NCBI RefSeq assembly: GCF_001633105.1
Contig: NZ_LUKZ01000025.1
Coordinates: 62,001-126,000 of the forward strand
DNA: 64,000 bases
Direction: 5' to 3'
Source: Acidovorax sp. GW101-3H11
Lineage (GTDB): Bacteria; Pseudomonadota; Gammaproteobacteria; Burkholderiales; Burkholderiaceae_C
Each line of letters opens with the position of its first letter. Positions within the stretch are counted from its first letter, which is position 1. Shown piece by piece: positions 1 through 64,000 of the stretch. A program made the translations under genes and the position numbers. Below the pieces are notes generated by a model. It saw only the letters and a program-made list of their open reading frames with translations. It had not been told where the DNA came from and did no database searches.

Positions 1-998
1 GAGCCCGCGCGCTCCAGGCCCTCGGCCAGCACGCGCATGTTGACGTAGGCCTCCAGGCTGCCCAGCGTGAAGTCCTGCTGGCCCTTGGTGCGCATGGCGG
101 CCTGGTAGTCGCGCACCAGTTGCGTCTTGGCGCGGTTGGGGTCGGGCATGACCATGGTCACGGCAATGCCACTGCCCGCATCGCCCAGCTGCTTGAGGCC
201 GTCGCTGGTCAGCGTCACGCTCACACCGGCCATCAGCACGCCTGGCACGGTTTTCTTGATGCCACGCACCAGCTCCACCGAGGCCGCGCCCGCCGTGGCC
301 AACAGCACGGCGGCGGGGCGGGCCTCGGCCACCTTGGCCAGCACGTCGGCCAGGTTCTTGCCGTCGGTGGCCAGCGCGGCCTGCACGGTGGGTTGGATGT
401 TCTGCTCGGCCAGCGAGCGCGTGGCGTCTTCCAGCATCTCGCGGCCGTAGCCGTTGTCCAGGTACACCACGCCGATGCCCTTGAGCCCCATGCCCGCCAG
501 GCGCTGCACCAGGCGGCGCACTTCGTCGGTGTAGCTGGCGCGCACATGGAACACGTTGCGCCCGCCCTTGCGCAGCGACGACGCGCCCGTGAGCGGCGCC
601 ACGTAAGGGATGCCCGCCTCTTCGATCAGCGGCAGGATGGCCGTGTTGTTGGGTGTGCCCACGCACGACAGCAGCGCAAAGGCGCTGCCCTGGCCGATCA
701 TCTGCTTGACGTTGTCGGTGGTGCGCTGGGGCACGTAGCCGTCGTCCACCATGTTGAACTGCAGGGTGCGGCCATGCACGCCGCCGCGGCCGTTGATGTG
801 CGCAAGCGCCGCTTCGGCACCCTGCTTGATGTCCTGCCCAAAACCCGCCAGCGGGCCGCTGAGCGCGGCCGAGCAGCCGATGGTCAGCGTCTTGCCGGTG
901 ATGCCGCCCTCTTGCGCCCAGGCGTTGCGCATGAAGACAGGGGCAGCCAATGCGGCTGTGGTGTGGGAGGCAAGGGTGACAAACTGGCGACGCTGCAT
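1..998 (-). CDS. ABC transporter substrate-binding protein, branched-chain amino acid type (partial)
   Basis: Periplasmic ligand-binding protein of the Peripla_BP_6/LivK type, which would deliver an amino acid or related small acid to an ABC importer. The frame starts at 998 and runs off the left window edge, so about 332 codons are visible and the C-terminus is missing. The N-terminus has a twin-arginine-like start (MQRRQF) followed by a hydrophobic stretch ending in AWA-Q, consistent with export. The mature part opens with GKTLTIGCSAALSGPLAGFG, the family's usual first strand and ligand loop, and later has LLSCVGTPNNTAI and VYLDNGYGRE. No permease or ATPase is visible in the window, so the ligand is unknown. 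Confidence 0.85.
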   Translation of the reverse strand, partial: MQRRQFVTLASHTTAALAAPVFMRNAWAQEGGITGKTLTIGCSAALSGPLAGFGQDIKQGAEAALAHINGRGGVHGRTLQFNMVDDGYVPQRTTDNVKQMIGQGSAFALLSCVGTPNNTAILPLIEEAGIPYVAPLTGASSLRKGGRNVFHVRASYTDEVRRLVQRLAGMGLKGIGVVYLDNGYGREMLEDATRSLAEQNIQPTVQAALATDGKNLADVLAKVAEARPAAVLLATAGAASVELVRGIKKTVPGVLMAGVSVTLTSDGLKQLGDAGSGIAVTMVMPDPNRAKTQLVRDYQAAMRTKGQQDFTLGSLEAYVNMRVLAEGLERAG

Positions 999-1173
999 GA
1001 TAGGAAACCGACTCCGGGAAAAAGCACAATGCACAACCCGGGCGTGCCGGTGAGACACTCACTGCACGCTGACCCGGCAAGCCGCCGACCCCCGGGGGAA
1101 CCCGGCATTCTATGGAGCCGAAGCGCCGCGCAGTAGTGTGCCGCCTCTACCCCGCCCCCTTTTTGAGATCACC

Positions 1174-1596
1174 ATGCCCATCTGGAAAAAGCCCATCGAT
1201 CTGGCCCTGCTGAAGGCCGCCAACCGCAACACCGCCGTAGAGCACCTGGGCATCGAATTTGTCGAGGTGGGTGACGACTTTCTGCGCGCCCGGGTGCCGG
1301 TGGACCACCGCACCGTCCAGCCTTTTGGCCTGCTGCACGGCGGCGTCAGCGTGGTGCTGGCCGAGTCCATGGGCTCCACCGGCGCCTACTACACCCTGCC
1401 CGAGGGCTACCGCGCCGTGGGCCTGGACATCAACGCCAACCACCTGCGCTCTGCCACCAGCGGCTGGGTGACCGGCACAGCCAAGCCTGTGCACATCGGC
1501 CGCACCACGCATGTGTGGCACATCGATCTGCACAACGAAGCGGGCGAGCTGACCTGTGTGTCGCGGCTGACGATGGCGATCCTCGCACCCCGGTAG
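1174..1596 (+). CDS. Hotdog-fold acyl-CoA thioesterase, YdiI/PaaI-like
   Basis: A 140-residue single-domain hotdog thioesterase that would hydrolyse an acyl- or aroyl-CoA in the cytoplasm. It resembles E. coli YdiI along its whole length. QPFGLLHGG (residues 49-57) is the family motif, and Glu64 in VVLAES is at the position of the catalytic glutamate. GLDINANHLRSA and WHIDLHNEAGELTCVSRLTMAIL match the closing strands. I chose the ATG at 1174 because the protein then begins like YdiI; an upstream GTG at 1138 would add 12 unconserved residues. The YdiI role in menaquinone synthesis should not be assumed here. A long GC-rich repeat begins 7 bases after the stop. Confidence 0.88.
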   Translation: MPIWKKPIDLALLKAANRNTAVEHLGIEFVEVGDDFLRARVPVDHRTVQPFGLLHGGVSVVLAESMGSTGAYYTLPEGYRAVGLDINANHLRSATSGWVTGTAKPVHIGRTTHVWHIDLHNEAGELTCVSRLTMAILAPR

Positions 1597-1603
1597 AGGA
1601 CTT

Positions 1604-1727
1604 CCCCCTGAGCGGCTGCGCCGCTTCCCCCTTCTCTCTACGCGCTACGCGCTCCGGGAAGGGGGACACCGCCAGCGCGGCGGGGCGGCCCTTGCGCGGC
1701 GGTCCTGGCCTGGGGCGCGCCGGTTTC
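1604..1727 (+). repeat. Stop-codon-proximal GC-rich repeat, copy A
   Basis: A long intergenic element that begins with cccctgagcgg 7 bases after the thioesterase stop and ends near gcgcgccggtttc. It contains a segment gggaagggggacaccgccag and then cgcggcggggcggcccttg, nearly identical to copies near 18.2 kb (same strand) and 47.1 kb (opposite strand). It can form several GC-rich hairpins. Function unknown; a 3'-UTR or terminator-like role is inferred from position. Confidence 0.75.
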
Positions 1728-1750
1728 AAACGGCTGGTGGAAATTTGAGT

Positions 1751-1812
1751 GAAATTGGCCGCCACCGCGCTACCACCATGCCTTGATAGCTATCTATTCA
1801 GTAGCATTCTGC
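1751..1812 (+). repeat. AT-rich gene-end repeat, copy 1
   Basis: One member of a short dispersed family. One end carries gaaattggcc, a GC-rich middle follows, and the other end carries gatagctatctattcagtagc. The AT-rich end supplies the last codons and the stop of the cobalamin adenosyltransferase gene on the minus strand. Confidence 0.55.
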
Positions 1813-2363
1813 TGCGCCAGGCGCTCGCTTTTCCAGTACACATCGTCGCCGCCGTCCATGCGATTGAGCACGCGGGCGAGCACGAACATCAGGTCGGAGA
1901 GGCGGTTGAGGTACTGGCGCGGGGCGTCGTTCAGGGCCTCTTCGTTGCCCAGGGCGACCACGGCGCGTTCGGCGCGGCGGGCCACGGTGCGGCAGATGTG
2001 GGTCTGAGATGCGGCGCGGGTGCCTGCGGGCAGGATGAACTCCTGCAGGCGCGGCAGTGCGGCATTGTGGTGTGACAGGGCGTCGTCCAGTGCCAGCACC
2101 GCATCGGCCTTGAGCAGTTCAAAGCCCGGAATCGACAGCTCGCCGCCCAGGTTGAACAGCTGGTGCTGCACCTCGACCAGCAGCGTGCGGACGTCATCGG
2201 GCATGGGCTCGCACAGCAGCAGGCCGATGTGGGAATTGAGTTCATCCACATCCCCCATGGCGTGGATGCGCAAGCTGTTCTTGGAAACGCGCTGGTTGTT
2301 GCCCAGGCCGGTGGTGCCTGCGTCGCCCGTGCGCGTGGCGATCTGTGAAAGTCGGTTGCCCAT
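1794..2363 (-). CDS. Cob(I)yrinic acid a,c-diamide adenosyltransferase, PduO type
   Basis: A 189-residue PduO-type ATP:cob(I)alamin adenosyltransferase. It attaches the adenosyl group of ATP to reduced cobalamin to give adenosylcobalamin. The N-terminal TRTGDAGTTGLGNNQRV (residues 10-26) is the ATP-binding loop of the family, and the helical C-terminal part carries CRTVARRAERAV and YLNRLSDLMFVLAR, the conserved arginine-rich segment and final helices. The length is normal for the single-domain form. The ATG at 2363 gives the standard MGNRLSQIATRTGD start; upstream in-frame sequence is not conserved. No other cobalamin gene or cobalamin riboswitch is adjacent. The last codons fall in an AT-rich dispersed repeat. 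Confidence 0.93.
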   Translation of the reverse strand: MGNRLSQIATRTGDAGTTGLGNNQRVSKNSLRIHAMGDVDELNSHIGLLLCEPMPDDVRTLLVEVQHQLFNLGGELSIPGFELLKADAVLALDDALSHHNAALPRLQEFILPAGTRAASQTHICRTVARRAERAVVALGNEEALNDAPRQYLNRLSDLMFVLARVLNRMDGGDDVYWKSERLAQQNATE

Positions 2364-2605
2364 GGCGGTGCCTTGCTGAAAACGTAGAAAAAGAAGGAGA
2401 CGTGTGATTCTCCGCCAGCCGCCCCACATGGCTGCGGCGCAACGTCTTGGCACATCCCCGCCACACAACAACACAAAGCGGGCCCGCACCGTTACATGGC
2501 GCAGGCAAATGTTGGCCCAGGCAACAGCAGGCAAGAGTGCTGGCGTGCCGGGCACGGCTGCGGTGCAATGAAACCCTGTTCAACTTCGAAGGAGCTTCGC
2601 TTCCC

Positions 2606-2935
2606 ATGAAAGCACTGCAACGACGCACTTATTCGTTCGACACCCGCAGCGTGATGCTTTTTGCGGCCCTCTCCCTGGGCGGCATGGGTGCATTGCATGC
2701 GCAGACTGCCGCGTCTTCCAGCCAAGCCGCGCCCTATTCCTATGGCCCCGGCACAGGCAACCCATCCAGGGCTGCAACCGACGCCTTCAACCACGCCGAC
2801 ACCGACAAGGACGGCAAGCTGAGCGAAAAAGAAGCGGCCCGACTGCCAGCCATCAGCCAGCGCTTCAAGGAACTCGACACCGACAAGAACGGAACGCTGT
2901 CCACGACCGAATTCGAGAAGGGCATGCACTCTTGA
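2606..2935 (+). CDS. Secreted EF-hand calcium-binding protein
   Basis: A 109-residue exported protein with two canonical EF-hand loops. A signal peptide (hydrophobic residues 16-30, likely cut after AHA near residue 32) precedes a low-complexity Ser/Ala/Gly linker. The loops are DTDKDGKLSEKE at 65-76 and DTDKNGTLSTTE at 91-102, each with Asp/Asn at 1, 3 and 5, Gly at 6 and Glu at 12, so both should bind calcium. The ATG at 2606 has a good ribosome site (aaggag) about 12 bases upstream. The cellular role is unknown; such small periplasmic EF-hand proteins are common in this group and may buffer or sense calcium. The next gene is convergent. Confidence 0.85.
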   Translation: MKALQRRTYSFDTRSVMLFAALSLGGMGALHAQTAASSSQAAPYSYGPGTGNPSRAATDAFNHADTDKDGKLSEKEAARLPAISQRFKELDTDKNGTLSTTEFEKGMHS

Positions 2936-3006
2936 TCGATCCATGTTCGCCGGGGCCATGACCGCCAAGCCTGCTTCCGGCGAATCTCCATCCACGTACT
3001 TCACAG

Positions 3007-3038
3007 GCCCTTCCCGGGATTCAACTCCCGCGAAGGGC
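3007..3038. terminator. Strong hairpin between convergent genes
   Basis: Arms of 13 bases (3007-3019 and 3026-3038) pair with one mismatch around the six-base loop ttcaac. It lies between the convergent EF-hand and amino acid ABC transporter genes. No T-run follows on either strand, so intrinsic termination is only a guess from position. Confidence 0.4.
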
Positions 3039-3075
3039 TGGGCACATGCACGGTGCCCATCAAACCCGAAGTCAC

Positions 3076-3853
<778 letters not shown>

Positions 3854-3870
<17 letters not shown>

Positions 3871-4507
3871 GGAGTTTCCTTTCAAGGGACTGCGCCACCA
3901 GGCTCACCGGGAAGCACAAAACAAAATACAGCAGCGCCACGCAGGCGTAGACGAGGAAGGGCTTGTAGGTGGCGTTGGAAATCATGCTGCCCGCCTTGGT
4001 CAGCTCGACAAAGCCAATCACCGAGGCCAGCGCCGTGCCCTTGATCACCTGCACCAGAAAACCCACCGTGGGCGGCACCGCAATGCGCAGTGCCTGCGGC
4101 AGCACCACGTGGCGCAGCTGCTCACCAAAGTTGAATGCCAGGCTCTGCGCGGCCTCCCACTGGCCCTTGGGGATGGAGGCCACACAGCCGCGCCAGATCT
4201 CGGTGAGGTAGGCGCTGGTGTAGAGCGTGAGCGCCACAGCGGCCGCCGTCCACGGCGATGTCTTGATGCCAAAGAGCGCAATGCCGAAATACGCCAGGAA
4301 CAGCTGCATGAGCAGCGGCGTGCCCTGGAACACCTGTACATAGGCGCCCACCGCGCGGTCCACGCCACGCACTTTGGACAGGCGCAGCACCAGCAGCAGC
4401 AGGCCTACCAGACCGCCACCGATGAAGGCGATGAGAGACAGGGATACCGTCCAGCGCGCTGCCAGCAGCAGGTTGCGCAGGATGTCCCACAGAGAGAACT
4501 CGACCAT
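3854..4507 (-). CDS. Polar amino acid ABC transporter permease (second)
   Basis: A 217-residue HisM/GlnP-type inner-membrane permease. Several hydrophobic segments are visible, including SLIAFIGGGLVGLLLLVL near the N-terminus and FLVYACVALLYFVLCFPVSL at the C-terminus. The EAA loop that docks the ATPase reads GQWEAAQSLAFNFGEQL. It starts 6 bases after the end of the other permease gene and its 3' end overlaps the ATPase gene by 17 bases, so the three are translated as a unit and the two permeases probably form a heterodimer. Confidence 0.92.
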
Positions 4508-4513
4508 GGCGGC

Positions 4514-5188
4514 TTACCTCCCGACCAGGAAACGTGCACCCACCCACATCAACAGGCGGCGGGTGAGCATGGACAGCACCAGGTACACCGCCGTGGCCAG
4601 GATGAAGGCCTCGAACGCGCGGAAGGTGTTGCTGGAGATCAGGTTGGCGGCATAGCTCAGCTCGGGCGTGGAGATCTGCCCACACACGGCCGAGCCCAGC
4701 ATCACGATGATGATCTGGCTGACCATGGCGGGCCACACCTTCTGCAGCGCGGGGGGCAGCACCACACGCCGGAAGGTCTGGCCCGGCGTGAGCGCCAGGC
4801 TGTGCGCGGCTTCGATCTGGCCACGCGGCGTGGCCTCGATACCGGCGCGGATGATCTCGGCCGAGTACGCGCCCAGGTTGATCACCATGGCCAGCACCGA
4901 CGCAAACTCGGGCGAGAGCTTGAGCCCCAGCGCGGGCAGGCCAAAGAACAGGAAGAACAGCTGCACGATGAAGGGCGTGTTGCGCACCAGCTCCACATAG
5001 CTGGCCACGGCCCAGCGCAGCGCGGTAGGCCGGTGGCCCAGGTTGCGCGCACGCGCCCAGGCGCAGGCCGTGCCCAGCAGCAGGCCCAGCCCAGTGCCCA
5101 CGATGGTGAGGCCAATGGTCCAGACCACGCCGCGCACCAGCAGCGGCCAGGCAGACAGCACGGCGGAGAAATCAAGTTGGATCAGCAT
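4514..5188 (-). CDS. Polar amino acid ABC transporter permease (first)
   Basis: A 224-residue permease of the same HisM/GlnP family as the next gene. The N-terminal membrane segment VWTIGLTIVGTGLGLLLG is followed by RNTPFIVQLFFLFFGLP, a typical second segment, and the EAA loop GQIEAAHSLALTPGQTF. It lies third in the order regulator, binding protein, permease, permease, ATPase. A 160-base gap containing a REP-like palindrome separates it from the binding-protein gene upstream. Confidence 0.92.
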   Translation of the reverse strand: MLIQLDFSAVLSAWPLLVRGVVWTIGLTIVGTGLGLLLGTACAWARARNLGHRPTALRWAVASYVELVRNTPFIVQLFFLFFGLPALGLKLSPEFASVLAMVINLGAYSAEIIRAGIEATPRGQIEAAHSLALTPGQTFRRVVLPPALQKVWPAMVSQIIIVMLGSAVCGQISTPELSYAANLISSNTFRAFEAFILATAVYLVLSMLTRRLLMWVGARFLVGR

Positions 5189-5252
5189 GGTGCTTCTCGT
5201 TGTGTGCAGCAGTGGTCAGCTGCCTTGGGTGGCCTTGCCGCAATCCCACCAC

Positions 5253-5323
5253 CCGTTCGGGCTGAGCCCTGTCGAAGCCAGGGCGCGGTCGGGGTGGGGC
5301 TTCGACAAGCTCAGCCTGAACGG
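5253..5323. repeat. REP-like palindrome, intergenic copy
   Basis: Imperfect inverted repeat with arms at 5253-5277 and 5300-5323. The right arm contains cttcgacaagctcag and ends in gaacgg; the left arm is its near complement. It lies between the binding-protein and first permease genes of one operon, a place where such hairpins can protect the upstream message. Two more copies lie inside coding sequence near 23.0 and 23.9 kb. Confidence 0.8.
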
Positions 5324-5348
5324 TGGGGTGTGTCGGCGCCGGGTCCGA

Positions 5349-6170
5349 TCACAGCGGCAGGTCACCCGCAGGGCGGCCCAGCCACTTGCTGGACAGCTTG
5401 TCGATGTCGCCGGACTTGCGCGCCTCGGCAATGATCTCGTTCACGCGCAGGCGCAGCTTGTCTTCGCCCTTGGCCACGCCGATGAAGTTGGGGCTGTCCT
5501 TGAGCAGCAGCTTGTATTCGGTGGCCAGGTTGGGGTTCTTGACCATGATGGTGCCCGCCGTCGATGCGCTGGTCGCAATGGCCTGCGTCTGGCCCGACAC
5601 GAAGGCTGCGATGCTGGCGGCGTGGTCTTCAAAGCGCTTCACGTCCACGCCGGGGGGCGCGACCTTGGCCAGCTCCTGGTCTTCCATCGCGCCGCGCGTG
5701 ACGGCCACCGTCTTGCCCGCCAGGTCGGCAAAGCTCTTGATGTTCAGGCTCTTGCTCGCGAACACGGCCTGGAAGAACGGTGCGTAGGCGGCGGTGAAGT
5801 CGATCACCTTCTCGCGCTCGGGGTTCTTGCCCAGCGTGGAGATCACGAGGTCGGCCTTCTGCGTCTGCAGGTAGGGGATGCGGTTGGCGCTGGTCACGGG
5901 GATCAGCTCCACCTTCACGCCCAGCTTGGCGCCGATGTAGTTGGCCATCTCCACGTCCAGGCCCTGGGGCTTGAGGTCCGTGCCGACAAAGCCGTAGGGC
6001 GGGTAGTCGGTGGGGATGGCGATCTTGATTTCCTTGGCCTTGAGGATGTTGTCCAGCGCGTTCTGCGCGTGGGCGGCAGGCGCCATCAAGGCCGCTGCGA
6101 GGCCGGTGGCGGCGAGCACGCCCAGGGTCAGGCGGCGGGTGGACGAGGTGACGGTGCGGACGGTGGTCAT
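5349..6170 (-). CDS. Amino acid ABC transporter substrate-binding protein
   Basis: A 273-residue periplasmic binding protein of SBP family 3. The signal peptide ends in AHA-Q near residue 36. The mature start KIAIPTDYPPYGFVGTDLKPQGLDVEMANYIGAK is the family's ligand-binding opening, and later KADLVISTLGKNPEREKVIDFT carries the usual acidic/arginine ligand contact region. Its start ATG overlaps the stop of the GntR gene by four bases, which couples them. It supplies substrate to the downstream permease-permease-ATPase genes. The substrate is probably a polar or acidic amino acid; this is inference from family. Confidence 0.92.
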   Translation of the reverse strand: MTTVRTVTSSTRRLTLGVLAATGLAAALMAPAAHAQNALDNILKAKEIKIAIPTDYPPYGFVGTDLKPQGLDVEMANYIGAKLGVKVELIPVTSANRIPYLQTQKADLVISTLGKNPEREKVIDFTAAYAPFFQAVFASKSLNIKSFADLAGKTVAVTRGAMEDQELAKVAPPGVDVKRFEDHAASIAAFVSGQTQAIATSASTAGTIMVKNPNLATEYKLLLKDSPNFIGVAKGEDKLRLRVNEIIAEARKSGDIDKLSSKWLGRPAGDLPL

Positions 6171-6961
6171 AGCAGGGCTCCTAGGTAGGTGGATGCGTCG
6201 GCAGGTGCGTCTGGGTCAGACGCTGGGGGGGTGGAACTCTTGGCGGCTCGGGGCTTGCGCGGGCGGACCGGTGGGGTGGCCTGTGCAGGGCTCTTGCGCA
6301 CCGGCGCGAGCGCATCGCGCAGCCCGGCCAGCGGGTCGCTGCTGGCCTGCAGGCGCAGGGCCGATTGCACGGTGCCGATGTGTTCGGACATGAGCGCTTC
6401 GGCGCGGGCAATGTCGCCCGCCTCCAGCGCCTCGACGATGCGCACATGGTCGGCGCAGCTCTGCGCCGCATCGTGCGACGACTGGTAGAGCATGGCGATG
6501 AGCGTGGTGCGCGCCGTGAAGTCGCGCAGCGTGTCGGCCAGCAGGCTGTTGCCCAGGCATTCGGCCAGGCACACATGGAAGTCGCCCAGCAGAAAGCTGC
6601 GCATGCCCACATCGGTGCCCGCCAGCGCGGCCTTTTCGCGTTGCAGATGGCTTTTGAGCTGGCGCAGCGCGGCCTTGTCCACCACCTTGAGCTGGTGCAG
6701 CAGGCCCAGTTCGATCACGCGGCGCGCTTCGAAGGCCTCGCGCGCTTCGTCTTGCGATGGCTCGATCACATACCAGCCGCGCCGGGCGCTGACGGTGACG
6801 ATGCCCCGCGTGGCCAGCCGCGTGAGCGCCTCGCGCACGATGGTGCGGCTGCAGTCGAACAGCATGGCCAGCTGCTGCTCGCCCAGGCGGGAGCCGGGCG
6901 CGAGCTTTTGCGCCATCACGGCTTCGATGATGCGGTTGCTGATCTCGGTGGCGGTGGTCAT
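6167..6961 (-). CDS. GntR-family regulator (FadR/FCD type)
   Basis: A 264-residue DNA-binding repressor or activator. The N-terminal winged helix includes GSRLGEQQLAMLFDCSRTIVREALTRLA, and the FCD ligand domain follows with FEARRVIELGLL, GDFHVCLAECLGN and DHVRIVEALEAGD, whose histidines and aspartate usually hold a metal. The last 40 or so residues are a Pro/Ala/Arg-rich tail without clear fold. It is the first gene of the amino acid transporter operon and shares ATGA with the binding-protein gene, so it very likely controls its own operon in response to the imported compound. A palindromic site lies 30 bases upstream. Confidence 0.88.
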   Translation of the reverse strand: MTTATEISNRIIEAVMAQKLAPGSRLGEQQLAMLFDCSRTIVREALTRLATRGIVTVSARRGWYVIEPSQDEAREAFEARRVIELGLLHQLKVVDKAALRQLKSHLQREKAALAGTDVGMRSFLLGDFHVCLAECLGNSLLADTLRDFTARTTLIAMLYQSSHDAAQSCADHVRIVEALEAGDIARAEALMSEHIGTVQSALRLQASSDPLAGLRDALAPVRKSPAQATPPVRPRKPRAAKSSTPPASDPDAPADASTYLGALL

Positions 6962-6989
6962 TGCCTGCGGTGACGCAGGTTCCGTGCCA

Positions 6990-7002
6990 ACTGGTATACA
7001 AG
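6990..7002. promoter_or_regulatory. Candidate GntR operator
   Basis: The sequence ctggtatacaag is a near-palindrome of the tggtatacca type bound by many FCD-group GntR proteins. It sits 29-41 bases upstream of the GntR start codon, where it could serve autoregulation of the transporter operon. Assigned from motif and position only. Confidence 0.4.
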
Positions 7003-7177
7003 CTGAATGCACCAGTCTGGCGCACGGATGCTGTGCACCGGGCGGTTCACTGGCACCACGGACACGCCACTTTGCATGCAAGTGGTGCGCGCACATCACA
7101 AGCGGTGCACGCGCGTGCCCGAAAAGTTGGAAGGGAATAGAGAGAGAGAAGAACGAGAAAGAAGGCTGGGCACCCGG

Positions 7178-7642
7178 CTACGCCAGCCCCGCAAGGCGCA
7201 GCAGCCAGGGCAGCAGCAATCCGCCACCCACCGCCACCAGCACTGCCGGATGCCACCACGGCCAGCGCACCGTGCGGCGGTGGCCCAGCGTGCCTTCCAC
7301 CACCGCCTGGCCCGCCAGCAGCACCAGCCACACCAGCAACAGCACCGCGCCCGGGTTGGCAGCCCAGGCGGCCGCCCAGTCGCCCTGGACCAGGGCCGCA
7401 CACGCATGTGTGCCGCCACACAGCGGGCAGGGCATGCCCGTCAGCGCGCGAAACCCGCAGCCCAGGCCCAGCCCGCCCTGCCCCAGCCACCAGGGCGTGG
7501 CGGCCATGGCCAGCGGCCAGCCCAGGCCGAACGCCAGCCGCAGCCGCCGAGCGTTCCCGTCCAGCGGCTGCCAGGCGGGCGATCTGCTCACCGGCACCAC
7601 TACAGGCCCGGGGTCAGAGGGGAGGGAGCGCCACCGGTTCAT
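7178..7642 (-). CDS. DUF2752 membrane protein
   Basis: A 154-residue membrane protein. The family hallmark is present: CGFRALTGMPCPLCGGTHA, with cysteines in a CPLCGG knuckle, followed by three hydrophobic segments (for example AVLLLVWLVLLAGQAVV and AVLVAVGGGLLLPWLL). The biochemical role of DUF2752 is not established. The gene overlaps the end of the upstream membrane-protein gene by 29 bases and probably depends on it for translation, suggesting the two act together. Confidence 0.8.
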   Translation of the reverse strand: MNRWRSLPSDPGPVVVPVSRSPAWQPLDGNARRLRLAFGLGWPLAMAATPWWLGQGGLGLGCGFRALTGMPCPLCGGTHACAALVQGDWAAAWAANPGAVLLLVWLVLLAGQAVVEGTLGHRRTVRWPWWHPAVLVAVGGGLLLPWLLRLAGLA

Positions 7643-8186
7643 CGCCCACCAGCTGGCGCGCCATGTAGTAAGAGCCGATGGTGGACAGCGGCAGCGTCAG
7701 CAGCGCGCCCACGCCGCAGAGCAAAAAGCCCAGAGAACCCACGATGCCCAGCACCAGTGAACAGAAAAACGCCGAGCCCAGGTTCTTCGTCACGATGCTC
7801 CAGGCCTGGTTGAAGGCGGCCACACCATCGCGCTCGCCGCGCGCCACGAGGAACAGCGCCACCGGCGGCAGGGCCATGACCAGCAGACCGGGAATGAAAC
7901 ACAGCATGAAGCCCAGCGACACCACCAGTGAGCTGATGAGCCCGGCCACAAACGCGGGCACAAAATCGTCAAAACCCCGGAAGATGTCGCCGATCTGCAC
8001 CGCCTCACCGCGCGTCTCGCGCTCGATCATGCGCATGTAGCCCACCACCATGGGCCCGGCCAGCAGCCCCGCGCTGATGCTGGCCACCACCATCACCAGC
8101 AAGGTGCACACCACATGGGTGATGGCGTTGTTCTTGAAGGTGCCCCAGGCACCCGACAGGCAATCCCCCACATTGGCTGAAGCCAT
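7614..8186 (-). CDS. Hypothetical multi-pass membrane protein
   Basis: A 190-residue membrane protein with about four hydrophobic segments, including VVCTLLVMVVASISAGLLAG, LISSLVVSLGFMLCFIPGLLVMALPPVALFLVA and SLVLGIVGSLGFLLCGVGALL. The repeated pattern of a helix, a short conserved loop (GFDDFVPAF, AFNQAWSIV) and another helix pair is seen in a widespread but uncharacterised family. The ATG at 8186 is chosen because of the gaggggg tract just upstream; ten upstream in-frame residues are not membrane-like. It overlaps the downstream DUF2752 gene. No function can be named. Confidence 0.75.
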   Translation of the reverse strand: MASANVGDCLSGAWGTFKNNAITHVVCTLLVMVVASISAGLLAGPMVVGYMRMIERETRGEAVQIGDIFRGFDDFVPAFVAGLISSLVVSLGFMLCFIPGLLVMALPPVALFLVARGERDGVAAFNQAWSIVTKNLGSAFFCSLVLGIVGSLGFLLCGVGALLTLPLSTIGSYYMARQLVGDEPVALPPL

Positions 8187-8285
8187 GGCAACCCCCTCTG
8201 TTTGAAGTCTCAGCAAGACGCGAAACCAGTGTAGCGAGCCGCCGCGCAGGCATCTACCTCTGCAGCGACCTCGGCGGCTACTTTG

Positions 8286-9815
8286 TCAGAGAAGACCGTC
8301 CCACAGCGAGAACCGCGCAGGCTCCGGGTGGGGCGCACACGCAGGCGACGCCACGCCGAACCGCTGAACCAGCGGTTGCACGCCCGCGTACGGCGCCCAT
8401 CCGGGGTCGCCCCATTGTGCAAACGCCACCCAGCCCTGGTGCATGGTCGCAGCCAGCGCGGTGGGTGGCCTGGGCCCTGTCAGTTCCTGCCCCGTGGCGG
8501 TGTGGAGGTTGCCGAAAACAAACGGCAGCTCTACCCCATGCGCCGCCCCCAGGCGCCCCCGCCACTGCGGCGAAGGCCAGGCGAATTCGTAGGCATGGGC
8601 ACTGCGGGCCCAGCGGCTGGCCAGCGCTGCAATGCGCTGGGCGGGCACGCGGTAGTAAAAGTCGGACTGCAGGGCACACAGCAGCTCGCCGGGCGTTGGG
8701 GGGGTGGGCGGCAAGGTGGTGCGCAGGGCCTGCACCGCGTCCGCGCCCAAACCCACCTCCTGCGCAAAAGCCAGCACCTGCGCCTCGGTCACGCGGTCCA
8801 TCGCGCCGCCCGGCACGTGGTACAGGCGCATCTCCTCAGCATTGCTGCCCACCAGCACCTGCAGGTCTGGCGGGTGCGCCGCCCACTGCTGCGCCAGCGC
8901 CTGCAGCGGCGGCGCAACAAGCACCTGCCCGTCCACCACGGGCCGCAGGGGAAAGAAGTTGCGGATGCCCAGGCCGTGTTGCTGCCGCAGGGCCGGGTCT
9001 GCCGCGAGGCGGTGCACCGCGTGCAGCACGGCTGGCCGGGCTGCTGCACCCAGCGCAGCCAGGGAAGGCGCCACCCCCACCAGTGCAGCCACAGCGCGGC
9101 GTGCAGCGGCGGCCTCTTGCAGGGTCTGGCAGGCCACGCTCGGGCTCTGCAAGATGGCGCGCAACAAGAGCCCACGCGATGCGGGCATGCCCAGCACACA
9201 GGCCAGTGCGCCCGCACCGGCCGACTGGCCGAACACCGTGACCTGCGCCGGGTCGCCGCCCCAGGCGGAGATGTGCTCGCGCACCCATTGCAGCGCGGCC
9301 AACAGGTCCAGCAGGCCGCGATTGGCGGGCGCTGCGCCGCCCCGCGAACCAGCCTCACCCTCGTCCTCGAAATGCAGAAATCCATCGATGCCCAAGCGGT
9401 ACTGCAGCGACACAAACACCACGCCCTGGCGCGCAAACGACGCCCCGTCGTACAGCGGCTCGCTGGCCGCGCCGCGAAAGAAGCCGCCGCCATGCACCCA
9501 CACCATCACGGGCAGGCAGGCGCCGGGCTCCGCAGGCGGGGCCCATACGTTGACGGCCAGGCAATCGTCGCCCCCCAGCATGGACGCATCCGCACGCGCG
9601 GTGCGGGGCAGCTGCGGTGCCATCGGCGCAAACTCGGTGGCATTACGCACGCCAAGCCACGGCGATGCAGGCACCGGCGCCGCAAAGCGCAAAGTGCCGC
9701 TCGGCGCCTGCGCATACCGCACACCCCGGAACACGCGCACGCCCTGCTCCCACAGGCCACGCAGCTGCCCGCCGTGGGGCAGCGTGACCTGCGGCGCTGC
9801 TGTGCCCACCGTCAT
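8286..9815 (-). CDS. Type-B carboxylesterase
   Basis: A 509-residue alpha/beta hydrolase of the carboxylesterase/cholinesterase family, which cleaves carboxylic esters. The nucleophile elbow is VFGQSAGAGAL with Ser198, the oxyanion hole is HGGGF at 108-112, and the family opening VRVFRGVRYAQAPSGTLRF and disulfide-region DDCLAVNVWAP are in place. The acid and histidine lie in the C-terminal half (a candidate is AHGVELPFVFG). The start ATG at 9815 overlaps the stop of the Bug receptor gene, so the pair is translationally coupled. This suggests the esterase processes, or releases, the acid that the receptor binds. No signal peptide is visible, so it is probably cytoplasmic. Confidence 0.9.
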   Translation of the reverse strand: MTVGTAAPQVTLPHGGQLRGLWEQGVRVFRGVRYAQAPSGTLRFAAPVPASPWLGVRNATEFAPMAPQLPRTARADASMLGGDDCLAVNVWAPPAEPGACLPVMVWVHGGGFFRGAASEPLYDGASFARQGVVFVSLQYRLGIDGFLHFEDEGEAGSRGGAAPANRGLLDLLAALQWVREHISAWGGDPAQVTVFGQSAGAGALACVLGMPASRGLLLRAILQSPSVACQTLQEAAAARRAVAALVGVAPSLAALGAAARPAVLHAVHRLAADPALRQQHGLGIRNFFPLRPVVDGQVLVAPPLQALAQQWAAHPPDLQVLVGSNAEEMRLYHVPGGAMDRVTEAQVLAFAQEVGLGADAVQALRTTLPPTPPTPGELLCALQSDFYYRVPAQRIAALASRWARSAHAYEFAWPSPQWRGRLGAAHGVELPFVFGNLHTATGQELTGPRPPTALAATMHQGWVAFAQWGDPGWAPYAGVQPLVQRFGVASPACAPHPEPARFSLWDGLL

Positions 9816-10810
9816 TCCGTGGCCAGGCCCAGCTTGTCGATCAGCGGACGCCACACGGCCGCATCGCGGGCCGCCCAGGTGCGGGCATCGCCGGGTGCTG
9901 AGTGGGTCAGCGTGACGTTCATCGCTTCCAGGCGGGACTTGTACTGCGCATCACCACCCCGGCATTTTTCGGTGACGGTATTGAGCCGGTTCAACAGCTC
10001 GGGCGGCGTGCCTGCCTTGGCCACCACCGCGATCCACGCAGGCCGCGCCAGGTCGCTGGCGGCGGGCAGGGCTTCGGCGATGGTGGGCACATCGGGCAGC
10101 AGCGCCGAACGCTGCGCACCAAACAGCGCCAGCGGCACCAGCTTGCCCGCCTTGACCTGCGCTGCCGCCGTGCCAATCACCAGCGTCATCGCATGGATCT
10201 GCTGGCCCATGAGCGCAGTCAGGCCCGCGCCCTCGCCCACAAAGGGCACATGGGTGCCGGGCACGCCCAGTTTCTCGACGAGCGCAGAGGTCAGCAGGTG
10301 CGCTGGGCTGCCCTTGCCCGGCGACCCGAAGTTGATACCGCCCGGCGTGGAGCGCGCCAGCTTCTGCAGATCCGCCAAGCTCGCAATGCCCTGCCCTGCT
10401 GGCACGGCCAGCACCAGGGGCGATGTGCCTAGCACGGCCACACCGTCAAAGTCGTGTTGCGGGTCATACGGCGGCTGCTTGTAGACATAGGGCGTGATCG
10501 TCATCTGCGACATGCCGATGCTCAGCAGGCTGTAGCCGTCGGCAGGCTGGGACTTGAGGTAGTTGATGGCCAGGATGCCATTGGCCCCGGGCTTGTTCTG
10601 CACCACCACGGCCTGGCCCAGCTCGCGCGCGGCGCAGTCGGCCCACACGCGCGTCATCGCGTCCGAGCCGCTGCCGGGCGGTTGCTGGGCGATGAGCTGG
10701 ATGGGCTTGGCGGGGTAGCCGCCCGGCTGCTGCGCCTGGGCGCCACCGGCCAGACAAGCGAGTGCGGCGAGCGCGACCGTGCGTGAAACGCGCGTAAATG
10801 CTGAGGTCAT
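9812..10810 (-). CDS. Bug-family tripartite tricarboxylate transporter receptor
   Basis: A 332-residue periplasmic solute-binding protein of the Bug/TctC family, abundant in Burkholderiales, which captures carboxylates and similar acids. The signal peptide ends in GGAQAQQ near residue 27. The mature protein opens with YPAKPIQLIAQQPPGSGSDAMTR and has the family segments VVVQNKPGANGILA and INFGSPGKGSPAH. The ATG at 10810 has a ggagaca ribosome site. No TctA/TctB membrane genes are adjacent, which is common for Bug genes. The downstream esterase is coupled by ATGA, and a TetR gene lies immediately upstream on the same strand. Confidence 0.9.
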   Translation of the reverse strand: MTSAFTRVSRTVALAALACLAGGAQAQQPGGYPAKPIQLIAQQPPGSGSDAMTRVWADCAARELGQAVVVQNKPGANGILAINYLKSQPADGYSLLSIGMSQMTITPYVYKQPPYDPQHDFDGVAVLGTSPLVLAVPAGQGIASLADLQKLARSTPGGINFGSPGKGSPAHLLTSALVEKLGVPGTHVPFVGEGAGLTALMGQQIHAMTLVIGTAAAQVKAGKLVPLALFGAQRSALLPDVPTIAEALPAASDLARPAWIAVVAKAGTPPELLNRLNTVTEKCRGGDAQYKSRLEAMNVTLTHSAPGDARTWAARDAAVWRPLIDKLGLATE

Positions 10811-10906
10811 GGTGTGTCTCCTAGTGATTTTTTTCGATGGATGTACGCATTGCGTGGCGTGCAGGCGGGAGATGCCGCACACCACAACAAGCAGACAAAT
10901 GGGGGA

Positions 10907-11581
10907 TCAGCGGCGGCGTGTGCGCGCCTTTGAAGGCACAACTACGGCTTCGCACCGGGTGGCGATCCAGTCGGCCAGGCAACCCAGCTGCGCCTGCTGG
11001 GCGGCATCGGGCGCTGACGCCAGTGCGGGCGCAAACAACTGCAGCATCCCCAGCCCACGCAACGACGACAGCACCAGGCCCAGCAGGCCATCGCGGTCGG
11101 GTTCTGCCGCCAGCTCGGGGAAGGCCGTGAAGAAGCCTTCGTGCATGCGCGCCTGCACACTCTGGCGCAGCTCGGCAATGTGGCCCAGCACCTCGGGCTG
11201 GTTGCGGCAGCCCAGATAGATGTTCCACGCCACGATGAAGCGCGGCTGGGCATAGACCAGGCGCCACACCGCCTGCACAAACGTTGTTGCTCGCTCGCGC
11301 ACTGGCAGCGCGGGGCTGGGCCAGAGTTCGCCCGAGCGCACGGTGGACTCGATCAGCTCGCTGAGCACGTTCATCATCAGCACCGCCTTCGACTCGAAGT
11401 GATGCTGCACCGCGCCCGAGGTCATGCCCGCCGACTTGGCCAGCTCGTGGATGGACATCTCCTCCAGGCTTCGGTGCTGGATCACGTCGATGGCCGTGGC
11501 GATGAGGTGCTGGCGCGTGGCGGCGCTGCGCTCGGCATGGGTGCGGCGCGCCCCGGCCTTGGGGGAAACACGGTGGTTCAT
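10907..11581 (-). CDS. TetR-family transcriptional regulator
   Basis: A 224-residue repressor. The N-terminal helix-turn-helix spans about residues 20-65 and reads ATRQHLIATAIDVIQHRS then IHELAKSAGMTSGAVQHHFESK, the classic TetR recognition region. The rest is a helical ligand domain. It lies between the Bug/esterase pair (same strand, downstream) and a divergent FAD-linked oxidase, so either or both could be targets. A palindrome directly upstream of its start is a good operator candidate. The inducer is unknown. Confidence 0.9.
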   Translation of the reverse strand: MNHRVSPKAGARRTHAERSAATRQHLIATAIDVIQHRSLEEMSIHELAKSAGMTSGAVQHHFESKAVLMMNVLSELIESTVRSGELWPSPALPVRERATTFVQAVWRLVYAQPRFIVAWNIYLGCRNQPEVLGHIAELRQSVQARMHEGFFTAFPELAAEPDRDGLLGLVLSSLRGLGMLQLFAPALASAPDAAQQAQLGCLADWIATRCEAVVVPSKARTRRR

Positions 11582-11595
11582 GGCGCTTTCACAAT

Positions 11596-11617
11596 ATACA
11601 TTTCGAACGTAATGTAT
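11596..11617. promoter_or_regulatory. Candidate TetR operator
   Basis: Perfect 7-base inverted repeat, atacatt at 11596-11602 and aatgtat at 11611-11617, around an 8-base centre tcgaacgt. It starts 15 bases upstream of the TetR start codon, inside the space shared with the divergent FAD oxidase gene. The AT-rich composition contrasts with its surroundings. Size and position suit a TetR dimer. Confidence 0.5.
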
Positions 11618-11751
11618 TTATGCGAGCGCCGACCCACAAGCCCGTGAATACCCGCATCCCCGAGCAGGCCCAAGTTGGATCACCGAGAGCCCTTGCACGG
11701 GGCCGAACCTAGAATGCTTCTCACTGACCGCACCCACCGGAGACACACACC

Positions 11752-13176
11752 ATGAACGCCCCCACCGCTGCCGCCCACCTGCTGCCCGAAATCAAACTGC
11801 GCGATGTGCCCCAGGCCCTCATTGATGCGCTGCAGGCACGCTTCGGCGCGCAGTGCTCGCTGGCCCAGGCCGTGCGCGAGCAGCACGGGCGCGACGAGGG
11901 CTCGCTGCAGGCCCCGCCGCCCAGCGCCGTGGTGTTTGCCGAAAGCACGCAGGATGTGGCCGACGCGGTGAAGCTGGCCAGCCAGTACGAAGTGCCCGTG
12001 ATCCCCTACGGCGCAGGCTCGTCGCTCGAAGGCCATCTGCTGGCCGTGCAGGGCGGCATCAGCATCGACGTGAGCCGCATGAACCAGGTGCTCAGCATCA
12101 ACGCCGAAGACCTCACGGTGACGGTGCAACCCGGCATCACGCGCAAGGCCTTGAACGAAGCCATCAAGGACACCGGCCTGTTCTTCCCCATCGACCCCGG
12201 CGCCGACGCGAGCATCGGCGGCATGTGCGCCACGCGCGCCAGCGGCACCAATGCCGTGCGCTACGGCACCATGCGCGAGAACGTGCTGGCGCTGGAGGTG
12301 GTGACCGCCAGCGGCGAAGTCATCCACACCGGCACGCGTGCCAAGAAGAGCAGCGCGGGCTACGACCTGACCCGCCTGATGGTGGGCAGCGAAGGCACGC
12401 TGGGCATCATGACCGAGATCACCGTGCGCCTGTACCCGCTGCCCGAAGCCGTGAGCGCCGCCATCTGCTCCTTCCCCAGCATCGAAGCGGCCGTGCGCAC
12501 CACCATCCAGACCATCCAGATCGGTGTGCCGATTGCGCGCGTGGAACTCATCGACCACCACACCGTGCGCATGGTGAACGCGCACAGCAAGCTGACCCTG
12601 CGCGAGGAGCCCATGCTGCTCATGGAGTTCCACGGCTCACCCGCCAGCGTGAAGGAGCAGGCCGAGATGGTGCAGGACATCGCCAGCGAATTCGGCGGCC
12701 AGGCCTTTGAATGGGCCAGCACGCCCGAGGAACGCACCCGCCTGTGGACCGCGCGGCACAACGCCTACTTTGCCGCCGTGCAAAGCCGCCCCGGCTGCCG
12801 CGCCATCAGCACCGACACCTGCGTGCCCATCAGCCGCCTGGCCGACTGCCTGCTCGAATCGGTGGACGAGGTGGAAGCCAGCGGCATCCCCTACTTCCTC
12901 GTCGGCCACGTGGGCGACGGCAACTTCCACTTCGGCTACCTCATCGACCCGAACAGCGCCGAAGAGCGCACCAAGGCCGAAGCCATGAACCACACGCTGG
13001 TGGCCCGCGCCCTCAGCATGGGCGGCACCTGCACCGGCGAGCATGGCGTGGGCGTCCACAAGATGGGCTTTTTGCTGGACGAGACCGGTACCGGCGCGGT
13101 GGACATGATGCGCGCGATCAAGCGTGCGCTGGACCCGAAGAACATCCTGAACCCGGGGAAGATATTCGCCCTGTGA
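11752..13176 (+). CDS. FAD-binding oxidase, D-lactate dehydrogenase (cytochrome)/GlcD-like
   Basis: A 474-residue flavoprotein of the vanillyl-alcohol oxidase fold, closest in appearance to D-lactate/D-2-hydroxyacid dehydrogenases that pass electrons to the respiratory chain. The FAD (PCMH) domain occupies the first half, with VIPYGAGSSLEGH, DPGADASIGGMCATRASGTNAVRYG and MVGSEGTLGIMTEIT. The C-terminal substrate domain has GHVGDGNFHF, CTGEHGVGVHKMGFL and the usual end NPGKIF. The ATG at 11752 follows ggagac. It is divergent from the TetR gene. The exact 2-hydroxyacid cannot be read from sequence. An AT-rich repeat begins right after the stop. Confidence 0.9.
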   Translation: MNAPTAAAHLLPEIKLRDVPQALIDALQARFGAQCSLAQAVREQHGRDEGSLQAPPPSAVVFAESTQDVADAVKLASQYEVPVIPYGAGSSLEGHLLAVQGGISIDVSRMNQVLSINAEDLTVTVQPGITRKALNEAIKDTGLFFPIDPGADASIGGMCATRASGTNAVRYGTMRENVLALEVVTASGEVIHTGTRAKKSSAGYDLTRLMVGSEGTLGIMTEITVRLYPLPEAVSAAICSFPSIEAAVRTTIQTIQIGVPIARVELIDHHTVRMVNAHSKLTLREEPMLLMEFHGSPASVKEQAEMVQDIASEFGGQAFEWASTPEERTRLWTARHNAYFAAVQSRPGCRAISTDTCVPISRLADCLLESVDEVEASGIPYFLVGHVGDGNFHFGYLIDPNSAEERTKAEAMNHTLVARALSMGGTCTGEHGVGVHKMGFLLDETGTGAVDMMRAIKRALDPKNILNPGKIFAL

Positions 13177-13178
13177 TT

Positions 13179-13242
13179 GCTATTTAATTGATAGCCATAA
13201 ACACAATACCATCAGGCGCAAGCGGCCATTTTTTCTTGTATC
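13179..13242 (+). repeat. AT-rich gene-end repeat, copy 2
   Basis: Starts 2 bases after the FAD oxidase stop codon. It has the inverted pair gctatttaattgatagc at the AT-rich end, a gc-rich middle (aggcgcaagcgg), and ccattttttcttg at the other end. The layout is the same as in the copies near 20.7 and 55.6 kb. Confidence 0.65.
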
Positions 13243-13324
13243 CCGGTAGCACACTGCCGGCAGCCGGGCGCGCAAGCCCACCTCGCCCGTCCCCGTGGGC
13301 CCTGCCCATGCAGGGACGCACACC

Positions 13325-14179
13325 ATGACCACCCCCGAAGCCGTGATTGCTTCGTACCTGGACCACATCCAGGACGAAGCGTTTATCGAAGCAGCCCTGG
13401 CGCGCCACGGCGCGGCGGCGCTGGTGGATGCCGCCGTCCGCCTCGTGCGCAGCCCGGAGACGGAGCAGTTCGATGACGCGGTCCTGTTCGTCCGTGACGT
13501 CTCCATCGGTCTTTTTCGGCAAGAGATCACGCAGGCATTTCGCGCGCTGCTCCCAGGCTCAGGCCTGTTCGACGCACTCGACCGGTGCCTGCGCGCGCCC
13601 GCTTTTCATCTGCGCTCCCAGGCAGCCTACACGTTTGGAAAACTGAGCTACCCCGACAACGCAGACCGTCTTATCCGTGTTCTGGAGGAGCGGCGCGATG
13701 CAGACCCACTGCTGCCCCCCCAGCTCCTGTTCGAGATCCGCTGGCTGAAGTGGGACGACGAGGCCCATTGGCGGCGCATCCAGTGGCTCGCCGAAGCGCC
13801 CGAGGGTGTCTGCCGATGGGCGGCGCTGCAGGCGATTGAAGACACGACCCCCTGCCCGCCCGGAGGCCCCATCGACGCACTGCTGGCCACTCTGCAGCAC
13901 GACCGTTTTGACTACCTCCGGGCCGAGGCTACCTGCCTGCGGAACACGTTGAAGCGACAAGCCCTCACACCCCAAGAGCCAATGGCCGCTGAGCACCTGC
14001 AAGCGCTGCTACACGGCAATGGACCGGCGGAGCAGGCCGCAGCCGACCACACGCCCATGGCGTTTCGCGACCTTTCCATCCGCTTCTGGCACCACCACTC
14101 CGCCGCCGACTACACCCCCGCCGACCTGCTGGCCTTTCTGGCACGGCAGGTGCCATCGCAGGGCGGGAGCACGGTCTGA
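13325..14179 (+). CDS. HEAT-repeat-like protein of unknown function
   Basis: A 284-residue soluble, mostly helical protein. Pairs of helices recur, for example RSQAAYTFGKLSYPDNADRL, WAALQAIEDTTPCPPGGPID and YLRAEATCLRNTLKR, in the style of HEAT/PBS-lyase-type repeats that make protein-binding scaffolds. No catalytic motif or membrane segment is visible. The ATG at 13325 is chosen over an upstream in-frame GTG because the protein then begins MTTPEAVIASYLDHIQDEAF. The neighbours do not suggest a function. The HEAT assignment is from pattern alone. Confidence 0.65.
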   Translation: MTTPEAVIASYLDHIQDEAFIEAALARHGAAALVDAAVRLVRSPETEQFDDAVLFVRDVSIGLFRQEITQAFRALLPGSGLFDALDRCLRAPAFHLRSQAAYTFGKLSYPDNADRLIRVLEERRDADPLLPPQLLFEIRWLKWDDEAHWRRIQWLAEAPEGVCRWAALQAIEDTTPCPPGGPIDALLATLQHDRFDYLRAEATCLRNTLKRQALTPQEPMAAEHLQALLHGNGPAEQAAADHTPMAFRDLSIRFWHHHSAADYTPADLLAFLARQVPSQGGSTV

Positions 14180-14299
14180 CCACCGAGAACTTGGAAAACA
14201 GCGCCCCGATCCAGGAACGGCTTGTATCCTCCTGCTGCCACCCCGTTGTCAGCAACATCGCCTACGCTGTGCCCTGTCCGCAGCCCTCAATCGCACCCC

Positions 14300-14668
14300 A
14301 TGGCCACACGCTCTGTCCCCGCATTGCTTGAAGACATCCGCTTCCTCGGCGAAACGCAGTACGCCATCGTGCAGGCCGTGCGCGCCCTGGTGCTGCAGCC
14401 GCCGTTTGAAGCGCCCACGGAAGAGGTGAAGTACGGCGGCATTCTGTTTGCCGCGCAGGGGGTGTCGTTCTGCGGCGTGTTCGCCTACCAGGCGCATGTG
14501 TCGGTGGAGTTCGGGCAAGGCGCGCGCATCAGCGACCCCTTCGGCCACCTGGAGGGCGCGGGCAAGGGGCGCAGGCACCTGAAGCTGCGCTCCATCGACG
14601 ACCTGGCGCACAAGCAGCTGGCGCAGTACCTGCCGCTGGCGCTGGCGGCGGCGCAGGAAAACGCTTAG
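14300..14668 (+). CDS. DUF1801-family protein
   Basis: A 122-residue small cytoplasmic protein of the DUF1801 (YdhG-like) fold. Characteristic parts are LGETQYAIVQAVRALVL, EVKYGGILF in the position of the usual E-(ILM)-K-W-x-x-P segment, and HLKLRSIDDLAHKQLAQYL at the C-terminus. The function of this family is not established; related domains bind small ligands or iron-sulfur chaperone partners in other organisms. The ATG at 14300 gives the normal family length. There is no clear ribosome site. Confidence 0.65.
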   Translation: MATRSVPALLEDIRFLGETQYAIVQAVRALVLQPPFEAPTEEVKYGGILFAAQGVSFCGVFAYQAHVSVEFGQGARISDPFGHLEGAGKGRRHLKLRSIDDLAHKQLAQYLPLALAAAQENA

Positions 14669-14809
14669 AAGATCGCTGCCCGCCCCTGTTTCATTTTTCG
14701 ATGCTGGATCGGCGGGCAAAAGTCACGAACTCCGGTGGCGCGGTGCGGACACTAGCCCCCGTGCTGGCATAAGGTGAGCGACCCGGCCCCATCGATTGCT
14801 CCGCCTGCC

Positions 14810-15559
14810 ATGCACACTGTCATCCGCCCTCTGGTCTTGCTCATCGCCCTGGCGGGCGGCTTGTTTTTTGGCGCATTGCTCGTGGCGTCGCTGGCCCGGC
14901 CCGCATGGGTTGAGCAGACGGCCCGCACCATGATCCGGGTGCAGATCGAGAAAAAGACTGGCGCGCAGATCGCGGCGCTGGATGCGCGCTTTCTCGATGG
15001 CAAGGCCCGTGCACTGCTGCGCGAAGGTGAACGCGAGATCGCTGCCGCGCGCAGGGCGCTGACCGATGGCCTGCCCGCTCGCATCGCGGCCATCGCCGCA
15101 GAGATGGGCATCCCCGACTGTGAATGCCGCAAACGCCATGCCGAGCGCATGCAACTGCGGCTGGGCAGCCTGCAGCAGATGCAGGCGCAGCTCTCGGACC
15201 TCATCCGCACGCAGTACCTGGACACGGCCGACCAGTTGCTGCGCGAGCTGCGCATCTTCAGCGGCGCCAACGCGCTGGCCTTTGCCCTGCTGGGTGTGGC
15301 AGCATTGCGCCGCCCGGGCGCCCGCCTGCAACTGCTGCCCGCCACGGCCACGCTGCTGCTGGCCACCCTGGCCACGAGCGGGATGTATCTGTTCGGCCAA
15401 GACTGGTTGCACACCATCGTCTTCGGCGACTACATGGGCTGGGCGCTGCTGGGCTACATTGCGCTGGTCTACGCATGGCTGTGCGACCTGCTCTTCAACC
15501 GGGCGCAGCTGACAGCGCACCTGCTCAGCAGCGCGGGCGGTGCCGTATCACCGTGCTGA
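14810..15559 (+). CDS. Hypothetical membrane protein with periplasmic helical domain
   Basis: A 249-residue membrane protein. An N-terminal hydrophobic segment (PLVLLIALAGGLFFGALLVA) is followed by about 120 charged, helical residues (IEKKTGAQIAALDARF, then EREIAAARRALTDGLPARIAAIA), probably coiled coil, with a small cysteine pair CECR. Three more hydrophobic segments end the protein (for example YMGWALLGYIALVYAWLCDLLF). The layout recalls a sensor or scaffold, but no known domain is recognised. An alternative GTG start at 14774 would add 12 residues; neither start has a strong ribosome site. Confidence 0.65.
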   Translation: MHTVIRPLVLLIALAGGLFFGALLVASLARPAWVEQTARTMIRVQIEKKTGAQIAALDARFLDGKARALLREGEREIAAARRALTDGLPARIAAIAAEMGIPDCECRKRHAERMQLRLGSLQQMQAQLSDLIRTQYLDTADQLLRELRIFSGANALAFALLGVAALRRPGARLQLLPATATLLLATLATSGMYLFGQDWLHTIVFGDYMGWALLGYIALVYAWLCDLLFNRAQLTAHLLSSAGGAVSPC

Positions 15560-15584
15560 CCCACCCACCCCCTCCTTTTTTCCC

Positions 15585-16325
15585 ATGCGCATCGCCTTCG
15601 TCTCCGATATCCACGGCAACCTCGCGGCCCTTGAAGCGGTGGCGGCCGACATCAGCCGCCGGGGTGCCGACCTCGTGGTGAACCTGGGCGACAACCTCTC
15701 GGGCCCGCTGCTGCCGCGCGAGACGGCGCAATGGCTCATGGCGTCGGACTGGCTCTCGCTGGCGGGCAACCACGAGCGCCAGGTGCTGCAGCTGCGCCCA
15801 GGCCATGGCGGTGCATCAGACCAGTACGCGCATGCGCAACTGACTGAAGCGGAATTTGCCTGGATGCGCAGCCTGACCCACACCCTGCGTCTGGACGAAG
15901 ATGTGCTGCTGTGCCACGGCTCGCCGCGCAGCGACCATGAGTACCTGCTCGAAACGCTGGACGGCGCCACGGTGCGGGCAGCCACCTCCACCGAGATCGA
16001 CGAGCGCCTGTCAGGGCAATACGCCCCGCTGATTGCTTGTGGCCACACCCATGTGCCGCGCCAGGTGCGTCTGGGGGCAGGCGTCTTGCTGGTTAACCCC
16101 GGCAGCGTAGGCCTGCAGGCCTATGGCGACGACCAGCCTGTGGCGCACAAGGTCGAGAACGGCACGCCGGACGCGTGTTACGCCATCGCGGAGCGCACAG
16201 CGCAGGGCTGGCAGGTGGCGCACCACCGGGTGCCGTATGACCACGAGCCCATGGCACTGTTGGCGCAAAGGAATGGCAGGCCCGAGTGGGCCCACGCGCT
16301 GCGCACGGGCCTCATGCCGGTGTAA
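15585..16325 (+). CDS. Metallophosphoesterase, YfcE/MJ0936-like
   Basis: A 246-residue calcineurin-like phosphoesterase. The dinuclear metal site is fully present: DIH (Asp8, His10), GDN (Asp36, Asn37), GNHE (Asn62, His63), a lone His in LLCHGSP, and GHTHVP near residue 160. The fold matches the Metallophos_2 group, whose members cleave phosphodiesters. The ATG at 15585 places the first metal motif at the N-terminus as usual. The last 60 residues, with HKVENGTPDACYAIAE, are typical for this subfamily. The substrate is unknown. Confidence 0.85.
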   Translation: MRIAFVSDIHGNLAALEAVAADISRRGADLVVNLGDNLSGPLLPRETAQWLMASDWLSLAGNHERQVLQLRPGHGGASDQYAHAQLTEAEFAWMRSLTHTLRLDEDVLLCHGSPRSDHEYLLETLDGATVRAATSTEIDERLSGQYAPLIACGHTHVPRQVRLGAGVLLVNPGSVGLQAYGDDQPVAHKVENGTPDACYAIAERTAQGWQVAHHRVPYDHEPMALLAQRNGRPEWAHALRTGLMPV

Positions 16326-16354
16326 GCGCCTGTTCGAAAAAGAACTGCGCGCGG

Positions 16355-16699
16355 TCAGCCGTGCACCGCGCGGGAATCGGCGGGCGCCTGCGCCCGGTTG
16401 TTCAGGCCGTAGTCACGCACCACCGCCGCCACGCGCAGCCGGTAGTCGGCAAACACATGGTCGCGCCCAGCCGCCTGGGTGCTGCGGTGCGCCTCCTGCT
16501 GGCGCCAGCGGGCCACGGCCTCCTCGTCGCGCCAGAAGGACAGCGACAGCAGCTTGCCGGGTTCGCTCAAGCTCTCGAAGCGCTCGATGGAAACAAAGCC
16601 GTCGATCTGCGCCAGCAGCGGCTTGAGCGCTGCGGCAGCCTCCAGGTAGGCACCACGCTGGCCCGGCGCGGGCGTCACCTCGAAGATCACGGCCATCAT
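16355..16699 (-). CDS. Antibiotic biosynthesis monooxygenase (ABM)-fold protein
   Basis: A 114-residue ABM-fold protein (dimeric ferredoxin-like fold). The pattern [27 protein letters not shown], then [39 protein letters not shown], is the family core including the W-R-x-x-x-x-H segment. Members include quinol monooxygenases and heme-degrading enzymes, but many have no known reaction. Its start overlaps the NIPSNAP stop by ATGA, so the two are made together; both folds are dimeric alpha/beta barrels, which suggests a hetero-complex or shared substrate. Confidence 0.8.
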
Positions 16700-17040
16700 G
16701 TGGCGGTCCCCTGCGGGTGGGCGGGCAGGCCCAGCGTGCCTTCCACGGCCTGGGTGAAGCTGCGCTCCTCGCGCAGGATGAAGCGTTTCTCCTGTGCCAT
16801 CGCAAAGTTGGCGCGGCCTTCGGGGTCCGCGCGCAGGCGGGTGCGGTAGGCCTCGTAGGCGGCCAGCGAATCAAAGCCGATCAAACCCCAGGCCTCGTAG
16901 TTGCTGCCTTCGTGCGGCAAGAAGTAGCCCAGCAGGTGGCCGCCGCAGCGGGGAATGATCTGGCCCCAGCGGCGCGCGTATTCGGCAAACGCATCGCGTT
17001 GGAAGGGGTCGATGTCGTAGCGGATGAAGCAGGTGATCAT
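16696..17040 (-). CDS. NIPSNAP-family protein
   Basis: A 114-residue NIPSNAP-fold protein (dimeric alpha/beta barrel). The core reads [57 protein letters not shown] and [14 protein letters not shown], all in family order. The molecular function of NIPSNAP proteins in bacteria is not settled. The gene is the first of a two-gene unit with an ABM-fold protein and is divergent from an ArsR-type regulator 79 bases away, which probably controls it. Confidence 0.85.
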
Positions 17041-17119
17041 GGTGTTCCAAAGTCTGGGGTTGGCAAGGGCTTCACGATAGGCCGTTGACGGGCACAGATG
17101 GTTCGCCCAAGATCGAACC

Positions 17120-17866
17120 ATGAAAGACGGCCCCCACATCGCGCGCATTGCCGCGCTCATCGGCGACAGCGCGCGTGCCGAAGTCCTCACGGCCCTGATG
17201 GCCGACCGCGCGCTCACGGCCACCGAGCTGGCCGACGTGGCGGGCGTGACCAAGCAGACCATCAGCGCCCACCTGGCCAAGCTGCTCGACGCCGGTTTGC
17301 TGGCCGTGGAAAGCCAGGGCCGGCACCGCTACTTCCGGCTGGCCGACCGCGACGTGGCGCAGCTGCTGGAGTCGCTGATGAACGTGGCCTTCCGCGCCGG
17401 TGCCGTGCGCCTGCGCGCCAGCCCGCGCGAACCGGCCCTGCGGCGTGCCCGTGTGTGCTACGACCACCTGGCGGGCGAGGTGGGCGTGCAGCTGCACGAG
17501 GCGCTGCTGCGCCAGGGCTACCTGCACGCCGCCGATGGCGGCTTGGCCGTGACGCCAGCGGGCGCCGAGTGGTTTGCGCACCAGGGCATCGACACCACCG
17601 CAGCCGCACGCCAGCGGCGCATGCTGTGCCGCCCCTGCCTGGACTGGAGCGAGCGGCGCCACCACCTGGGCGGCGCCTTGGGCGCGGCACTGCTGCAGCG
17701 CCTGCTGGAGCGTGGCTGGGCCCGGCGCGACAAGGATTCGCGGGTGCTGCATTTCTCTGCCGAGGGCGAGCTGGCCCTGCGCGCCTGGCTCGCGCCCGCT
17801 GCGGGCGAGGCCGCCAGCAATGAACCACCCCGCCCCCTTGCGGCCCGGGGCCGGTCCGGCCGATGA
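17120..17866 (+). CDS. ArsR-family winged-helix regulator
   Basis: A 248-residue regulator. The N-terminal winged helix reads [47 protein letters not shown], then [10 protein letters not shown] for the wing. The C-terminal half is a longer domain with [18 protein letters not shown], and [20 protein letters not shown], where cysteines and histidines could bind a metal or cofactor. This longer type is a recognised ArsR subgroup. It is divergent from the NIPSNAP/ABM pair and overlaps ynfA by four bases. Confidence 0.88.
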
Positions 17867-18186
17867 AAACCTTGGCACTGTTTCTGGCCACCGCCCTGGC
17901 CGAGATCGTGGGCTGCTACCTGCCGTGGCTCTGGCTGCGCCAGGGCAAGCCGGTGTGGCTGCTGCTGCCCGCAGCCGCAAGCCTCGCGCTGTTTGCCTGG
18001 CTGCTCACGCTGCACGACACCACCGACGCAGGCCGCGTGTATGCGGCCTACGGCGGCGTCTACATCGGTGTGGCGCTGGCCTGGCTCTGGGCGGTGGATG
18101 GCATCCGGCCCACGCCGTGGGATGTGGCGGGCGTGCTGGTGGCGCTGGCGGGCATGGCGATCATCATGTTCCAACCCGTGGAGTGA
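17863..18186 (+). CDS. YnfA-family (UPF0060) inner-membrane protein
   Basis: A 107-residue membrane protein with four hydrophobic helices, matching UPF0060/YnfA in length and sequence: [21 protein letters not shown], then [37 protein letters not shown] and a final helix. YnfA is related in fold to small multidrug resistance transporters, and export of drugs or cations has been proposed for it. The ATG overlaps the ArsR stop (ATGA), so the two genes are coupled. A long GC-rich repeat begins about 3 bases after the stop. Confidence 0.9.
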
Positions 18187-18188
18187 AC

Positions 18189-18325
18189 ACCCCCTGAGTC
18201 GCCTTCGGCGCCTCCCCCTCGCCTGCGGGAGGGGGGCGCCCCAACGCAAGGGCTGGATACGCCGCCTTCGCGGCGGGGCGGCTCTTGCGCGGGGGCACTG
18301 GCCTGCGCCGCGCCAAGCTCGAAGG
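18189..18325 (+). repeat. Stop-codon-proximal GC-rich repeat, copy B
   Basis: Begins about 3 bases after the ynfA stop with cccctgagtcgcc, contains a gcctgcgggagggggg hairpin arm, then cgcggcggggcggctcttg and gcgccgcgccaagctcgaag. It matches copies A (1.6 kb) and C (47.1 kb) in module order and in orientation relative to the gene just before it. Confidence 0.75.
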
Positions 18326-18341
18326 CTGCGGCGCCCGGGCC

Positions 18342-19928
18342 TCAATTCACCTTGATGAGGCGCCAGTCGATGCGGTTGTCCGGCCGCTGCACCAGTTCCA
18401 CGTTTTTCTTCATGGCCCAGGCCAGCATCTGGTTGTGCAGGGGGATGTTGGCCACGGTGTCGTTCTGCAGCTGCAGGCCCTCGGTCAGCAGGCGGTTGCG
18501 CACGGGCTGGTCGGTCTCGGTTTTCACGCGGTCCACGATGTAGTCCATGCGTTCGTTGCTGTAGCGGCCCAGGTTGTAGTTGCCGTCACCGCCCGTGGTC
18601 TTGGTGCGGGTGAGCGACTGCAGGGTGTACAGCGCGTCGAACGTGGGCACGCCCCAGCTGAGCAGCGCGATGCTGGCCTCGTGCCGCTGGGCCATGGGGT
18701 AGTAGGTGACCGAGGGCAGCGTGCGCAGCTTGGCTTTCACGCCCACGCGCGACCACATCGAGGTGATGGCCTGGCACAGCTCCTCGTCCTGGATGATGGC
18801 GTTGTTGCTGCAGGCAAAGTCCACCTCAAAGCCGTCCTTGTAGCCCGCCTCAGCAAGCAGCGCCTTGGCGGCGTTGGGGTCGTAGGGCAGGCGTTTGTCT
18901 GCGGCGTCCGTCCAGCCGTTGACCAGCGGCGACACCATGGCCCCGGTGGGTTTGGACATGCCGCGCATGGTCACGCGCTGCAGCGTGGCGCTGTCGATGG
19001 CCTGGTAGAGCGCCTTGCGCACGCGCAGGTCCTTGAGCGGGTTCTTGCCCTTGACATTGCTGCCCACCAGCTCGTCGCGGAACTGGTCCATGGCGAGGTA
19101 CACGGTGCGGTTCTCCACCATCTCCATGACCTTGAGGTTGGGGTTGGCCTTGATGCGGGCCAGGTCCTGGATGCTGGTGTCACGCACCATGTCCACCTCG
19201 CCCGACAGCAGCGCGGCAATGCGCGTGGCTTCGGACTTGATGGGGGTGAAGGTGATCTCGGTCACATTGCCTTCGGCCTTGCCTGCATTCCACCAGTGGG
19301 GGTTGGCCGTGAACACGATCTTCTGGTCGGGCACCCATTCCTTGAGTACAAACGGCCCGGTGCCCATGGCATTGCGGTGGGAGAAGGTTTCGTCCTTGGC
19401 CTTGATGTCCTTGGGCTCGACCGAGTTGTGTTTCTCGGCCCAGGCCTTGCTCATCACGCGCAGCTCGGTGAGCTGGTTCAGGATCACCGGGTTGGGGTTC
19501 TTCAGGAAGATATCGATGGTCTCGCCGTCCACCTTGGCGATGCGGTCCATGCCCTGGGTGTAGATGGAGTAGGTGGAGGTCCTGCTCATCGCGCGCTGCA
19601 GCGAATAGACCACGTCATCGGCCGTCATGGCCGAGCCGTCGCTGAACTTCACGCCCTGGCGCAGCTTCACGCGCAGCTGCGTGGGGCTGACCTGCTGCCA
19701 CGAGGTGGCCAGCAGCGGCTCGACCTTGAGCGTGCGGCTGTTGAACATGACCAGCGACTCGTACACGGCCGCATGGATGCCGTTGCCCAGGGCGCTGTTC
19801 TGCGAATGGATATCCATGCTCTGGATATCGGTGGAGCCTGCCCACTTGAACGGTTTTGCCGACACAGCGGGAGCAACGGTTGCCAGGGCCAGGGTGGCGG
19901 CCGCAAGCAGGGAACGCTTGAATTGCAT
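18342..19928 (-). CDS. Peptide/nickel-type ABC transporter substrate-binding protein
   Basis: A 528-residue periplasmic protein of SBP family 5 (DppA/OppA-like). The signal peptide (MQFKRSLLAAATLALATVAP) ends in VSAK near residue 25. Family segments include ESLVMFNSRTLKVEPLLATSW, LRQGVKFSDGSAMTADDVVYSL, NAMGTGPFVLKEW and RVRKALYQAIDS. The ATG at 19928 is preceded by aaggaaa. No permease or ATPase gene is nearby, so it is an orphan receptor that must serve a transporter encoded elsewhere. The ligand is probably a peptide or another medium-sized solute; this cannot be fixed from sequence. Confidence 0.9.
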   Translation of the reverse strand: MQFKRSLLAAATLALATVAPAVSAKPFKWAGSTDIQSMDIHSQNSALGNGIHAAVYESLVMFNSRTLKVEPLLATSWQQVSPTQLRVKLRQGVKFSDGSAMTADDVVYSLQRAMSRTSTYSIYTQGMDRIAKVDGETIDIFLKNPNPVILNQLTELRVMSKAWAEKHNSVEPKDIKAKDETFSHRNAMGTGPFVLKEWVPDQKIVFTANPHWWNAGKAEGNVTEITFTPIKSEATRIAALLSGEVDMVRDTSIQDLARIKANPNLKVMEMVENRTVYLAMDQFRDELVGSNVKGKNPLKDLRVRKALYQAIDSATLQRVTMRGMSKPTGAMVSPLVNGWTDAADKRLPYDPNAAKALLAEAGYKDGFEVDFACSNNAIIQDEELCQAITSMWSRVGVKAKLRTLPSVTYYPMAQRHEASIALLSWGVPTFDALYTLQSLTRTKTTGGDGNYNLGRYSNERMDYIVDRVKTETDQPVRNRLLTEGLQLQNDTVANIPLHNQMLAWAMKKNVELVQRPDNRIDWRLIKVN

Positions 19929-20097
19929 GGCGAAATTTCCTTGATGAAATAGGAGAACCGGCAATATGCAGCAGGAAACAGGCCAGCCCAAGCCCCCACG
20001 CGCCATGTGTGGCACGGGCGATGCAAGCCCCGTGTCGGGACCGATTGCGCGCCGGGTGCGGCTGGGATAAAAGGGCTGTGGCAGGCCGGTGCACCGG

Positions 20098-20628
20098 CTA
20101 CGGCACTGACCGCACCGGATAGCGCACGCCATCGCGCGCCGTGCCCACCTGCAGCAGGTTGATCACCCCCATCACGTCATCCACCAGCCACACCGCTTTT
20201 TCCAGCGCGGCGGCCTGGGCCTGCGACTGCACGCAACCCATCAAGGTGACCAGCCGCCGCTCGCCCAGCACCCACACGCTGGTGTCGTCAAAGCGGCCAT
20301 CCTGCTGGATGTAGCGCTGCACGCGCGGGATGATCTCGGCGTCGTACAGGTAGGAGTTGGGCAGGCGGCAGCGCCCTACGCGGTGGCAGCTGCCGCCGTG
20401 TTGTGATCGCACATGCGCCAGCTCGCGCACCTCGGCCTCGGTGTAGAGCGGGCCTTCGGGCACGGGGCAATGCGGGATGGCGCGGGTGACCTGGACGAAG
20501 GGGTCGTTGAAGGCGTTGGTGCGCGCCTGCACAGGAGCGCCCTGCTGGGCGCTGGCCGATGACACAGCAAAAGTGGCCAGCAAAGACAGGAGCGCACCCC
20601 GCCACCCGCCCGAATCGACACTGTGCAT
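20098..20628 (-). CDS. Secreted BON-like protein
   Basis: A 176-residue exported protein. The signal peptide covers residues 1-28 and ends in SSASAQQ. A cysteine-rich middle has CPVPEGPLYTEAEVRELAHVRSQ, then CHRVGRCRLPNSYLYDAEIIPRV. The C-terminal 80 residues read RVQRYIQQDGRFDDTSVWVLGERRLVTLMGCVQSQAQAAALEKAVWLVDDVMGVINLL, with the secondary-structure pattern of a BON domain (phospholipid-binding, in envelope proteins). The BON call is by pattern. The start at 20628 places the signal peptide at the N-terminus. Confidence 0.7.
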   Translation of the reverse strand: MHSVDSGGWRGALLSLLATFAVSSASAQQGAPVQARTNAFNDPFVQVTRAIPHCPVPEGPLYTEAEVRELAHVRSQHGGSCHRVGRCRLPNSYLYDAEIIPRVQRYIQQDGRFDDTSVWVLGERRLVTLMGCVQSQAQAAALEKAVWLVDDVMGVINLLQVGTARDGVRYPVRSVP

Positions 20629-20670
20629 GCAGAGCCCTTCTCTCCTGGTGAACCGCAGCGCTGCAGCATT

Positions 20671-20740
20671 CAATTGCTATTAAATAGATAGCAAACATCT
20701 ATGGGCGCGCGGAAACGGCCATTTTCTTCCATATTTTTCC
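20671..20740 (+). repeat. AT-rich gene-end repeat, copy 3
   Basis: Contains gctattaaatagatagc, a gc-rich middle (gggcgcgcgg) and ggccattttcttcc. It lies in the shared upstream region of the divergent BON-like and exonuclease genes, so this copy is not at a gene 3' end. Confidence 0.65.
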
Positions 20741-20803
20741 GCTGCGCGACAGATATCCCAAGTCGCACCTCGGCTTTGGCCGGGCGCCTACGATCCCACC
20801 CAC

Positions 20804-21868
20804 ATGCACCGCAACGACCTGATCGTCCACCGACCCGAAGGCCTGTATTGCCCAGCGGGAGATTTCTACATCGACCCCTGGCGGCCGGTGGAGCGGGCCG
20901 TGATCACACACGCGCATTCGGACCATGCACGCATGGGTTCGGCCCACTACCTGGCACACGAGGGCAGCGCGGGCACGCTGCGCAATCGGCTGGGGGCGGG
21001 CATTGATCTGCAGACGCTGGGCTATGGCGAGGTCATCGATCACCATGGTGTGCGCGTGTCGCTGCACCCGGCCGGGCATGTGCTGGGCTCGGCCCAGGTG
21101 CGCATCGAGCACGGTGGCCAGGTGTGGGTGGCCTCGGGCGACTACAAGCTCGAAGACGACGGCACCTGCCCGCCGTTCGAGCCGGTGCGCTGCCACACCT
21201 TCATCACCGAATCGACCTTTGGCCTGCCCATCTACCGCTGGCCTGCGCAGCCCGCGCTGTTCGCCGACATCAATGCCTGGTGGGCTGCCAATGCAACGGC
21301 GGGCAAGTCCAGCGTGCTCTATGCCTACGCCTTCGGCAAAGCGCAGCGGCTGCTGCATGGCGTGGATGCCAGCATCGGGCCGATCGTGGTGCATGGCGCG
21401 GTGGAGCCGCTCAGCGCCGTGTACCGCGCGGCCGGTGTGAACCTGCCGCCCACGCTGCGTGTGACGGACCCAGGCCTGACCAAGGCGGACCTGAAACGCG
21501 CGCTGGTGCTGGCCCCGCCCTCGGCAGCGGGCACACCGTGGCTCAAGCGGTTTGGCGAACACTCCGACGCGTTTGCCAGCGGCTGGATGCTGGTGCGCGG
21601 CGCACGCCGACGCCGGGGCGTGGACCGGGGCTTTGTAATGAGCGACCACGCCGACTGGCCCAGCTTGCAAAAGGCCATTGGCGCCACGGGCGCGGAGCGC
21701 GTCATCGTCACCCACGGCAGCACGGCGGTGATGGTGCGCTGGCTGTGCGAGCAGGGGCTGGATGCCCAGGTGTTTGCCACCGAATACGGCGCCGATGACA
21801 ACGAGGACGATGCAGGGGCTGTGCCCGAGCAGCCGGTCAGCGCCCCCGCCGCCGAGGCTGCGCCATGA
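20804..21868 (+). CDS. Ligase-associated metallo-beta-lactamase-fold DNA exonuclease
   Basis: A 354-residue MBL/beta-CASP nuclease, first gene of a four-gene DNA repair operon. The metal site is visible: THAHSDHARMGS near residue 35, HPAGHVLGSAQV near 90, SGDYKLEDD near 110, and FVMSDHADW near 280. This is the protein that in many proteobacteria accompanies an ATP-dependent ligase, an Lhr-like helicase and PdeM; an exonuclease role on DNA ends is family knowledge. The last 25 residues are an acidic Ala/Pro-rich tail. The stop overlaps the ligase start by ATGA. The start is the ATG giving MHRNDLIVHRPEGLYCPAGDF. Confidence 0.92.
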   Translation: MHRNDLIVHRPEGLYCPAGDFYIDPWRPVERAVITHAHSDHARMGSAHYLAHEGSAGTLRNRLGAGIDLQTLGYGEVIDHHGVRVSLHPAGHVLGSAQVRIEHGGQVWVASGDYKLEDDGTCPPFEPVRCHTFITESTFGLPIYRWPAQPALFADINAWWAANATAGKSSVLYAYAFGKAQRLLHGVDASIGPIVVHGAVEPLSAVYRAAGVNLPPTLRVTDPGLTKADLKRALVLAPPSAAGTPWLKRFGEHSDAFASGWMLVRGARRRRGVDRGFVMSDHADWPSLQKAIGATGAERVIVTHGSTAVMVRWLCEQGLDAQVFATEYGADDNEDDAGAVPEQPVSAPAAEAAP

Positions 21869-23676
21869 AGCAGTTCGCCACCCTCTTCCAGGCGCTCGAT
21901 GCCACCACCGCCCAGTCGGCCAAGCTGGCCGCCCTGGTGGCCTACCTGCGCGTGGCCGCCCCCGGCGATGCGGCCTGGGCCGTGTACTTTCTGGCGGGCG
22001 GCAAGCCGCGTCAGATGGTGCCCACCAAGCGCCTCAAAGCCCTGGCGCAACAGGCTGCAGGCCTGCCCGAATGGCTGTTTGACGAAAGCTACGAGGCCGT
22101 GGGCGACCTGGCCGAAACCATCGCCCTGCTGCTGCCCCCGCCGGTCGAGCCTACCGAACTGGCATTGGCCGAATGGATGGCCGAGCTGCTGCCACTGCGC
22201 ACCCTGCCACCGGATGAGGCCGACGCCCGCCTGCGCACGCAATGGGCAAGGCTGGCGCCCGAGCAGCGCTTTGTGTACTTCAAGCTCATCACCGGCAACT
22301 TCCGCGTAGGCGTGTCACGGCTGCAGGTCACGCAGGCACTGGCCACCGTGAGCGGGCTGGAAGCCAAGCGCATCGCCCACCGGCTGATGGGCTACACGCA
22401 AATCGGCCGCCAACCACAGGCCGCCGACTACGCCGCGCTGGTGGCACCGGCCGAAGGAGATGCAGGCCAAGCCAGCGATGGCGCTGCCGGTCACCCTTAC
22501 CCCTTCTTTCTGGCCCACCCGTTCAGCCAGCCGGTGGCCGACATGCCCGCACTGCTGGGCCCGGTGGAGGACTGGCAGGTGGAATGGAAATGGGACGGCA
22601 TCCGCGCCCAAGTCGTGCGGCGCGCCGGGGCCGTGTGGGTGTGGTCGCGCGGTGAAGAGCTGGTGACCGACCGCTTCCCGGAACTGGCCAGCGCCGCGCT
22701 GTACGGCCTGCCCGATGGCACCGTGATGGATGGCGAGATCCTGGTGTGGCTGCCGGGAGAGCCCGCCCCGCGCCCCTTCGCCGACCTGCAAAAACGCCTG
22801 GGCCGCAAAACACTCACACCCAAACTGCTGCGCGAACTGCCCGTGGTGCTGGTGGCCTACGACCTGCTGGAACATGCGGGGCAGGATCTTCGGCCGCAGC
22901 CGCAGCAGGCCCGCCGCGCGCTGCTGGAGGCCACGCTGCAGCCACCGGATATGGCCACAGAAGTGCCTGCAAACACCGAACCGTTCTCGCTGAGCCTGTC
23001 GAAGCGCGGTGCAGGACTTCGACAAGCTCAGTCCGAACGGTGGGTGGGGTTTGACCGGAATCCCCCATCTTCAGCCGCGACCCCATCACAGCAAACCCTG
23101 CGCCTGAGCGCTTTGCTGCAGGGCACCGATTGGCACAACCTGGCACGCCAGCGCGAGGCTGCACGCAGCATGGGCACCGAGGGCTTCATGCTCAAACACC
23201 GCAGCGCGCAGTATGGCGTGGGCCGCACCAAGGATGTGGGCGTGTGGTGGAAGTGGAAGATCGACCCCATGAGCGTAGACGCGGTACTCATCTACGCCCA
23301 GCGCGGCCATGGCCGCCGCGCAAGCCTCTACACCGACTACACCTTTGCTGTGTGGACCGGGCCGCAGGACGACCCGGAGCGCCAGCTCGTGCCGTTTGCC
23401 AAGGCCTATTCGGGCCTGACGGATGCCGAGATTGCGCAGGTGGACGCCATCGTCCGCAAGACCACGCGCGAGAGCTTTGGGCCTGTGCGCAGTGTGGACG
23501 CGACACTGGTGTTTGAGCTGGGCTTCGAAGGCATTGCGCGCAGCCCGCGCCACAAGAGCGGCATTGCCGTGCGCTTTCCGCGCATGCTGCGCTGGCGGCA
23601 AGACAAACCCGTTGCCGAGGCCGATACCTTGCAAACGCTGATGGCACTGCTGCCGGGGCAGGACGCGGCCGCATGA
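21865..23676 (+). CDS. ATP-dependent DNA ligase, ligase-associated operon type
   Basis: A 603-residue ATP-dependent ligase that seals nicks in duplex DNA. The N-terminal helical DNA-binding domain is followed by the adenylation domain with the nucleophile Lys242 in WKWDGIRAQ, then [28 protein letters not shown] and WWKWKID. The OB-fold domain ends the protein (VELGFEGI-like segment [17 protein letters not shown]). Residues 373-392 are encoded by a 60-base REP palindrome inserted exactly on a codon boundary, and the flanking residues to about 410 also look like filler, so this protein is longer than the family norm. The start and stop overlap the neighbouring genes by four bases each. Confidence 0.95.
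22981..23040. repeat. REP-like palindrome inside the ligase gene
   Basis: Arms at 22981-23004 and 23017-23040, with tgagcctgtcgaag in the left arm and cttcgacaagctcag in the right. Length is 60 bases, and it starts on codon 373 of the ligase, so the frame stays open and 20 residues are added. It lies between the adenylation motifs upstream and the EGFMLKHR segment downstream. Confidence 0.88.
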
Positions 23677-26465
23677 GCACGACACGCCGCCCGCGCAAGC
23701 CCCTGCCCCCGGTGGCACCGAGTGCTGCAGCCGCCTGGATGGCGGCGCGCGGGTGGCAGCCCTTCGGCTTCCAGCACGACGTGTGGCGCGCGATGGGCGA
23801 GGGCCGCTCGGGCCTGCTGCACGCCACCACGGGCGCGGGCAAGACCTATGCGGTGTGGCTGGGTGCGCTGCAGCATTGGGCGCCCCTCCTAACCGCTCGG
23901 GCCGAGCCTGTCGAAGCCGGGGCACCCTCGGAAACAAGCCCTTCGACAGGCTCAGGGCGAACGGCTGAACGAGCGCTACGGGCCCCAGCGGCGACCTTCA
24001 GTGCCCGAACACGCCGCGCTGCAGCACCACCCCTCACCGTGCTATGGATCACGCCCATGCGCGCATTGGCGGCCGATTCGCTGCGCGCCCTGCAAGCACC
24101 GCTGCCCGACCTGGCTCCCACATGGACCAGCGGCCTGCGCACCGGAGACACCGCCAGCGGCGAGCGCGCTGCGCAAGACCGCCGCCTGCCCACGCTGCTG
24201 GTGACCACGCCCGAAAGCGTCTCGCTGCTGCTGGCCCGCGCCGATGCGCGTGAGCGCCTGGCCAGCGTGCGCCTGGTGGTGGTGGACGAGTGGCACGAGC
24301 TGGTGGGCAACAAGCGCGGCGTGCAGGTGCAGCTGGCGCTGGCGCGCTTGTCGGGCTGGAACCCGGCGCTGCAGGTGTGGGGCATGTCGGCCACGCTGGG
24401 CAACCTGGAGGAGGCCCTGCACACCTTGCTGCCCCAGCCCTTGCCCAGCGCGGCGGGCACGCCACAGCCACCGCCCGCCGTGCTGGTGCAGGGCCGTATC
24501 GACAAGCGGCTGGAGGTGCAGGTGATGCTGCCCGCGCGGGCCGACCGCTTTGCGTGGGCGGGCCACATGGGGCTGAGCTTGCTTCCGCAGGTGGTGCAGT
24601 CGATTGAAGCGGCGGCGTCCACCTTGGTGTTCACCAACACCCGGTCGCAAGCAGAGCGCTGGTACCAGGCGCTGCTGGAGGCACGGCCCGACTGGGCGGG
24701 CACCATCGCGCTGCACCACGGGTCGCTGGGGCATGAGGTGCGCGACTGGGTGGAGCAAGGCCTCAAGGCCGGGCAGCTCAAGGCCGTGGTGTGCACATCG
24801 AGCCTGGACCTGGGCGTGGACTTTTTGCCAGTGGAACAGGTGCTGCAGATCGGCTCGGCCAAAGGCGTGGCGAGGCTGGTGCAGCGCGCCGGTCGCTCGG
24901 GCCATGCGCCGGGGCGCAGCTCCAGCATCACGCTGGTGCCCACGCACAGCCTGGAGCTGGTGGAAGCCGCCGCCGCGCGCCACGCGCTGGCGCAAGGCCG
25001 CATTGAAGACCGGCACACGCCGCGTGCGCCGCTCGACGTGCTGGTGCAGCACCTGGTCACCGTGGCGCTGGGCGGCGGCTTTGTGCCCGATGCGCTGCTG
25101 GCCGAGGTGCGCCGCGCGCCCGCCTACGCTGCCTTGGCCGACAACGACTGGCAGTGGGCGCTGCAGTTTGTGCACCAGGGCGGCGCGTCGCTGGCCTCCT
25201 ACCCGGACTTTCATCGCGTGGTGCCCGACGACGAGGGCGTGTGGCGCGTGCCCGATGCGCGCCTGGCGCGCCGCCACCGCAGCAACATCGGCACCATCGT
25301 GAGCGACGCCGCCATGCAGGTGCAGTTTGTGAGCGGCGGGCGTCTGGGGTCGGTGGAAGAGAGCTTCATCGCCCGGCTGCGCAAGGGTGATGTGTTCATG
25401 TTCGCAGGCCGCCTGCTGGAGCTGGTGCGCACCCAGCAGATGACGGCCTATGTGCGCATCGCCCCCAAGGGCAGCGCTGCACTGCCGCGCTGGAGCGGCG
25501 GGCGCATGCCGCTGTCGAACACGCTGGCCGATGCGATGCTGGAACAGCTGGCGCAGGCCGAGCGCGGCGATTTCACCACGCCCGAGATGCGCTGCGCCCA
25601 GCCGCTGCTGGCGCTGCAGCAGGCCTGGTCGGGGCTGCCCACACCCAGCCGCCTGGTGGCCGAGACCCTGCACACGCGCGAGGGCTGGCACCTGTACCTG
25701 TACCCACTGGCCGGGCGCCTGGTGCACCTGGGCCTGGCCGGGCTGCTGGGCTGGCGCGCGTCGCAGCAGGTGCCCAACACCTTCTCCATCGCGGTCAATG
25801 ACTACGGGCTGGAGCTGCTGTCGGCCAAGCCGGTGGACTGGCCCGCGCTGCTGCCGCACCTGATTGGCGAGGGCACGCACACCACCATCGGTAGCGGGCT
25901 CGAAGACGAAGTGCTGGCCAGCCTGAACGCGACCGAGATGGCGCGCCGGCGCTTTCGCGAGATCGCGCGCATCGCGGGCCTGATCTTCCAGAGCCACCCC
26001 GGCGAGCAGCGCAGCAGCCGCCAGCTGCAGGCCTCGTCGTCGCTCTATTACGACGTGTTTGCGCAGTACGACCCGGGCAACCTGCTGTTGGCCCAGGCCC
26101 GTGCCGAACTGCTGGCGAACGACCTGGACATGGAGCGACTGGCGCGCACACTGCGCGGCATGCAGGCGCAGACCCTCTCTATCCACGCGCTGGAGCGCCC
26201 CACCCCGTTTGCCCTGCCGCTGATGGTGGAGCGCTTTCGCGAGCGGCTGAGCACCGAGACCCTGGCCGACCGGCTGGCGCGCATGGTGCAGGCGCTGGAG
26301 CAGGCAGCCGACGCCACCACGGGCACGCACCTTGCGCAGCACGCCGCGCCATCCACGGAGATGGCGTGGGACGTCCCTGAAGGCTCCCCCACCTCGGCAC
26401 GGCACACGCGCCGAGACCCGGCCGGGGACAGCCCTCGCCGCGCCCGCAGACGCCACGGATTCTGA
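23673..26465 (+). CDS. Ligase-associated DEXH-box helicase, Lhr family
   Basis: A 930-residue SF2 helicase. Motif I is TTGAGKT (near residue 55), motif Ia region [12 protein letters not shown], motif [11 protein letters not shown], motif III MSATLGN, motif IV region [13 protein letters not shown], motif [12 protein letters not shown] and motif [15 protein letters not shown]. The long C-terminal half has the winged-helix and Lhr-core segments (for example [20 protein letters not shown]). It acts with the ligase, exonuclease and PdeM in DNA end or lesion repair by family knowledge. Residues about 74-98, between motifs I and Ia, are encoded by a REP palindrome, and the stretch to about 115 looks poorly conserved. 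Confidence 0.94.
23893..23964. repeat. REP-like palindrome inside the helicase gene
   Basis: Arms at 23893-23916 (ccgagcctgtcgaag) and 23941-23964 (cttcgacaggctcag). The element spans 72 bases, a multiple of three, and stays open in the helicase frame, adding 24 residues between helicase motifs I and Ia. Confidence 0.88.
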
Positions 26466-26470
26466 GCCCC

Positions 26471-27178
26471 ATGACCTCGCTGGCCATCCCCACGCCCCCC
26501 ATCGGTGCGCACGCCATCACCCTGCCCTGCGGCACCGCACTGCAACTGCTGCCCCAGCGCGCCCTGTGGTGGCCCGCCGCGCACATGGTGCTGGTGGCGG
26601 ATGTGCATTTCGGCAAGGCAGCCACCTTCCGCCGCGCGGGCCAGCCGGTGCCCCATGGCACCACGGCCGACAACCTGGCGCGGCTCGACGCGGTGCTGGC
26701 TGCCACCGGCGCCGATCACCTGGTGTTTCTGGGCGACTTTCTGCACGCACGCAGCGGCGCGGCCGATGCGCTGTGGCAGCAGTTGCTGCCCTGGCGCCAG
26801 CGCCATGCCCGTGTGGCGATGACCCTGGTGCGCGGCAACCATGACCAACATGCGGGCGACCCGCCCGCCGCGCTGGCGATATCGCTGGTCAACGAGCCCT
26901 GGTTGCCCTGTGCCGATGTGCCGGTGCTGGCCTGCCACCACCCGCAGGCGGTGGCGGGCCACACGGTGCTTGCGGGGCACCTGCACCCCACGCTGCGGCT
27001 GCGCGGCCCAGGGCGGGATGCGCTGCGGGCGCCGTGCTTTGGGTGGGGCGACGGGCAGTTGGTGCTGCCTGCCTTCGGGGCCTTCACCGGCACGGCGCCC
27101 GATACGCTGCCTGCGCACTGGGCGCAGTTCGCCGTCCTGCCTGGCCGCGTGGTGGCCGTTCCAGGAAGTTTTTCATAG
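26471..27178 (+). CDS. pdeM: Ligase-associated DNA damage response endonuclease PdeM
   Basis: A 235-residue calcineurin-like phosphoesterase, the usual fourth member of the ligase-associated operon. The metal-binding motifs are all present: ADVHFGKAATFRRAG (near residue 43), GDFLHARSG, RGNHDQHAG, and GHLHPT. Family knowledge gives a metal-dependent DNA endonuclease or phosphodiesterase role in repair. It begins 5 bases after the helicase stop, so the four genes are one transcription unit running from 20.8 to 27.2 kb. Confidence 0.9.
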   Translation: MTSLAIPTPPIGAHAITLPCGTALQLLPQRALWWPAAHMVLVADVHFGKAATFRRAGQPVPHGTTADNLARLDAVLAATGADHLVFLGDFLHARSGAADALWQQLLPWRQRHARVAMTLVRGNHDQHAGDPPAALAISLVNEPWLPCADVPVLACHHPQAVAGHTVLAGHLHPTLRLRGPGRDALRAPCFGWGDGQLVLPAFGAFTGTAPDTLPAHWAQFAVLPGRVVAVPGSFS

Positions 27179-27251
27179 GGTCTGCCAGGGGGTGGCGCGC
27201 AGGCGCCCGGGCGGTCAAACTGCAGGGGGCCGCAGGGTGATTACCACTTAT

Positions 27252-27282
27252 TTGGTGAAAAAAGATGCCCCGGGCTTATGAT
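27252..27282 (+). promoter_or_regulatory. Possible promoter for isocitrate dehydrogenase
   Basis: A -35-like ttggtg (27252-27257) and a -10-like tatgat (27277-27282), spaced by 19 bases, lie in an AT-rich patch in the 242-base gap upstream of the dehydrogenase gene. The spacing is longer than ideal. Confidence 0.35.
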
Positions 27283-27420
27283 AATTTTGCATTGTGAGAT
27301 TCGATTGCAAAAACAGGGGTCCCAGACAGCCCCGAGCAAGGAGAATCAGAGAGCATCCGCGTTTGGCCCCGCTGTGACCCAGCCGGGGGCATTTACATAT
27401 TCTGTTTCGTGAGACAAGCC

Positions 27421-29655
27421 ATGACGACCCAGCAACCCACCATCATCTACACCCTGACCGACGAGGCACCCCGTCTGGCCACGGCTTCCTTTCTGCCCCT
27501 GATCCGCACGTTCGCCGCGCCTGCGGGCATCAACGTGGTGGAGTCCGACATCTCGGTGGCCGCCCGTGTGCTGGGTGAGTTCCCCGAATTCCTGAAGGAA
27601 GAGCAGCGCGCCCCCAACACCCTGGCTGAGCTGGGCAAGAAGACGCTGCAGCCCGATGCCAACATCATCAAGCTGCCCAACATCAGCGCATCTGTCTCGC
27701 AGCTCAAGGCGGCCATCGCCGAGCTGCAGTCCAAGGGCTACGCCCTGCCCGACTACCCGGACCAGCCCAAGGACGACAAAGAGAAAGACATCAAGGCCCG
27801 CTACGGCAAGTGCATCGGCTCGGCTGTGAACCCCGTGCTGCGCGAAGGCAACTCCGACCGCCGCGCGCCCAAGGCCGTGAAGGAATACGCGCGCAAGAAC
27901 CCGCACAGCATGGGTGAATGGAGCCAGGCATCGCGCAGCCACGTCTCGCACATGCACCACGGCGACTTCTACCACGGCGAAAAGTCCATGACGCTGGACC
28001 GCGCCCGTGACGTGAAGATGGAGCTGATCACCAAGAGCGGCAAGACCATCATCCTGAAGCCCAAGGTCAGCCTGCTCGATCGTGAAGTGATCGACAGCAT
28101 GTTCATGAGCAAGAAGGCGCTGCTGGAGTTCTACGAGAAGGAAATCGAAGACGCGCGCAAGACCGGCGTGATGTTCTCGCTGCACGTGAAGGCCACGATG
28201 ATGAAGGTGTCGCACCCCATCGTGTTCGGCCACTGCGTGCGCATCTTCTACAAGGACGCGTTCGCCAAACACGCCAAGACCTTTGACGAGCTGGGCGTGA
28301 ACGTGAACAACGGCATGGTCGATCTGTACAGCAAGATCGAGACGCTGCCGCAAAGCCAGCGCGACGAGATCAAGCGCGACCTGCACGCCTGCCACGAGCA
28401 CCGCCCCGAGCTGGCCATGGTGGATTCGGCCAAGGGCATCACCAACTTCCACTCGCCCAACGACATCATCGTGGACGCCTCCATGCCCGCGATGATCCGC
28501 AACAGCGGCAAGATGTGGGACGCCAACGGCCGCCTGAAGGACGTGAAGGCCGTGATGCCCGAATCGACCTTCGCCCGCATCTACCAGGAGATCATCAACT
28601 TCTGCAAATGGCACGGCGCGTTCGACCCCAAGACCATGGGCACGGTGCCCAACGTGGGCCTGATGGCCCAGCAGGCCGAGGAATACGGCAGCCACGACAA
28701 GACCTTCGAGATCGCCGAAGACGGCGTGGCCAACATCACCGACCTGGCCACCGGCGAAGTGCTGCTGAGCCAGAACGTGGAGCAAGGCGACATCTGGCGC
28801 ATGTGCCAGGTCAAGGACGCCGCGATCCGCGACTGGGTGAAGCTGGCCGTGAACCGCGCCCGCAACTCGGGCATGCCCGTGGTGTTCTGGCTCGACTCGT
28901 ACCGTCCGCACGAAAAGGAACTCATCACCAAAGTGAAGATGTACCTGCACGAGCACAACACCGTCGGCCTGGACATCCAGATCATGAGCCAGGTGCGTGC
29001 GATGCGCTACACGCTGGAGCGCGTGATCCGTGGCCTGGACACCATCAGCGCCACCGGCAACATCCTGCGCGACTACCTCACCGACCTGTTCCCCATCATG
29101 GAACTGGGCACCTCGGCCAAGATGCTGTCCATCGTGCCGCTGATGGCCGGTGGCGGCATGTACGAAACGGGCGCGGGCGGCTCGGCCCCCAAGCACGTGC
29201 AGCAGCTGGTGGAAGAAAACCACCTGCGCTGGGATTCGCTGGGTGAGTTCCTGGCGCTGGCCGTGTCGCTGGAAGACCTGGGCCAGAAGACGGGCAACGC
29301 CAAGGCCAAGATCCTGGCCCAGACGCTGGACGCCGCCACGGGCAAGCTGCTGGACAACAACAAGAACCCCTCGCCCAAGACCGGCCAGCTGGACAACCGG
29401 GGCAGCCAGTTCTACCTGGCCATGTACTGGGCCCAGGAACTGGCAGCGCAGACCAGCGATGCCGACCTGGCCGCCAAGTTTGCGCCCCTGGCCAAGCTGC
29501 TCACCGCGAACGAGCAGAAGATCGTGGACGAGCTGAACGCCGTGCAGGGCCAGCCCACCGACATCGGTGGCTACTACATGCCTGACGTCGCCAAGCTGGA
29601 CGCCGTGATGCGCCCCAGCAAGACGCTGAACGACGCGCTCAACACGGTGAAGTAA
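27421..29655 (+). CDS. Monomeric NADP-dependent isocitrate dehydrogenase
   Basis: A 744-residue monomeric-type isocitrate dehydrogenase, which oxidises isocitrate to 2-oxoglutarate and CO2 in the citric acid cycle and makes NADPH. The length and sequence are typical: [19 protein letters not shown] at the start, [20 protein letters not shown] with substrate-binding Ser/Asn/Arg, [33 protein letters not shown], and [10 protein letters not shown]. The ATG at 27421 gives the standard [11 protein letters not shown] start; an upstream GTG at 27409 would add four residues. It stands alone between a likely promoter and a terminator hairpin. Confidence 0.96.
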
Positions 29656-29762
29656 GCGGCGGCGTGAGCCGCCGGGTTGCTGAGCGCCTGCGCTTGCGGG
29701 AGGCGCCCAGCACCTGCGCAGAGGGTGCGCTGGTGGTTTTCAGGCATCAGAAAGGCCTCCAC

Positions 29763-29806
29763 CGCGCGACCACATTGTCTTTACAGCTATACATTTAATA
29801 GCAATC
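29763..29806 (-). repeat. AT-rich gene-end repeat, copy 4 (partial)
   Basis: Contains agctatacatttaatagcaatc, the AT-rich end of the dispersed family, about 130 bases after the isocitrate dehydrogenase stop and directly before the terminator hairpin. The other end of the element is not clear. Confidence 0.4.
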
Positions 29807-29807
29807 A

Positions 29808-29843
29808 AAAAAAGGGCCCTGCCGCAACGCGGGGCCCTTTTGT
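29808..29843. terminator. Terminator hairpin after isocitrate dehydrogenase
   Basis: Perfect arms aaagggccc (29811-29819) and gggcccttt (29832-29840) with a 12-base loop, followed by ttgtttt on the plus strand and preceded by aaaaaa. It can therefore stop transcription from both sides and lies between the convergent dehydrogenase and hydrolase genes. Confidence 0.85.
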
Positions 29844-29910
29844 TTTGGGTGGCACCGGCGGGGTCGTTGGGGCCGTTGGGGCCACCGGTCGGCCCTTCCA
29901 GCCTGTGGCG

Positions 29911-31323
29911 TCACGGCCGGTCGCGGTCCACCACCCGGCTGGCCAGCGGTGCAGGCACATAGGCAGGCAAGAAGGCGCAGCCCTTGCCAAACTCGGCCTC
30001 GTAGGCCGGGCATTGCTGGGCGATGCCTGCGGGCGTGGGTTTGGCGCCCTCCCCTTCATTTACCCAGCGCAGCAGCGCCGCCATCAGCGTGGGATAGGTG
30101 GGATCACTCAGGTAGCTGTGGCCGCTGTGGCGCGTGAAGGTCTGCACCAGCCGCGCGCCGCTGCCCGCCTTGTCCATCGTGGCCTTGAACTGCGCGTCCA
30201 GCTCGACAAAGGCCGTGGGGTCGTCCACGCCCTTCACGGTGAGCACGGGCACGGGGATCTGGCCGGTCGGGTCCGTGTCTGCGGCAAAACGCGCCACGGC
30301 CTGCGGGTCGGCGCGGTAGCGCAGCACGCCCGCATTGAGCGCCACATCATCCGGCGAGCCCTTGTAGACCGCACCCACATTGCCAAACGGGCTCGCGCCC
30401 CCGGTGCGGTGCTGCACCACGTCGCGGTAGTGGAAGGTCGCCCAGTTCATGTGGCCCGGGATGGAGCTGGCCGGAATGCGCAGCACATCCACCAGCGTCT
30501 GCACCTTGCGCTGCTGCTCGGGCGTGCGCTCGGCTGCGGGCTTGTTCAGCGCCAGGCATTCGTTCAGGCGCGCCGCCAGGTCGGCCTGGGTCATCGCGGC
30601 ATCGCGCGGCAGGCCGGTGTTGAGCGGGTACTGCGCCTCGGTAGGCCGGGGGTGGTTGTGGCAGAGGTACTGGTAGACCACGCGCAGGTCGGTGCGCACG
30701 TCGTACGAGCGGCTGCCGCCCGCGAGCACGCCGCTGGTGAGCAGCACGGCGTCGTACGGGCGCTTGCCATCGGCCGTGCGTTGGAACATCTCGGCCCCCT
30801 TGGCCGCCACGCTGGCGCCCCACGACTGGCCGTGCAGGATGGTGCGCTGGGGCTTGGCCACGTGCTGCACAAAGATCTGCCGCAGGCGCTCGGTGTCCTC
30901 GGCCGCTGCACGCACCTCCACGCCGCCCTGGCGGAAGGTGCTGCCCGCCCAGGCATACCCCGCGCGGACCATGATGGACCAGCGCTCCAGGTCTTCCACC
31001 GCGCGCTCGGCCTTGGGCGCACCCAGCGTGGGCCCGCCGTGCGCGTGCAGCACCAGGTGGCCGTTCCACTTCTGCGGGATGGCGGTGAGGTAGTAGGCCC
31101 CAGCCGAGTCCCGGCCCGCCAGGCAGCGGGCGATGGGCGCCACATCCTTGGGGCAGGCTGCCGCCACGGGTGCTGCCTCGGCCGTGGCGGCAGGCGGGGG
31201 GGTGGTGGCCATGGGTGCGCAGGCCGCCATCGCCAGGCAGGCCAGGCCCGCCAGGGCCCAGCGCGGCCCCCGGGGCAAAAGAGGCAAAAGGGGTGGCAGG
31301 GAATGGGGCTGCGGTGCAGTCAT
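29911..31323 (-). CDS. Secreted or lipid-anchored alpha/beta hydrolase
   Basis: A 470-residue exported hydrolase. The N-terminal hydrophobic stretch WALAGLACLAMAAC could be a lipoprotein signal with Cys35 as anchor, although Met at -3 is atypical. The fold is shown by HLVLHAHGGPTLG (oxyanion region), the nucleophile elbow ILHGQSWGASVAAK, an acid in LTVKGVDDPTAF, and the catalytic histidine in FTRHSGHSYL. Ester or peptide bonds are the likely target; substrate unknown. The ATG at 31323 follows caggaga. It is divergent from a LysR gene 150 bases away, which probably regulates it. Confidence 0.82.
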   Translation of the reverse strand: MTAPQPHSLPPLLPLLPRGPRWALAGLACLAMAACAPMATTPPPAATAEAAPVAAACPKDVAPIARCLAGRDSAGAYYLTAIPQKWNGHLVLHAHGGPTLGAPKAERAVEDLERWSIMVRAGYAWAGSTFRQGGVEVRAAAEDTERLRQIFVQHVAKPQRTILHGQSWGASVAAKGAEMFQRTADGKRPYDAVLLTSGVLAGGSRSYDVRTDLRVVYQYLCHNHPRPTEAQYPLNTGLPRDAAMTQADLAARLNECLALNKPAAERTPEQQRKVQTLVDVLRIPASSIPGHMNWATFHYRDVVQHRTGGASPFGNVGAVYKGSPDDVALNAGVLRYRADPQAVARFAADTDPTGQIPVPVLTVKGVDDPTAFVELDAQFKATMDKAGSGARLVQTFTRHSGHSYLSDPTYPTLMAALLRWVNEGEGAKPTPAGIAQQCPAYEAEFGKGCAFLPAYVPAPLASRVVDRDRP

Positions 31324-31473
31324 GGCGGGGTGTCTCCTGAAAAGTTCTTGGGGGCGCATGGCCGGATGCCGCTGCATCGTAGAAACCGGCTCTCAATACG
31401 TCAAATAGGCAAAATTGGCCCTGGCGATACGATTTACATATGACTACTTTCCCAGCCACCCGCAGGCACTGAC

Positions 31474-32433
31474 ATGGACATCCGCCAGTTGCGCTACTTT
31501 CTGGCCGTGGCCGAGGCCGGGCACATGACCCACGCGGCCGAGCTGCTGGGCATGGCCCAGCCGCCGCTCAGCCAGCAGATCAAGCTGCTTGAAAACACGG
31601 TGGGCATGGCTTTGTTCAAGCGCCATGCCAAGGGCGTGACACTGACCGAAGCGGGCCGCGCACTACAAGCTGACGCCACGCGCCTGGTGCACGACTTCGA
31701 CGCGCTGCAAAGCCGCATGCAGCTGCTGGCCGAAGGCAAGACCGGTCGGCTTGTGATCGCCTTCACCAGCTCAGCCGCCGCCCATGAATTCACCCCGTTT
31801 GCGCTGCGGGAGTGCCGCGCGCGCCACCCCGGCCTGGTGCTGGAGATTGGCGAGAACAACGCGGCCGAGATCACCGAGGCCGTGGCCGATGGCCGCCTGC
31901 ACTGTGGCCTGCTGCGCGTGCCCGTGGCACGGCCTGCGGGCCTGGTGTTCGAGACCCTGCAGCACGAGCCTGCCATGGTGGCCCTGCCCATCGACCACCC
32001 GCTGGCGCAGCGCCAGCGGCGCGGCAAACCGCTGCCCATCCAGATCACCGACCTGGAGGGCGAGCCCATGATCCTGGTGCGCCGCCCGGGCGCGCCGGGC
32101 CTGTATGCCAACCTGCTGGCGCTGTGTGTCGAGCAGGGCGTGCGCCCCCGCGTGGTGGCCGAGGTGGCGCGCATGCTGACCAACCTGAACCTGGTGGCGG
32201 CAGGCACGGGCATTTCGGTGGTGCCGTCGTCCATGCTGGGCGTGCACCGGCATGCGATTGCCTACCGGCCGCTGGTGGATGGCGGGCGGCTGGATGTGCC
32301 GCTCACCCTGGTCTACCGTGCGGACGACAACGTGGGCCCCACGGCCACGTTCACCACCCTGCTGCGCACGCTGGCGGACGAACCCCACCCGGCGATGGCC
32401 ACGGAGCCCCCACAAAAAAAGGCTGCCCGGTAG
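31474..32433 (+). CDS. LysR-family transcriptional regulator
   Basis: A 319-residue LysR regulator. The N-terminal winged helix reads MDIRQLRYFLAVAEAGHMTHAAELLGMAQPPLSQQIKLLE, then the effector domain with GRLVIAFTSSAAAHEFTPFAL, and GTGISVVPSSM near the C-terminus. It resembles the BenM/CatM-like subgroup in this last motif. It is divergent from the exported hydrolase gene, the classic LysR arrangement. The last 12 codons, rich in Lys and Ala, overlap the start of a terminator hairpin. Confidence 0.92.
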   Translation: MDIRQLRYFLAVAEAGHMTHAAELLGMAQPPLSQQIKLLENTVGMALFKRHAKGVTLTEAGRALQADATRLVHDFDALQSRMQLLAEGKTGRLVIAFTSSAAAHEFTPFALRECRARHPGLVLEIGENNAAEITEAVADGRLHCGLLRVPVARPAGLVFETLQHEPAMVALPIDHPLAQRQRRGKPLPIQITDLEGEPMILVRRPGAPGLYANLLALCVEQGVRPRVVAEVARMLTNLNLVAAGTGISVVPSSMLGVHRHAIAYRPLVDGGRLDVPLTLVYRADDNVGPTATFTTLLRTLADEPHPAMATEPPQKKAAR

Positions 32434-32454
32434 TCCACCCGGCAGCCTCTTTAT
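32412..32454. terminator. Bidirectional terminator between LysR and ggt genes
   Basis: Arms aggctgcc (32420-32427) and ggcagcct (32441-32448), preceded by seven A and followed by cttta. It lies between the convergent LysR and gamma-glutamyltransferase genes and includes the LysR stop codon. Confidence 0.8.
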
Positions 32455-32516
32455 GTATCGGCGCCGCACCGGTTCGGGTGCAGCAGCCGATCACCACAAC
32501 ATCACCACAGCGCGGG

Positions 32517-34394
32517 TCAGTTGTTGCCCTGCGCAATCCCCTCACGGCGGGGATCGGCGCCACCGGCATAGGTGCCCGCGCCCGGGTTGCGCGCCAGCAG
32601 GCCCACATTGCCGTTGGACCGCACGCCGTTGAACACCGCGCCATGCAGGCCGCTGGTGAAGGTGTCGGTCTGCGCCACGGTGTGGCCGCGCGCCTTCAGG
32701 CCATCGCGGATGGCGGCGGTGTCGATCACCGAGCCCTTTTCGATGGAGGTGGTGGCATTGGTCTGCGCGCCGAAGTTAGGCAGGTTGATGGCCTGCTGCA
32801 CGTTCAAGCCCCAGTCGGTCATGCCCAGGATGGTCTTGGTGGTGTACTGGATGATGGCGCTGCCGCCGGGCGAGCCGACCACACCTTCCAGGTCACCCGT
32901 GGCGGCGTTGAAGACGATGGTGGGCGCCATGGAGCTGCGCGGGCGCTTGCCAGGCTGCACGCTGTTGGCAATGGGGTTGCCCGCCGCATCGGTGGCCGTG
33001 AACGAGAAGTCGGTGAGCTGGTTGTTCAGCAGGAAGCCGCGCACCATCTGCAGGCTGCCAAAGCCGTTCTCGATCGTGGTCGTCATGGACACCGCATTGC
33101 CTGCGCTGTCGATGATGGACAGGTGGGTGGTCGATGGCAGGGCCAGCGAGTTGTCCCGCCCCTTGGCGCCACTCACACCCGGTGGTGTGCCCGCCACGGG
33201 CGTGCCGATGCTCTTGCTCAGGCTGATGAGCTTGGCGCGCTCCTTGAGGTAGTCGGCGTTGATGAGGCCGGCCTGGGGCACGCTCACGAAGTCGGGGTCG
33301 GCCACATACAGCGCGCGGTCGGCATAGGCCAGGCGGTAGGCCTCGGACACCAGGTGCACCGAATCCAGCGTGTTGGGCTTCATGGCCGCCAGGTCAAAGC
33401 CCTGCAGCAACCCCAGTGTCTGCAGCACCGCAATGCCGCCCGAGCTGGGCGCGGGCATGCCACACACGCGGTACAACACGCGGTAGACGCCACACACGGG
33501 CTCGCGCACCTTGGGGGTGTAGCCGCTCAGGTCATCGAGCGCGAGCTTGCCGGGGTTGGTGGGATGGCTGCTGACCTTGGCCACGATGTCCTTGGCAATG
33601 TCGCCCTTGTAGAACGCGTCGGCACCGCCCGCTGCAATGGCCCGGAGGGTGGCCGCAAGTTCGGGGTTCTTGAGCAAGGTGCCCGCCGCCTTGGCCGTGC
33701 CGTCGGCGTTGAGGAAGTAGCTCGCGCCGGGCTCGCCCTGGGCCTTGATGCGCGCGGCCGATCCGGCAATCGACACGCTCATGCGCGGCGAGATCGCAAA
33801 GCCGTTTTCACTGAGCTGGATGGCGGGCTCGAACAGGTCCTTCCACGGCAGCTTACCGTGGGCCTTGTGTGCGGCTTCGAGCATGCGCAGCACGCCCGGC
33901 GTGCCCACCGACAGGCCGCCATCCACCGCCGCCAGAAACGCCAGCGGCTTGCCATCGGCGCCAATGAACAGGTTGGGCGTGGCGGCCTTGGGCGCGGTCT
34001 CGCGGCCGTCGTAGGCCAGCAGCTTGTTGGCGCCCTTGTCAAAGTGCAGCATGAAGGCACCGCCGCCAATGCCCGACGACTGCGGCTCCACCAGGTTCAG
34101 CACCATCTGCACGGCAATCGCAGCATCGGTGGCCGTGCCGCCCTTGGCCAGGATGTCCACGCCCGCCTTCACCGCCAGCGGGTTGGCAGCCGCCACCATG
34201 TCCTTGTTGGCGTAGCTGATGGTCTTGGGCGTGTAGCCCGAGGGAGGCTCGGGCGGCACGTACTGCTCGACGGGTTCGGGGGTGGCCACCGGCGTGGTGG
34301 GACCATCGCTGCCGCCACAGGCCGCCAGCACCGCCAGTGCGGCGATGCTCAGGCCCAGGGCATAGGGTTTGCGTCGGAAAACAGAAGCCGTCAT
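32517..34394 (-). CDS. ggt: Gamma-glutamyltransferase, predicted lipoprotein
   Basis: A 625-residue gamma-glutamyltransferase, which cleaves glutathione and other gamma-glutamyl compounds in the envelope and matures by self-cleavage. The nucleophile threonine is in LPSTTHLSIID; other family segments are GGTATDAAIAVQMVLNLVEPQSSGIGGGAFML, PAPSSGGIAVLQ, RPRSSMAPTIVF and GSPGGSAIIQYT. The N-terminus has a clear lipobox LAAC with Cys26, followed by GGSDGP and a Pro-rich linker, so the enzyme should be lipid-anchored. This is less common than a plain signal peptide. It is divergent from an Lrp-type regulator. Confidence 0.94.
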   Translation of the reverse strand: MTASVFRRKPYALGLSIAALAVLAACGGSDGPTTPVATPEPVEQYVPPEPPSGYTPKTISYANKDMVAAANPLAVKAGVDILAKGGTATDAAIAVQMVLNLVEPQSSGIGGGAFMLHFDKGANKLLAYDGRETAPKAATPNLFIGADGKPLAFLAAVDGGLSVGTPGVLRMLEAAHKAHGKLPWKDLFEPAIQLSENGFAISPRMSVSIAGSAARIKAQGEPGASYFLNADGTAKAAGTLLKNPELAATLRAIAAGGADAFYKGDIAKDIVAKVSSHPTNPGKLALDDLSGYTPKVREPVCGVYRVLYRVCGMPAPSSGGIAVLQTLGLLQGFDLAAMKPNTLDSVHLVSEAYRLAYADRALYVADPDFVSVPQAGLINADYLKERAKLISLSKSIGTPVAGTPPGVSGAKGRDNSLALPSTTHLSIIDSAGNAVSMTTTIENGFGSLQMVRGFLLNNQLTDFSFTATDAAGNPIANSVQPGKRPRSSMAPTIVFNAATGDLEGVVGSPGGSAIIQYTTKTILGMTDWGLNVQQAINLPNFGAQTNATTSIEKGSVIDTAAIRDGLKARGHTVAQTDTFTSGLHGAVFNGVRSNGNVGLLARNPGAGTYAGGADPRREGIAQGNN

Positions 34395-34611
34395 GGATAA
34401 AGTCCTTGGAAGAAAAGGAAGGGAAGGGGAACACGGGCCATCGGGCAAAAAACACGCTGCACCACGGTGGATGCAGGCCCCGGAGCTGCAGGCACAGACC
34501 GCAGATTCCGTGCCAGAAACGCCCGTCCAGTATGTGACACGGGCATGAAAATCATTTTGCTTTTATGCCCCGTATATCGCCAAATACGAGAAACGATTTT
34601 TCTTATTTGCC

Positions 34612-35085
34612 GTGAAACAGAATCTGGATTCCATTGACCGCCAGCTGCTGGCGATGCTGCAGCAAAACGCCGAGACGCCGCTGGCCGAACTGGCCGATGC
34701 CGTGCACCTTTCCAACACGCCCTGCTGGCGGCGCATCCAGTGGCTGCGAGAAAAAGGCTACATCACCCGCCACGTGGCCCTGGTGGACCCGCGCAAGGTG
34801 AATGTGGGCGTGACGGTGTTTGTGGCCGTGAAAACCAGCCAGCACCACCAGCAGTGGTTCGACACCCTGCGCGACGTGGTGATGGGCATCCCCGAGATCG
34901 TCGAGTTCTACCGCATGAGCGGCGATGTGGACTACCTGCTGCGCGTGGTGGTGCCCGACATCCGCGCCTACGACGCGGTCTACAAGCGGCTCACGCAGGC
35001 GGTGGCGCTGTCGGATGTGAGTTCGAGTTTTGCGATGGAAGAGATCAAGTTCACTACCGCACTGCCGCTGAACTACGCGCAGTAG
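34612..35085 (+). CDS. Lrp/AsnC-family regulator
   Basis: A 157-residue Lrp/AsnC protein. The N-terminal helix-turn-helix reads LDSIDRQLLAMLQQNAETPLAELADAVHLSNTPCWRRIQWLREKGYI, and the C-terminal RAM domain contains VVMGIPEIVEFYRMSGDVDYLLRVVVPD, the amino acid-binding signature. The start is a GTG. It is divergent from gamma-glutamyltransferase across a 217-base, AT-richer gap, so control of that gene by an amino acid or glutathione breakdown product is plausible. Confidence 0.92.
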   Translation: MKQNLDSIDRQLLAMLQQNAETPLAELADAVHLSNTPCWRRIQWLREKGYITRHVALVDPRKVNVGVTVFVAVKTSQHHQQWFDTLRDVVMGIPEIVEFYRMSGDVDYLLRVVVPDIRAYDAVYKRLTQAVALSDVSSSFAMEEIKFTTALPLNYAQ

Positions 35086-35120
35086 CCGCCCCGGGGTGGC
35101 CACCTGCGCGATGGCTCAGA

Positions 35121-35633
35121 TCAATACTGGCCCATGTAGTCGCGCTTGCCCAGCTCCACGCCGTTGTGCCGCGCAATGGCGTAGGTCGCGTTCACGTGGA
35201 AGAAGAACTGCGGCAGGCCGTAGTGCAGCAGGTAGTGTTCGCCCACAAACTGCTTTTCGCGCGGCGTGCCGGGCTGGATGGTGATGGGGCGCGTGGCGGC
35301 ATCGGCAAACGCGGCCTGCGGCAGGCCTTCGATGAAAGCCAGCACGGTGGTGATGCGTTCGTTCAGATCGGCAAAACCGGGGCGCTCAGCGTCGGGGAAG
35401 GACGGCACCTCCACCCCGGCCAGGCGCGCGGCCACGCCCTTGGCGAAGTCGCAGGCAATCAGCACCTGGCGCGCCAGAGGGAACATGTCGGGGAACAGCC
35501 GCGCCTGCAGCAAGGCGTCGGGCTCGATCTTGCGCGCCGTGGCATGGGCCTCGGTCTTGGCGAGCACGTCTTTCAGGGAGCCCAGCATCTGGCGGAAGAC
35601 GGGGATGCTGGCGTTGTAGATGGGCGAGGTCAT
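35121..35633 (-). CDS. DUF1993-family protein
   Basis: A 170-residue cytoplasmic protein of the DUF1993 family: IYNASIPVFRQMLGSLKDVLAKTEAHA, LLQARLFPDMFPLARQVLIACDFAKG and the C-terminal HYLLHYGLPQFFFHVNATYAIARHNGVELGKRDYMG are all typical. The fold is a helical bundle of the DinB type. No reaction is known for the family. The ATG at 35633 gives the usual length. Confidence 0.82.
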   Translation of the reverse strand: MTSPIYNASIPVFRQMLGSLKDVLAKTEAHATARKIEPDALLQARLFPDMFPLARQVLIACDFAKGVAARLAGVEVPSFPDAERPGFADLNERITTVLAFIEGLPQAAFADAATRPITIQPGTPREKQFVGEHYLLHYGLPQFFFHVNATYAIARHNGVELGKRDYMGQY

Positions 35634-35731
35634 GGGGGGGTCCTGGAAGTGGTGTGAGGCAGCAGCGAGGGGGCCTTGGCCCCCGTCGGGCCGCATTGCA
35701 ACACACCCAACCCAGGCTTGCAGCAGAAAGG

Positions 35732-35971
35732 TCAAGCAGGCCGCGACTGGGCCAGTGCAATGGCCGCCTGAATGGCGGCACGGGCCTGGGGACTGTTCTT
35801 CCAGCAGGTGGAGCCCACCATGGCCGAGGCCGTGGACACAATGTCCAGGGCATTGGCCTTGGCCAGATGCGCCAGCGATTCAAAGCCCATCTGTTCCAGC
35901 CGGGCGACGACGGTCGGTCCCACGCCCTTCACATTGAGCAGGGCGCGGCGTTCTTCTATAGGAAATGGCAT
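35732..35971 (-). CDS. Small helix-hairpin-helix protein
   Basis: A 79-residue protein. LLNVKGVGPTVVARLEQMGFESLAHLAKANALDIV is a helix-hairpin-helix of the kind found in TfoX C-terminal and similar DNA-binding modules, with the hairpin GVG. It is followed by a short helical end (ARAAIQAAIALA). DNA binding is likely by fold, but no role is known. The start ATG at 35971 is the only one that gives a compact protein beginning MPFPIEERRALL. Confidence 0.75.
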   Translation of the reverse strand: MPFPIEERRALLNVKGVGPTVVARLEQMGFESLAHLAKANALDIVSTASAMVGSTCWKNSPQARAAIQAAIALAQSRPA

Positions 35972-36033
35972 GGTCCGAGTATGCGGGAGCCAGGCCACCC
36001 CGGCGGGCGTACCCGCCGAGCGCCCAGCGCCCC

Positions 36034-37305
36034 TCAGGCAGCCGCCGCCAGCGGCCGCGCGGCCCGTGCCGCCACGCCCACGCCCACCAGCGCTGCCGAC
36101 ACCACGCTCAGCACCAGCGTGAAGGCCGAGCCGTAGAAGATGCCCGAGGTCATGCCATGGTCCAGCATGGCGCCAAACGCGGGGGCCGCGAGGCAAAAGC
36201 CCAGGTCCAGGCCCGAATACACCGTGCCATACACCCGGCCCGTGGCGCCGGGCGGCGCGGCGCGCTTGATGAGCATGTCGCGCGAGGGGCCGGCCAGGCC
36301 CGTGCCCAACCCGGCCACCGAGGCCACGGCCACCGCCGCCATGCCGGGCAAGAAGCCCAGGCCCACCAGCACCAGCAGCGCCGCCGAGCCCAGCAGGCAC
36401 ACCGAGATGATCTTCTCCAGCCGCTGCACGCGCCCCACCAGGAACCCGCCCACCAGCATGCCGGCCGCGCCACACAGCATGTAGCCCGTGACCACCATGG
36501 CCGTGATGCTCAGCGGCAGGCCGTACATGGACTGCAGCGCCGGGCTGGCAAAGCTCTGGATGGCGCTCAGTGCGCAGGTGCTCCAGAAGAAGAACGAGAA
36601 ACACAGCCACACCGAAGGCAGCTTCAGGAAGGCCATGGGGTGCTCGGGCTTCGCAGCCCCGGCCCCGCCCTTGGCCTGGTGCGCCCAGGCGCCCTGGCGG
36701 TCGTCCAGCGCGTCGCGGTTCCAGACCATGATGGCCAGCACCACCAAGGCGAACAGGCCCCCGCACAGGCAGGCCGTGCGCCACGAGCCCGTGGCCGTGG
36801 CAATGCCCGCCATGAACACCGGCGCCGTGGCCCAGCCCAGGTTGCCGCTGATGCCGTGCACCGAAAAGCCATGCCCCAGGCGCTGCGGCGACACGCGTTT
36901 GTTCAGGATCGTGAAGTCCACCGGGTGAAACGGCGCATTGCCCAGCCCGGCCAGCGCGGCCGCCAGCAGTAGCCCCCCGTAGCCCTGCGCCGTGCCCGCC
37001 GCCAGGCCCGCCGCTGCAAAACTCGACAGCGCAAAAAACATCACCGGCCGCGCGCCCACACGGTCCACCAGGAAGCCCGACAGCGCCTGGCCCACGCCCG
37101 AGATCACAAAAAACACCGACACCAGCAGCCCCAGCTCGGAATAGCTGAAGCCGAACTCGCCGATCAGCCACGGAAACAGCGGCGGCAGCAGCATGTGGAA
37201 AAAGTGCGAGCTGCCATGGGCCAGGCCGACAAGGCCGATGGTGCGGGCGTCCTGCCGCAGCGGGACAGGGTTGGCGAGGGAGCCAGAGGAAGAGGTAGCA
37301 GTCAT
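36034..37305 (-). CDS. Major facilitator superfamily transporter
   Basis: A 423-residue MFS transporter with about 12 hydrophobic segments. The first half carries GLVGLAHGSSHFFHMLLPPLFPW and the loop 2-3 motif GFLVDRVGARPVM; the middle loop is a charged segment around RDALDDRQGAWAHQAKGG. The appearance is near the fosmidomycin-resistance/NimT-like drug exporters. It is divergent from an AraC-type regulator with only 64 bases between starts. Substrate unknown; efflux of a small toxic compound is inference. Confidence 0.85.
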   Translation of the reverse strand: MTATSSSGSLANPVPLRQDARTIGLVGLAHGSSHFFHMLLPPLFPWLIGEFGFSYSELGLLVSVFFVISGVGQALSGFLVDRVGARPVMFFALSSFAAAGLAAGTAQGYGGLLLAAALAGLGNAPFHPVDFTILNKRVSPQRLGHGFSVHGISGNLGWATAPVFMAGIATATGSWRTACLCGGLFALVVLAIMVWNRDALDDRQGAWAHQAKGGAGAAKPEHPMAFLKLPSVWLCFSFFFWSTCALSAIQSFASPALQSMYGLPLSITAMVVTGYMLCGAAGMLVGGFLVGRVQRLEKIISVCLLGSAALLVLVGLGFLPGMAAVAVASVAGLGTGLAGPSRDMLIKRAAPPGATGRVYGTVYSGLDLGFCLAAPAFGAMLDHGMTSGIFYGSAFTLVLSVVSAALVGVGVAARAARPLAAAA

Positions 37306-37369
37306 GGGCTGATCTTAGGCAGGGCGGCCCCGGCAGGTTTACGATAGGCGGCCAACTTTTGTCGCAAAC

Positions 37370-38341
37370 ATGCCAAACCCGCGCACACAGCCCGCCATGC
37401 CCATGACGCCCACCGAACCGGTGGTGGAACACTTTGCCGCCCAGGTCGTGCCGCGCTCCCCGGCCGGCAAGCCGCGCGGGCTGTCGTATGTGGACTCGCT
37501 CACGCCCGAGCTGTTTGTGCCCACCCCCGCCCGCCCGGTGCGCGCCAAGCTGCGCTGGCTGGCCGCCGACACGCAGGTGATGCCCCACAGCCACCCCTGG
37601 GCGCAGGTGGCGATCTCCACCACGGGCGTGATCCGGCTCACAGTGAACCACGGCACCTACATCGTGCCGCCCTCGCGCGCGCTGTGGATTCCGCCCGGCG
37701 TGGAACATGCCGTGACCATGGTGGAAGACGCCGACCTGCGCACGCTGTACTTTCACCAGCCCCGGGGGCGCTGCGGCCCCGGCGTGCCGCGCGACCAGGA
37801 AGACGCCTGGCGCCAGTGCCGTGTGCTGGAGGTGTCCGACCTGCTGCGCGCCCTGGTGCGCGAGATGCCCACCGCACCCGATGGCGGCCCTGCCACCACC
37901 CCCGCCGAACTGCGGCGCGAGCAGCACCTGAGCGCGCTGGTCAAGGGCGAGCTGGCCCGCGCCGCCGCCGTGAAGCTGGGCGTGGACCTGCCGCAGGACA
38001 AGCGCCTGCGCCACCTCTGCGAAGCCGTGCTGGCCGACCCCACGCGCCACGACACCCTGGCCGACTGGGCGCAGGACACGGGCGCCAGCCCCCGCACCGT
38101 GGCGCGCCTGTTCCGCTCCGAACTGGGCAGCACCTTCACCCAGTGGCGCCAGCAGGTGATTCTGGCCAAGGCCGTATCGCTGGCCGCCGGGCGCATGCCC
38201 ATGGGCCAGATCGCCGCCGAGCTGGGCTACAGCGCGAGCGCCTTCAGCGCCATGGTGCGCAAGTCTGTGGGGCAGCCGCCGGGGCGGTTTTTGGGGCAGC
38301 AGGATTTCAATGAATCTGCGGGTGGCAAGCCTGTTGCGTGA
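37370..38341 (+). CDS. AraC-family regulator with cupin sensor domain
   Basis: A 323-residue AraC protein. The N-terminal cupin includes MPHSHPWAQVAISTTGVIRLTVNHGTYIVPPSRALWIPPGVEHAV, and the C-terminal DNA-binding domain has two helix-turn-helix units, LADWAQDTGASPRTVARLFRSELG and IAAELGYSASAFSAMVRKSVGQPPGRF. This layout matches NimR/YeaM-type regulators, whose usual target is a neighbouring MFS exporter, as found here in divergent orientation. The end of this gene marks the left edge of a lower-GC segment. Confidence 0.9.
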   Translation: MPNPRTQPAMPMTPTEPVVEHFAAQVVPRSPAGKPRGLSYVDSLTPELFVPTPARPVRAKLRWLAADTQVMPHSHPWAQVAISTTGVIRLTVNHGTYIVPPSRALWIPPGVEHAVTMVEDADLRTLYFHQPRGRCGPGVPRDQEDAWRQCRVLEVSDLLRALVREMPTAPDGGPATTPAELRREQHLSALVKGELARAAAVKLGVDLPQDKRLRHLCEAVLADPTRHDTLADWAQDTGASPRTVARLFRSELGSTFTQWRQQVILAKAVSLAAGRMPMGQIAAELGYSASAFSAMVRKSVGQPPGRFLGQQDFNESAGGKPVA

Positions 38342-38421
38342 CGGTGCCAAGCGACCTGTACGGTCTTGCAGATTACCCCGTGGGGGACTCAGGCACCGCC
38401 TGTCGGCAACTCCCTCGTGCT

Positions 38422-38799
38422 CTAGGGACCGTTCTCCGGCGAGCCGTCAAACGACATCTCCAAAGCGTATCCCCCTTGACCCTGCGGCACGCTGACGGTG
38501 CCCATATCCACCATCTTGAACGGCTGGAAACAGCCCCCATCAGCTTGGAAATAGGGCTCCCTTTTCACGCCCCAGCTTTTCACCCAATCACGAGGGCCTG
38601 GGCCCACCTTCTGACCAACTTCCGCGAGGACAAGAAAATCCTCACCGTTCCACATTCCGATGTTTGCGTTGCGCCCTCGCCCTGCGTACCAACGGCCAAC
38701 AATCAACGCGTCCTTGGAAATTTGCGTGCATGTCACCAATTGAGACGGCCTCCAAATCAACTTCGCACCAAACAGAGACCCACGCGGACTTTGCGCCAA
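38422..38799 (-). CDS. Unknown small protein downstream of the nuclease fusion gene
   Basis: A frame of about 125 residues beginning 13 bases after the nuclease gene stop. The start is uncertain: I place it at the TTG at 38799, the first possible codon past that stop; the same frame extends further upstream but there overlaps the nuclease gene. The codon choice looks like real coding at lower GC. The sequence has SKDALIVGRWYAGRGRNANIGMWNGEDFLVLAEVGQ and ends in a Gly/Pro-rich stretch, suggesting a small beta-rich domain. I recognise no family. It would be the third gene of the WYL/nuclease unit. Confidence 0.4.
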   Translation of the reverse strand: MAQSPRGSLFGAKLIWRPSQLVTCTQISKDALIVGRWYAGRGRNANIGMWNGEDFLVLAEVGQKVGPGPRDWVKSWGVKREPYFQADGGCFQPFKMVDMGTVSVPQGQGGYALEMSFDGSPENGP

Positions 38800-38812
38800 A
38801 AGCTCTGAGTTA

Positions 38813-41353
38813 TCAGCGGTTGAGCAATTTCTCGACGTGCGCCAGGAACTGGCTACCCGCAATCCAGTTGCTTCCAAGCTTCTTGCCCACACCACCTTCT
38901 GCAAGGTCACACTTGTAGGCCTTCGCTCGGAGTTGCTCAAGGGTCATTGTCGGCAGCGCTGAACGCCAGTTCTTCAGACCCACGACCCAAGAGGCCCCCT
39001 CCATGCGACACCGTTCCAGAAGCGTATCGAAATCGAGCACCTCCCGATAGTTCCTGACTCCCGAGGCAGAAGGGACCTCACCGTTACGCAACCGGCGCGT
39101 GAGCAAGTCCAGCGACAGCAGGCTGCTTCGCACGGCGGGCCACTGGTCGGCATAGTCATGCGCCTCGAGCGACTCTGGCAGGTCAGCGAACGACATCCAG
39201 GTCCAACCATCCTCACCGGTCGGCCAATCCACCGGCTTGCTCACCTGAGGTGCCAGATAGATGACCTTGGCGCGTGAGCAGTGGCCCAAGGCTTCGCGCA
39301 GTCCATTGGCATCAGAGGCACCAAACCCTTGCGCCAGCAGGTTGCGCACGTTCTGGTACTTGCCCCGCTCCTGGGAGGCGGCTCCAATCGCGTCCAGGTC
39401 ATCAAGAAGGAACGCCGCAGACCCCTCTCGGACAATCTTGCTCTGAAGTTCCCGATAGATAGCGGCCTGTTCTGGACGAAAGGTGGTGTCCGTGGTCTTC
39501 AGTTCCACCAACAGCAGTTCTCGCGTGGCGAGATTGAGCATCAGCCAGTCGATGTTGGTGGACTGGTTGTTGCCAGCCTTCTGGATCGGAAATTCCGGGC
39601 ACAGCATCACGATGTCATCGTCCGGCCTAGACGCCAGTGCGTCGGCCAGAAAGAAGCCGATGATCGGTCCGATGGAGCGCTCGACCTGCACCTTGGGAAT
39701 CATGGTGCCCTGCATCAGGTGCTGCATCAGGGCTGCGAAAAACGGGACTTCTTTTGCGGATTCGGAATGCGCGTGGGATTGAGTCAGCATGGCTTTTTCT
39801 CCTTGGGTACTGTCTATGGGTTGAGGTATTGAGTAGCTTTGCGAGAATTTTTTCCAGACCTCCACCATCGCCAGCGTGTCCAGCGCGCAATACGCCAAGA
39901 GTTCATCGCGAATCAGCGCCTTGCGCTGTGGTGATGTGGCCGGTGCGATGGCTTCAAGGTACGCAGCCATTGCCATGCCTCCATCCTGCACACCCGTGAG
40001 CGCGTCATACCCCAGGCGGGGCGCGATGGTGGGCAACACTTTCTTGATGCTCCAGCTCCCATGCTGGCGCGGGTCGTAATACCGAGCCTGTGCAATTGGC
40101 AGCAGATCCACCAGCCTGCCGCGAATCGCCTCCAGTTCTGGGGCCAAGGCGGGAAAGCGCTGGGCGAGTTCCTTCAGGCGGCTGCCTTCAAATCCTGCGT
40201 GGTAGACGAAAACGGGAAGCGGCTGTGCACAAGTGCGGACCAATTGCGCTGCAAACGCTTCCGAGGGTTCGTTGCCGGAGATATCAAGAAAGGACTCATG
40301 GCTCAGTTGCCCCTGCGCATCCATCCGGTGCAGGCTGAACTGAAAAGGCAGCATCTGGAATGGCCGCGTACCCGCCCACCGAGGCACTCCAAACTGAATG
40401 GTTTCGAAATCCAGGAAGTACGCAGGCAACGGGTACGGCAGCAGATCCTGCCTGGCGCCTTCAGCATCAAAGTACGCCCGTCCGGCAACGGTGGCATCAC
40501 GCACACGGCGTTGCAGAGGGGTGAGCAGCGCTTCGGGCACATCCCGCATGTCTTGTGCGTCGGTGTGAGCCAGAAAATCCTTGAGCGCTTTGGATGAAGT
40601 GCGCGGCAGCCAGGCAACAGGGAACTCCACCGAAGGCAGGTTCTTTCGACAATGCTCCTGAAACCCGCAGGGAAAAGGGGTTTCGCACTGCGTCCCCATC
40701 TGCACATCTGGAGGCACGGCCTGCGCGGCCACCCGCTGCGCGTTGTCAATCCACGCCGCCACCTCCCCGCTGCGTGCAAGGGCGCCATCGGTGACATCTT
40801 TCTCGACGAGCAAACCCTGGTAGTTGCCCTCGCCCGGGTAAATCCACGCCGCGTCGATGTGCGCAATACAAACGTTGCGCACTTCAATGCCCGCCGCCCG
40901 GGCGATGTGGCTTTGAATGGCAGCATCGTCTTCCTGGTAGGCTTTGACAGAAGTCGATGACTTGACCTCCACCATCTTCCAGGCAGGCGTAGCGCCATCC
41001 ATGACTGGCAGCATCGCATCGGCAAATGCGAGTCCCCCCGCCGCAGACATACCAGCTTCAAACAGTGGCTTGCGCGCCAGCAGAAGCTCACGGGTCTTTT
41101 CCACCGCCGCAGCCACGCCCTCGGCCTGCAAGTCGATGGTTACGCCATCACCCGCCGAGTCATAGATTTGCTGCGCCACGGCCCCCACTTCATGGCCCGT
41201 CTGGAAAACGGCTTGCGTAGCTGCGGAGTCTTGCCGCGCCCCGGGTTGGTGGACTTCCAGCCAGAAACGCTTGGGGCACTGCCTGAAAGCTATCAGCTTG
41301 GATTTCGACAGGGCACGCACGGGGTGTTCTTCCGTAGAAAAGTGGTTTGGCAT
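38813..41353 (-). CDS. Multi-nuclease fusion: Cas4-like/DUF2779, DEDDy exonuclease and C-terminal PD-(D/E)XK
   Basis: An 846-residue protein made of at least three nuclease-like parts. Residues 15-240: Cas4/RecB-like nuclease with LSKSKLIAFRQCPKRFWLEV, the EVK motif (Glu129, Lys131), and Cys26, Cys223, Cys229 and Cys235 spaced as in an iron-sulfur Cas4. Residues 305-500: DUF2779/RNase H-like DEDDy exonuclease with YFLDFET (Asp315, Glu317) and AYCALDT (Tyr488, Asp492). Residues 535-700: a second PD-(D/E)XK core with NIDWLML and LLLVELKTTDTTF (Asp602, Glu617, Lys619). The last 150 residues are unassigned. DUF2779 proteins are usually shorter and end after the exonuclease. An in-frame ATG with a perfect ribosome site begins the third part. 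The start at 41353 is chosen by similarity of the N-terminus; an earlier ATG at 41401 overlaps the WYL gene. Confidence 0.82.
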   Translation of the reverse strand: MPNHFSTEEHPVRALSKSKLIAFRQCPKRFWLEVHQPGARQDSAATQAVFQTGHEVGAVAQQIYDSAGDGVTIDLQAEGVAAAVEKTRELLLARKPLFEAGMSAAGGLAFADAMLPVMDGATPAWKMVEVKSSTSVKAYQEDDAAIQSHIARAAGIEVRNVCIAHIDAAWIYPGEGNYQGLLVEKDVTDGALARSGEVAAWIDNAQRVAAQAVPPDVQMGTQCETPFPCGFQEHCRKNLPSVEFPVAWLPRTSSKALKDFLAHTDAQDMRDVPEALLTPLQRRVRDATVAGRAYFDAEGARQDLLPYPLPAYFLDFETIQFGVPRWAGTRPFQMLPFQFSLHRMDAQGQLSHESFLDISGNEPSEAFAAQLVRTCAQPLPVFVYHAGFEGSRLKELAQRFPALAPELEAIRGRLVDLLPIAQARYYDPRQHGSWSIKKVLPTIAPRLGYDALTGVQDGGMAMAAYLEAIAPATSPQRKALIRDELLAYCALDTLAMVEVWKKFSQSYSIPQPIDSTQGEKAMLTQSHAHSESAKEVPFFAALMQHLMQGTMIPKVQVERSIGPIIGFFLADALASRPDDDIVMLCPEFPIQKAGNNQSTNIDWLMLNLATRELLLVELKTTDTTFRPEQAAIYRELQSKIVREGSAAFLLDDLDAIGAASQERGKYQNVRNLLAQGFGASDANGLREALGHCSRAKVIYLAPQVSKPVDWPTGEDGWTWMSFADLPESLEAHDYADQWPAVRSSLLSLDLLTRRLRNGEVPSASGVRNYREVLDFDTLLERCRMEGASWVVGLKNWRSALPTMTLEQLRAKAYKCDLAEGGVGKKLGSNWIAGSQFLAHVEKLLNR
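39788..39804 (-). promoter_or_regulatory. Internal ribosome site and ATG inside the nuclease fusion gene
   Basis: On the minus strand aaggag (39804-39799) is followed after 8 bases by ATG (39790-39788), in frame with the large protein. Initiation here would give a separate 325-residue C-terminal nuclease. The linker encoded just before it (QPIDSTQGEKA) looks like former intergenic sequence. Confidence 0.6.
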
Positions 41354-41393
41354 CGCGGGGGAAAGAATGCTGTTGACGAGGTACCGCCGCAGA

Positions 41394-42350
41394 CTACGCA
41401 TCAACGGGAGACACGGCCCGCGCGCATTGCGAACCCGCCCCCCATTTCGCCAGCGCTTGCTCCAGGCCGTGGACCAGCGCTTGGTGCCAGGCCAACGGCT
41501 GCACGATGCGCACATGTGGCAGCCAATAACGCACCACGGGCAACAACTGGTTCAGGTGGCTGACATGGGCTGTGACAAGCAACGACCCATCCGCGTCCTG
41601 CCTGTGCTGCTGCCTGGGCAGGATGGCGCGTCGCACGAAGTAATACGCTACCTCGGAATCAACGCGCAAAAGCACCTCCTTGGTGTCGGTGGCGAACCAC
41701 ATGTCCTCTTTGCGGTTGATGTAGTCATGGTGTCGCCGGTCCGGGGTGAAATGACTGGCTTCATCCGATTGCAGAGACTGAATCCGTGCCACGCTGAAGC
41801 TCTTGAGTTGCCGCCCTTCGGCAGCGGCCAGGTACCACACGCCATTGTTGTGAATCAAACGATATGGCTGGACATGACGAGGCTTGGCCTTGTAGGTGAA
41901 TCGACATTCGTGGTGCTTCTCAATGGCCCTCTGCAGCAGGGCGAACTGCGGGCCCAGCCCTTGCAGGTCCTCGCTAGGCATGGGCTGAACCCGTACTGCA
42001 TGCCCAACAGACTTTCGCGTGTCCAAAAGCCCCAGGAGATAACCCAGGCCGTTGTCCGGAAACAGATGCTCGGTACCTGCCAACCGGGCGTAGACGCCGA
42101 GATGGCTTGCGGGGATCAAGGCGCGGGCCGCGTGGGCCAGTTGCCAACGGCCTTCAGGAGTGCGTTCAGCAATGCCGTACAGGCGTTCGCCCAGATCACG
42201 TTCAATTGTTCGCACATCCACCTCGAAGTCCCGCGCCAGCCGATGCTTGTCAACAACGTCTCCCTGATGCAGTTGCGCCAGGATCTGGGCTAGGCGTTGC
42301 GCCAGCTTTTCTCCTTTGGCGCTTGTGCGGCGGGCGGCAGGGGTGTTCAT
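41394..42350 (-). CDS. WYL-domain transcriptional regulator
   Basis: A 318-residue regulator. A helix-turn-helix lies at about residues 15-60 (AQILAQLHQGDVVDKHRLARDFEVDVRTIERDL), and the WYL domain at about 135-215 contains the hallmark VWYL (171-174) and SFSVARIQSL. A C-terminal extension (YFVRRAILPR, then VVRYWLPHVRIVQP) completes the WCX region. WYL proteins of this kind often repress anti-phage or stress genes until a nucleic acid or nucleotide signal appears. It lies directly upstream of the nuclease fusion gene and is probably its regulator. The ATG at 42350 is chosen to begin MNTPAARRTS; no strong ribosome site. Confidence 0.88.
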   Translation of the reverse strand: MNTPAARRTSAKGEKLAQRLAQILAQLHQGDVVDKHRLARDFEVDVRTIERDLGERLYGIAERTPEGRWQLAHAARALIPASHLGVYARLAGTEHLFPDNGLGYLLGLLDTRKSVGHAVRVQPMPSEDLQGLGPQFALLQRAIEKHHECRFTYKAKPRHVQPYRLIHNNGVWYLAAAEGRQLKSFSVARIQSLQSDEASHFTPDRRHHDYINRKEDMWFATDTKEVLLRVDSEVAYYFVRRAILPRQQHRQDADGSLLVTAHVSHLNQLLPVVRYWLPHVRIVQPLAWHQALVHGLEQALAKWGAGSQCARAVSPVDA

Positions 42351-42549
42351 GCGAAGTGGGACATGGGTTATGACGAAACGCAGTGTAGGCAAAGGCTGCG
42401 ACAGGTTGTGTCGGAACAACTGGCAATTTGTTTATGAGTAAAAAGGAATTTCCAAACGCATTCCGCCGTTCCGGCGCCTATCCAAAGCGCCTGATGTACC
42501 CGCAGCAAGTCCTCCACGCCGCACCCAATCCCGATACCATGCAAGCAGC

Positions 42550-44112
42550 ATGAAACCCCTGCGCCCCCTGCTGCTAGCCCTGCTTTGCGCGGCGCCCTTC
42601 CTGGCCCACGCAGCGCCGCTGGACGTCACACCCGACACGCTGATCGAACGCGCCAACCTGCTGCGCGACGCCCGCGAGCGCCCGTGGGACCCGACCACGG
42701 GCCGGCTGGGCAACTTGCGGCATGTGCACATCATCGCCAACGACTGCACGGTGCGTGTGGTGTCGGGTGCGGAGAACCGGCTGTTTCTCGGGCGGGGGAC
42801 GTTCCAGGTGGACGACACCACCTATGGCGCGGACCGCCTGGGCGGCAGCCGCCCCAGGCTGTACGACGTGACGATCAGCGCCGTGCAGGGCGCGTCGGCC
42901 ATCCCGCGCGTGGGCGCTGACAACGCTGCCGTGTGCTTTACGCTGCAGCTGGCCACAGCCCACGAACTGCTGCTGCGTGGCGATAACCTGAAGGTGCTGT
43001 TCGATCGCGTGGACCTGCCGGCGTTGCGAATCAGCCTGAACCCCAGCCACGGCATGAGGCTGTGGTTCCATGGGGTGCGCCTGGGCCTGCTGAGCGTGCA
43101 CTCAAACGCATCGGTCGTGGCGGGTGGAACGGGCCAGGCCCAGTGGCTGCAACTGGCCAGCGCGCAAAGAAGCACAGCGCTGCTGTTCCACGACATGGAT
43201 GCGCGCCACGCGGGCGTGTCAGCCACCACCACCCGGACACGGTTTTCCATCCGCATTGGCGCAGACACCGAAGCAGGCTACTACCAGCCGGCCAGCGCGC
43301 CGGGCAAGATCGCACTGGAGTACCCGATCTGGATCGATGGCCCCGTCAGCGCGCTGAAAGTGCCTGCGGGCCGCGTGAACCCCATGCCCTTGACCAGCGC
43401 CCTGCGCGATGAAACCCGCGCGCTACAGCAGGACGTGATGGGCCTTGCGGGCCCCCGGCCGGTGCTGCCAGCGCCCGACCCGGGCGCTCCACCGCCCCCG
43501 GGCGCGCAGGCTGCCAGCGGTGAGCCCGTCTCGCCGCGCCAGCGGGTCAGCAATGTGCTGCAGCCGCTGCTGCCCAGCGGCATGACCCTGGGCAAGATCG
43601 ACCTGTGGAAGGACGGCGCAGCACTGGAAGGCCGAGCGCCCGACGACGCGGCCGTGCGCCAGTGGGTGCAGGTGCTGGAGCGCTCGGGCGAGGTGCGTAA
43701 CCCGCAGGTGGCATGGGTCCGGCGCGAGGGTGACCAGGTGGCCTACCGCGTGCTCGTCAACTTTCTGTGCGCGGCTCCGGGCGAGCGCAGCGTGTGCCTG
43801 CCAGCAACGGGCAGCGCCTACACCCAACAGCAGGTGGAAGACGCGCTGCGCCCGGTGCTGGGCAACGGGGTGACCCTGACCAAGCTGGTGCTGCGCGATG
43901 GCAAGCGCGGCCAGCTTGTCGAGCTGGAGGGAGGCGGCAGCGAGGCCGAGGTCCGCGCGGCGCTGGAGCGCGTGCGCCAGCAGATACCCTGGTTGACGGC
44001 GTCGAGCTCCGGCATTGGCCAGGGCTCGTTCTCTGCCCTGCTGCGCATGGTGTGTGCGGTACCGCCGCCCGCCACCCCCGGCATTTGCGCAGCGCCCGAA
44101 CAGCGCCGCTGA
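42550..44112 (+). CDS. Exported protein with a C-terminal tandem domain, function unknown
   Basis: A 520-residue exported protein. The signal peptide is residues 1-20 (LLLALLCAAPFLAHA). Residues 55-270 look like a beta-rich domain (HVHIIANDCTVRVVSG, then LLSVHSNASVVAGG). A Pro-rich linker lies at about 300-330. Residues 333-410 and 429-505 are two copies of one domain, each running from a helix (VSNVLQPLLPSGMTLGKI and VEDALRPVLGNGVTLTKL) through strands to a final cysteine (NFLCAAP and RMVCAVP). No family is recognised; the repeat unit has the look of a small ferredoxin-like domain. It lies at the right edge of the lower-GC segment but is itself of normal high GC. Confidence 0.75.
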   Translation: MKPLRPLLLALLCAAPFLAHAAPLDVTPDTLIERANLLRDARERPWDPTTGRLGNLRHVHIIANDCTVRVVSGAENRLFLGRGTFQVDDTTYGADRLGGSRPRLYDVTISAVQGASAIPRVGADNAAVCFTLQLATAHELLLRGDNLKVLFDRVDLPALRISLNPSHGMRLWFHGVRLGLLSVHSNASVVAGGTGQAQWLQLASAQRSTALLFHDMDARHAGVSATTTRTRFSIRIGADTEAGYYQPASAPGKIALEYPIWIDGPVSALKVPAGRVNPMPLTSALRDETRALQQDVMGLAGPRPVLPAPDPGAPPPPGAQAASGEPVSPRQRVSNVLQPLLPSGMTLGKIDLWKDGAALEGRAPDDAAVRQWVQVLERSGEVRNPQVAWVRREGDQVAYRVLVNFLCAAPGERSVCLPATGSAYTQQQVEDALRPVLGNGVTLTKLVLRDGKRGQLVELEGGGSEAEVRAALERVRQQIPWLTASSSGIGQGSFSALLRMVCAVPPPATPGICAAPEQRR

Positions 44113-44150
44113 GCCATGGAGTGGTGGCCCAGTGCTCCCACAACCCCTGT

Positions 44151-44190
44151 GCGCGCGATCCATATGCCCGGATAGCTATGAAAAAGTGAG
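44151..44190. repeat. AT-rich gene-end repeat, copy 5 (partial)
   Basis: gcccggatagctatgaaaaag, 60 bases after the stop of the tandem-domain protein, matches the AT-rich end of the dispersed family. The other half is weak. Confidence 0.35.
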
Positions 44191-44270
44191 CATCAAGATA
44201 TCCTGGAGGCTGCAGCGCGCCGCGTCTGCCGCTAAGGTGTGGGCCTGTTTGCCCCACCCTGCCGCGCCCC

Positions 44271-44906
44271 ATGACCACCCCACAGCCCCCGCGCACCTTC
44301 CACAGCTATGAACCCCGCCTGGGCCATGGCCTGCCGCACGACCCGTTCAACGCCATCGTGGGGCCGCGCCCCATTGGCTGGATCTCCACGCAAAGCGCCA
44401 CGGGCGCGACCAACCTGGCGCCCTACAGCTTTTTCAACGCCTTCAACTATGTGCCCCCCATCGTGGGCTTTGCCAGCATTGGCACCAAGGACACGGTGCG
44501 CAACGTGCAAGCCACGGGCGAGTTTGTGTGGAACCTGGCCACGCGCGACCTGGCCGAGCTGATGAACCAGAGCTGCGCCGCTGTGCCCCCCGAAGTGAGC
44601 GAGTTCGACCTGACCGGCCTCACCCCCCTGCCCTCCACGCGCGTGCGCCCGCCGCGTGTCGCCGAAAGCCCGGTCACCTTTGAATGCCGCAGCACACAGA
44701 TCCTGCAGCTGCAGGGGGTGGACGGAGCGGCAGTGGAGACGTGGCTGGTGCTGGGCGAGGTGGTGGCCGTGCACATCGACACCGGCCTGCTGAAAAACGG
44801 CGTGTACGACACCGCCAACGCAGGCCACATCCTGCGCGGCGGCGGCCCGGCGGACTATTTCACGGTGGGGCCGGAGCAGTTGTTCAGGATGTTCCGTCCG
44901 CGCTAG
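44271..44906 (+). CDS. Flavin reductase family protein
   Basis: A 211-residue FMN-binding split-barrel flavoprotein of the flavin reductase-like family. NAIVGPRPIGWISTQSATGATNLAPYSFFNAFNYVPPIVGFAS is the FMN-binding region, followed by EFVWNLATRDLAELMNQSC and, further on, VVAVHIDTGLL. Members supply reduced flavin to oxygenases or reduce ferric and flavin substrates. No partner oxygenase is near. The 3' end overlaps the convergent hydrolase gene by 23 bases. Confidence 0.88.
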   Translation: MTTPQPPRTFHSYEPRLGHGLPHDPFNAIVGPRPIGWISTQSATGATNLAPYSFFNAFNYVPPIVGFASIGTKDTVRNVQATGEFVWNLATRDLAELMNQSCAAVPPEVSEFDLTGLTPLPSTRVRPPRVAESPVTFECRSTQILQLQGVDGAAVETWLVLGEVVAVHIDTGLLKNGVYDTANAGHILRGGGPADYFTVGPEQLFRMFRPR

Positions 44907-45963
44907 GGGCCTGCTGCTCTCGCAACAGTCGCAAAGGCCCACACAGCCCGGCAGCCGGGTTGCGTGCCCATTGCTCGGTCCAGACCCACACCTGCTGCAC
45001 GCCGTCCACGCCCGCTGCATGACGCTGCAGGCCGTGGTCGGCACCGTCGATGCGCCGCGCGCAGTAGGGCGCGGTGCGCAAGGCGGCCAGCGCTTCAAAC
45101 CGCGTGTAGGCCACGGCGGGCACCAGTGCGTCGTCGCCCCCCCACACCTGCAGCAGCGGCCAGGGGCTGCGCAGCAGGGGCAGGGTCAGGGGCCAGTGCC
45201 ACAGGTCGCGCCAGTAGCCCAGGCTGCGCCCCTGCACCACCACGCCGTCGGGCGGAGCGCCCGCCACGATCTGCGCCAGCGCGGCCCAGTCGCCCTCCGC
45301 GCCCAGACGGCGGGCCTGCAGGGCCCCGGCCTCTTGCGGGTCCAGCCCGCTGGAGCCGATGAGCACCAGGCCGGCGAGCTGTGGCACCTCGGGCGCCAAC
45401 GCGGGCAGCAGTTCGGCCCCTTCCGAGATGCCCACCAGCAGCTGCACCAGCGCGGGCTGCCCCTGGCGTTGCTGGGCATCGGCACGCAGGGCCGCACGGG
45501 CGTGTGCGAGCCAGGTGGAATGCCGGTCGCGCGACACAAAGCCGTGCGGGCAGTCGGCGGGGGCGGTGCGGGCGTCGGGATCTACCCCCGGCTTGTGCAG
45601 CACCAGCACCTGCGCGTGCAGCAGCCCGGCAAAGTAGCGGTCGGCAAACGATTCCAGGCCCGCACAGCCGGAGCCGGGCACCACGATCACCCGGTAGCGC
45701 AGGGGCGGCACCCGTTCGCTGCGCTGCAGGGCCTGCAGCACCACGCCGCGTTCGCCGGGCAAAACCAGGGGCTCAAAGCGGCCCGAGGGGGCTGCAGGCG
45801 CAGCAAGCCCAGGAGGCTGGGGTGAGGCCGTGGGCTGGGCCGCGACCGCCCCGAAGGCTGCGGCCAGCACCGCCGCGGTGGCCCACCGCCGTGCGCCCAA
45901 CAAAAAGGCCAGCACGCGGCTGGCCTGGCGCGATGGGGGTACAGCGACGAAGCAGTGCGCCAC
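44884..45963 (-). CDS. Exported alpha/beta-hydrolase-like protein, function unknown
   Basis: A 359-residue protein with an N-terminal export signal (VLAFLLGARRWATAAVLAAAFGAVAAQ). The remainder has an alpha/beta hydrolase pattern: YRVIVVPGSGCAGLES, then LVQLLVGISEGAELLPAL in the place of the nucleophile elbow (GISEG, Ser), LLQVWGGDDALVP for the acid and RIDGADHGL for the histidine. The start is a GTG at 45963 with gggggtg upstream; other starts nearby would remove part of the signal. It lies just downstream of, and on the same strand as, the LpoB/CsgG-like cluster, separated by only 26 bases from the CsgG-like gene. Confidence 0.7.
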   Translation of the reverse strand: MAHCFVAVPPSRQASRVLAFLLGARRWATAAVLAAAFGAVAAQPTASPQPPGLAAPAAPSGRFEPLVLPGERGVVLQALQRSERVPPLRYRVIVVPGSGCAGLESFADRYFAGLLHAQVLVLHKPGVDPDARTAPADCPHGFVSRDRHSTWLAHARAALRADAQQRQGQPALVQLLVGISEGAELLPALAPEVPQLAGLVLIGSSGLDPQEAGALQARRLGAEGDWAALAQIVAGAPPDGVVVQGRSLGYWRDLWHWPLTLPLLRSPWPLLQVWGGDDALVPAVAYTRFEALAALRTAPYCARRIDGADHGLQRHAAGVDGVQQVWVWTEQWARNPAAGLCGPLRLLREQQAPSADGTS

Positions 45964-45989
45964 GGCGTATCACCCCCAATGAGCTGCGT

Positions 45990-46952
45990 TTACTTGAGGA
46001 TCAGCACCTGCTCGGGCTGCTGGGGCTGCGGCACGGGCATGGGCTGGCCGCCTTGCTGGTACACCGGCGGCGGGCGCACGCCGCGCGCCAGGTTGGCGTC
46101 GGTGTAGCCCAGTTGCCCAGCGAGCTGCTGGTACACGTCCTGCGCGAGCGACAGCGAGGTTTCACGCATCACCTTGGCCCGGTTGGGCGGCGCGATGTCG
46201 CCACGGACCGACAAAATCTTGGTGTCGTTGCCTTCGCCCTGGGCGGAGAACGCGGCCTTGATTTCGTAGGTCTTGGTGTTGATCAGCGAGAAGTCGGCCA
46301 GCAGCTGCAGGCCGTACTGGCGCGTGGCGCTGGTGGTGCCTTGCAGGGGTGACAGGGCATCGGTGAAGTCGATGCTCGACACCACGCCGAACAGCACGTA
46401 GTCGGCGCCGTTGAACTCGCCCTTCTTGATGCGGGTGATCACGTCGTTGACCTGGGGCTGCACCTGCGGCGTGGCCATCTTGCCGCCCTGCACCTGGTTC
46501 AAGACCTGCTCGGCCTTGCTGGGCTGGGGCTTGCCTGCGTCAAAGCCCTTGCCCTGGATCAGGCGGAAGTAGGTGCCTTGCAGGATGGCGCCCTTGATGT
46601 CGTTGGTGTAGCCGCCCAGCTCGCGCTGCTCGATGTAGCTGTAGCGCCCGGCCACATAGGTGCCGCTGGCCTGCTCGGAGGCCTGCATCGAGTGGCTGCC
46701 CGAGTGCGAGCCGCCACCGCCATAGGGGCCGTGGCTGTAGCCGCCGCTGTGGCTGCCACCCGCGCTCATCTGGCTGCTGCGCTGGTAAGTGCCCGCCAGG
46801 AAGTATTCGGACACGCGCTGGGCGTAGGCCAGGTCGGTCACGGCGATCTTGGGGGCCGCGCCCGGCTGCTGCGCCTGGGCGCCCGTGCCCCAGGCCAGCG
46901 TGGTGGCCGCGATCACGGCCAGGGCCGTGTGCAATGTGGTTCTGCGTTGCAT
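45990..46952 (-). CDS. CsgG/HfaB-like exported protein with His/Gly-rich insert
   Basis: A 320-residue exported protein. A signal peptide ends in GAQAQQ near residue 27. The core KIAVTDLAYAQRV, GAILQGTYFRLIQGKGFDAG, ITRIKKGEFNGADYVLFGVVSSIDF and LINTKTYEIKAAFSAQGEGND resembles the CsgG/HfaB fold, which forms outer-membrane secretion rings or periplasmic assembly factors. Residues 64-90 are an insert made almost only of Ser, Gly, His, Tyr and Met. The C-terminus is a Pro/Gln-rich tail. There is no lipobox cysteine, unlike CsgG itself. Last of the four-gene envelope cluster; a repeat separates it from lpoB. Confidence 0.75.
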   Translation of the reverse strand: MQRRTTLHTALAVIAATTLAWGTGAQAQQPGAAPKIAVTDLAYAQRVSEYFLAGTYQRSSQMSAGGSHSGGYSHGPYGGGGSHSGSHSMQASEQASGTYVAGRYSYIEQRELGGYTNDIKGAILQGTYFRLIQGKGFDAGKPQPSKAEQVLNQVQGGKMATPQVQPQVNDVITRIKKGEFNGADYVLFGVVSSIDFTDALSPLQGTTSATRQYGLQLLADFSLINTKTYEIKAAFSAQGEGNDTKILSVRGDIAPPNRAKVMRETSLSLAQDVYQQLAGQLGYTDANLARGVRPPPVYQQGGQPMPVPQPQQPEQVLILK

Positions 46953-47022
46953 GTGATGCTCCTTGTGAGCTAACGGGAATTCATGGATTTATCGAGGGAT
47001 GCGAGCAATAGCACCGACATCC

Positions 47023-47218
47023 TTCGAAACTGGCGCGGCCCAGGCCAGCGGCCGCCGCGCAAGGGCCGCCCCGCCGCGCTGGCGGCGTCCCCCTTCCCGC
47101 GCGCAGCGCGAGAGAAAGGGGCTGAGGGCCGCGGCTCCAAGCCTGCCAGTGCAGGCTTGGACGGCCCGCAAGAGCAGCCGCCTCTGGCGGCTGCACCGAG
47201 CGGTCGCACCTCAGGGGG
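47023..47218 (-). repeat. Stop-codon-proximal GC-rich repeat, copy C
   Basis: Reads on the minus strand from the base after the lpoB stop: ccccctgaggtgcg, a perfect hairpin-like ccaagcctgcactggcagg, then gggaagggggacgccgccag, cgcggcggggcggcccttg and a final cgcgccagtttcgaag. It is the longest of the three copies and carries an extra hairpin near 47130-47180. Fills most of the gap between lpoB and the CsgG-like gene. Confidence 0.78.
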
Positions 47219-47836
47219 TTACCTCTTACTCGTCTTGCGGATCTCTTTTTCGTCCTGCCATTCGATCGTGCCTTCCTGCACATCAAACAGCTTCAGCGTG
47301 AACTTGTAGTACACGTCCTTGGTGTTGTTGTTCTGCTTGACGATGCTGGTCAGCTCGCCTTCCATGCTGTACTTGGCGGCGGTCATCTGGCCGACCTTGG
47401 CGGTGGTGCCCTGCTTGTACAGGCCGCTCTGGTTCTGGCGCTGCAGCTCGTCCACACCGGCCTGCATTTCGTTGATGGAGCGCACAAAGCGCACCTTGCC
47501 CGACTTGACCAGCGAGGTCTGGATCGAGTTCATCACGTTGGTGGTGTCGATGTACTCGCTGGTCTTGTTCTTCACGGTGGAGATCGTCACCGTGGGGCGG
47601 CCCTGGAAGATGCCGGTTTCGAGCAGGCCGCCGGTCATCTTCTCGGCAATCATCTGCAGGTCGGTGGAACCGAACTCGTTGGTCACCAGCTCGACGGCCT
47701 TCGCATCGCCGTAGTTGACCTGGCGGTCAAAACGCACGGTGGGGGACGACAGGTTCTGGCAGGCCGAGAGGGCCAGGGTGCTGGCCGCAAAGGCCAGGAT
47801 CAGCGCGCTGCGCTGGATGGGGTTCTTGGTGGTCAT
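47219..47836 (-). CDS. lpoB: Penicillin-binding protein activator LpoB
   Basis: A 205-residue outer-membrane lipoprotein of the LpoB family, which in enterobacteria reaches through the periplasm to activate the peptidoglycan synthase PBP1b. The lipobox is LSAC with Cys26. The domain VNYGDAKAVELVTNEFGSTDLQMIAEKMTGGLLETGIFQGRPTVTISTVKNKTSEYIDT matches the family. The ATG at 47836 has gaggagtaag upstream. It is the third gene after the COG3014 and YcfL genes on the same strand; activity on a PBP is family knowledge, not shown here. Confidence 0.9.
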   Translation of the reverse strand: MTTKNPIQRSALILAFAASTLALSACQNLSSPTVRFDRQVNYGDAKAVELVTNEFGSTDLQMIAEKMTGGLLETGIFQGRPTVTISTVKNKTSEYIDTTNVMNSIQTSLVKSGKVRFVRSINEMQAGVDELQRQNQSGLYKQGTTAKVGQMTAAKYSMEGELTSIVKQNNNTKDVYYKFTLKLFDVQEGTIEWQDEKEIRKTSKR

Positions 47837-47879
47837 GGTTTCTTACTCCTCACTCAATCTTGGGGTCGGGCACCGGCGC

Positions 47880-48287
47880 TCAGCGCGGCTCCACATTCAT
47901 CTCAAGGCGCAGATCGACAGCCGCAGACGTGGGCGCCACGCTCTTGACGGTCTGCTGGCCCAGGCCCAGCACACTCATCTGCTTCCACGATTCGCCATCG
48001 CCCACCTGGTTGCCCACGTTGTCCAGCCACTTGAAGCGGTAGAACACGGTGCGGTCGGTGCGGCCCATGTTGGCCATGTCGGCCTGCACGACGAGGATGT
48101 CGTTCTTGCGCACGATGCGCATCTCGCGCACGGCGATGCTGTTGGCTTCGCCACGCAGGGCGACCTTGGAGGCCACGGCCAGCGGGGTGGCCGGGTCGTG
48201 CAGCTGGGCGCTGGCGTTGGTGGCCAGGGCGATCAGGCCCGCGCACAGCACGGTGGGGATCGCGGCGGGGACAAAACGGTTTCTCAT
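47880..48287 (-). CDS. YcfL-family exported protein
   Basis: A 135-residue exported protein of the YcfL type. The signal peptide ends in ATNASAQ near residue 27. The rest, with KVALRGEANSIAVREMRIVRKNDILVVQADMANMGRTDRTVFYRFKWLDNVGNQVGDGESWKQMSVLGLGQQTVKSVAP, is a single beta-sandwich domain. In E. coli ycfL lies beside lpoB, as here. Its role is unknown. The ATG at 48287 follows aaggagcc. Confidence 0.85.
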   Translation of the reverse strand: MRNRFVPAAIPTVLCAGLIALATNASAQLHDPATPLAVASKVALRGEANSIAVREMRIVRKNDILVVQADMANMGRTDRTVFYRFKWLDNVGNQVGDGESWKQMSVLGLGQQTVKSVAPTSAAVDLRLEMNVEPR

Positions 48288-48322
48288 GCCGAAGGCTCCT
48301 TGAATGGGGTCGGTAACAGGGG

Positions 48323-49861
48323 TCAGTTCTTGGCGGCCGCTGCGGGCTGGGCTGCCGTGGGCTTGACGGTGGACGCGGGCACGGGGCGGGTGCGGTTGTT
48401 GTTGGTGGTGCGCACTGGGGCAGCGGGCGCCGCCGCTGCGGCGGGGGCAGGCTGGGGCGCCGCAGCCACGGTGGGCAGCTGGCCCAGCATGGCCACGTCG
48501 CCGGTCAGCACGCTGTTGTCGTACATGCGCAGGGGCACCAGGGCATACTGGCCGTCGATCTTGATGGGCTGGGGCAGCTGGCGGCCATTCACGCTCACCA
48601 GGTGTTCGCCGGGTGGCAGGTAGCCACGGGCCACATACACGCGGCCGGGCAGCATGCGCCACATGCGGTCGTCGGCCTGCTCGGTGGCCACCGAGGCGGC
48701 CGCGCCGATGATGCCGCCGATCAGGCCACCACGCTTTTGCAGCTCGTTCTGCAGCACGCCCTTGGCCACGGCGCGGGTGAAGCCACGCAGCACCATGCCG
48801 GGCATTTCATCCTTGAGCGCGCGGCGGGCCATCACGTTCACGTCCACCACTTTTTCGAGCTTGAGGTCGGTGCCCGCAGCAGAAATGGTGGTCAGCAACG
48901 CGTCCTTGGACGGCTCGATCACAGGGTAGGAGATGCTGGCGGTGACCAGGCCCCGGCCCGTGGGCACGGGGATGGTGAAGGCCTTGGGCTTGCGTGCGGG
49001 GGCGTCACCAGCTTCGACGATGAAGAGCACATCGGTCATGCGCTGGCGGCGCTTCCAGGTGAAACCGGTGCGGTTGTCCAGGCCACGCAGGCCTTCTTCC
49101 AGCACGGCCGTTTCGGGCTTGAGTTCGATGGCCTTGCGGTAGCCGGGCGCGGCCAGGCCGGGCTCGTTGAGCATTTCGTAGAGGAAGCCCGCCAGGTAGT
49201 GGCTCAGGGCATTGGAGTAGCCGTTCTTGAGCGCCAGCACCTCGGGGTCGTTGAGCGTCTCGACGGGGTAGCCGTTCAGCTCCTTGCCGCCGGACGATGC
49301 GCCCTTGGACTTGGCTTCCTCCTCGGCCGCCAGGGTTTCCTTGGCGCGGAACTCGGCAATGATGGCTTCGCGTTCGTGCGTGCGCTTGATGTCCACGCGG
49401 GCATTTTCAAAGTCGCCCACGGCCATGCGGTTGAGCGCCAGGCGCGTGGTCACCCACACCTTTTCGTAGTCCTGGCCTTCATAGACTTTGAGGCGTTCGC
49501 TGATCAGCGCAGCGCCCACGGTGCCCATGAGCTTGCTGGGGTTGGTCTTGGCGGTTTCTTCCCATTCCTTGACCTTGTTGTCGGCCAGCAGGAAGGCGTT
49601 GGTGCTGTCGGGGTAGCGGCGGTCCATGCGCAGCAGCTCGCCGCGTTCCATGTTGTAGAGCAGCGCGGTTTTTTCTTCTTCGGTCTTGGCCGTGCTTTCC
49701 AGCTGGGCGATGGCAGCAGGAATGCCGCCGCTGCGCCCGGCCGTCTGCATGTCGGTGGCCAGCTTGTCGTGGCTCTGCATGGTGGCGCAGCCGGTCAGGG
49801 CAGCGCTCAGCGTCAGCACCCACAGCAGGCGGGGGCGGAAACGGGATGGGTGGGCGGTCAT
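48323..49861 (-). CDS. COG3014-family outer-membrane lipoprotein
   Basis: A 512-residue lipoprotein of the COG3014 family. Lipobox LTGC with Cys25. Helical TPR-like segments (EEEKTALLYNMERGELLRMDRRYPDSTNAFLLADNKVKEWE) are followed by a charged helical stretch (ERLKVYEGQDYEKVWVTTRLALNRMAVGDFENARVDIKRTHERE), and then a beta-rich domain with GLIGGIIGAAASVATEQADDRMWRMLPGRVYVARGYLPPGEHLV. The C-terminus is an Ala/Pro-rich tail. The gene begins the unit followed by YcfL, LpoB and the CsgG-like protein, spaced by 35-45 bases. The ATG at 49861 follows aaggag. Function unknown; the envelope context suggests cell wall or secretion. Confidence 0.88.
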   Translation of the reverse strand: MTAHPSRFRPRLLWVLTLSAALTGCATMQSHDKLATDMQTAGRSGGIPAAIAQLESTAKTEEEKTALLYNMERGELLRMDRRYPDSTNAFLLADNKVKEWEETAKTNPSKLMGTVGAALISERLKVYEGQDYEKVWVTTRLALNRMAVGDFENARVDIKRTHEREAIIAEFRAKETLAAEEEAKSKGASSGGKELNGYPVETLNDPEVLALKNGYSNALSHYLAGFLYEMLNEPGLAAPGYRKAIELKPETAVLEEGLRGLDNRTGFTWKRRQRMTDVLFIVEAGDAPARKPKAFTIPVPTGRGLVTASISYPVIEPSKDALLTTISAAGTDLKLEKVVDVNVMARRALKDEMPGMVLRGFTRAVAKGVLQNELQKRGGLIGGIIGAAASVATEQADDRMWRMLPGRVYVARGYLPPGEHLVSVNGRQLPQPIKIDGQYALVPLRMYDNSVLTGDVAMLGQLPTVAAAPQPAPAAAAAPAAPVRTTNNNRTRPVPASTVKPTAAQPAAAAKN

Positions 49862-50182
49862 GGATGCTCCTTGCAGATCGGTCGGTTGTTCACCAGAAAC
49901 ACCCCGCGCTTCCCACGCGCAACCGCGCGACAGCCCCGCCAAAGGGAGGGTGCTGTGCATACGGCGTGCGTGGTGGAAGTCTGGTCAAGGCGGGTGCTAG
50001 CAGCCCGTGCGCCCCCTCCCGGCGCGGTTACGTGCTGTGTGCGCCCCCTCTGGCTGTGAGTTTCTTGGTTGTTGTGTATGGGGTTGTAGCCAGCCGCGCA
50101 ATGTAGCAAAAGCTTGTATCTTTTCTGTAACCGTTCGGGGCCTGCGGTACAGGCTGACACACAAAGCAGGGCGCGCTGCATG
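49862..50182. other. Intergenic region upstream of the envelope operon
   Basis: A 321-base gap between the minus-strand COG3014 gene and the minus-strand methyltransferase. It should hold the promoter of the envelope operon. An AT-richer patch lies near 50095-50135, but I see no convincing -35/-10 pair and no conserved repeat. Confidence 0.4.
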
Positions 50183-50929
50183 TCATGCCTCCACGCGGTT
50201 CAGCGGCATGCGGTACAGCCACACCACGCGCCCGCCCGGCGCGCGCAGCTGGGCGCTGGGCAGCACACCGGGCACGGCAAACTCCAGGCTCACCAGCCAG
50301 GCGCCTGGGGCCAGCTCGGCCTGGGCCTTGGCGGCGGCGCGGGCCATGCTCTCGGGCCGCTGGAACAGATAGACCATGCGGTAGGGGCTCCAGTCGGCCT
50401 TCCACATGTCGGCGCGCCGCACCTGGGCCCAGGGGCACAGCGCAGCGCACGCCAGGCGCAAGGGCCAGCTCCACTCTAGCCCTTCGAGCTGGGCCGCAGG
50501 GTAGGCATGGCGCAGGGCCTTGAGGCCGTCGCCCAGGCCACAGCCCGCATCGAGCACGCGCGCGCCCAGCGGCAGCGGTGCCTGCACGGCCAGTGCCTGC
50601 AGCGCATGGCGCGGGGTGGGGAACAGCGGCGCATCGCGCCAGGCATTGAGCGGGTACACCAGCAGCAGCAGCGCCAGCGGCACCAGCCACGCCCAGGTGG
50701 GCAGGCTGGCCGCGCCCAGCAGCGCCAGCGACAGCGGGAATCCCGTCGCAATCAACCCCCGCCGCCACCAGCTGCCGCCCAGCACACTGGCGGCCGTGCC
50801 CAGCAGGCAGGCGGCCAGCAAGGCGCCCACGGGCGGCACGGCAGCGCGCTGCAGCGCCACAAAAACCAGCCACGCACCCGCCCACGCCATCAGCGCGGGC
50901 AAGGGCCAGGGCATGCGCAGGGCCAGCAT
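50183..50929 (-). CDS. Membrane-anchored SAM-dependent methyltransferase
   Basis: A 248-residue protein. The first 100 residues are hydrophobic helices (WPLPALMAWAGAWLVFVALQ, GALLAACLLGTAASVLGG, SLALLGAASLPTWAWLVPLALLLLVYPL). The rest is a class I methyltransferase with motif I VLDAGCGLGDGLKALRHAYP, then QLEGLEWSWPL and RRADMWKADWSPY. Similar membrane-anchored methyltransferases are known in this group, but the substrate is not. The start is the ATG at 50929; another at 50914 is possible. It begins 20 bases after the end of the secreted protein gene on the same strand. Confidence 0.82.
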   Translation of the reverse strand: MLALRMPWPLPALMAWAGAWLVFVALQRAAVPPVGALLAACLLGTAASVLGGSWWRRGLIATGFPLSLALLGAASLPTWAWLVPLALLLLVYPLNAWRDAPLFPTPRHALQALAVQAPLPLGARVLDAGCGLGDGLKALRHAYPAAQLEGLEWSWPLRLACAALCPWAQVRRADMWKADWSPYRMVYLFQRPESMARAAAKAQAELAPGAWLVSLEFAVPGVLPSAQLRAPGGRVVWLYRMPLNRVEA

Positions 50930-50949
50930 GGGGTGTCTTCTCTCTCGGC

Positions 50950-52305
50950 TCAGCGACCGAACAGGCCACGCAGCAGGTTGACGGGGTTCACCACCTCGCC
51001 GGGGGTGCCCGCATCCGACGGTGCGCCGCCCGAGGGCTGGCCACTGCTGCCCATGCCACTCGAATAGGCCCCACCACCGGCACCAGCGCCTGCCGGAGCG
51101 GCGGGGCCCATGCCCCCGCGCTGCCCCAGAATCTCCTCGCCCAGCATGGCCATGGTGTGCGACTTCACACGCACGCGCACCGACCATTCGGGCTCCCACG
51201 CGGCCTTGGGGTCGGCCGGGCGCGGGGGGTGCACGATGTGGCTTTCGCCGCCGTAGGCCATCATGCGCAGCATGGGCGTGGCATCGCGCCCACCGCCCGC
51301 AAAGATGCCCTGGGGAATGGCGCACTGCGTGGTCTCGGGCTGCAGCAGCACGCGCTCCTTGAGCCAGCGGTCGATGGTGGCGGGCGAGAGGTAGTCGAAC
51401 AGGCCCATGCCCGTGTCCGGCGTTTCGGCGCTGGACCACATGATCAGGTCGTCCCCGCTCTGCGACATGGCATGCAGGTAGTAGGCGCGCGCATTGCGCA
51501 CCGGCTGCCAGCTGGTGCCCATGCTGTCCTGCGGCTTGCCGGTGGTGCGCAGGTCGATGGCGGGCATCAAATCTTGCGCGGCACCCAGCGTGAACTTCAT
51601 GGACGCAGGCACGCCGTCGCCACGCACCTGGTGCTCGCCCACCACCGAGCTGTCCCGCGACAGGCTCACCTGGTTGCGTTCGTTGGGGTACAGCGCATAG
51701 GCCGGGCCCACGCGCGGGCCCCGGTCGGGCACGGCGCGGCCTGCAAAGGCCTGGGCGTAGTCGGAGGGCTTGGCCCGCGCCAGATCGATCACGCGGGGCT
51801 GGCCCGCACGCACCGCGCTGCCGCAGCCCCAGTACAGCAGGATGCGGCCCTTGGGCTGGTGCTGCTGGTATTCCTGCGGCACCTCGCCCGGCTCGGTCTG
51901 GGTGGGCTGCGCGCGGGGTGGGATCAGCGGCAGGGATTCGCCCATGCGCATGCCGGGCGGGATGGCCTGGCTGGCCTCCACGCCGGGGCGCAGGCTGTTG
52001 TGCAGAGCGAGGTCGATGACACGCGGCGGCATGACGGACATGGCGCGGGCATGGCCATAGGCGGTGTTGCCGCTGCCCGCCCTGCCCTGCGCACCGCCGC
52101 CCATACCGCCCATGAGGCCACCGAGCATGCCGCCGCCGCCGGGCAGGCTGTCCATCTCGGGCATGCCCGCCATGGTGCCGGTGGACAGGTCCATCCACAG
52201 CTGGACCTTGGGGGGTTTGGTGTTCTGGGCCTGGGCGCCCAGGCTGGCGATGCACAGGCCGGCGGCCAGGCAGGCGGGGGGCAGGACAAAGCGCAAAGAG
52301 GTCAT
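50950..52305 (-). CDS. Exported protein of unknown function with Gly/Met-rich segment
   Basis: A 451-residue exported protein. The signal peptide ends in GAQAQN near residue 27. It begins with VQLWMDLSTGTMAGMPEM, then a low-complexity Gly/Met run (residues about 57-72), then a long domain with PKGRILLYWGCGSAVRAGQPRVIDLARA, SLSRDSSVVGEHQVRGDG and NARAYYLHAMSQSGDDLIMWSSAETPD. The C-terminus is Gly/Ala/Ser-rich. I do not recognise a family. Next to the methyltransferase, with which it probably shares transcription. Confidence 0.75.
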   Translation of the reverse strand: MTSLRFVLPPACLAAGLCIASLGAQAQNTKPPKVQLWMDLSTGTMAGMPEMDSLPGGGGMLGGLMGGMGGGAQGRAGSGNTAYGHARAMSVMPPRVIDLALHNSLRPGVEASQAIPPGMRMGESLPLIPPRAQPTQTEPGEVPQEYQQHQPKGRILLYWGCGSAVRAGQPRVIDLARAKPSDYAQAFAGRAVPDRGPRVGPAYALYPNERNQVSLSRDSSVVGEHQVRGDGVPASMKFTLGAAQDLMPAIDLRTTGKPQDSMGTSWQPVRNARAYYLHAMSQSGDDLIMWSSAETPDTGMGLFDYLSPATIDRWLKERVLLQPETTQCAIPQGIFAGGGRDATPMLRMMAYGGESHIVHPPRPADPKAAWEPEWSVRVRVKSHTMAMLGEEILGQRGGMGPAAPAGAGAGGGAYSSGMGSSGQPSGGAPSDAGTPGEVVNPVNLLRGLFGR

Positions 52306-52660
52306 GGTGGTCTGTTCCGGGAGATACAGGAATCACCCGGCAAACCATCGTGGGCCGCAGCGCAGCGTCAGATCGCTGCCTGCCAAGGCCTTGCGGTCAA
52401 CCCGGGTGTGTTGAACGCAGCGCAGTGTAGGCCCCGCACAGACGCATTTTGCCTGCGCAAGTTACGGCTGGAAACCGCTTGTGTGCGCTATTTCACGCAT
52501 CTGGCGGCGGGCAAGGGGTACAGGCGATGCCCCCCTCTACGTATTGCACGTACCGTGAGCCCGGCACGGCTCCAGCTCGGACGCCAAACAAGGACCGCCA
52601 CGCCGCGAGGGGATATCACCCCTGGGGAAAGCACTGCGGAAGATTGATGACGGCTCTTGG
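52306..52660. other. Intergenic region, nothing recognised
   Basis: A 355-base gap between two minus-strand genes. Codon-like composition is absent on both strands. It presumably holds the promoter of the exported protein gene near 52310-52450; no repeat, hairpin terminator or RNA gene is evident, apart from a short palindrome aggggatatcacccct near 52610. Confidence 0.5.
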
Positions 52661-53422
52661 TTAGCCGTCGTTGCGCTTGGCGGATGCCTCGGTGGAAGAC
52701 GCCAGCCGCACGTCCAGCTGGCTCCAAGGGATGTCACAGAGCTTCTCTGGCTGTGGCCACTTCTCTGGCCCGACCGCGAGATCGACGGGTGCGCCGACTT
52801 CGAGCGGTGCACCGGAACCTTGGCTACTGAGAACGACGCCGCTGTTCGGAGCCCTGATAACAACAAGCTGCGTTTGCGGCCGATAGGCACTTTGCAGAGG
52901 GTCCTGGTCATCGATGCCCAGAGTCTGGCTCTCGTAGTCGTAGACCGTGAAAACTTCGTCCTCGTTCGTGCGCAAGAAGTACATGAGGCCGCCATGCTCC
53001 GGCTCTTGGAAGCGCCTGGCTTCTGTGAAGACGTATCGTTCTTCGCTGACCAGCGCATCCGCGAGATCTTGTCGCAGCAGTGGCCGATAGTCAGGCAAGG
53101 TACGCACCCATTTGACGCTCGACCTGACCGCTAGGACAGCGCAGGCGGGTGTGGCCAGGGCCATGACCCATAACGTTGCGGTACTGCGCAACCCGAGGTG
53201 GACATCCCATACCTTGCTTGCGAGCCAACCAAGCAAGAGCCAAACGACAACAAGCGTCAGCAGGCTGGTTGCCCACAGAACAAACGCGTTTTCAGTTCCT
53301 TGCTTCAGTCGGGCTGCTGCGGTGGGTGCACTCGAAAACAGCTTGCCGATGGCCGCTTGCTCCTCGGGTGTGGCGGGACGTTGATGCCCATGCGGCGCGT
53401 CCGAAGCACTAACTTCCTTCAC
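52661..53422 (-). CDS. Hypothetical membrane protein
   Basis: A 253-residue protein with two hydrophobic segments (AFVLWATSLLTLVVVWLLLGWLA at about 47-69 and LWVMALATPACAVLAV near 84-99) and a C-terminal soluble domain with LADALVSEERYVFTEARRFQEPEHGGLMYFLRTNEDEVFTVYDYES. Composition is slightly less GC-rich than its neighbours. I recognise no family. It lies 64 bases before parB in sequence order but on the same strand, downstream of parB. Confidence 0.7.
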   Translation of the reverse strand: MKEVSASDAPHGHQRPATPEEQAAIGKLFSSAPTAAARLKQGTENAFVLWATSLLTLVVVWLLLGWLASKVWDVHLGLRSTATLWVMALATPACAVLAVRSSVKWVRTLPDYRPLLRQDLADALVSEERYVFTEARRFQEPEHGGLMYFLRTNEDEVFTVYDYESQTLGIDDQDPLQSAYRPQTQLVVIRAPNSGVVLSSQGSGAPLEVGAPVDLAVGPEKWPQPEKLCDIPWSQLDVRLASSTEASAKRNDG

Positions 53423-53486
53423 GATGCACCCCAGTGTGTTCCCGGAAAGGTTTTGAACAGGTTCAGAGCGCTACCCGACGGAATAG

Positions 53487-54404
53487 TCAGCCGCGCAGGC
53501 GGTCGATCAACCCGTTCAGCGCCTCCAGCGACCCAAACTGGATCGCCAGCTCGCCCATATCCTCCACCCGGCCATGGCGCTTGACGCGCTTTTTGACGCG
53601 CACCTCGACCTCGGCCATGAGCAGGTCCGAGAGTTCTTCTTCCACGCGCTTCAGGTCGCGCGACTTTTCCTTTTTGGGCTTTTGCGGCACCAGGCTGAAC
53701 TCGGCGCTGAGCTTTTTCACCAGCGCCTCGGCCTCGCGCACCGACAGCGTCTTGGCCGCGATCTGGTTGCCCGCCGTGATCTGCGCGGCGCGGTCCAGCG
53801 CCAGCAGCGCGCGCGCATGGCCCATGTCGATGTCGCCCGCCATCAGCATGGTCTGCACGGGCTCGGCCAGGTTCAACAGGCGCAGCAGGTTGCTGGCGGC
53901 GCTGCGCGAGCGGCCCACGGCCTGCGCGGCCAGCTCGTGCGTGAGGCCAAATTCGCGCACCAGGCGCTGCAGGCCCTGGGCTTCTTCCAGCGGGTTCAGG
54001 TCTTCGCGCTGGATGTTCTCGATGAGCGCCATCGCCGCCGCCGACTCGTTGGGCACGTCGCGCACCAGCACTGGCACCTCGGCCAGGCCCGCCAGGCGCG
54101 AGGCCCGAAAGCGCCGCTCGCCCGCGATGATTTCGTACTTGCCTGCGTGCTCGCCATCGACCAGGCGCCGCACCAGGATGGGCTGCATGATGCCCTGGGC
54201 CTTGATGGACTCGGCCAGCTCGTACAGCGCGCCTTCGTCCATGCGCGTGCGCGGCTGGTAGACACCGGGCACCAGTTCGCTCAGCGGCAGGCTGCTGGGC
54301 AGGCCTGCCTCGGCGGCCTGGGCCTGCTCCACTTTGTCTTCGACCTTGGGGCCCAGCAGGGCTTCCAGGCCTCGGCCGAGGCCCTTGGGTTTTTTGGTGA
54401 CCAT
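53487..54404 (-). CDS. parB: Chromosome partitioning protein ParB
   Basis: A 305-residue ParB, the CTP-dependent clamp that loads at parS sites and spreads along DNA to segregate the chromosome. The N-terminal ParA-activating patch is KGLGRGLEALLG. The CTPase core has QPRTRMDEGALYELAESIKAQGIMQPILVR, GERRFRAS and ENIQREDLNPLEEAQG, followed by the DNA-binding helix-turn-helix (HELAAQAVGRSRSAASNLLRLLNL) and a C-terminal dimer domain (ELAIQFGSLEALNGLIDRL). Four parS-like sites lie 3-6 kb away. Three small genes separate it from parA. Confidence 0.97.
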   Translation of the reverse strand: MVTKKPKGLGRGLEALLGPKVEDKVEQAQAAEAGLPSSLPLSELVPGVYQPRTRMDEGALYELAESIKAQGIMQPILVRRLVDGEHAGKYEIIAGERRFRASRLAGLAEVPVLVRDVPNESAAAMALIENIQREDLNPLEEAQGLQRLVREFGLTHELAAQAVGRSRSAASNLLRLLNLAEPVQTMLMAGDIDMGHARALLALDRAAQITAGNQIAAKTLSVREAEALVKKLSAEFSLVPQKPKKEKSRDLKRVEEELSDLLMAEVEVRVKKRVKRHGRVEDMGELAIQFGSLEALNGLIDRLRG

Positions 54405-54446
54405 GCGGTGTCTTCTTCTCGAAAAGGAATAGGGAGAGGGAAATCT

Positions 54447-54743
54447 TCAGCGGTCGATGATGACCAGCGTGCCGTGGCTGCCAGGCGCCACGGCGTGGGG
54501 CACGCCTGCGGGCACGATGAACACCTCGCCCGCGTGCACCTCGGTGACCTGGCCTTGCAGGTCCAGGCGCATGCAGCCGTCCAGCACCAGCAGGGCTTCG
54601 TCAAAGTCGTGCGATTCGTCGGGGTAGGCCGCGTCGTCCATGCGCAGCACCTTGAGATTGGCGCCTGCCGCCCGGCCCACCACCGTGGAGTTCCAGGCGC
54701 GGGGCAGTTGGTCGGCGATGGCGGTGAGAGCGATTTTGGACAT
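54447..54743 (-). CDS. Small cupin-domain protein
   Basis: A 98-residue single cupin. The two motifs are DESHDFDEALLVLDGCMRLDLQGQ (first, with HDFDE in place of the common HxHxxxxE) and GEVFIVPAGVPHAVAPGSHGTLVIID (second, with His). The metal site looks incomplete but not absent. It begins with MSKIALTAIADQLPRAWNSTVVGRA. It lies between parA and parB on the same strand. Function unknown. Confidence 0.8.
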   Translation of the reverse strand: MSKIALTAIADQLPRAWNSTVVGRAAGANLKVLRMDDAAYPDESHDFDEALLVLDGCMRLDLQGQVTEVHAGEVFIVPAGVPHAVAPGSHGTLVIIDR

Positions 54744-54768
54744 GGATGCGAAACGGTACAGGGGGTTT

Positions 54769-55038
54769 TCAACGCGGCGCACGGCCCATGGCACGGCGCT
54801 TTTTTCGGCTGCGCCACAGGCGCAGCCACACACCGAACGCCACTGTGAGCAGCACCAGGGCCAGCATGAACTGCCCCAGCGCGCCCACCACCACCGCGCT
54901 GCTGGGCAGCAGCCAGGCCAGCACCACCTGCAAGGCGTCGCCAAGCCAGTAGAAGTCAGCCGTGACCCGCCGAGGTGGAGGGACAGCATCGCCCGCCGTC
55001 ACTGGCGGACGCTTGCGCCAGAAGGCCCAGCGGCTCAT
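54769..55038 (-). CDS. Small two-helix membrane protein
   Basis: An 89-residue membrane protein with two hydrophobic segments (LQVVLAWLLPSSAVVVGALG and FMLALVLLTVAFGVWLRLW) and a basic end (RSRKKRRAMGRAPR). Its ATG overlaps the stop of the hydrolase gene (ATGA), so it is made by coupled translation. No family recognised. Confidence 0.65.
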   Translation of the reverse strand: MSRWAFWRKRPPVTAGDAVPPPRRVTADFYWLGDALQVVLAWLLPSSAVVVGALGQFMLALVLLTVAFGVWLRLWRSRKKRRAMGRAPR

Positions 55039-55577
55039 GCCGGGGTGGCGAGCTGCATCAGCCAGCCCCGCCCCTCTTCCCAGTCGCCCAGCCCGGATTC
55101 GGCATTGATGTGGCCACGATCGCCATAGTCCACAAACCGCGCACCCCAGGCCTGCGCCAACCCTTCGGCGCGCTCGAAGCTGCAGTACGGGTCGTTGCGG
55201 CTGCCCACCAGCACGGCCGGGAACGGCAGGGGCTGACGCGCAATGGGCGCCCAGCCGTGGATCTGCGCGGCCAGGTCGGGCCGCTCCACATCGCCCGGCG
55301 CCACCAGCAGCGCGCCGCGCACCTTGGCCGCGTGGCGGGTGTGTGCCGCCCACCAGGCGGTAAGGATGCAGCCCAGGCTGTGCGCCGCCAGCACCACGGG
55401 GCCCTCGGCATCGGCCACGGTTTCTTCCAGGCGCGCAGACCAGTCGCCGCGCAGCGGGCGCATCCAGTCGTGCTGCTCCACGCGCTGGTCGCCGTGCGCG
55501 GTCTCCCAGCGGCTTTGCCAGTGCTCGGGGCCGGAGTTCTGCCAGCCGGGCAGCAGCAGGATGTTGGCGGGCTTCAT
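55035..55577 (-). CDS. RBBP9/YdeN-family alpha/beta hydrolase
   Basis: A 180-residue serine hydrolase of the RBBP9/YdeN type. The N-terminus ILLLPGWQNSGPEHWQSRWE is the family signature, the nucleophile is Ser in VVLAAHSLGCIL, the acid lies near VLVGSRNDPYCS and the histidine in DYGDRGHINAESG. The reaction is unknown in bacteria. The ATG at 55577 starts at the edge of an AT-rich repeat, which supplies its upstream region. Confidence 0.85.
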   Translation of the reverse strand: MKPANILLLPGWQNSGPEHWQSRWETAHGDQRVEQHDWMRPLRGDWSARLEETVADAEGPVVLAAHSLGCILTAWWAAHTRHAAKVRGALLVAPGDVERPDLAAQIHGWAPIARQPLPFPAVLVGSRNDPYCSFERAEGLAQAWGARFVDYGDRGHINAESGLGDWEEGRGWLMQLATPA

Positions 55578-55638
55578 TACTATCAATTCAATAGCTACTC
55601 GCGCTTATCCATCAGGCGGAAGCAGGCATTTTGGCCAT
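55577..55638 (-). repeat. AT-rich gene-end repeat, copy 6
   Basis: Reads atcaattcaatagctac, then cgcgcttatcc, then caggcattttggcc on the plus strand. It spans the end of parA and the start of the hydrolase gene: the last residues of ParA (about MAKMPASA) and the hydrolase upstream region both come from it. Confidence 0.65.
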
Positions 55639-56424
55639 GGAAGAGGCCGCAGCGGGCATGTTCTTCACGCGCGCGACCATCTCCTCGGCAAACTCGACGA
55701 AAGCCTGGCTGCCCTTGGCGGCTGGGTCGAACACCACGCCCGGCAGCCCGTAGCTGGGCGCCTCGGCCAGGCGCACGTTGCGCGGGATCACGCTGTTGAA
55801 CACCTTGTCGCCAAAGTGGCCCTTGAGCTGGTCGCTCACCTGCTGCTGCAGCGTGATGCGCGGGTCGAACATCACGCGCAGCAGGCCGATGATCTGCAGA
55901 TCGGCATTCAGGTTGGCATGCACCTGCTTGATGGTGTTCACCAGATCGGTCAGCCCCTCGAGCGCGAAGTATTCGCACTGCATGGGCACGATCACGCCGT
56001 GGGCGCTGCACAGGCCGTTGAGGGTGAGCATGCTCAAGGACGGCGGGCAGTCGATGAGCACAAAGTCGAAGTCAGCATCCGCCTCGGCCAGCGCGGCTTT
56101 CAGGCGTTTTTCGCGGTGCTCCAGCGTCACCAGCTCCACCTCGGCGCCCGCCAGTTCGCGGTTGGCGCCCAGCACCCAGTAGCCACATTTGTCGGCCAGC
56201 ACGGCCGCCTCTTTCACCGAGGCGGATTCGAGCAGCACGTCGTACACCGTGAGGTCCAAGCTGCGCTTGTCCACGCCCGAGCCCATGGTGGCGTTGCCCT
56301 GTGGGTCCAGGTCCACCATCAGCACGCGCTGGCCGATCTTGGCCAGGCCGGCAGCGAGGTTGACGGTGGTGGTGGTCTTGCCCACCCCACCCTTTTGATT
56401 GGCAACGCAAAAGATCTTGGCCAT
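55612..56424 (-). CDS. parA: Chromosome partitioning ATPase ParA
   Basis: A 270-residue ParA ATPase that binds DNA non-specifically and, with ParB, moves the origin region. The deviant Walker A is KGGVGKTTTTVNLAAGL (residues 11-27), Walker A' VDLDPQGNATMGSG and Walker B FVLIDCPPSLSMLTL. The C-terminal helix region is NVRLAEAPSYGLPGVVFDPAAKGSQAF. The last 10 or so residues, rich in Met, Ala and Ser, lie in an AT-rich repeat and look like a late addition. Same strand as rsmG and mnmG upstream, with a LysE-type gene between. Confidence 0.97.
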   Translation of the reverse strand: MAKIFCVANQKGGVGKTTTTVNLAAGLAKIGQRVLMVDLDPQGNATMGSGVDKRSLDLTVYDVLLESASVKEAAVLADKCGYWVLGANRELAGAEVELVTLEHREKRLKAALAEADADFDFVLIDCPPSLSMLTLNGLCSAHGVIVPMQCEYFALEGLTDLVNTIKQVHANLNADLQIIGLLRVMFDPRITLQQQVSDQLKGHFGDKVFNSVIPRNVRLAEAPSYGLPGVVFDPAAKGSQAFVEFAEEMVARVKNMPAAASSMAKMPASA

Positions 56425-56448
56425 GTGGGTGCTGCAGTTCGTGTGGTG

Positions 56449-57063
56449 TTATTTGGAGATGGCCAGCTTGATGCCAAAGCCGATCAGGAAGACGCCCGCG
56501 ACCTTTTCCAGCACGCGGCCGATGCGCGGGTTGGCGCGCATGCGCTCGGCCAGGTGGTGCGTGAGCAGCACGGCGATCAGGCCATAGAGAAACGTCAATG
56601 CCGCCACCGTGGCAGCCATCACGCCAAAGGTCAGCATGCCCTGGTGGCGCGCAGGATCGACGAACAGCGGGAAGAACGCCATGTAGAACACGATGGCCTT
56701 GGGGTTGAGCAAGGTGATGAGTCCGGCCTGCTTGAAGTAGTGGCGCGGCTCGATGTTCAGGATGGGCTGGGCGCCCGGCTTGGCCGTGACCATCTTGAAG
56801 CCCAGCCACGCGAGGTAGGCCGCGCCCAGCCACTGCACCGCGTGGAAGGCTGTGGGGTAGGTGGCGAGCAGCGCCGCCACACCGGCCACCGCCGCCCACA
56901 TCAACACCTGGTCGCCCGCAATCACGCCCATGGTGGCGGCCATGCCGCCGCGCACACCGCCCTTGCTGGTGGAGGTGATGAGTGCCAGATTGCCCGGGCC
57001 TGGAATGAGCAGGAACAACACGATGGCGGCGACGAAGGCGCCGTAGTCTGCGATGCCGAACAT
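56449..57063 (-). CDS. LysE/RhtB-family exporter
   Basis: A 204-residue membrane protein with about six hydrophobic segments, of the LysE/RhtB amino acid exporter family. Signature parts: FLLIPGPGNLALITSTSKGGVRGGMAATMGVIAGD at the N-terminus, QWLGAAYLAWLGFKMV, and LITLLNPKAIVFYMAFFPLFVDP. It is inserted between parA and rsmG in the same orientation. The exported amino acid is unknown. Confidence 0.9.
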   Translation of the reverse strand: MFGIADYGAFVAAIVLFLLIPGPGNLALITSTSKGGVRGGMAATMGVIAGDQVLMWAAVAGVAALLATYPTAFHAVQWLGAAYLAWLGFKMVTAKPGAQPILNIEPRHYFKQAGLITLLNPKAIVFYMAFFPLFVDPARHQGMLTFGVMAATVAALTFLYGLIAVLLTHHLAERMRANPRIGRVLEKVAGVFLIGFGIKLAISK

Positions 57064-57181
57064 GGTTTCTCCCGGTAGGCTGGGGGTGGGGGCAGGAAAG
57101 GCCGCCCCGAAGTGAGGAACCGAGTTTACGCGACCACCCTGCCCCAGTCGCCGAAAAGTCGGCGCCAGGTGGTCAGCTCGG

Positions 57182-57865
57182 TCAGGCGGGCTTCATCCAG
57201 ACGATGCAGCGCTCGGCATCCAGACCGGGCACGGTGAGCTGTTCCACGTGAAACACCGCCACATCCGCAGGCAGTGCGGCGATTTCGTCCTCGGGGTGTT
57301 TGCCTTTCATAGCCAGCCACACACCGTGGGGCGCGGCCAGTGCGCTGCGCGACCAGGTGACAAAGTCCGGCAACGAGGCAAACGCGCGGCAGCTGATGAG
57401 GTCAAACGGTGTGCTCAGCGTCTCGACCCGCGCATGCACGCCATGCAGGTTGCGCAGCTTGAGCGCCACCGCCGCCTGCTGGATGAACGCGGCCTTCTTA
57501 CCCACGGTGTCCACACAGCTCACATCCACATCCGGGCAGCAAATGGCAAACACCACGCCCGGCAAGCCGCCGCCCGATCCCACATCCAGCAGCTTCACCG
57601 CCGCCACCCCGCCCTGCTGCAGGCCCGCCACATGCCGCCGCAGCGGCGCCACGGCGGCCAGGCTGTCCAGCAGGTGGTGCGTCATCATCTCCTGCGGGTC
57701 ACGCACGGCGGTCAGGTTGTAGACCTTGTTCCACTTCTGCAGCAGCGCCAGGAAGTCCATCAACAGCCCGACCTGCGCATCGCTCAGGCCCAGCGCCAGG
57801 GCCTCCGCCCCGGCTTGCAATTGCTGGCGCAGGCTGTCGTTGTTGCTGTTCACCGCCATCGTCAT
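57182..57865 (-). CDS. rsmG: 16S rRNA (guanine527-N7)-methyltransferase RsmG
   Basis: A 227-residue RsmG (GidB), which methylates G527 of 16S rRNA. The SAM site is [22 protein letters not shown]; also present are [21 protein letters not shown] and [12 protein letters not shown]. The start ATG overlaps the mnmG stop by four bases, as in most proteobacteria. A parS-like site lies near its 3' end, where it encodes FHVEQ. Confidence 0.96.
57240..57255. promoter_or_regulatory. parS site 1 (within rsmG)
   Basis: tgttccacgtgaaaca, a match to the bacterial parS consensus with the central cacgtg intact. Lies inside rsmG and should be a ParB loading site. Confidence 0.88.
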
Positions 57866-59847
57866 GCCGCCACTTCGCCTTCTGCCTTGGCAGGCGTAGC
57901 CGGGACCACGGCGAACTCCTTGAACCCGCCCTTCTTCAAATGCACCATCAGCAGCGAGATCGACGCGGGCGTGATGCCCGTGATGCGCGAGGCATGGCCC
58001 AGGGTCTCGGGCCGGTGGCGGCTGAGCACCTGGCGCGCCTCGATGCTCAGGGCCGTGACCTGCATGTAGTCCAGGTCGGGCGGCAGACGCAGCTTCTCGA
58101 AGTGTGCGGCACGTTCTACCTCGCCCTTCTGGCGGTCGATGTAACCCGCGTACTTGACGGCAATCTCCACCTGCTCCACCACCGGCTCGCTCAGGTCGCC
58201 GAGGGTTTCACGTGAAACATCGGCGGATGCGTACTTGCCGCCGTCCATCGACATCAGGTTGGCGTAGCCCACATCCGGGCGGCGCAGCAGCTCGAACAGG
58301 TTGTATTCGTGCTCGATGCTCTTGCCTAGCACGCGCTCGGATTCGGCCGCAGGCAGGTTGCGCGGGTTCACCCAGGTGGCCTTGAGGCGCTCTGTTTCAC
58401 GTGAAACCGCATCGCGTTTGCGGCTGAAAGCATCCCAGCGCGCATCGTCCACCAGACCCATCTGGCGCCCCACTTCGGTCAGGCGCATGTCCGCGTTGTC
58501 CTCCCGCAGCTGCAGGCGGAACTCGGCCCGGCTGGTGAACATGCGGTAGGGCTCGGTCACGCCCTTGGTGATCAGATCGTCCACCAGCACACCCAGGTAA
58601 GCCTCGTCGCGGCCGGGCAGCCAGGGTGCGTCGCCCCTGCACTGCAGCGCGGCGTTGATGCCAGCGAACAGGCCCTGGGCCGCCGCCTCTTCATAGCCCG
58701 TGGTGCCATTGATCTGCCCGGCGAAGAACAGGCCCTGGATCTGGCGCGTCTCGAAGCTGCTCTTGAGCGAGCGGGGGTCGAAGTAGTCGTACTCGATGGC
58801 GTAGCCGGGGCGCAGGATGTGCGCGTTCTCCAGCCCCGGCATGCTGCGCACCAGGTCGTACTGGATGTCGAACGGCAGGCTGGTGCTGATGCCGTTGGGG
58901 TAGAACTCGTGCGTGGTCAGCCCTTCGGGCTCCAGAAAGATCTGGTGGCTGTCCTTGTCCGCAAAGCGGTTGATCTTGTCTTCCACACTCGGGCAGTAGC
59001 GTGGGCCCACGCCCTCGATCTTGCCGGTGAACATGGGGCTGCGGTCAAAGCCGCTGCGGATGATCTCGTGCGTGCGCTCGTTGGTGTGGGTGATCCAGCA
59101 GGGCACCTGCTGCGGGTGCATCTGCGCATTGCCCATGAAGCTGAACACGGGCACCGTGCCCTCGTTCACGCCGCCGGGCATGCCGTCGCCGGGCTGCTCG
59201 GTGCACTTGCTGAAGTCAATGCTGCGCCCATCGATGCGCGGGGGCGTGCCGGTCTTCAGGCGTCCTTGCGGCAGCTTCAGCTCCTTGAGGCGTGCCGACA
59301 GCGACACCGCCGGCGGGTCCCCTGCCCGGCCAGCCGCGTAGTTGTTCAGACCCACATGGATCTTGCCGTCCAGGAAGGTGCCCGCCGTCAGCACCACGGT
59401 GCGCGAGCGGAAGCGGATGCCCACCTGCGTCACCGCGCCCACCACCCGGTCGCCCTCCACCATCAGGTCGTCCACCGCCTGCTGGAACAACCAGAGGTTG
59501 GGCTGGTTCTCCAGCATGCGGCGGATGGCGGCCTTGTACAAAATGCGGTCGGCCTGCGCCCGCGTGGCCCGCACCGCAGGGCCCTTGGAGCTGTTCAGGA
59601 TACGGAACTGGATGCCGCCCTCGTCCGTGGCCAGCGCCATCGCACCGCCCAGCGCATCCACCTCTTTCACCAAGTGGCCCTTGCCGATGCCGCCGATGCT
59701 GGGGTTGCAGCTCATCTGCCCCAGCGTCTCGATGTTGTGGGTCAGCAGCAGCGTTTTACTGCCCATGCGCGCAGCGGCCAGCGCGGCCTCGGTGCCTGCA
59801 TGGCCACCGCCGACAACGATCACATCAAATTCCTGGGGATACAACAT
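57862..59847 (-). CDS. mnmG: tRNA uridine-5-carboxymethylaminomethyl modification enzyme MnmG
   Basis: A 661-residue MnmG (GidA), the FAD- and NADH-dependent subunit that, with MnmE, adds the cmnm5 group to U34 of certain tRNAs. The FAD site is [22 protein letters not shown]; other family segments are [29 protein letters not shown]-like [31 protein letters not shown] and [21 protein letters not shown]. The start at 59847 is supported by ggagt 8 bases upstream; a GTG three codons earlier is less likely. Two parS-like sites lie inside the gene, both encoding VSRET. Confidence 0.97.
58204..58219. promoter_or_regulatory. parS site 2 (within mnmG)
   Basis: ggtttcacgtgaaaca, one mismatch at the outer base of the parS consensus. 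Encodes part of DVSRET in MnmG. Confidence 0.85.
58393..58408. promoter_or_regulatory. parS site 3 (within mnmG)
   Basis: tgtttcacgtgaaacc, one mismatch at the outer base of the parS consensus. Encodes part of AVSRET in MnmG, 189 bases from site 2. Confidence 0.85.
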
Positions 59848-60004
59848 GGGGAACACTCCGGGGCCTGGCGGGCCCGATAATCAAAACACCCGGTGCACGC
59901 GGGCACCCTGTCAAAGGCGCCGCATACCGGCCCTGCTGGTGGTGGGCGCACTTGGCGCCCCAGCAGGCAACCCGCGATTTTCCCACTTTGCGAAGGCTGT
60001 GTCT

Positions 60005-60598
60005 GTGCCCCCTTCTCTCCCCCTGTTTCTGACGCAGTTGCTGGGACCCCCACCCGAGGCCATCGGCGCCTGGTGGGCCAGCGCCGAACGGCGCGTGTTC
60101 GAACGCGGCCAGCCCCTGCTGCGCGCGGGCGACCATTGGCGGCACCTGTGGTGGGTGGAGCGCGGCGCGCTGCGGCTGTACTACCTGGACCGCGACGGGG
60201 CCGAGTCCAACAAGAACTTCTTTCTGGACGGCGCCCTGTGCTGGCCCATTACCCCCACCTTGCGCCAGCAGCCGGTGATGTTTCACGTGGAACCACTGGA
60301 AGACAGCGTGGTGTGGGCCCTGCCCTTCCCCGCCGATCCCGGTGCGCCGCTGCCCAGCGCAGGCTGGGCACCCTGGGCCGCGCTGGAGCACCGGGTGCTC
60401 GGCGCCCTGCTCGACGGCAAGATGCAGCGCGAGCAGGAGTTCCTGCAGCTCAGCGCCCGCCAGCGCTACACCCGCTTGCTGGCGCAGCACCCGGACTGGG
60501 GCGAGCGCATCGCACTCAAACACCTGGCGTCGTACCTGGGCGTGACCGATGTGTCTCTGTCGCGCCTGCGCAGCGAGATGGGGCTTATCAAAGGATAA
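60005..60598 (+). CDS. Crp/Fnr-family regulator
   Basis: A 197-residue regulator. The N-terminal cupin-like sensor reads RRVFERGQPLLRAGDHWRHLWWVERGALRLYYLDRDGAESNKNFFLDGALCW, close to the Crp cyclic-nucleotide fold but without a clear nucleotide-binding arginine set, and the C-terminal helix-turn-helix is KHLASYLGVTDVSLSRLRSEMGLI. The start is taken as the GTG at 60005, eight bases after gaagg; a GTG at 59999 is possible. Divergent from mnmG. A parS-like site lies within the gene and encodes FHVEP. Confidence 0.85.
   Translation: MPPSLPLFLTQLLGPPPEAIGAWWASAERRVFERGQPLLRAGDHWRHLWWVERGALRLYYLDRDGAESNKNFFLDGALCWPITPTLRQQPVMFHVEPLEDSVVWALPFPADPGAPLPSAGWAPWAALEHRVLGALLDGKMQREQEFLQLSARQRYTRLLAQHPDWGERIALKHLASYLGVTDVSLSRLRSEMGLIKG
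60279..60294. promoter_or_regulatory. parS-like site 4 (within the Crp-type gene)
   Basis: tgtttcacgtggaacc, two mismatches to the perfect palindrome with the cacgtg core intact. The most divergent of the four sites. Confidence 0.7.
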
Positions 60599-60652
60599 GG
60601 CGAGAAGCGCAGGCGATTGGCAGACTGCGGGCATCTCCCCACAGGCCTGACC

Positions 60653-61171
60653 ATGACCACCGCCCAGCTCTCCCTTATCCCCCACGCCCTCGCCGTGCTG
60701 TGGCTCGGTCTCATGGCCGGGTTCTTCGGCACCTACAGCGCCAACGTCAACCTGGCTCTGTTGCAGATGGACGGCGCCACCTACGCCACCGTACAGTCCG
60801 CCTTCAACCGCAACGTGCGGCACGCCCTGTTCTTTGCGCTGTTCTTTGGTCCACCGCTGTGGTGTGCGCTGGCCATGGGCACGGCCTGGCGTGAACACCG
60901 CAGGCTGTGGTGGCGCCTGCTGGCCCTGGTCGGTGTGGCCTACCTGCTGGGTATCGTGTTCTTTACCCAGCAGGTCAACCTGCCCCTGAACCACACAACA
61001 GAAGCCTGGAACCCCCAGGTCCTGCCCGCCGACTGGGCCCGGGTGCGCGACCAATGGAATGCCGCCAACCTGTGGCGGGCCTGGCTCAGCCTGGGGTTGT
61101 TCGTCACGGCGCTGGTGAGTTTGGTGATTCGCAAGGCGCCTCCAGGAACCCTGACGACATCATCTACCTGA
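60653..61171 (+). CDS. DUF1772-type membrane protein
   Basis: A 172-residue membrane protein with four hydrophobic segments and the DUF1772 (anthrone oxygenase-like) layout: ALAVLWLGLMAGFFGTYSANVNLALLQMDGATY, ALFFALFFGPPLWCALAMG, LLALVGVAYLLGIVFFTQQVNLPLNHTTEAWNP and LSLGLFVTALVSLVI. The NLPLN segment is conserved in the family. Function unknown. The ATG at 60653 begins the first membrane segment; 54 bases after the Crp-type gene on the same strand. Confidence 0.78.
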   Translation: MTTAQLSLIPHALAVLWLGLMAGFFGTYSANVNLALLQMDGATYATVQSAFNRNVRHALFFALFFGPPLWCALAMGTAWREHRRLWWRLLALVGVAYLLGIVFFTQQVNLPLNHTTEAWNPQVLPADWARVRDQWNAANLWRAWLSLGLFVTALVSLVIRKAPPGTLTTSST

Positions 61172-61241
61172 CCCCGCTGCAGCCGCATTGCGTGCACGCT
61201 CTTCAAGCTGGTCGCCATAGACCCGAGAGCCCGTAAGTGGC

Positions 61242-62531
61242 TCAGCGGAATTTGTCGAGTGGAATGATCCCCGCCATCTGCGCGTAGCCCAGATCGTTCA
61301 CATGCAGACTGTCGGTGTCCCGGTACGCAGCCAATATGCGTGCAGGCTCGGCCGGATCGCGCACAGCAGCGTCAAAATCAAATACACCTGCGACATCGGT
61401 ATTGGCTCGAATCCAGGCATTTACCGTCTGGCGCATTTCCTCTCCCGCGTCAGAAAAATATACGTGGCCCTTGAAAGGCGTCAAAGTAGCCAGGGACACC
61501 TGAATCCCGGCAGCCTTCGCAGTCGCCACCACCCCCGCAAGGCTGGCGATCACCTCCGCCGCCGTGGCCTTTTCACCCGGTGTCCAGGCCTGCTGAAAAC
61601 CGATGTCGTTGATGCCCATCTGCACGATGGCATGCGTCACGCCCGACACCCCGAGCACGTCGCGCCGAAAGCGCTCCACACCCCTCAAGCCAAAACGGTC
61701 GTGCAACCAGCGGTTGCCCCCCAGCCCGGCATTGACCACCGACACCGGGGTGCCTGCGCCAGCCTTGAGCAAGCGCGCAGACAACAGGTCGGGATAGCGC
61801 TGGTTCGACCCCAAAGTGGAGCCATTCCCATCGGTCAGCGAATCACCGAAGGCCACCACCACGCGGGCAGGGCCCTTCTTGTACACATCGATCGCGCTCA
61901 TCCAGTGCCACGAAGTGAGCAGGTTCTCAGGGGCCGACGGCATGGCCACCGTGCTGCTCAAATCGCCGGAAGCCAGGTGCTGGACCGCATTCGCGTACCG
62001 GTGCGCCGATGTGGAATCGGCCGCCTCGCGCACATACACGCTCACCGCCAGGTTGCCACCATCGGGCACGCGGATCGATACCTTGTCGCTCCAGACCTCG
62101 CCACCGGCAGGGATCGACACAGACTCCCGCCCCTGGAAGGTCACGGCCACATCCGTCGCCACATCCACCGCCCCGGCCCCCGCGCTCAAGGCAACGCGAA
62201 CCCGCTCCAGCGGAACGGGCGCCTTGCCATACAAGTTGCCAAATTTGATGCGCACCTGGTCGCCACCCAGAGACAGGTGTGCGGTCTGCCGCAACGTCTG
62301 GTTCTGGAAAACCGTGCTGGCGGGCGGCGGTATGTCGAGAAAACGCACGTCTTCCTTCAGATCGCTCAAAACACCCTGCCAGGTTCCCACGGGCTTCGCC
62401 TCCTCGGGTACAGCCGCATCACCGCCCGAGCCCCCGCCACCACAACCGGCGAGCCCGCCCGCAGCGAAGGCACCGAGTGCCGACAAAACAAATCGCCGAT
62501 TGGTACGCATCCAGGTTTTCACAGACTGCAT
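61242..62531 (-). CDS. SGNH/GDSL-family esterase lipoprotein
   Basis: A 429-residue SGNH hydrolase. The N-terminus has twin arginines (RRFVLS) and a lipobox LAGC with Cys30, followed by a Gly-rich linker, so it should be exported and lipid-anchored. An N-terminal beta domain (residues about 45-190) precedes the catalytic domain: block I AFGDSLTDG, block II NAGLGGNRW, block III MGINDIGF and block V DSLHVNDLGY with the Asp and His. Such two-domain enzymes often deacetylate or de-esterify polysaccharides; substrate not known. Confidence 0.9.
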   Translation of the reverse strand: MQSVKTWMRTNRRFVLSALGAFAAGGLAGCGGGGSGGDAAVPEEAKPVGTWQGVLSDLKEDVRFLDIPPPASTVFQNQTLRQTAHLSLGGDQVRIKFGNLYGKAPVPLERVRVALSAGAGAVDVATDVAVTFQGRESVSIPAGGEVWSDKVSIRVPDGGNLAVSVYVREAADSTSAHRYANAVQHLASGDLSSTVAMPSAPENLLTSWHWMSAIDVYKKGPARVVVAFGDSLTDGNGSTLGSNQRYPDLLSARLLKAGAGTPVSVVNAGLGGNRWLHDRFGLRGVERFRRDVLGVSGVTHAIVQMGINDIGFQQAWTPGEKATAAEVIASLAGVVATAKAAGIQVSLATLTPFKGHVYFSDAGEEMRQTVNAWIRANTDVAGVFDFDAAVRDPAEPARILAAYRDTDSLHVNDLGYAQMAGIIPLDKFR

Positions 62532-62661
62532 TGCAAGGGGTCCTCTTCTTCATCACCAAAAATTGGTGTGTCCGAGTCTAGGGCGTGTTGCCTGCCATTT
62601 CTACCGCCCCGCGCATCGCGCAGGATTCCTGCCGCCCGCCTGTGATTCAATCGCAGGCACC

Positions 62662-63279
62662 ATGCCCCAGACCACCACCCCCTCCTCCCTCCTCGTCTTT
62701 GCCGGCAGCACGCGCCAGCAATCCTTCAACCGCAAACTGGCCCACGCCACCGCCGCCATCGCACGCGACGCGGGTGCCAGCGTCACGCTGCTGGAGCTGT
62801 CCGACTTCGACATCCCGCTGTACAACGCCGACCTGGAAGCCCAGGGCACACCCGCCGATGTGATCCGTCTGAAAGAGGTCCTGTGGCAGCACCCGGCCTG
62901 GGTGATCTGCTCGCCCGAGTACAACGGCAGCTACACCGCCCTGCTCAAGAACACCATCGACTGGGCCTCCAGCCCCGTCAAAGGCAACCCCGACTGGCAG
63001 GACGGCGGCAAGAGCTTTCGCGGCAAGGTCGTGGGCATGCTGAGTGCCTCGCCCGGCGCGCTGGGCGGCCTGCGCTCGCAAAGCCACCTGGCGCCCCTGC
63101 TGATCAACGCCGAATGCTGGCTCGCACCCAAGGCGTTTGCGCTGGGTTCGGCGGGCAGCGCGTTTGACGACAGCGGCGCCCTCATCCAGCAAACCCACCG
63201 CGACCGCGTGCGCGCCGTGGTGGACCAGGTGCTGTGGGCGTCCGCCCGGCTGAATGCTGAGGCCGCCACGGGCCAGTGA
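62662..63279 (+). CDS. NADPH-dependent FMN reductase
   Basis: A 205-residue flavodoxin-fold FMN reductase. [20 protein letters not shown] is the phosphate-binding loop of FMN, and [21 protein letters not shown] is the family signature. [21 protein letters not shown] follows. Substrates of this family include quinones, azo dyes and chromate. The ATG at 62662 follows gcaggcacc; it begins [12 protein letters not shown]. Confidence 0.93.
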
Positions 63280-63288
63280 GCACAAAAA

Positions 63289-63350
63289 CAAGGGCCAAAA
63301 TAGGCCCTTGCGCGCGCCCCGTAAGCCCTGATAGCTATACAAACAAGAGC
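63289..63350 (+). repeat. AT-rich gene-end repeat, copy 7, with hairpin
   Basis: Begins 9 bases after the FMN reductase stop. A perfect hairpin caagggcc/ggcccttg (63289-63296 and 63303-63310) with loop aaaata is followed by gcgcgcgcc and then gatagctatacaaac. It has the usual ggcc end and AT-rich gatagctat end of the family, and the hairpin could end transcription of the reductase gene. Confidence 0.6.
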
Positions 63351-63359
63351 AACACACCC

Positions 63360-63638
63360 ATGGACTGCCGCCCCGGCTGCGGCGCCTGCTGCACCGCCCC
63401 CTCCATCAGCTCGCCCATCCCGGGCATGCCCCAGGGCAAACCGGCGGGGGTGCGCTGCATCCAGCTGGGGGACGACGCACGCTGCCTTATTTTTGGGCAG
63501 CCCGAGCGCCCGGCAGTGTGCGGCGGGTTGATGCCGTCCACTGAAATGTGCGGCGCCAACAACGAGCAAGCGCTGGTGTATCTGATGCGGCTGGAGCAGC
63601 TGACGCAGCCGGGCAGTGTGGGCGAACCGGTGGCGTAG
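63360..63638 (+). CDS. YkgJ-family cysteine cluster protein
   Basis: A 92-residue cytoplasmic protein with the YkgJ cysteine cluster: [14 protein letters not shown] at the N-terminus, then [19 protein letters not shown] and [10 protein letters not shown]. The cysteines probably bind zinc or an iron-sulfur cluster. Function not established. The ATG at 63360 places the first cysteine at residue 3, which is normal for the short form. Confidence 0.88.
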
Positions 63639-63675
63639 CCGGTCCTCCCCCTCTTACCGCCTGACCAGGTGTCTG

Positions 63676-63777
63676 CTACTTCATCGAGTGCAGACCTACC
63701 TTGTTGCCCTCGGTGTCCACAAAATGGGCAAAGAACCCGAAGTCACTACCAATCTCCGTCTTGGGCACCACCACCCA
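63676..63777 (-). pseudogene. Remnant of a VOC-family gene
   Basis: A 33-codon C-terminal fragment, ending VVPKTEIGSDFGFFAHFVDTEGNKVGLHSMK, typical of the end of glyoxalase/VOC proteins. A TGA stop at 63780-63778 precedes it in frame, and no start codon is in place. It is the end of a second VOC gene, now cut off. Confidence 0.75.
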
Positions 63778-63788
63778 TCACACCTTGG

Positions 63789-64000
63789 TCATCGCCAGGC
63801 GGCGCGCTGGATGACAACTCGGTAGCCGTCCGCATCCTCAAACGTGCAGCCCTGCTGGCTCCAGTACGGATTGAACGGTTCGACCTCCTTGAAGCCTGCG
63901 CGGCGCATTGCCTCACAACGTTCCGTCCACGCTGAATCATCGGGCACATAGAAGACAAACAGGTCTTCAGGCGTCGGTCGAGGCACCACAGGGTGTGTGC
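63789..64000 (-). CDS. VOC-family (glyoxalase-like) protein, partial
   Basis: The C-terminal 70 residues of a VOC protein, cut by the right window edge. DLFVFYVPDDSAWTERCEAMRRAGFKEVEPFNPYW and the end GCTFEDADGYRVVIQRAAW are typical; the glutamate of FEDADGYR is the expected metal ligand. The frame stays open to the window edge. A separate VOC fragment lies just downstream on the same strand. Confidence 0.8.
   Translation of the reverse strand, partial: THPVVPRPTPEDLFVFYVPDDSAWTERCEAMRRAGFKEVEPFNPYWSQQGCTFEDADGYRVVIQRAAWR

Follow-up and report, generated by a model that had tools for sequence, protein, structure and literature searches.

We analysed a 64,000-nt stretch of the genome of Acidovorax sp. 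GW101-3H11 (contig NZ_LUKZ01000025.1, positions 62,001 to 126,000 of the forward strand), here termed the window. Positions 38422–42350 of its minus strand hold a genuine three-gene operon. Read from 42350 down to 38422, its co-directional genes encode a WYL regulator, a DUF2779 fusion nuclease and a small protein (Table 1), an arrangement already given in a preliminary description made from the sequence alone. That description counted 846 residues for the nuclease that follows the regulator; this corresponds to the ATG start, whereas the start seen in relatives is the GTG eleven codons further on. Residue numbers below refer to the 847-codon frame from 41356.

Table 1 Features of the cassette and of its promoter region, in window positions
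Feature	Positions	Strand	Basis
HTH-WYL-WCX transcription regulator, DriD/PafBC-like, 318 aa	41394..42350	-	Pfam WYL and WCX, PDB matches
DUF2779-PD-(D/E)XK fusion nuclease	38813..41320	-	835 aa from GTG 41320; 846 aa from ATG 41353
Cas4/RecB-like nuclease domain	40643..41311	-	PADLOC Cas4 E 7e-4; residues kept in 53-55/55
DUF2779 DEDDy-type exonuclease domain	39872..40420	-	PF11074 133.6 bits; residues 55/55
C-terminal PD-(D/E)XK nuclease domain	38816..39769	-	residues 53-54/54; stand-alone homologues of this length
Small conserved protein, 105 aa, TTG start	38422..38739	-	homologues; fused to nuclease in relatives
Inserted low-GC segment, 59.6% GC	38303..42545	.	between AraC-type gene and PilN-like gene
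Operator CGACACAACCTGTCG (CGACA-N5-TGTCG)	42399..42413	-	48 bp upstream of WYL start codon
-10-like hexamer TACACT	42382..42387	-	11 nt downstream of operator

Nuclease and small protein

The nuclease belongs to the DUF2779 family (PF11074), which it matches with 133.6 bits against a curated cut-off of 23.3, and its N-terminal part weakly resembles Cas4 (18.1 bits and E = 7e-4 in PADLOC); the C-terminal portion of roughly 318 amino acids has no Pfam match of its own. Alignment with relatives reveals three sets of conserved residues. In what we take to be a Cas4-type Fe–S motif (C27, C224, C230 and C236) and a RecB/Cas4-type motif (D113, E130, K132 and Q148), the residues are kept in 53–55 of 55 aligned cores, with H55 kept in 42 of the 55. 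The DEDDy residues D316, E318, E390, Y489 and D493 are each present in all 55 cores; DEDD families usually carry Asp at the position of E390. The C-terminal centre (E559, D603, E618, K620 and Q630) is conserved in 53–54 of 54 domains. The protein is a DUF2779 protein, with Cas4-like Fe–S and DEDDy modules, joined to a second PD-(D/E)XK domain, and all three predicted nuclease centres, as proposed in the preliminary description, retain their catalytic residues.

When 8,000 candidates were scored, at least 6,096 proteins matched the nuclease at E ≤ 0.001. Among the 120 matches listed, 105 cover 55–60% of the query, corresponding to the DUF2779 core, and 15 cover at least 85% (one of them the window's own protein). 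A search with the C-terminal domain, length-limited to proteins that lack the core, returned 85 proteins, some of which may be fragments; of 43 family members scanned, two match HSDR_N_2 and one matches SduA_C weakly. Neither the full nuclease nor its profile matched a solved structure, and no helicase domain was matched by Pfam in the cassette proteins. DUF2779 is family F.17 of a survey of RNase H-like proteins, where it stands among presumed 3′–5′ exonucleases and carries DUF83 (PMC3985635). Two sources likewise class Cas4 and the DUF2779 clade as exonuclease families (PMC5704561, PMC3985635). The cassette shares with the DUF2779 family the Cas4/DUF83-like plus DEDD exonuclease core (PMC3985635), to which it adds a second PD-(D/E)XK domain and a small partner, but the AAA gene that lies close to many relatives is missing. 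Solo Cas4 and RecB-like nucleases are also Fe–S RecB-type proteins outside CRISPR, and some UvrD–Cas4 fusions have WYL neighbours (PMC5704561, accessible part); those, however, are helicase fusions, whereas the cassette nuclease has no matched helicase domain.

The small gene begins at the TTG codon preceded by GGAGG. Its product has 40 homologues at E ≤ 0.001, an alignment of 20 sequences has 20 invariant columns, and the protein is fused to the C terminus of the nuclease in P0009, P0010 and the locus L017. Because homologues exist and fusions occur, we consider the gene real; the 172-residue open reading frame at this place is over-long, the conserved protein starting at 38739. A PDB search with it gave one match of no use (E = 0.18). 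A further locus, L077, has no DUF2779 and encodes a 267-residue protein with the small domain (45 bits); on its two sides are a PD-(D/E)XK gene and a WYL gene that the gene calling split in two. All parts of the operon are under purifying selection, with dN/dS of 0.14–0.22 for the WYL, DUF2779 and small genes and 0.15–0.23 for the PD-(D/E)XK part (0.09 against a remnant copy in genome G029). None of the operon proteins matched any system's own models in PADLOC v2, the matches being to generic Cas4 (18 bits), to CRISPR-associated WYL models and, weakly, to Cas3c for the WYL protein.

Insertion site and distribution

The cassette lies on a segment that the preliminary description had called visibly poorer in GC, and this is borne out: the GC content of the segment is the lowest of 1,196 windows of 4,243 bases, and the lowest value for a window not overlapping it is 64.6%. 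The flanking AraC-type and PilN-like genes adjoin directly in G010, G012, G013, G457 and G459, all of the same genus, and DNA homology to the first four of these ends at 38302 and restarts between 42545 and 42601. Comparison of synteny by tblastn covered 23 loci, comprising 20 from the best AraC matches together with G014, G029 and Acidovorax sp. FJL06. The cassette occupies the same site in FJL06 and G014, is degraded in G029, where the PD-(D/E)XK part alone is still open, and is absent from the other 20. Relative to FJL06, dS is 0.07–0.15 for the cassette and 0.19–0.52 for seven flanking genes; relative to G014, it is 0.49–1.04 for the cassette and 0.15–0.68 for six flanking genes, the ranges overlapping through one flanking gene at 0.68. 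The cassette is thus out of step with its flanks, which suggests exchange at a fixed site, whether horizontal or through recombination. Overall, it is an insertion of about 4.2 kb and low GC, absent from sister species, that has moved independently of its flanks; the empty site, GC content and discordant dS bear out the original view of an acquired module.

Inspection by eye showed no terminal repeats and no integrase gene at the cassette. Counting the genome under study, the C-terminal domain is carried by 3 of the 36 genomes searched in the genus and by 2 of 399 in the family, and DUF2779 by 22 of 398 in the phylum. DUF2779 relatives occur in 30 plasmid records, none of which covers 80% of the fusion protein. 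A phage origin was considered and rejected: there was no match at E ≤ 1e-5 among 50,697 phage records, and of 53 pattern matches on viral contigs none was confirmed.

Regulator and operator

In Pfam the regulator scores 49.7 bits with the WYL model and 40.2 bits with WCX, whereas its N-terminal HTH match is weak (E = 0.04). A single-sequence PDB search with the protein returned only five distinct chains (E = 0.001–0.005): 7TZV and 9PFQ, which like 9PFV and 9PGA are confirmed as DriD, and 7u02, 9cu3 and 8tp8, which we take to be DriD as well. A profile built from 17 WYL proteins of the family, which mixes two subfamilies only 13–21% identical to each other, retrieved these DriD chains at 1e-20 and PafBC (6sj9) at 1.4e-19. 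By comparison, it matched 7qfz, presumably BrxR, at 1e-4, CapW (9c5g) at 0.005 and 7tb5, presumably also CapW, at 0.02. Domain architecture and nearest solved relatives thus place the regulator in the DriD/PafBC-type class of WYL activators, its HTH match in Pfam being weak, and the profile does not indicate a close relation to CapW or BrxR.

The DNA upstream of the regulator gene points in the same direction. The window contains one exact CGACA-N5-TGTCG site; as 2.2 sites with one mismatch are expected by chance, its presence alone proves nothing. The site lies upstream of a -10-like box, where the promoter reads cTGTCGCAG-N8-TACACT; no -35 box is evident by eye, and the operator occupies its place. 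The core CGAC-N7-GTCG stands at a fixed distance before TAnnnT, as in the sites of DriD and PafBC. The DriD consensus is ATACGAC-N7-GTCGTAT, in a site that overlaps the -35 element (PMC12340889), and the PafBC consensus is tTGTCRgtg-8-TAnnnT (PMC5656591). DriD of Caulobacter and PafBC of mycobacteria share with the cassette the WYL–WCX architecture, the operator core and the -10 distance. They precede chromosomal repair genes, however, whereas the window regulator precedes a mobile nuclease cassette, and the operator flanks differ, the family consensus being TGCGACA against ATACGAC for DriD. Since the operator takes the -35 position and is spaced from the -10-like box as DriD and PafBC sites are, the regulator is predicted to be a transcription activator. 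CapW and BrxR, of CBASS and BREX, are also WYL–WCX regulators encoded with a nuclease or defence operon, but they are distant in sequence and their operators lie over or just downstream of the -10 element (CapW sites overlap it). The comparison with CapW and BrxR drawn in the preliminary description was thus probably wrong. Further background came from PMC9122588, PMC9122601, PMC13373217, PMC12409362 and PMC12839542.

The operator recurs across the family. CGACACAACCTGTCG or a near copy lies upstream of the WYL gene in the window, FJL06, G014 (left half degenerate) and L017, in surrounding DNA that is otherwise unlike, and the exact 15-mer is also present in L017, L091 and L139. We counted the motif, first seen in four cassettes, in 81 family loci (1.296 Mb, the window left out) that had been fetched before it was known. 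CGACA-N5-TGTCG has 52 sites in 30 of these loci and ranks top of all 1,024 five-base half-sites, the next having 38; 30 letter permutations, the motif among them, average 4.5 sites, and other spacers give 0–6. A gene gave the orientation for 48 of the 52, and in 36 of these 48 sites nAnnnT starts 10 or 11 nt after the operator, compared with about two per offset elsewhere. In a position-aware test, which allowed at most 2 of 12 mismatches in a site just upstream of an AAA, WYL or DUF2779 gene, the operator was present in 27 of 38 family loci with WYL nearby and in 9 of 37 without; under another grouping, it was present in 35 of 47 loci that have WYL or AAA nearby and in 1 of the 28 that lack both. 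The more of these genes a locus has, the more upstream stretches can score, and a fair null accordingly takes the best score out of three random windows (8%); L017 scored 9 owing to a mis-called WYL start.

An independent sample came from 398 phylum genomes, 22 of them with DUF2779, from which 24 loci were taken, including L238, L239 and L240 (scores 7, 8 and 9). Here the operator was found in four of six loci with WYL beside or near DUF2779 and in none of 17 without (Fisher p = 0.002), two of the 17 having identical upstream DNA and L223, with WYL beside DUF2779, being left out for want of upstream DNA. The four scores (11, 10, 11 and 10) were matched by 7, 15, 0 and 8% of random windows from the same loci. 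The sample held three exact sites, one of them behind DUF2779 and not before it, and the 30 permutations averaged 0.8, one reaching 6. The position-aware test was thus replicated, whereas the exact-operator count alone was not convincingly so. Across whole genomes, the operator occurs at four places in the 5.4-Mb genome that contains the window, against six for a backward control, and its 17-base form gave 26 rows in 47 genus genomes against 36 for the backward control; this form is therefore not enriched genome-wide, yet DUF2779 or cassette loci account for 9 of its 26 rows. With at most 1 of 12 mismatches, the operator is absent from L138, L090 and six stand-alone Chloroflexi-type loci.

Family context and candidate function

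Gene neighbourhoods were compared at 76 loci, each with a DUF2779 or PD-(D/E)XK relative; the window and two plasmid records are counted among them, and some of the loci are near-copies or are cut at contig ends. Within four genes of the relative there is an AAA gene in 34 loci, a WYL gene in 39 and both in 25, and the commonest order is AAA–DUF2779–WYL, for which PADLOC v2 has no dedicated model. This trio is not universal: of the 24 loci in the phylum sample, 7 have WYL close to DUF2779 and one has AAA. Several relatives adjoin known or candidate defence modules: L022 carries ZacABC (331, 492 and 895 bits), L092 PDC-M27ABC (605, 805 and 1,304 bits), L034 and L054 PLD-helicase sets, L030 and L046 GmrSD genes, L029 PDC-S26 and L036 Sir2. 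By cluster membership, with Sir2 left out, such modules occur at 17 of the 76 loci, a count that has no matched control; 19 neighbour proteins were scanned with PADLOC. Although Zac, PDC-M27, GmrSD and PDC-S26 stand next to AAA–DUF2779–WYL or DUF2779 relatives and frequently share their operon, none of their genes is found in the cassette. The original proposal of a defence module thus fits the neighbourhoods of the relatives, many of which lie next to known or candidate defence modules, but not that of the fused variant itself, which is set among ordinary genes with no large defence island nearby; the case for defence therefore rests on the relatives. A literature search with thin subscription coverage found no title that describes an AAA–DUF2779–WYL system, and none of the listed papers that mention DUF2779 has a title concerned with defence, although such work may be printed elsewhere.

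A tree built from 65 cores unites the nine rows that are fused or split with L019 and L021 (support 100/99). As these two branch inside, the fusion label must have changed twice, through two gains or through one gain plus losses. The next to join is L029, less well supported (92/61). All three loci have neither AAA nor WYL nearby and carry another nuclease-like gene directly after DUF2779, which matches PDDEXK_4 in L029 and is identified by eye, from an IEAK motif, in L019 and L021. Kinship of the fused PD-(D/E)XK domain with the nuclease-like neighbours in L019, L021 and L043 was also considered, but the profile alignment comprised the ELK/EAK segment alone (probability 3%), and we therefore claim no relation. 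The two nucleases also occur as separate genes. In L138 (genome G085, 43% identity), AAA, DUF2779, WYL, GmrSD-like (match below the Pfam cut-off) and PD-(D/E)XK genes follow one another on one strand, and P0218 of Brachymonas denitrificans has the same length (42% identity); G085 presumably belongs to this species. In L062 (Acidovorax sp. 210-6), the PD-(D/E)XK gene lies 8 kb from AAA–DUF2779, past a PLD-helicase set (assigned by cluster and by eye), and in L091 it follows a Sir2-like gene, recognized by eye, in the same island. The alignment used to retrieve these three loci contained both nucleases, and they are thus not a random sample. The PD-(D/E)XK domain stands alone in L090, L082–L084 and L086–L088, which counts against a strict link, as does L077.

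On balance we lean, with slightly more confidence than doubt, towards a horizontally moving nuclease cassette, most likely directed against phages or plasmids, with expression turned on by a WYL activator of the DriD/PafBC type. Invading or damaged DNA would expose single-stranded DNA, which, by analogy with DriD and PafBC, would bind the WYL–WCX protein. The activated dimer would then bind CGACA-N5-TGTCG in the -35 region, where the operator and its spacing are present in the sequence, and recruit RNA polymerase. This would induce the operon and, as the WYL gene stands first in it, would entail positive autoregulation. The fusion protein would attack DNA, the PD-(D/E)XK domain cutting and the Cas4-like Fe–S and DEDDy modules chewing the ends, as their conserved residues suggest, and the small protein, observed as a fusion to the nuclease in relatives, may bind or guide it.

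DNA repair is the main rival to defence. As an SOS-independent module for repair or end processing, in which nucleases under the WYL activator would resect or tidy up the ends of broken chromosomes, the cassette would fit several observations: DriD and PafBC control damage genes (PMC12340889, PMC5656591), its operator and the distance to the -10 agree with theirs, Cas4 and the DUF2779 clade are described as exonuclease families, and in L023 DUF2779 directly follows an ImuB–DnaE type polymerase gene. Yet the rare and patchy distribution in genus, family and phylum, the insertion at an otherwise empty site, the decay in G029, the plasmid-borne DUF2779 relatives and the defence modules in the same operons argue against repair, which we regard as unlikely though a serious contender.

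The same regulator might instead act as a CapW/BrxR-like repressor that silences a toxic nuclease until infection. CapW and BrxR, the tested WYL regulators of immune operons, are described in the available parts of their sources as repressors until they bind single-stranded DNA. The profile scores for these proteins, however, fall far behind that for DriD, and the operator stands at the -35 place, with its -10-like box at the PafBC/DriD offset, and not over the -10 as CapW sites do in the same sources; we have accordingly set repression aside as first choice and judge it improbable. An orphan or decaying mobile gene cluster without present function would account for the degraded G029 copy, in which one nuclease part alone is open, and for the lack of a large defence island nearby, but dN/dS of 0.09–0.23 across the genes and the conservation of catalytic residues and operator make this very improbable indeed.

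Beyond the activator-controlled defence cassette that we favour, a broader proposal can be put forward tentatively, with doubt somewhat outweighing confidence: DUF2779 islands may form an undescribed defence-dedicated DNA-damage regulon, in which DriD/PafBC-type WYL activators respond to single-stranded DNA and act through a common TGCGACA-N5-TGTCGCA operator on a Cas4–DEDDy core combined with interchangeable PD-(D/E)XK, GmrSD, PLD-helicase and Sir2 effectors. The cassette in the window would represent this regulon at its most compact, core and effector being joined in a single polypeptide. If a WYL activator and its readable operator do control these genes, some bacteria would run immune nucleases on a LexA-independent DNA-damage alarm, in contrast to CapW and BrxR, the repressors of the immune operons tested so far according to the accessible literature, and the operator would provide a simple search handle for further members and effectors.

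Further copies of the predicted operator

The 15-base operator predicted upstream of the window WYL gene, CGACA-N5-TGTCG, recurs exactly at other loci. A Rhodanobacteraceae island (L091) carries four copies: before a gene set encoding a Sir2-like protein, a 78-aa protein and a PD-(D/E)XK protein, before a PP2C-like gene (both likenesses by eye), before a WYL gene and before DUF2779. In genome G015 (L139), the operator, exact over its 15 bases, precedes a further WYL gene, 58% identical and of the window WYL subtype, followed by genes for 97-aa membrane-like and 366-aa glycine-rich proteins (both by eye); this set lies back to back with a DUF2779 locus. The degraded cassette copy of the genus genome G029 (L018) retains the exact site; its DUF2779 part is broken, and its PD-(D/E)XK frame is still open, with a dN/dS of 0.09 indicating strong constraint.

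Nuclease relatives and DUF2779 neighbours

Stand-alone PD-(D/E)XK proteins of roughly 410 aa, encoded in Chloroflexi-type genomes (L082, L083, L084 and L086), contain the C-terminal tail segment GKK...W..G, which by eye occurs twice in those of L082–L084. Their genes have ordinary surroundings, and the operator is absent at these loci. Other proteins are encoded beside or near DUF2779: a 1,417-aa ImuB-like/DnaE-like polymerase fusion in a Prosthecobacter genome and a 215–274-aa family with the pattern D..hDL...IEAK, PD-(D/E)XK-like by eye, whose L019 member had no match in a Pfam scan.

Variable spot between species

Across species, the interval from an AraC-type gene to a flavin-reductase-like gene is empty or holds a PilN-like gene, a 439-aa gene or the nuclease cassette.

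Coordinates of the features described
Feature	Locus	Coordinates	Position
Operator-bearing island	L091	835-9913	
Second WYL gene set	L139	3449-5850	
Retained operator	L018	10020	
Stand-alone PD-(D/E)XK genes	L082, L083, L084, L086	near 10000-11240	
Polymerase fusion and DUF2779	L023	766-6628	fusion, then directly DUF2779
D..hDL...IEAK member	L019	7326-7973	directly after DUF2779
D..hDL...IEAK member	L021	11506-12213	directly after DUF2779
D..hDL...IEAK member	L043	8869-9693	few genes beyond DUF2779
Variable spot	window; L144-L163	38342-44270 (window)
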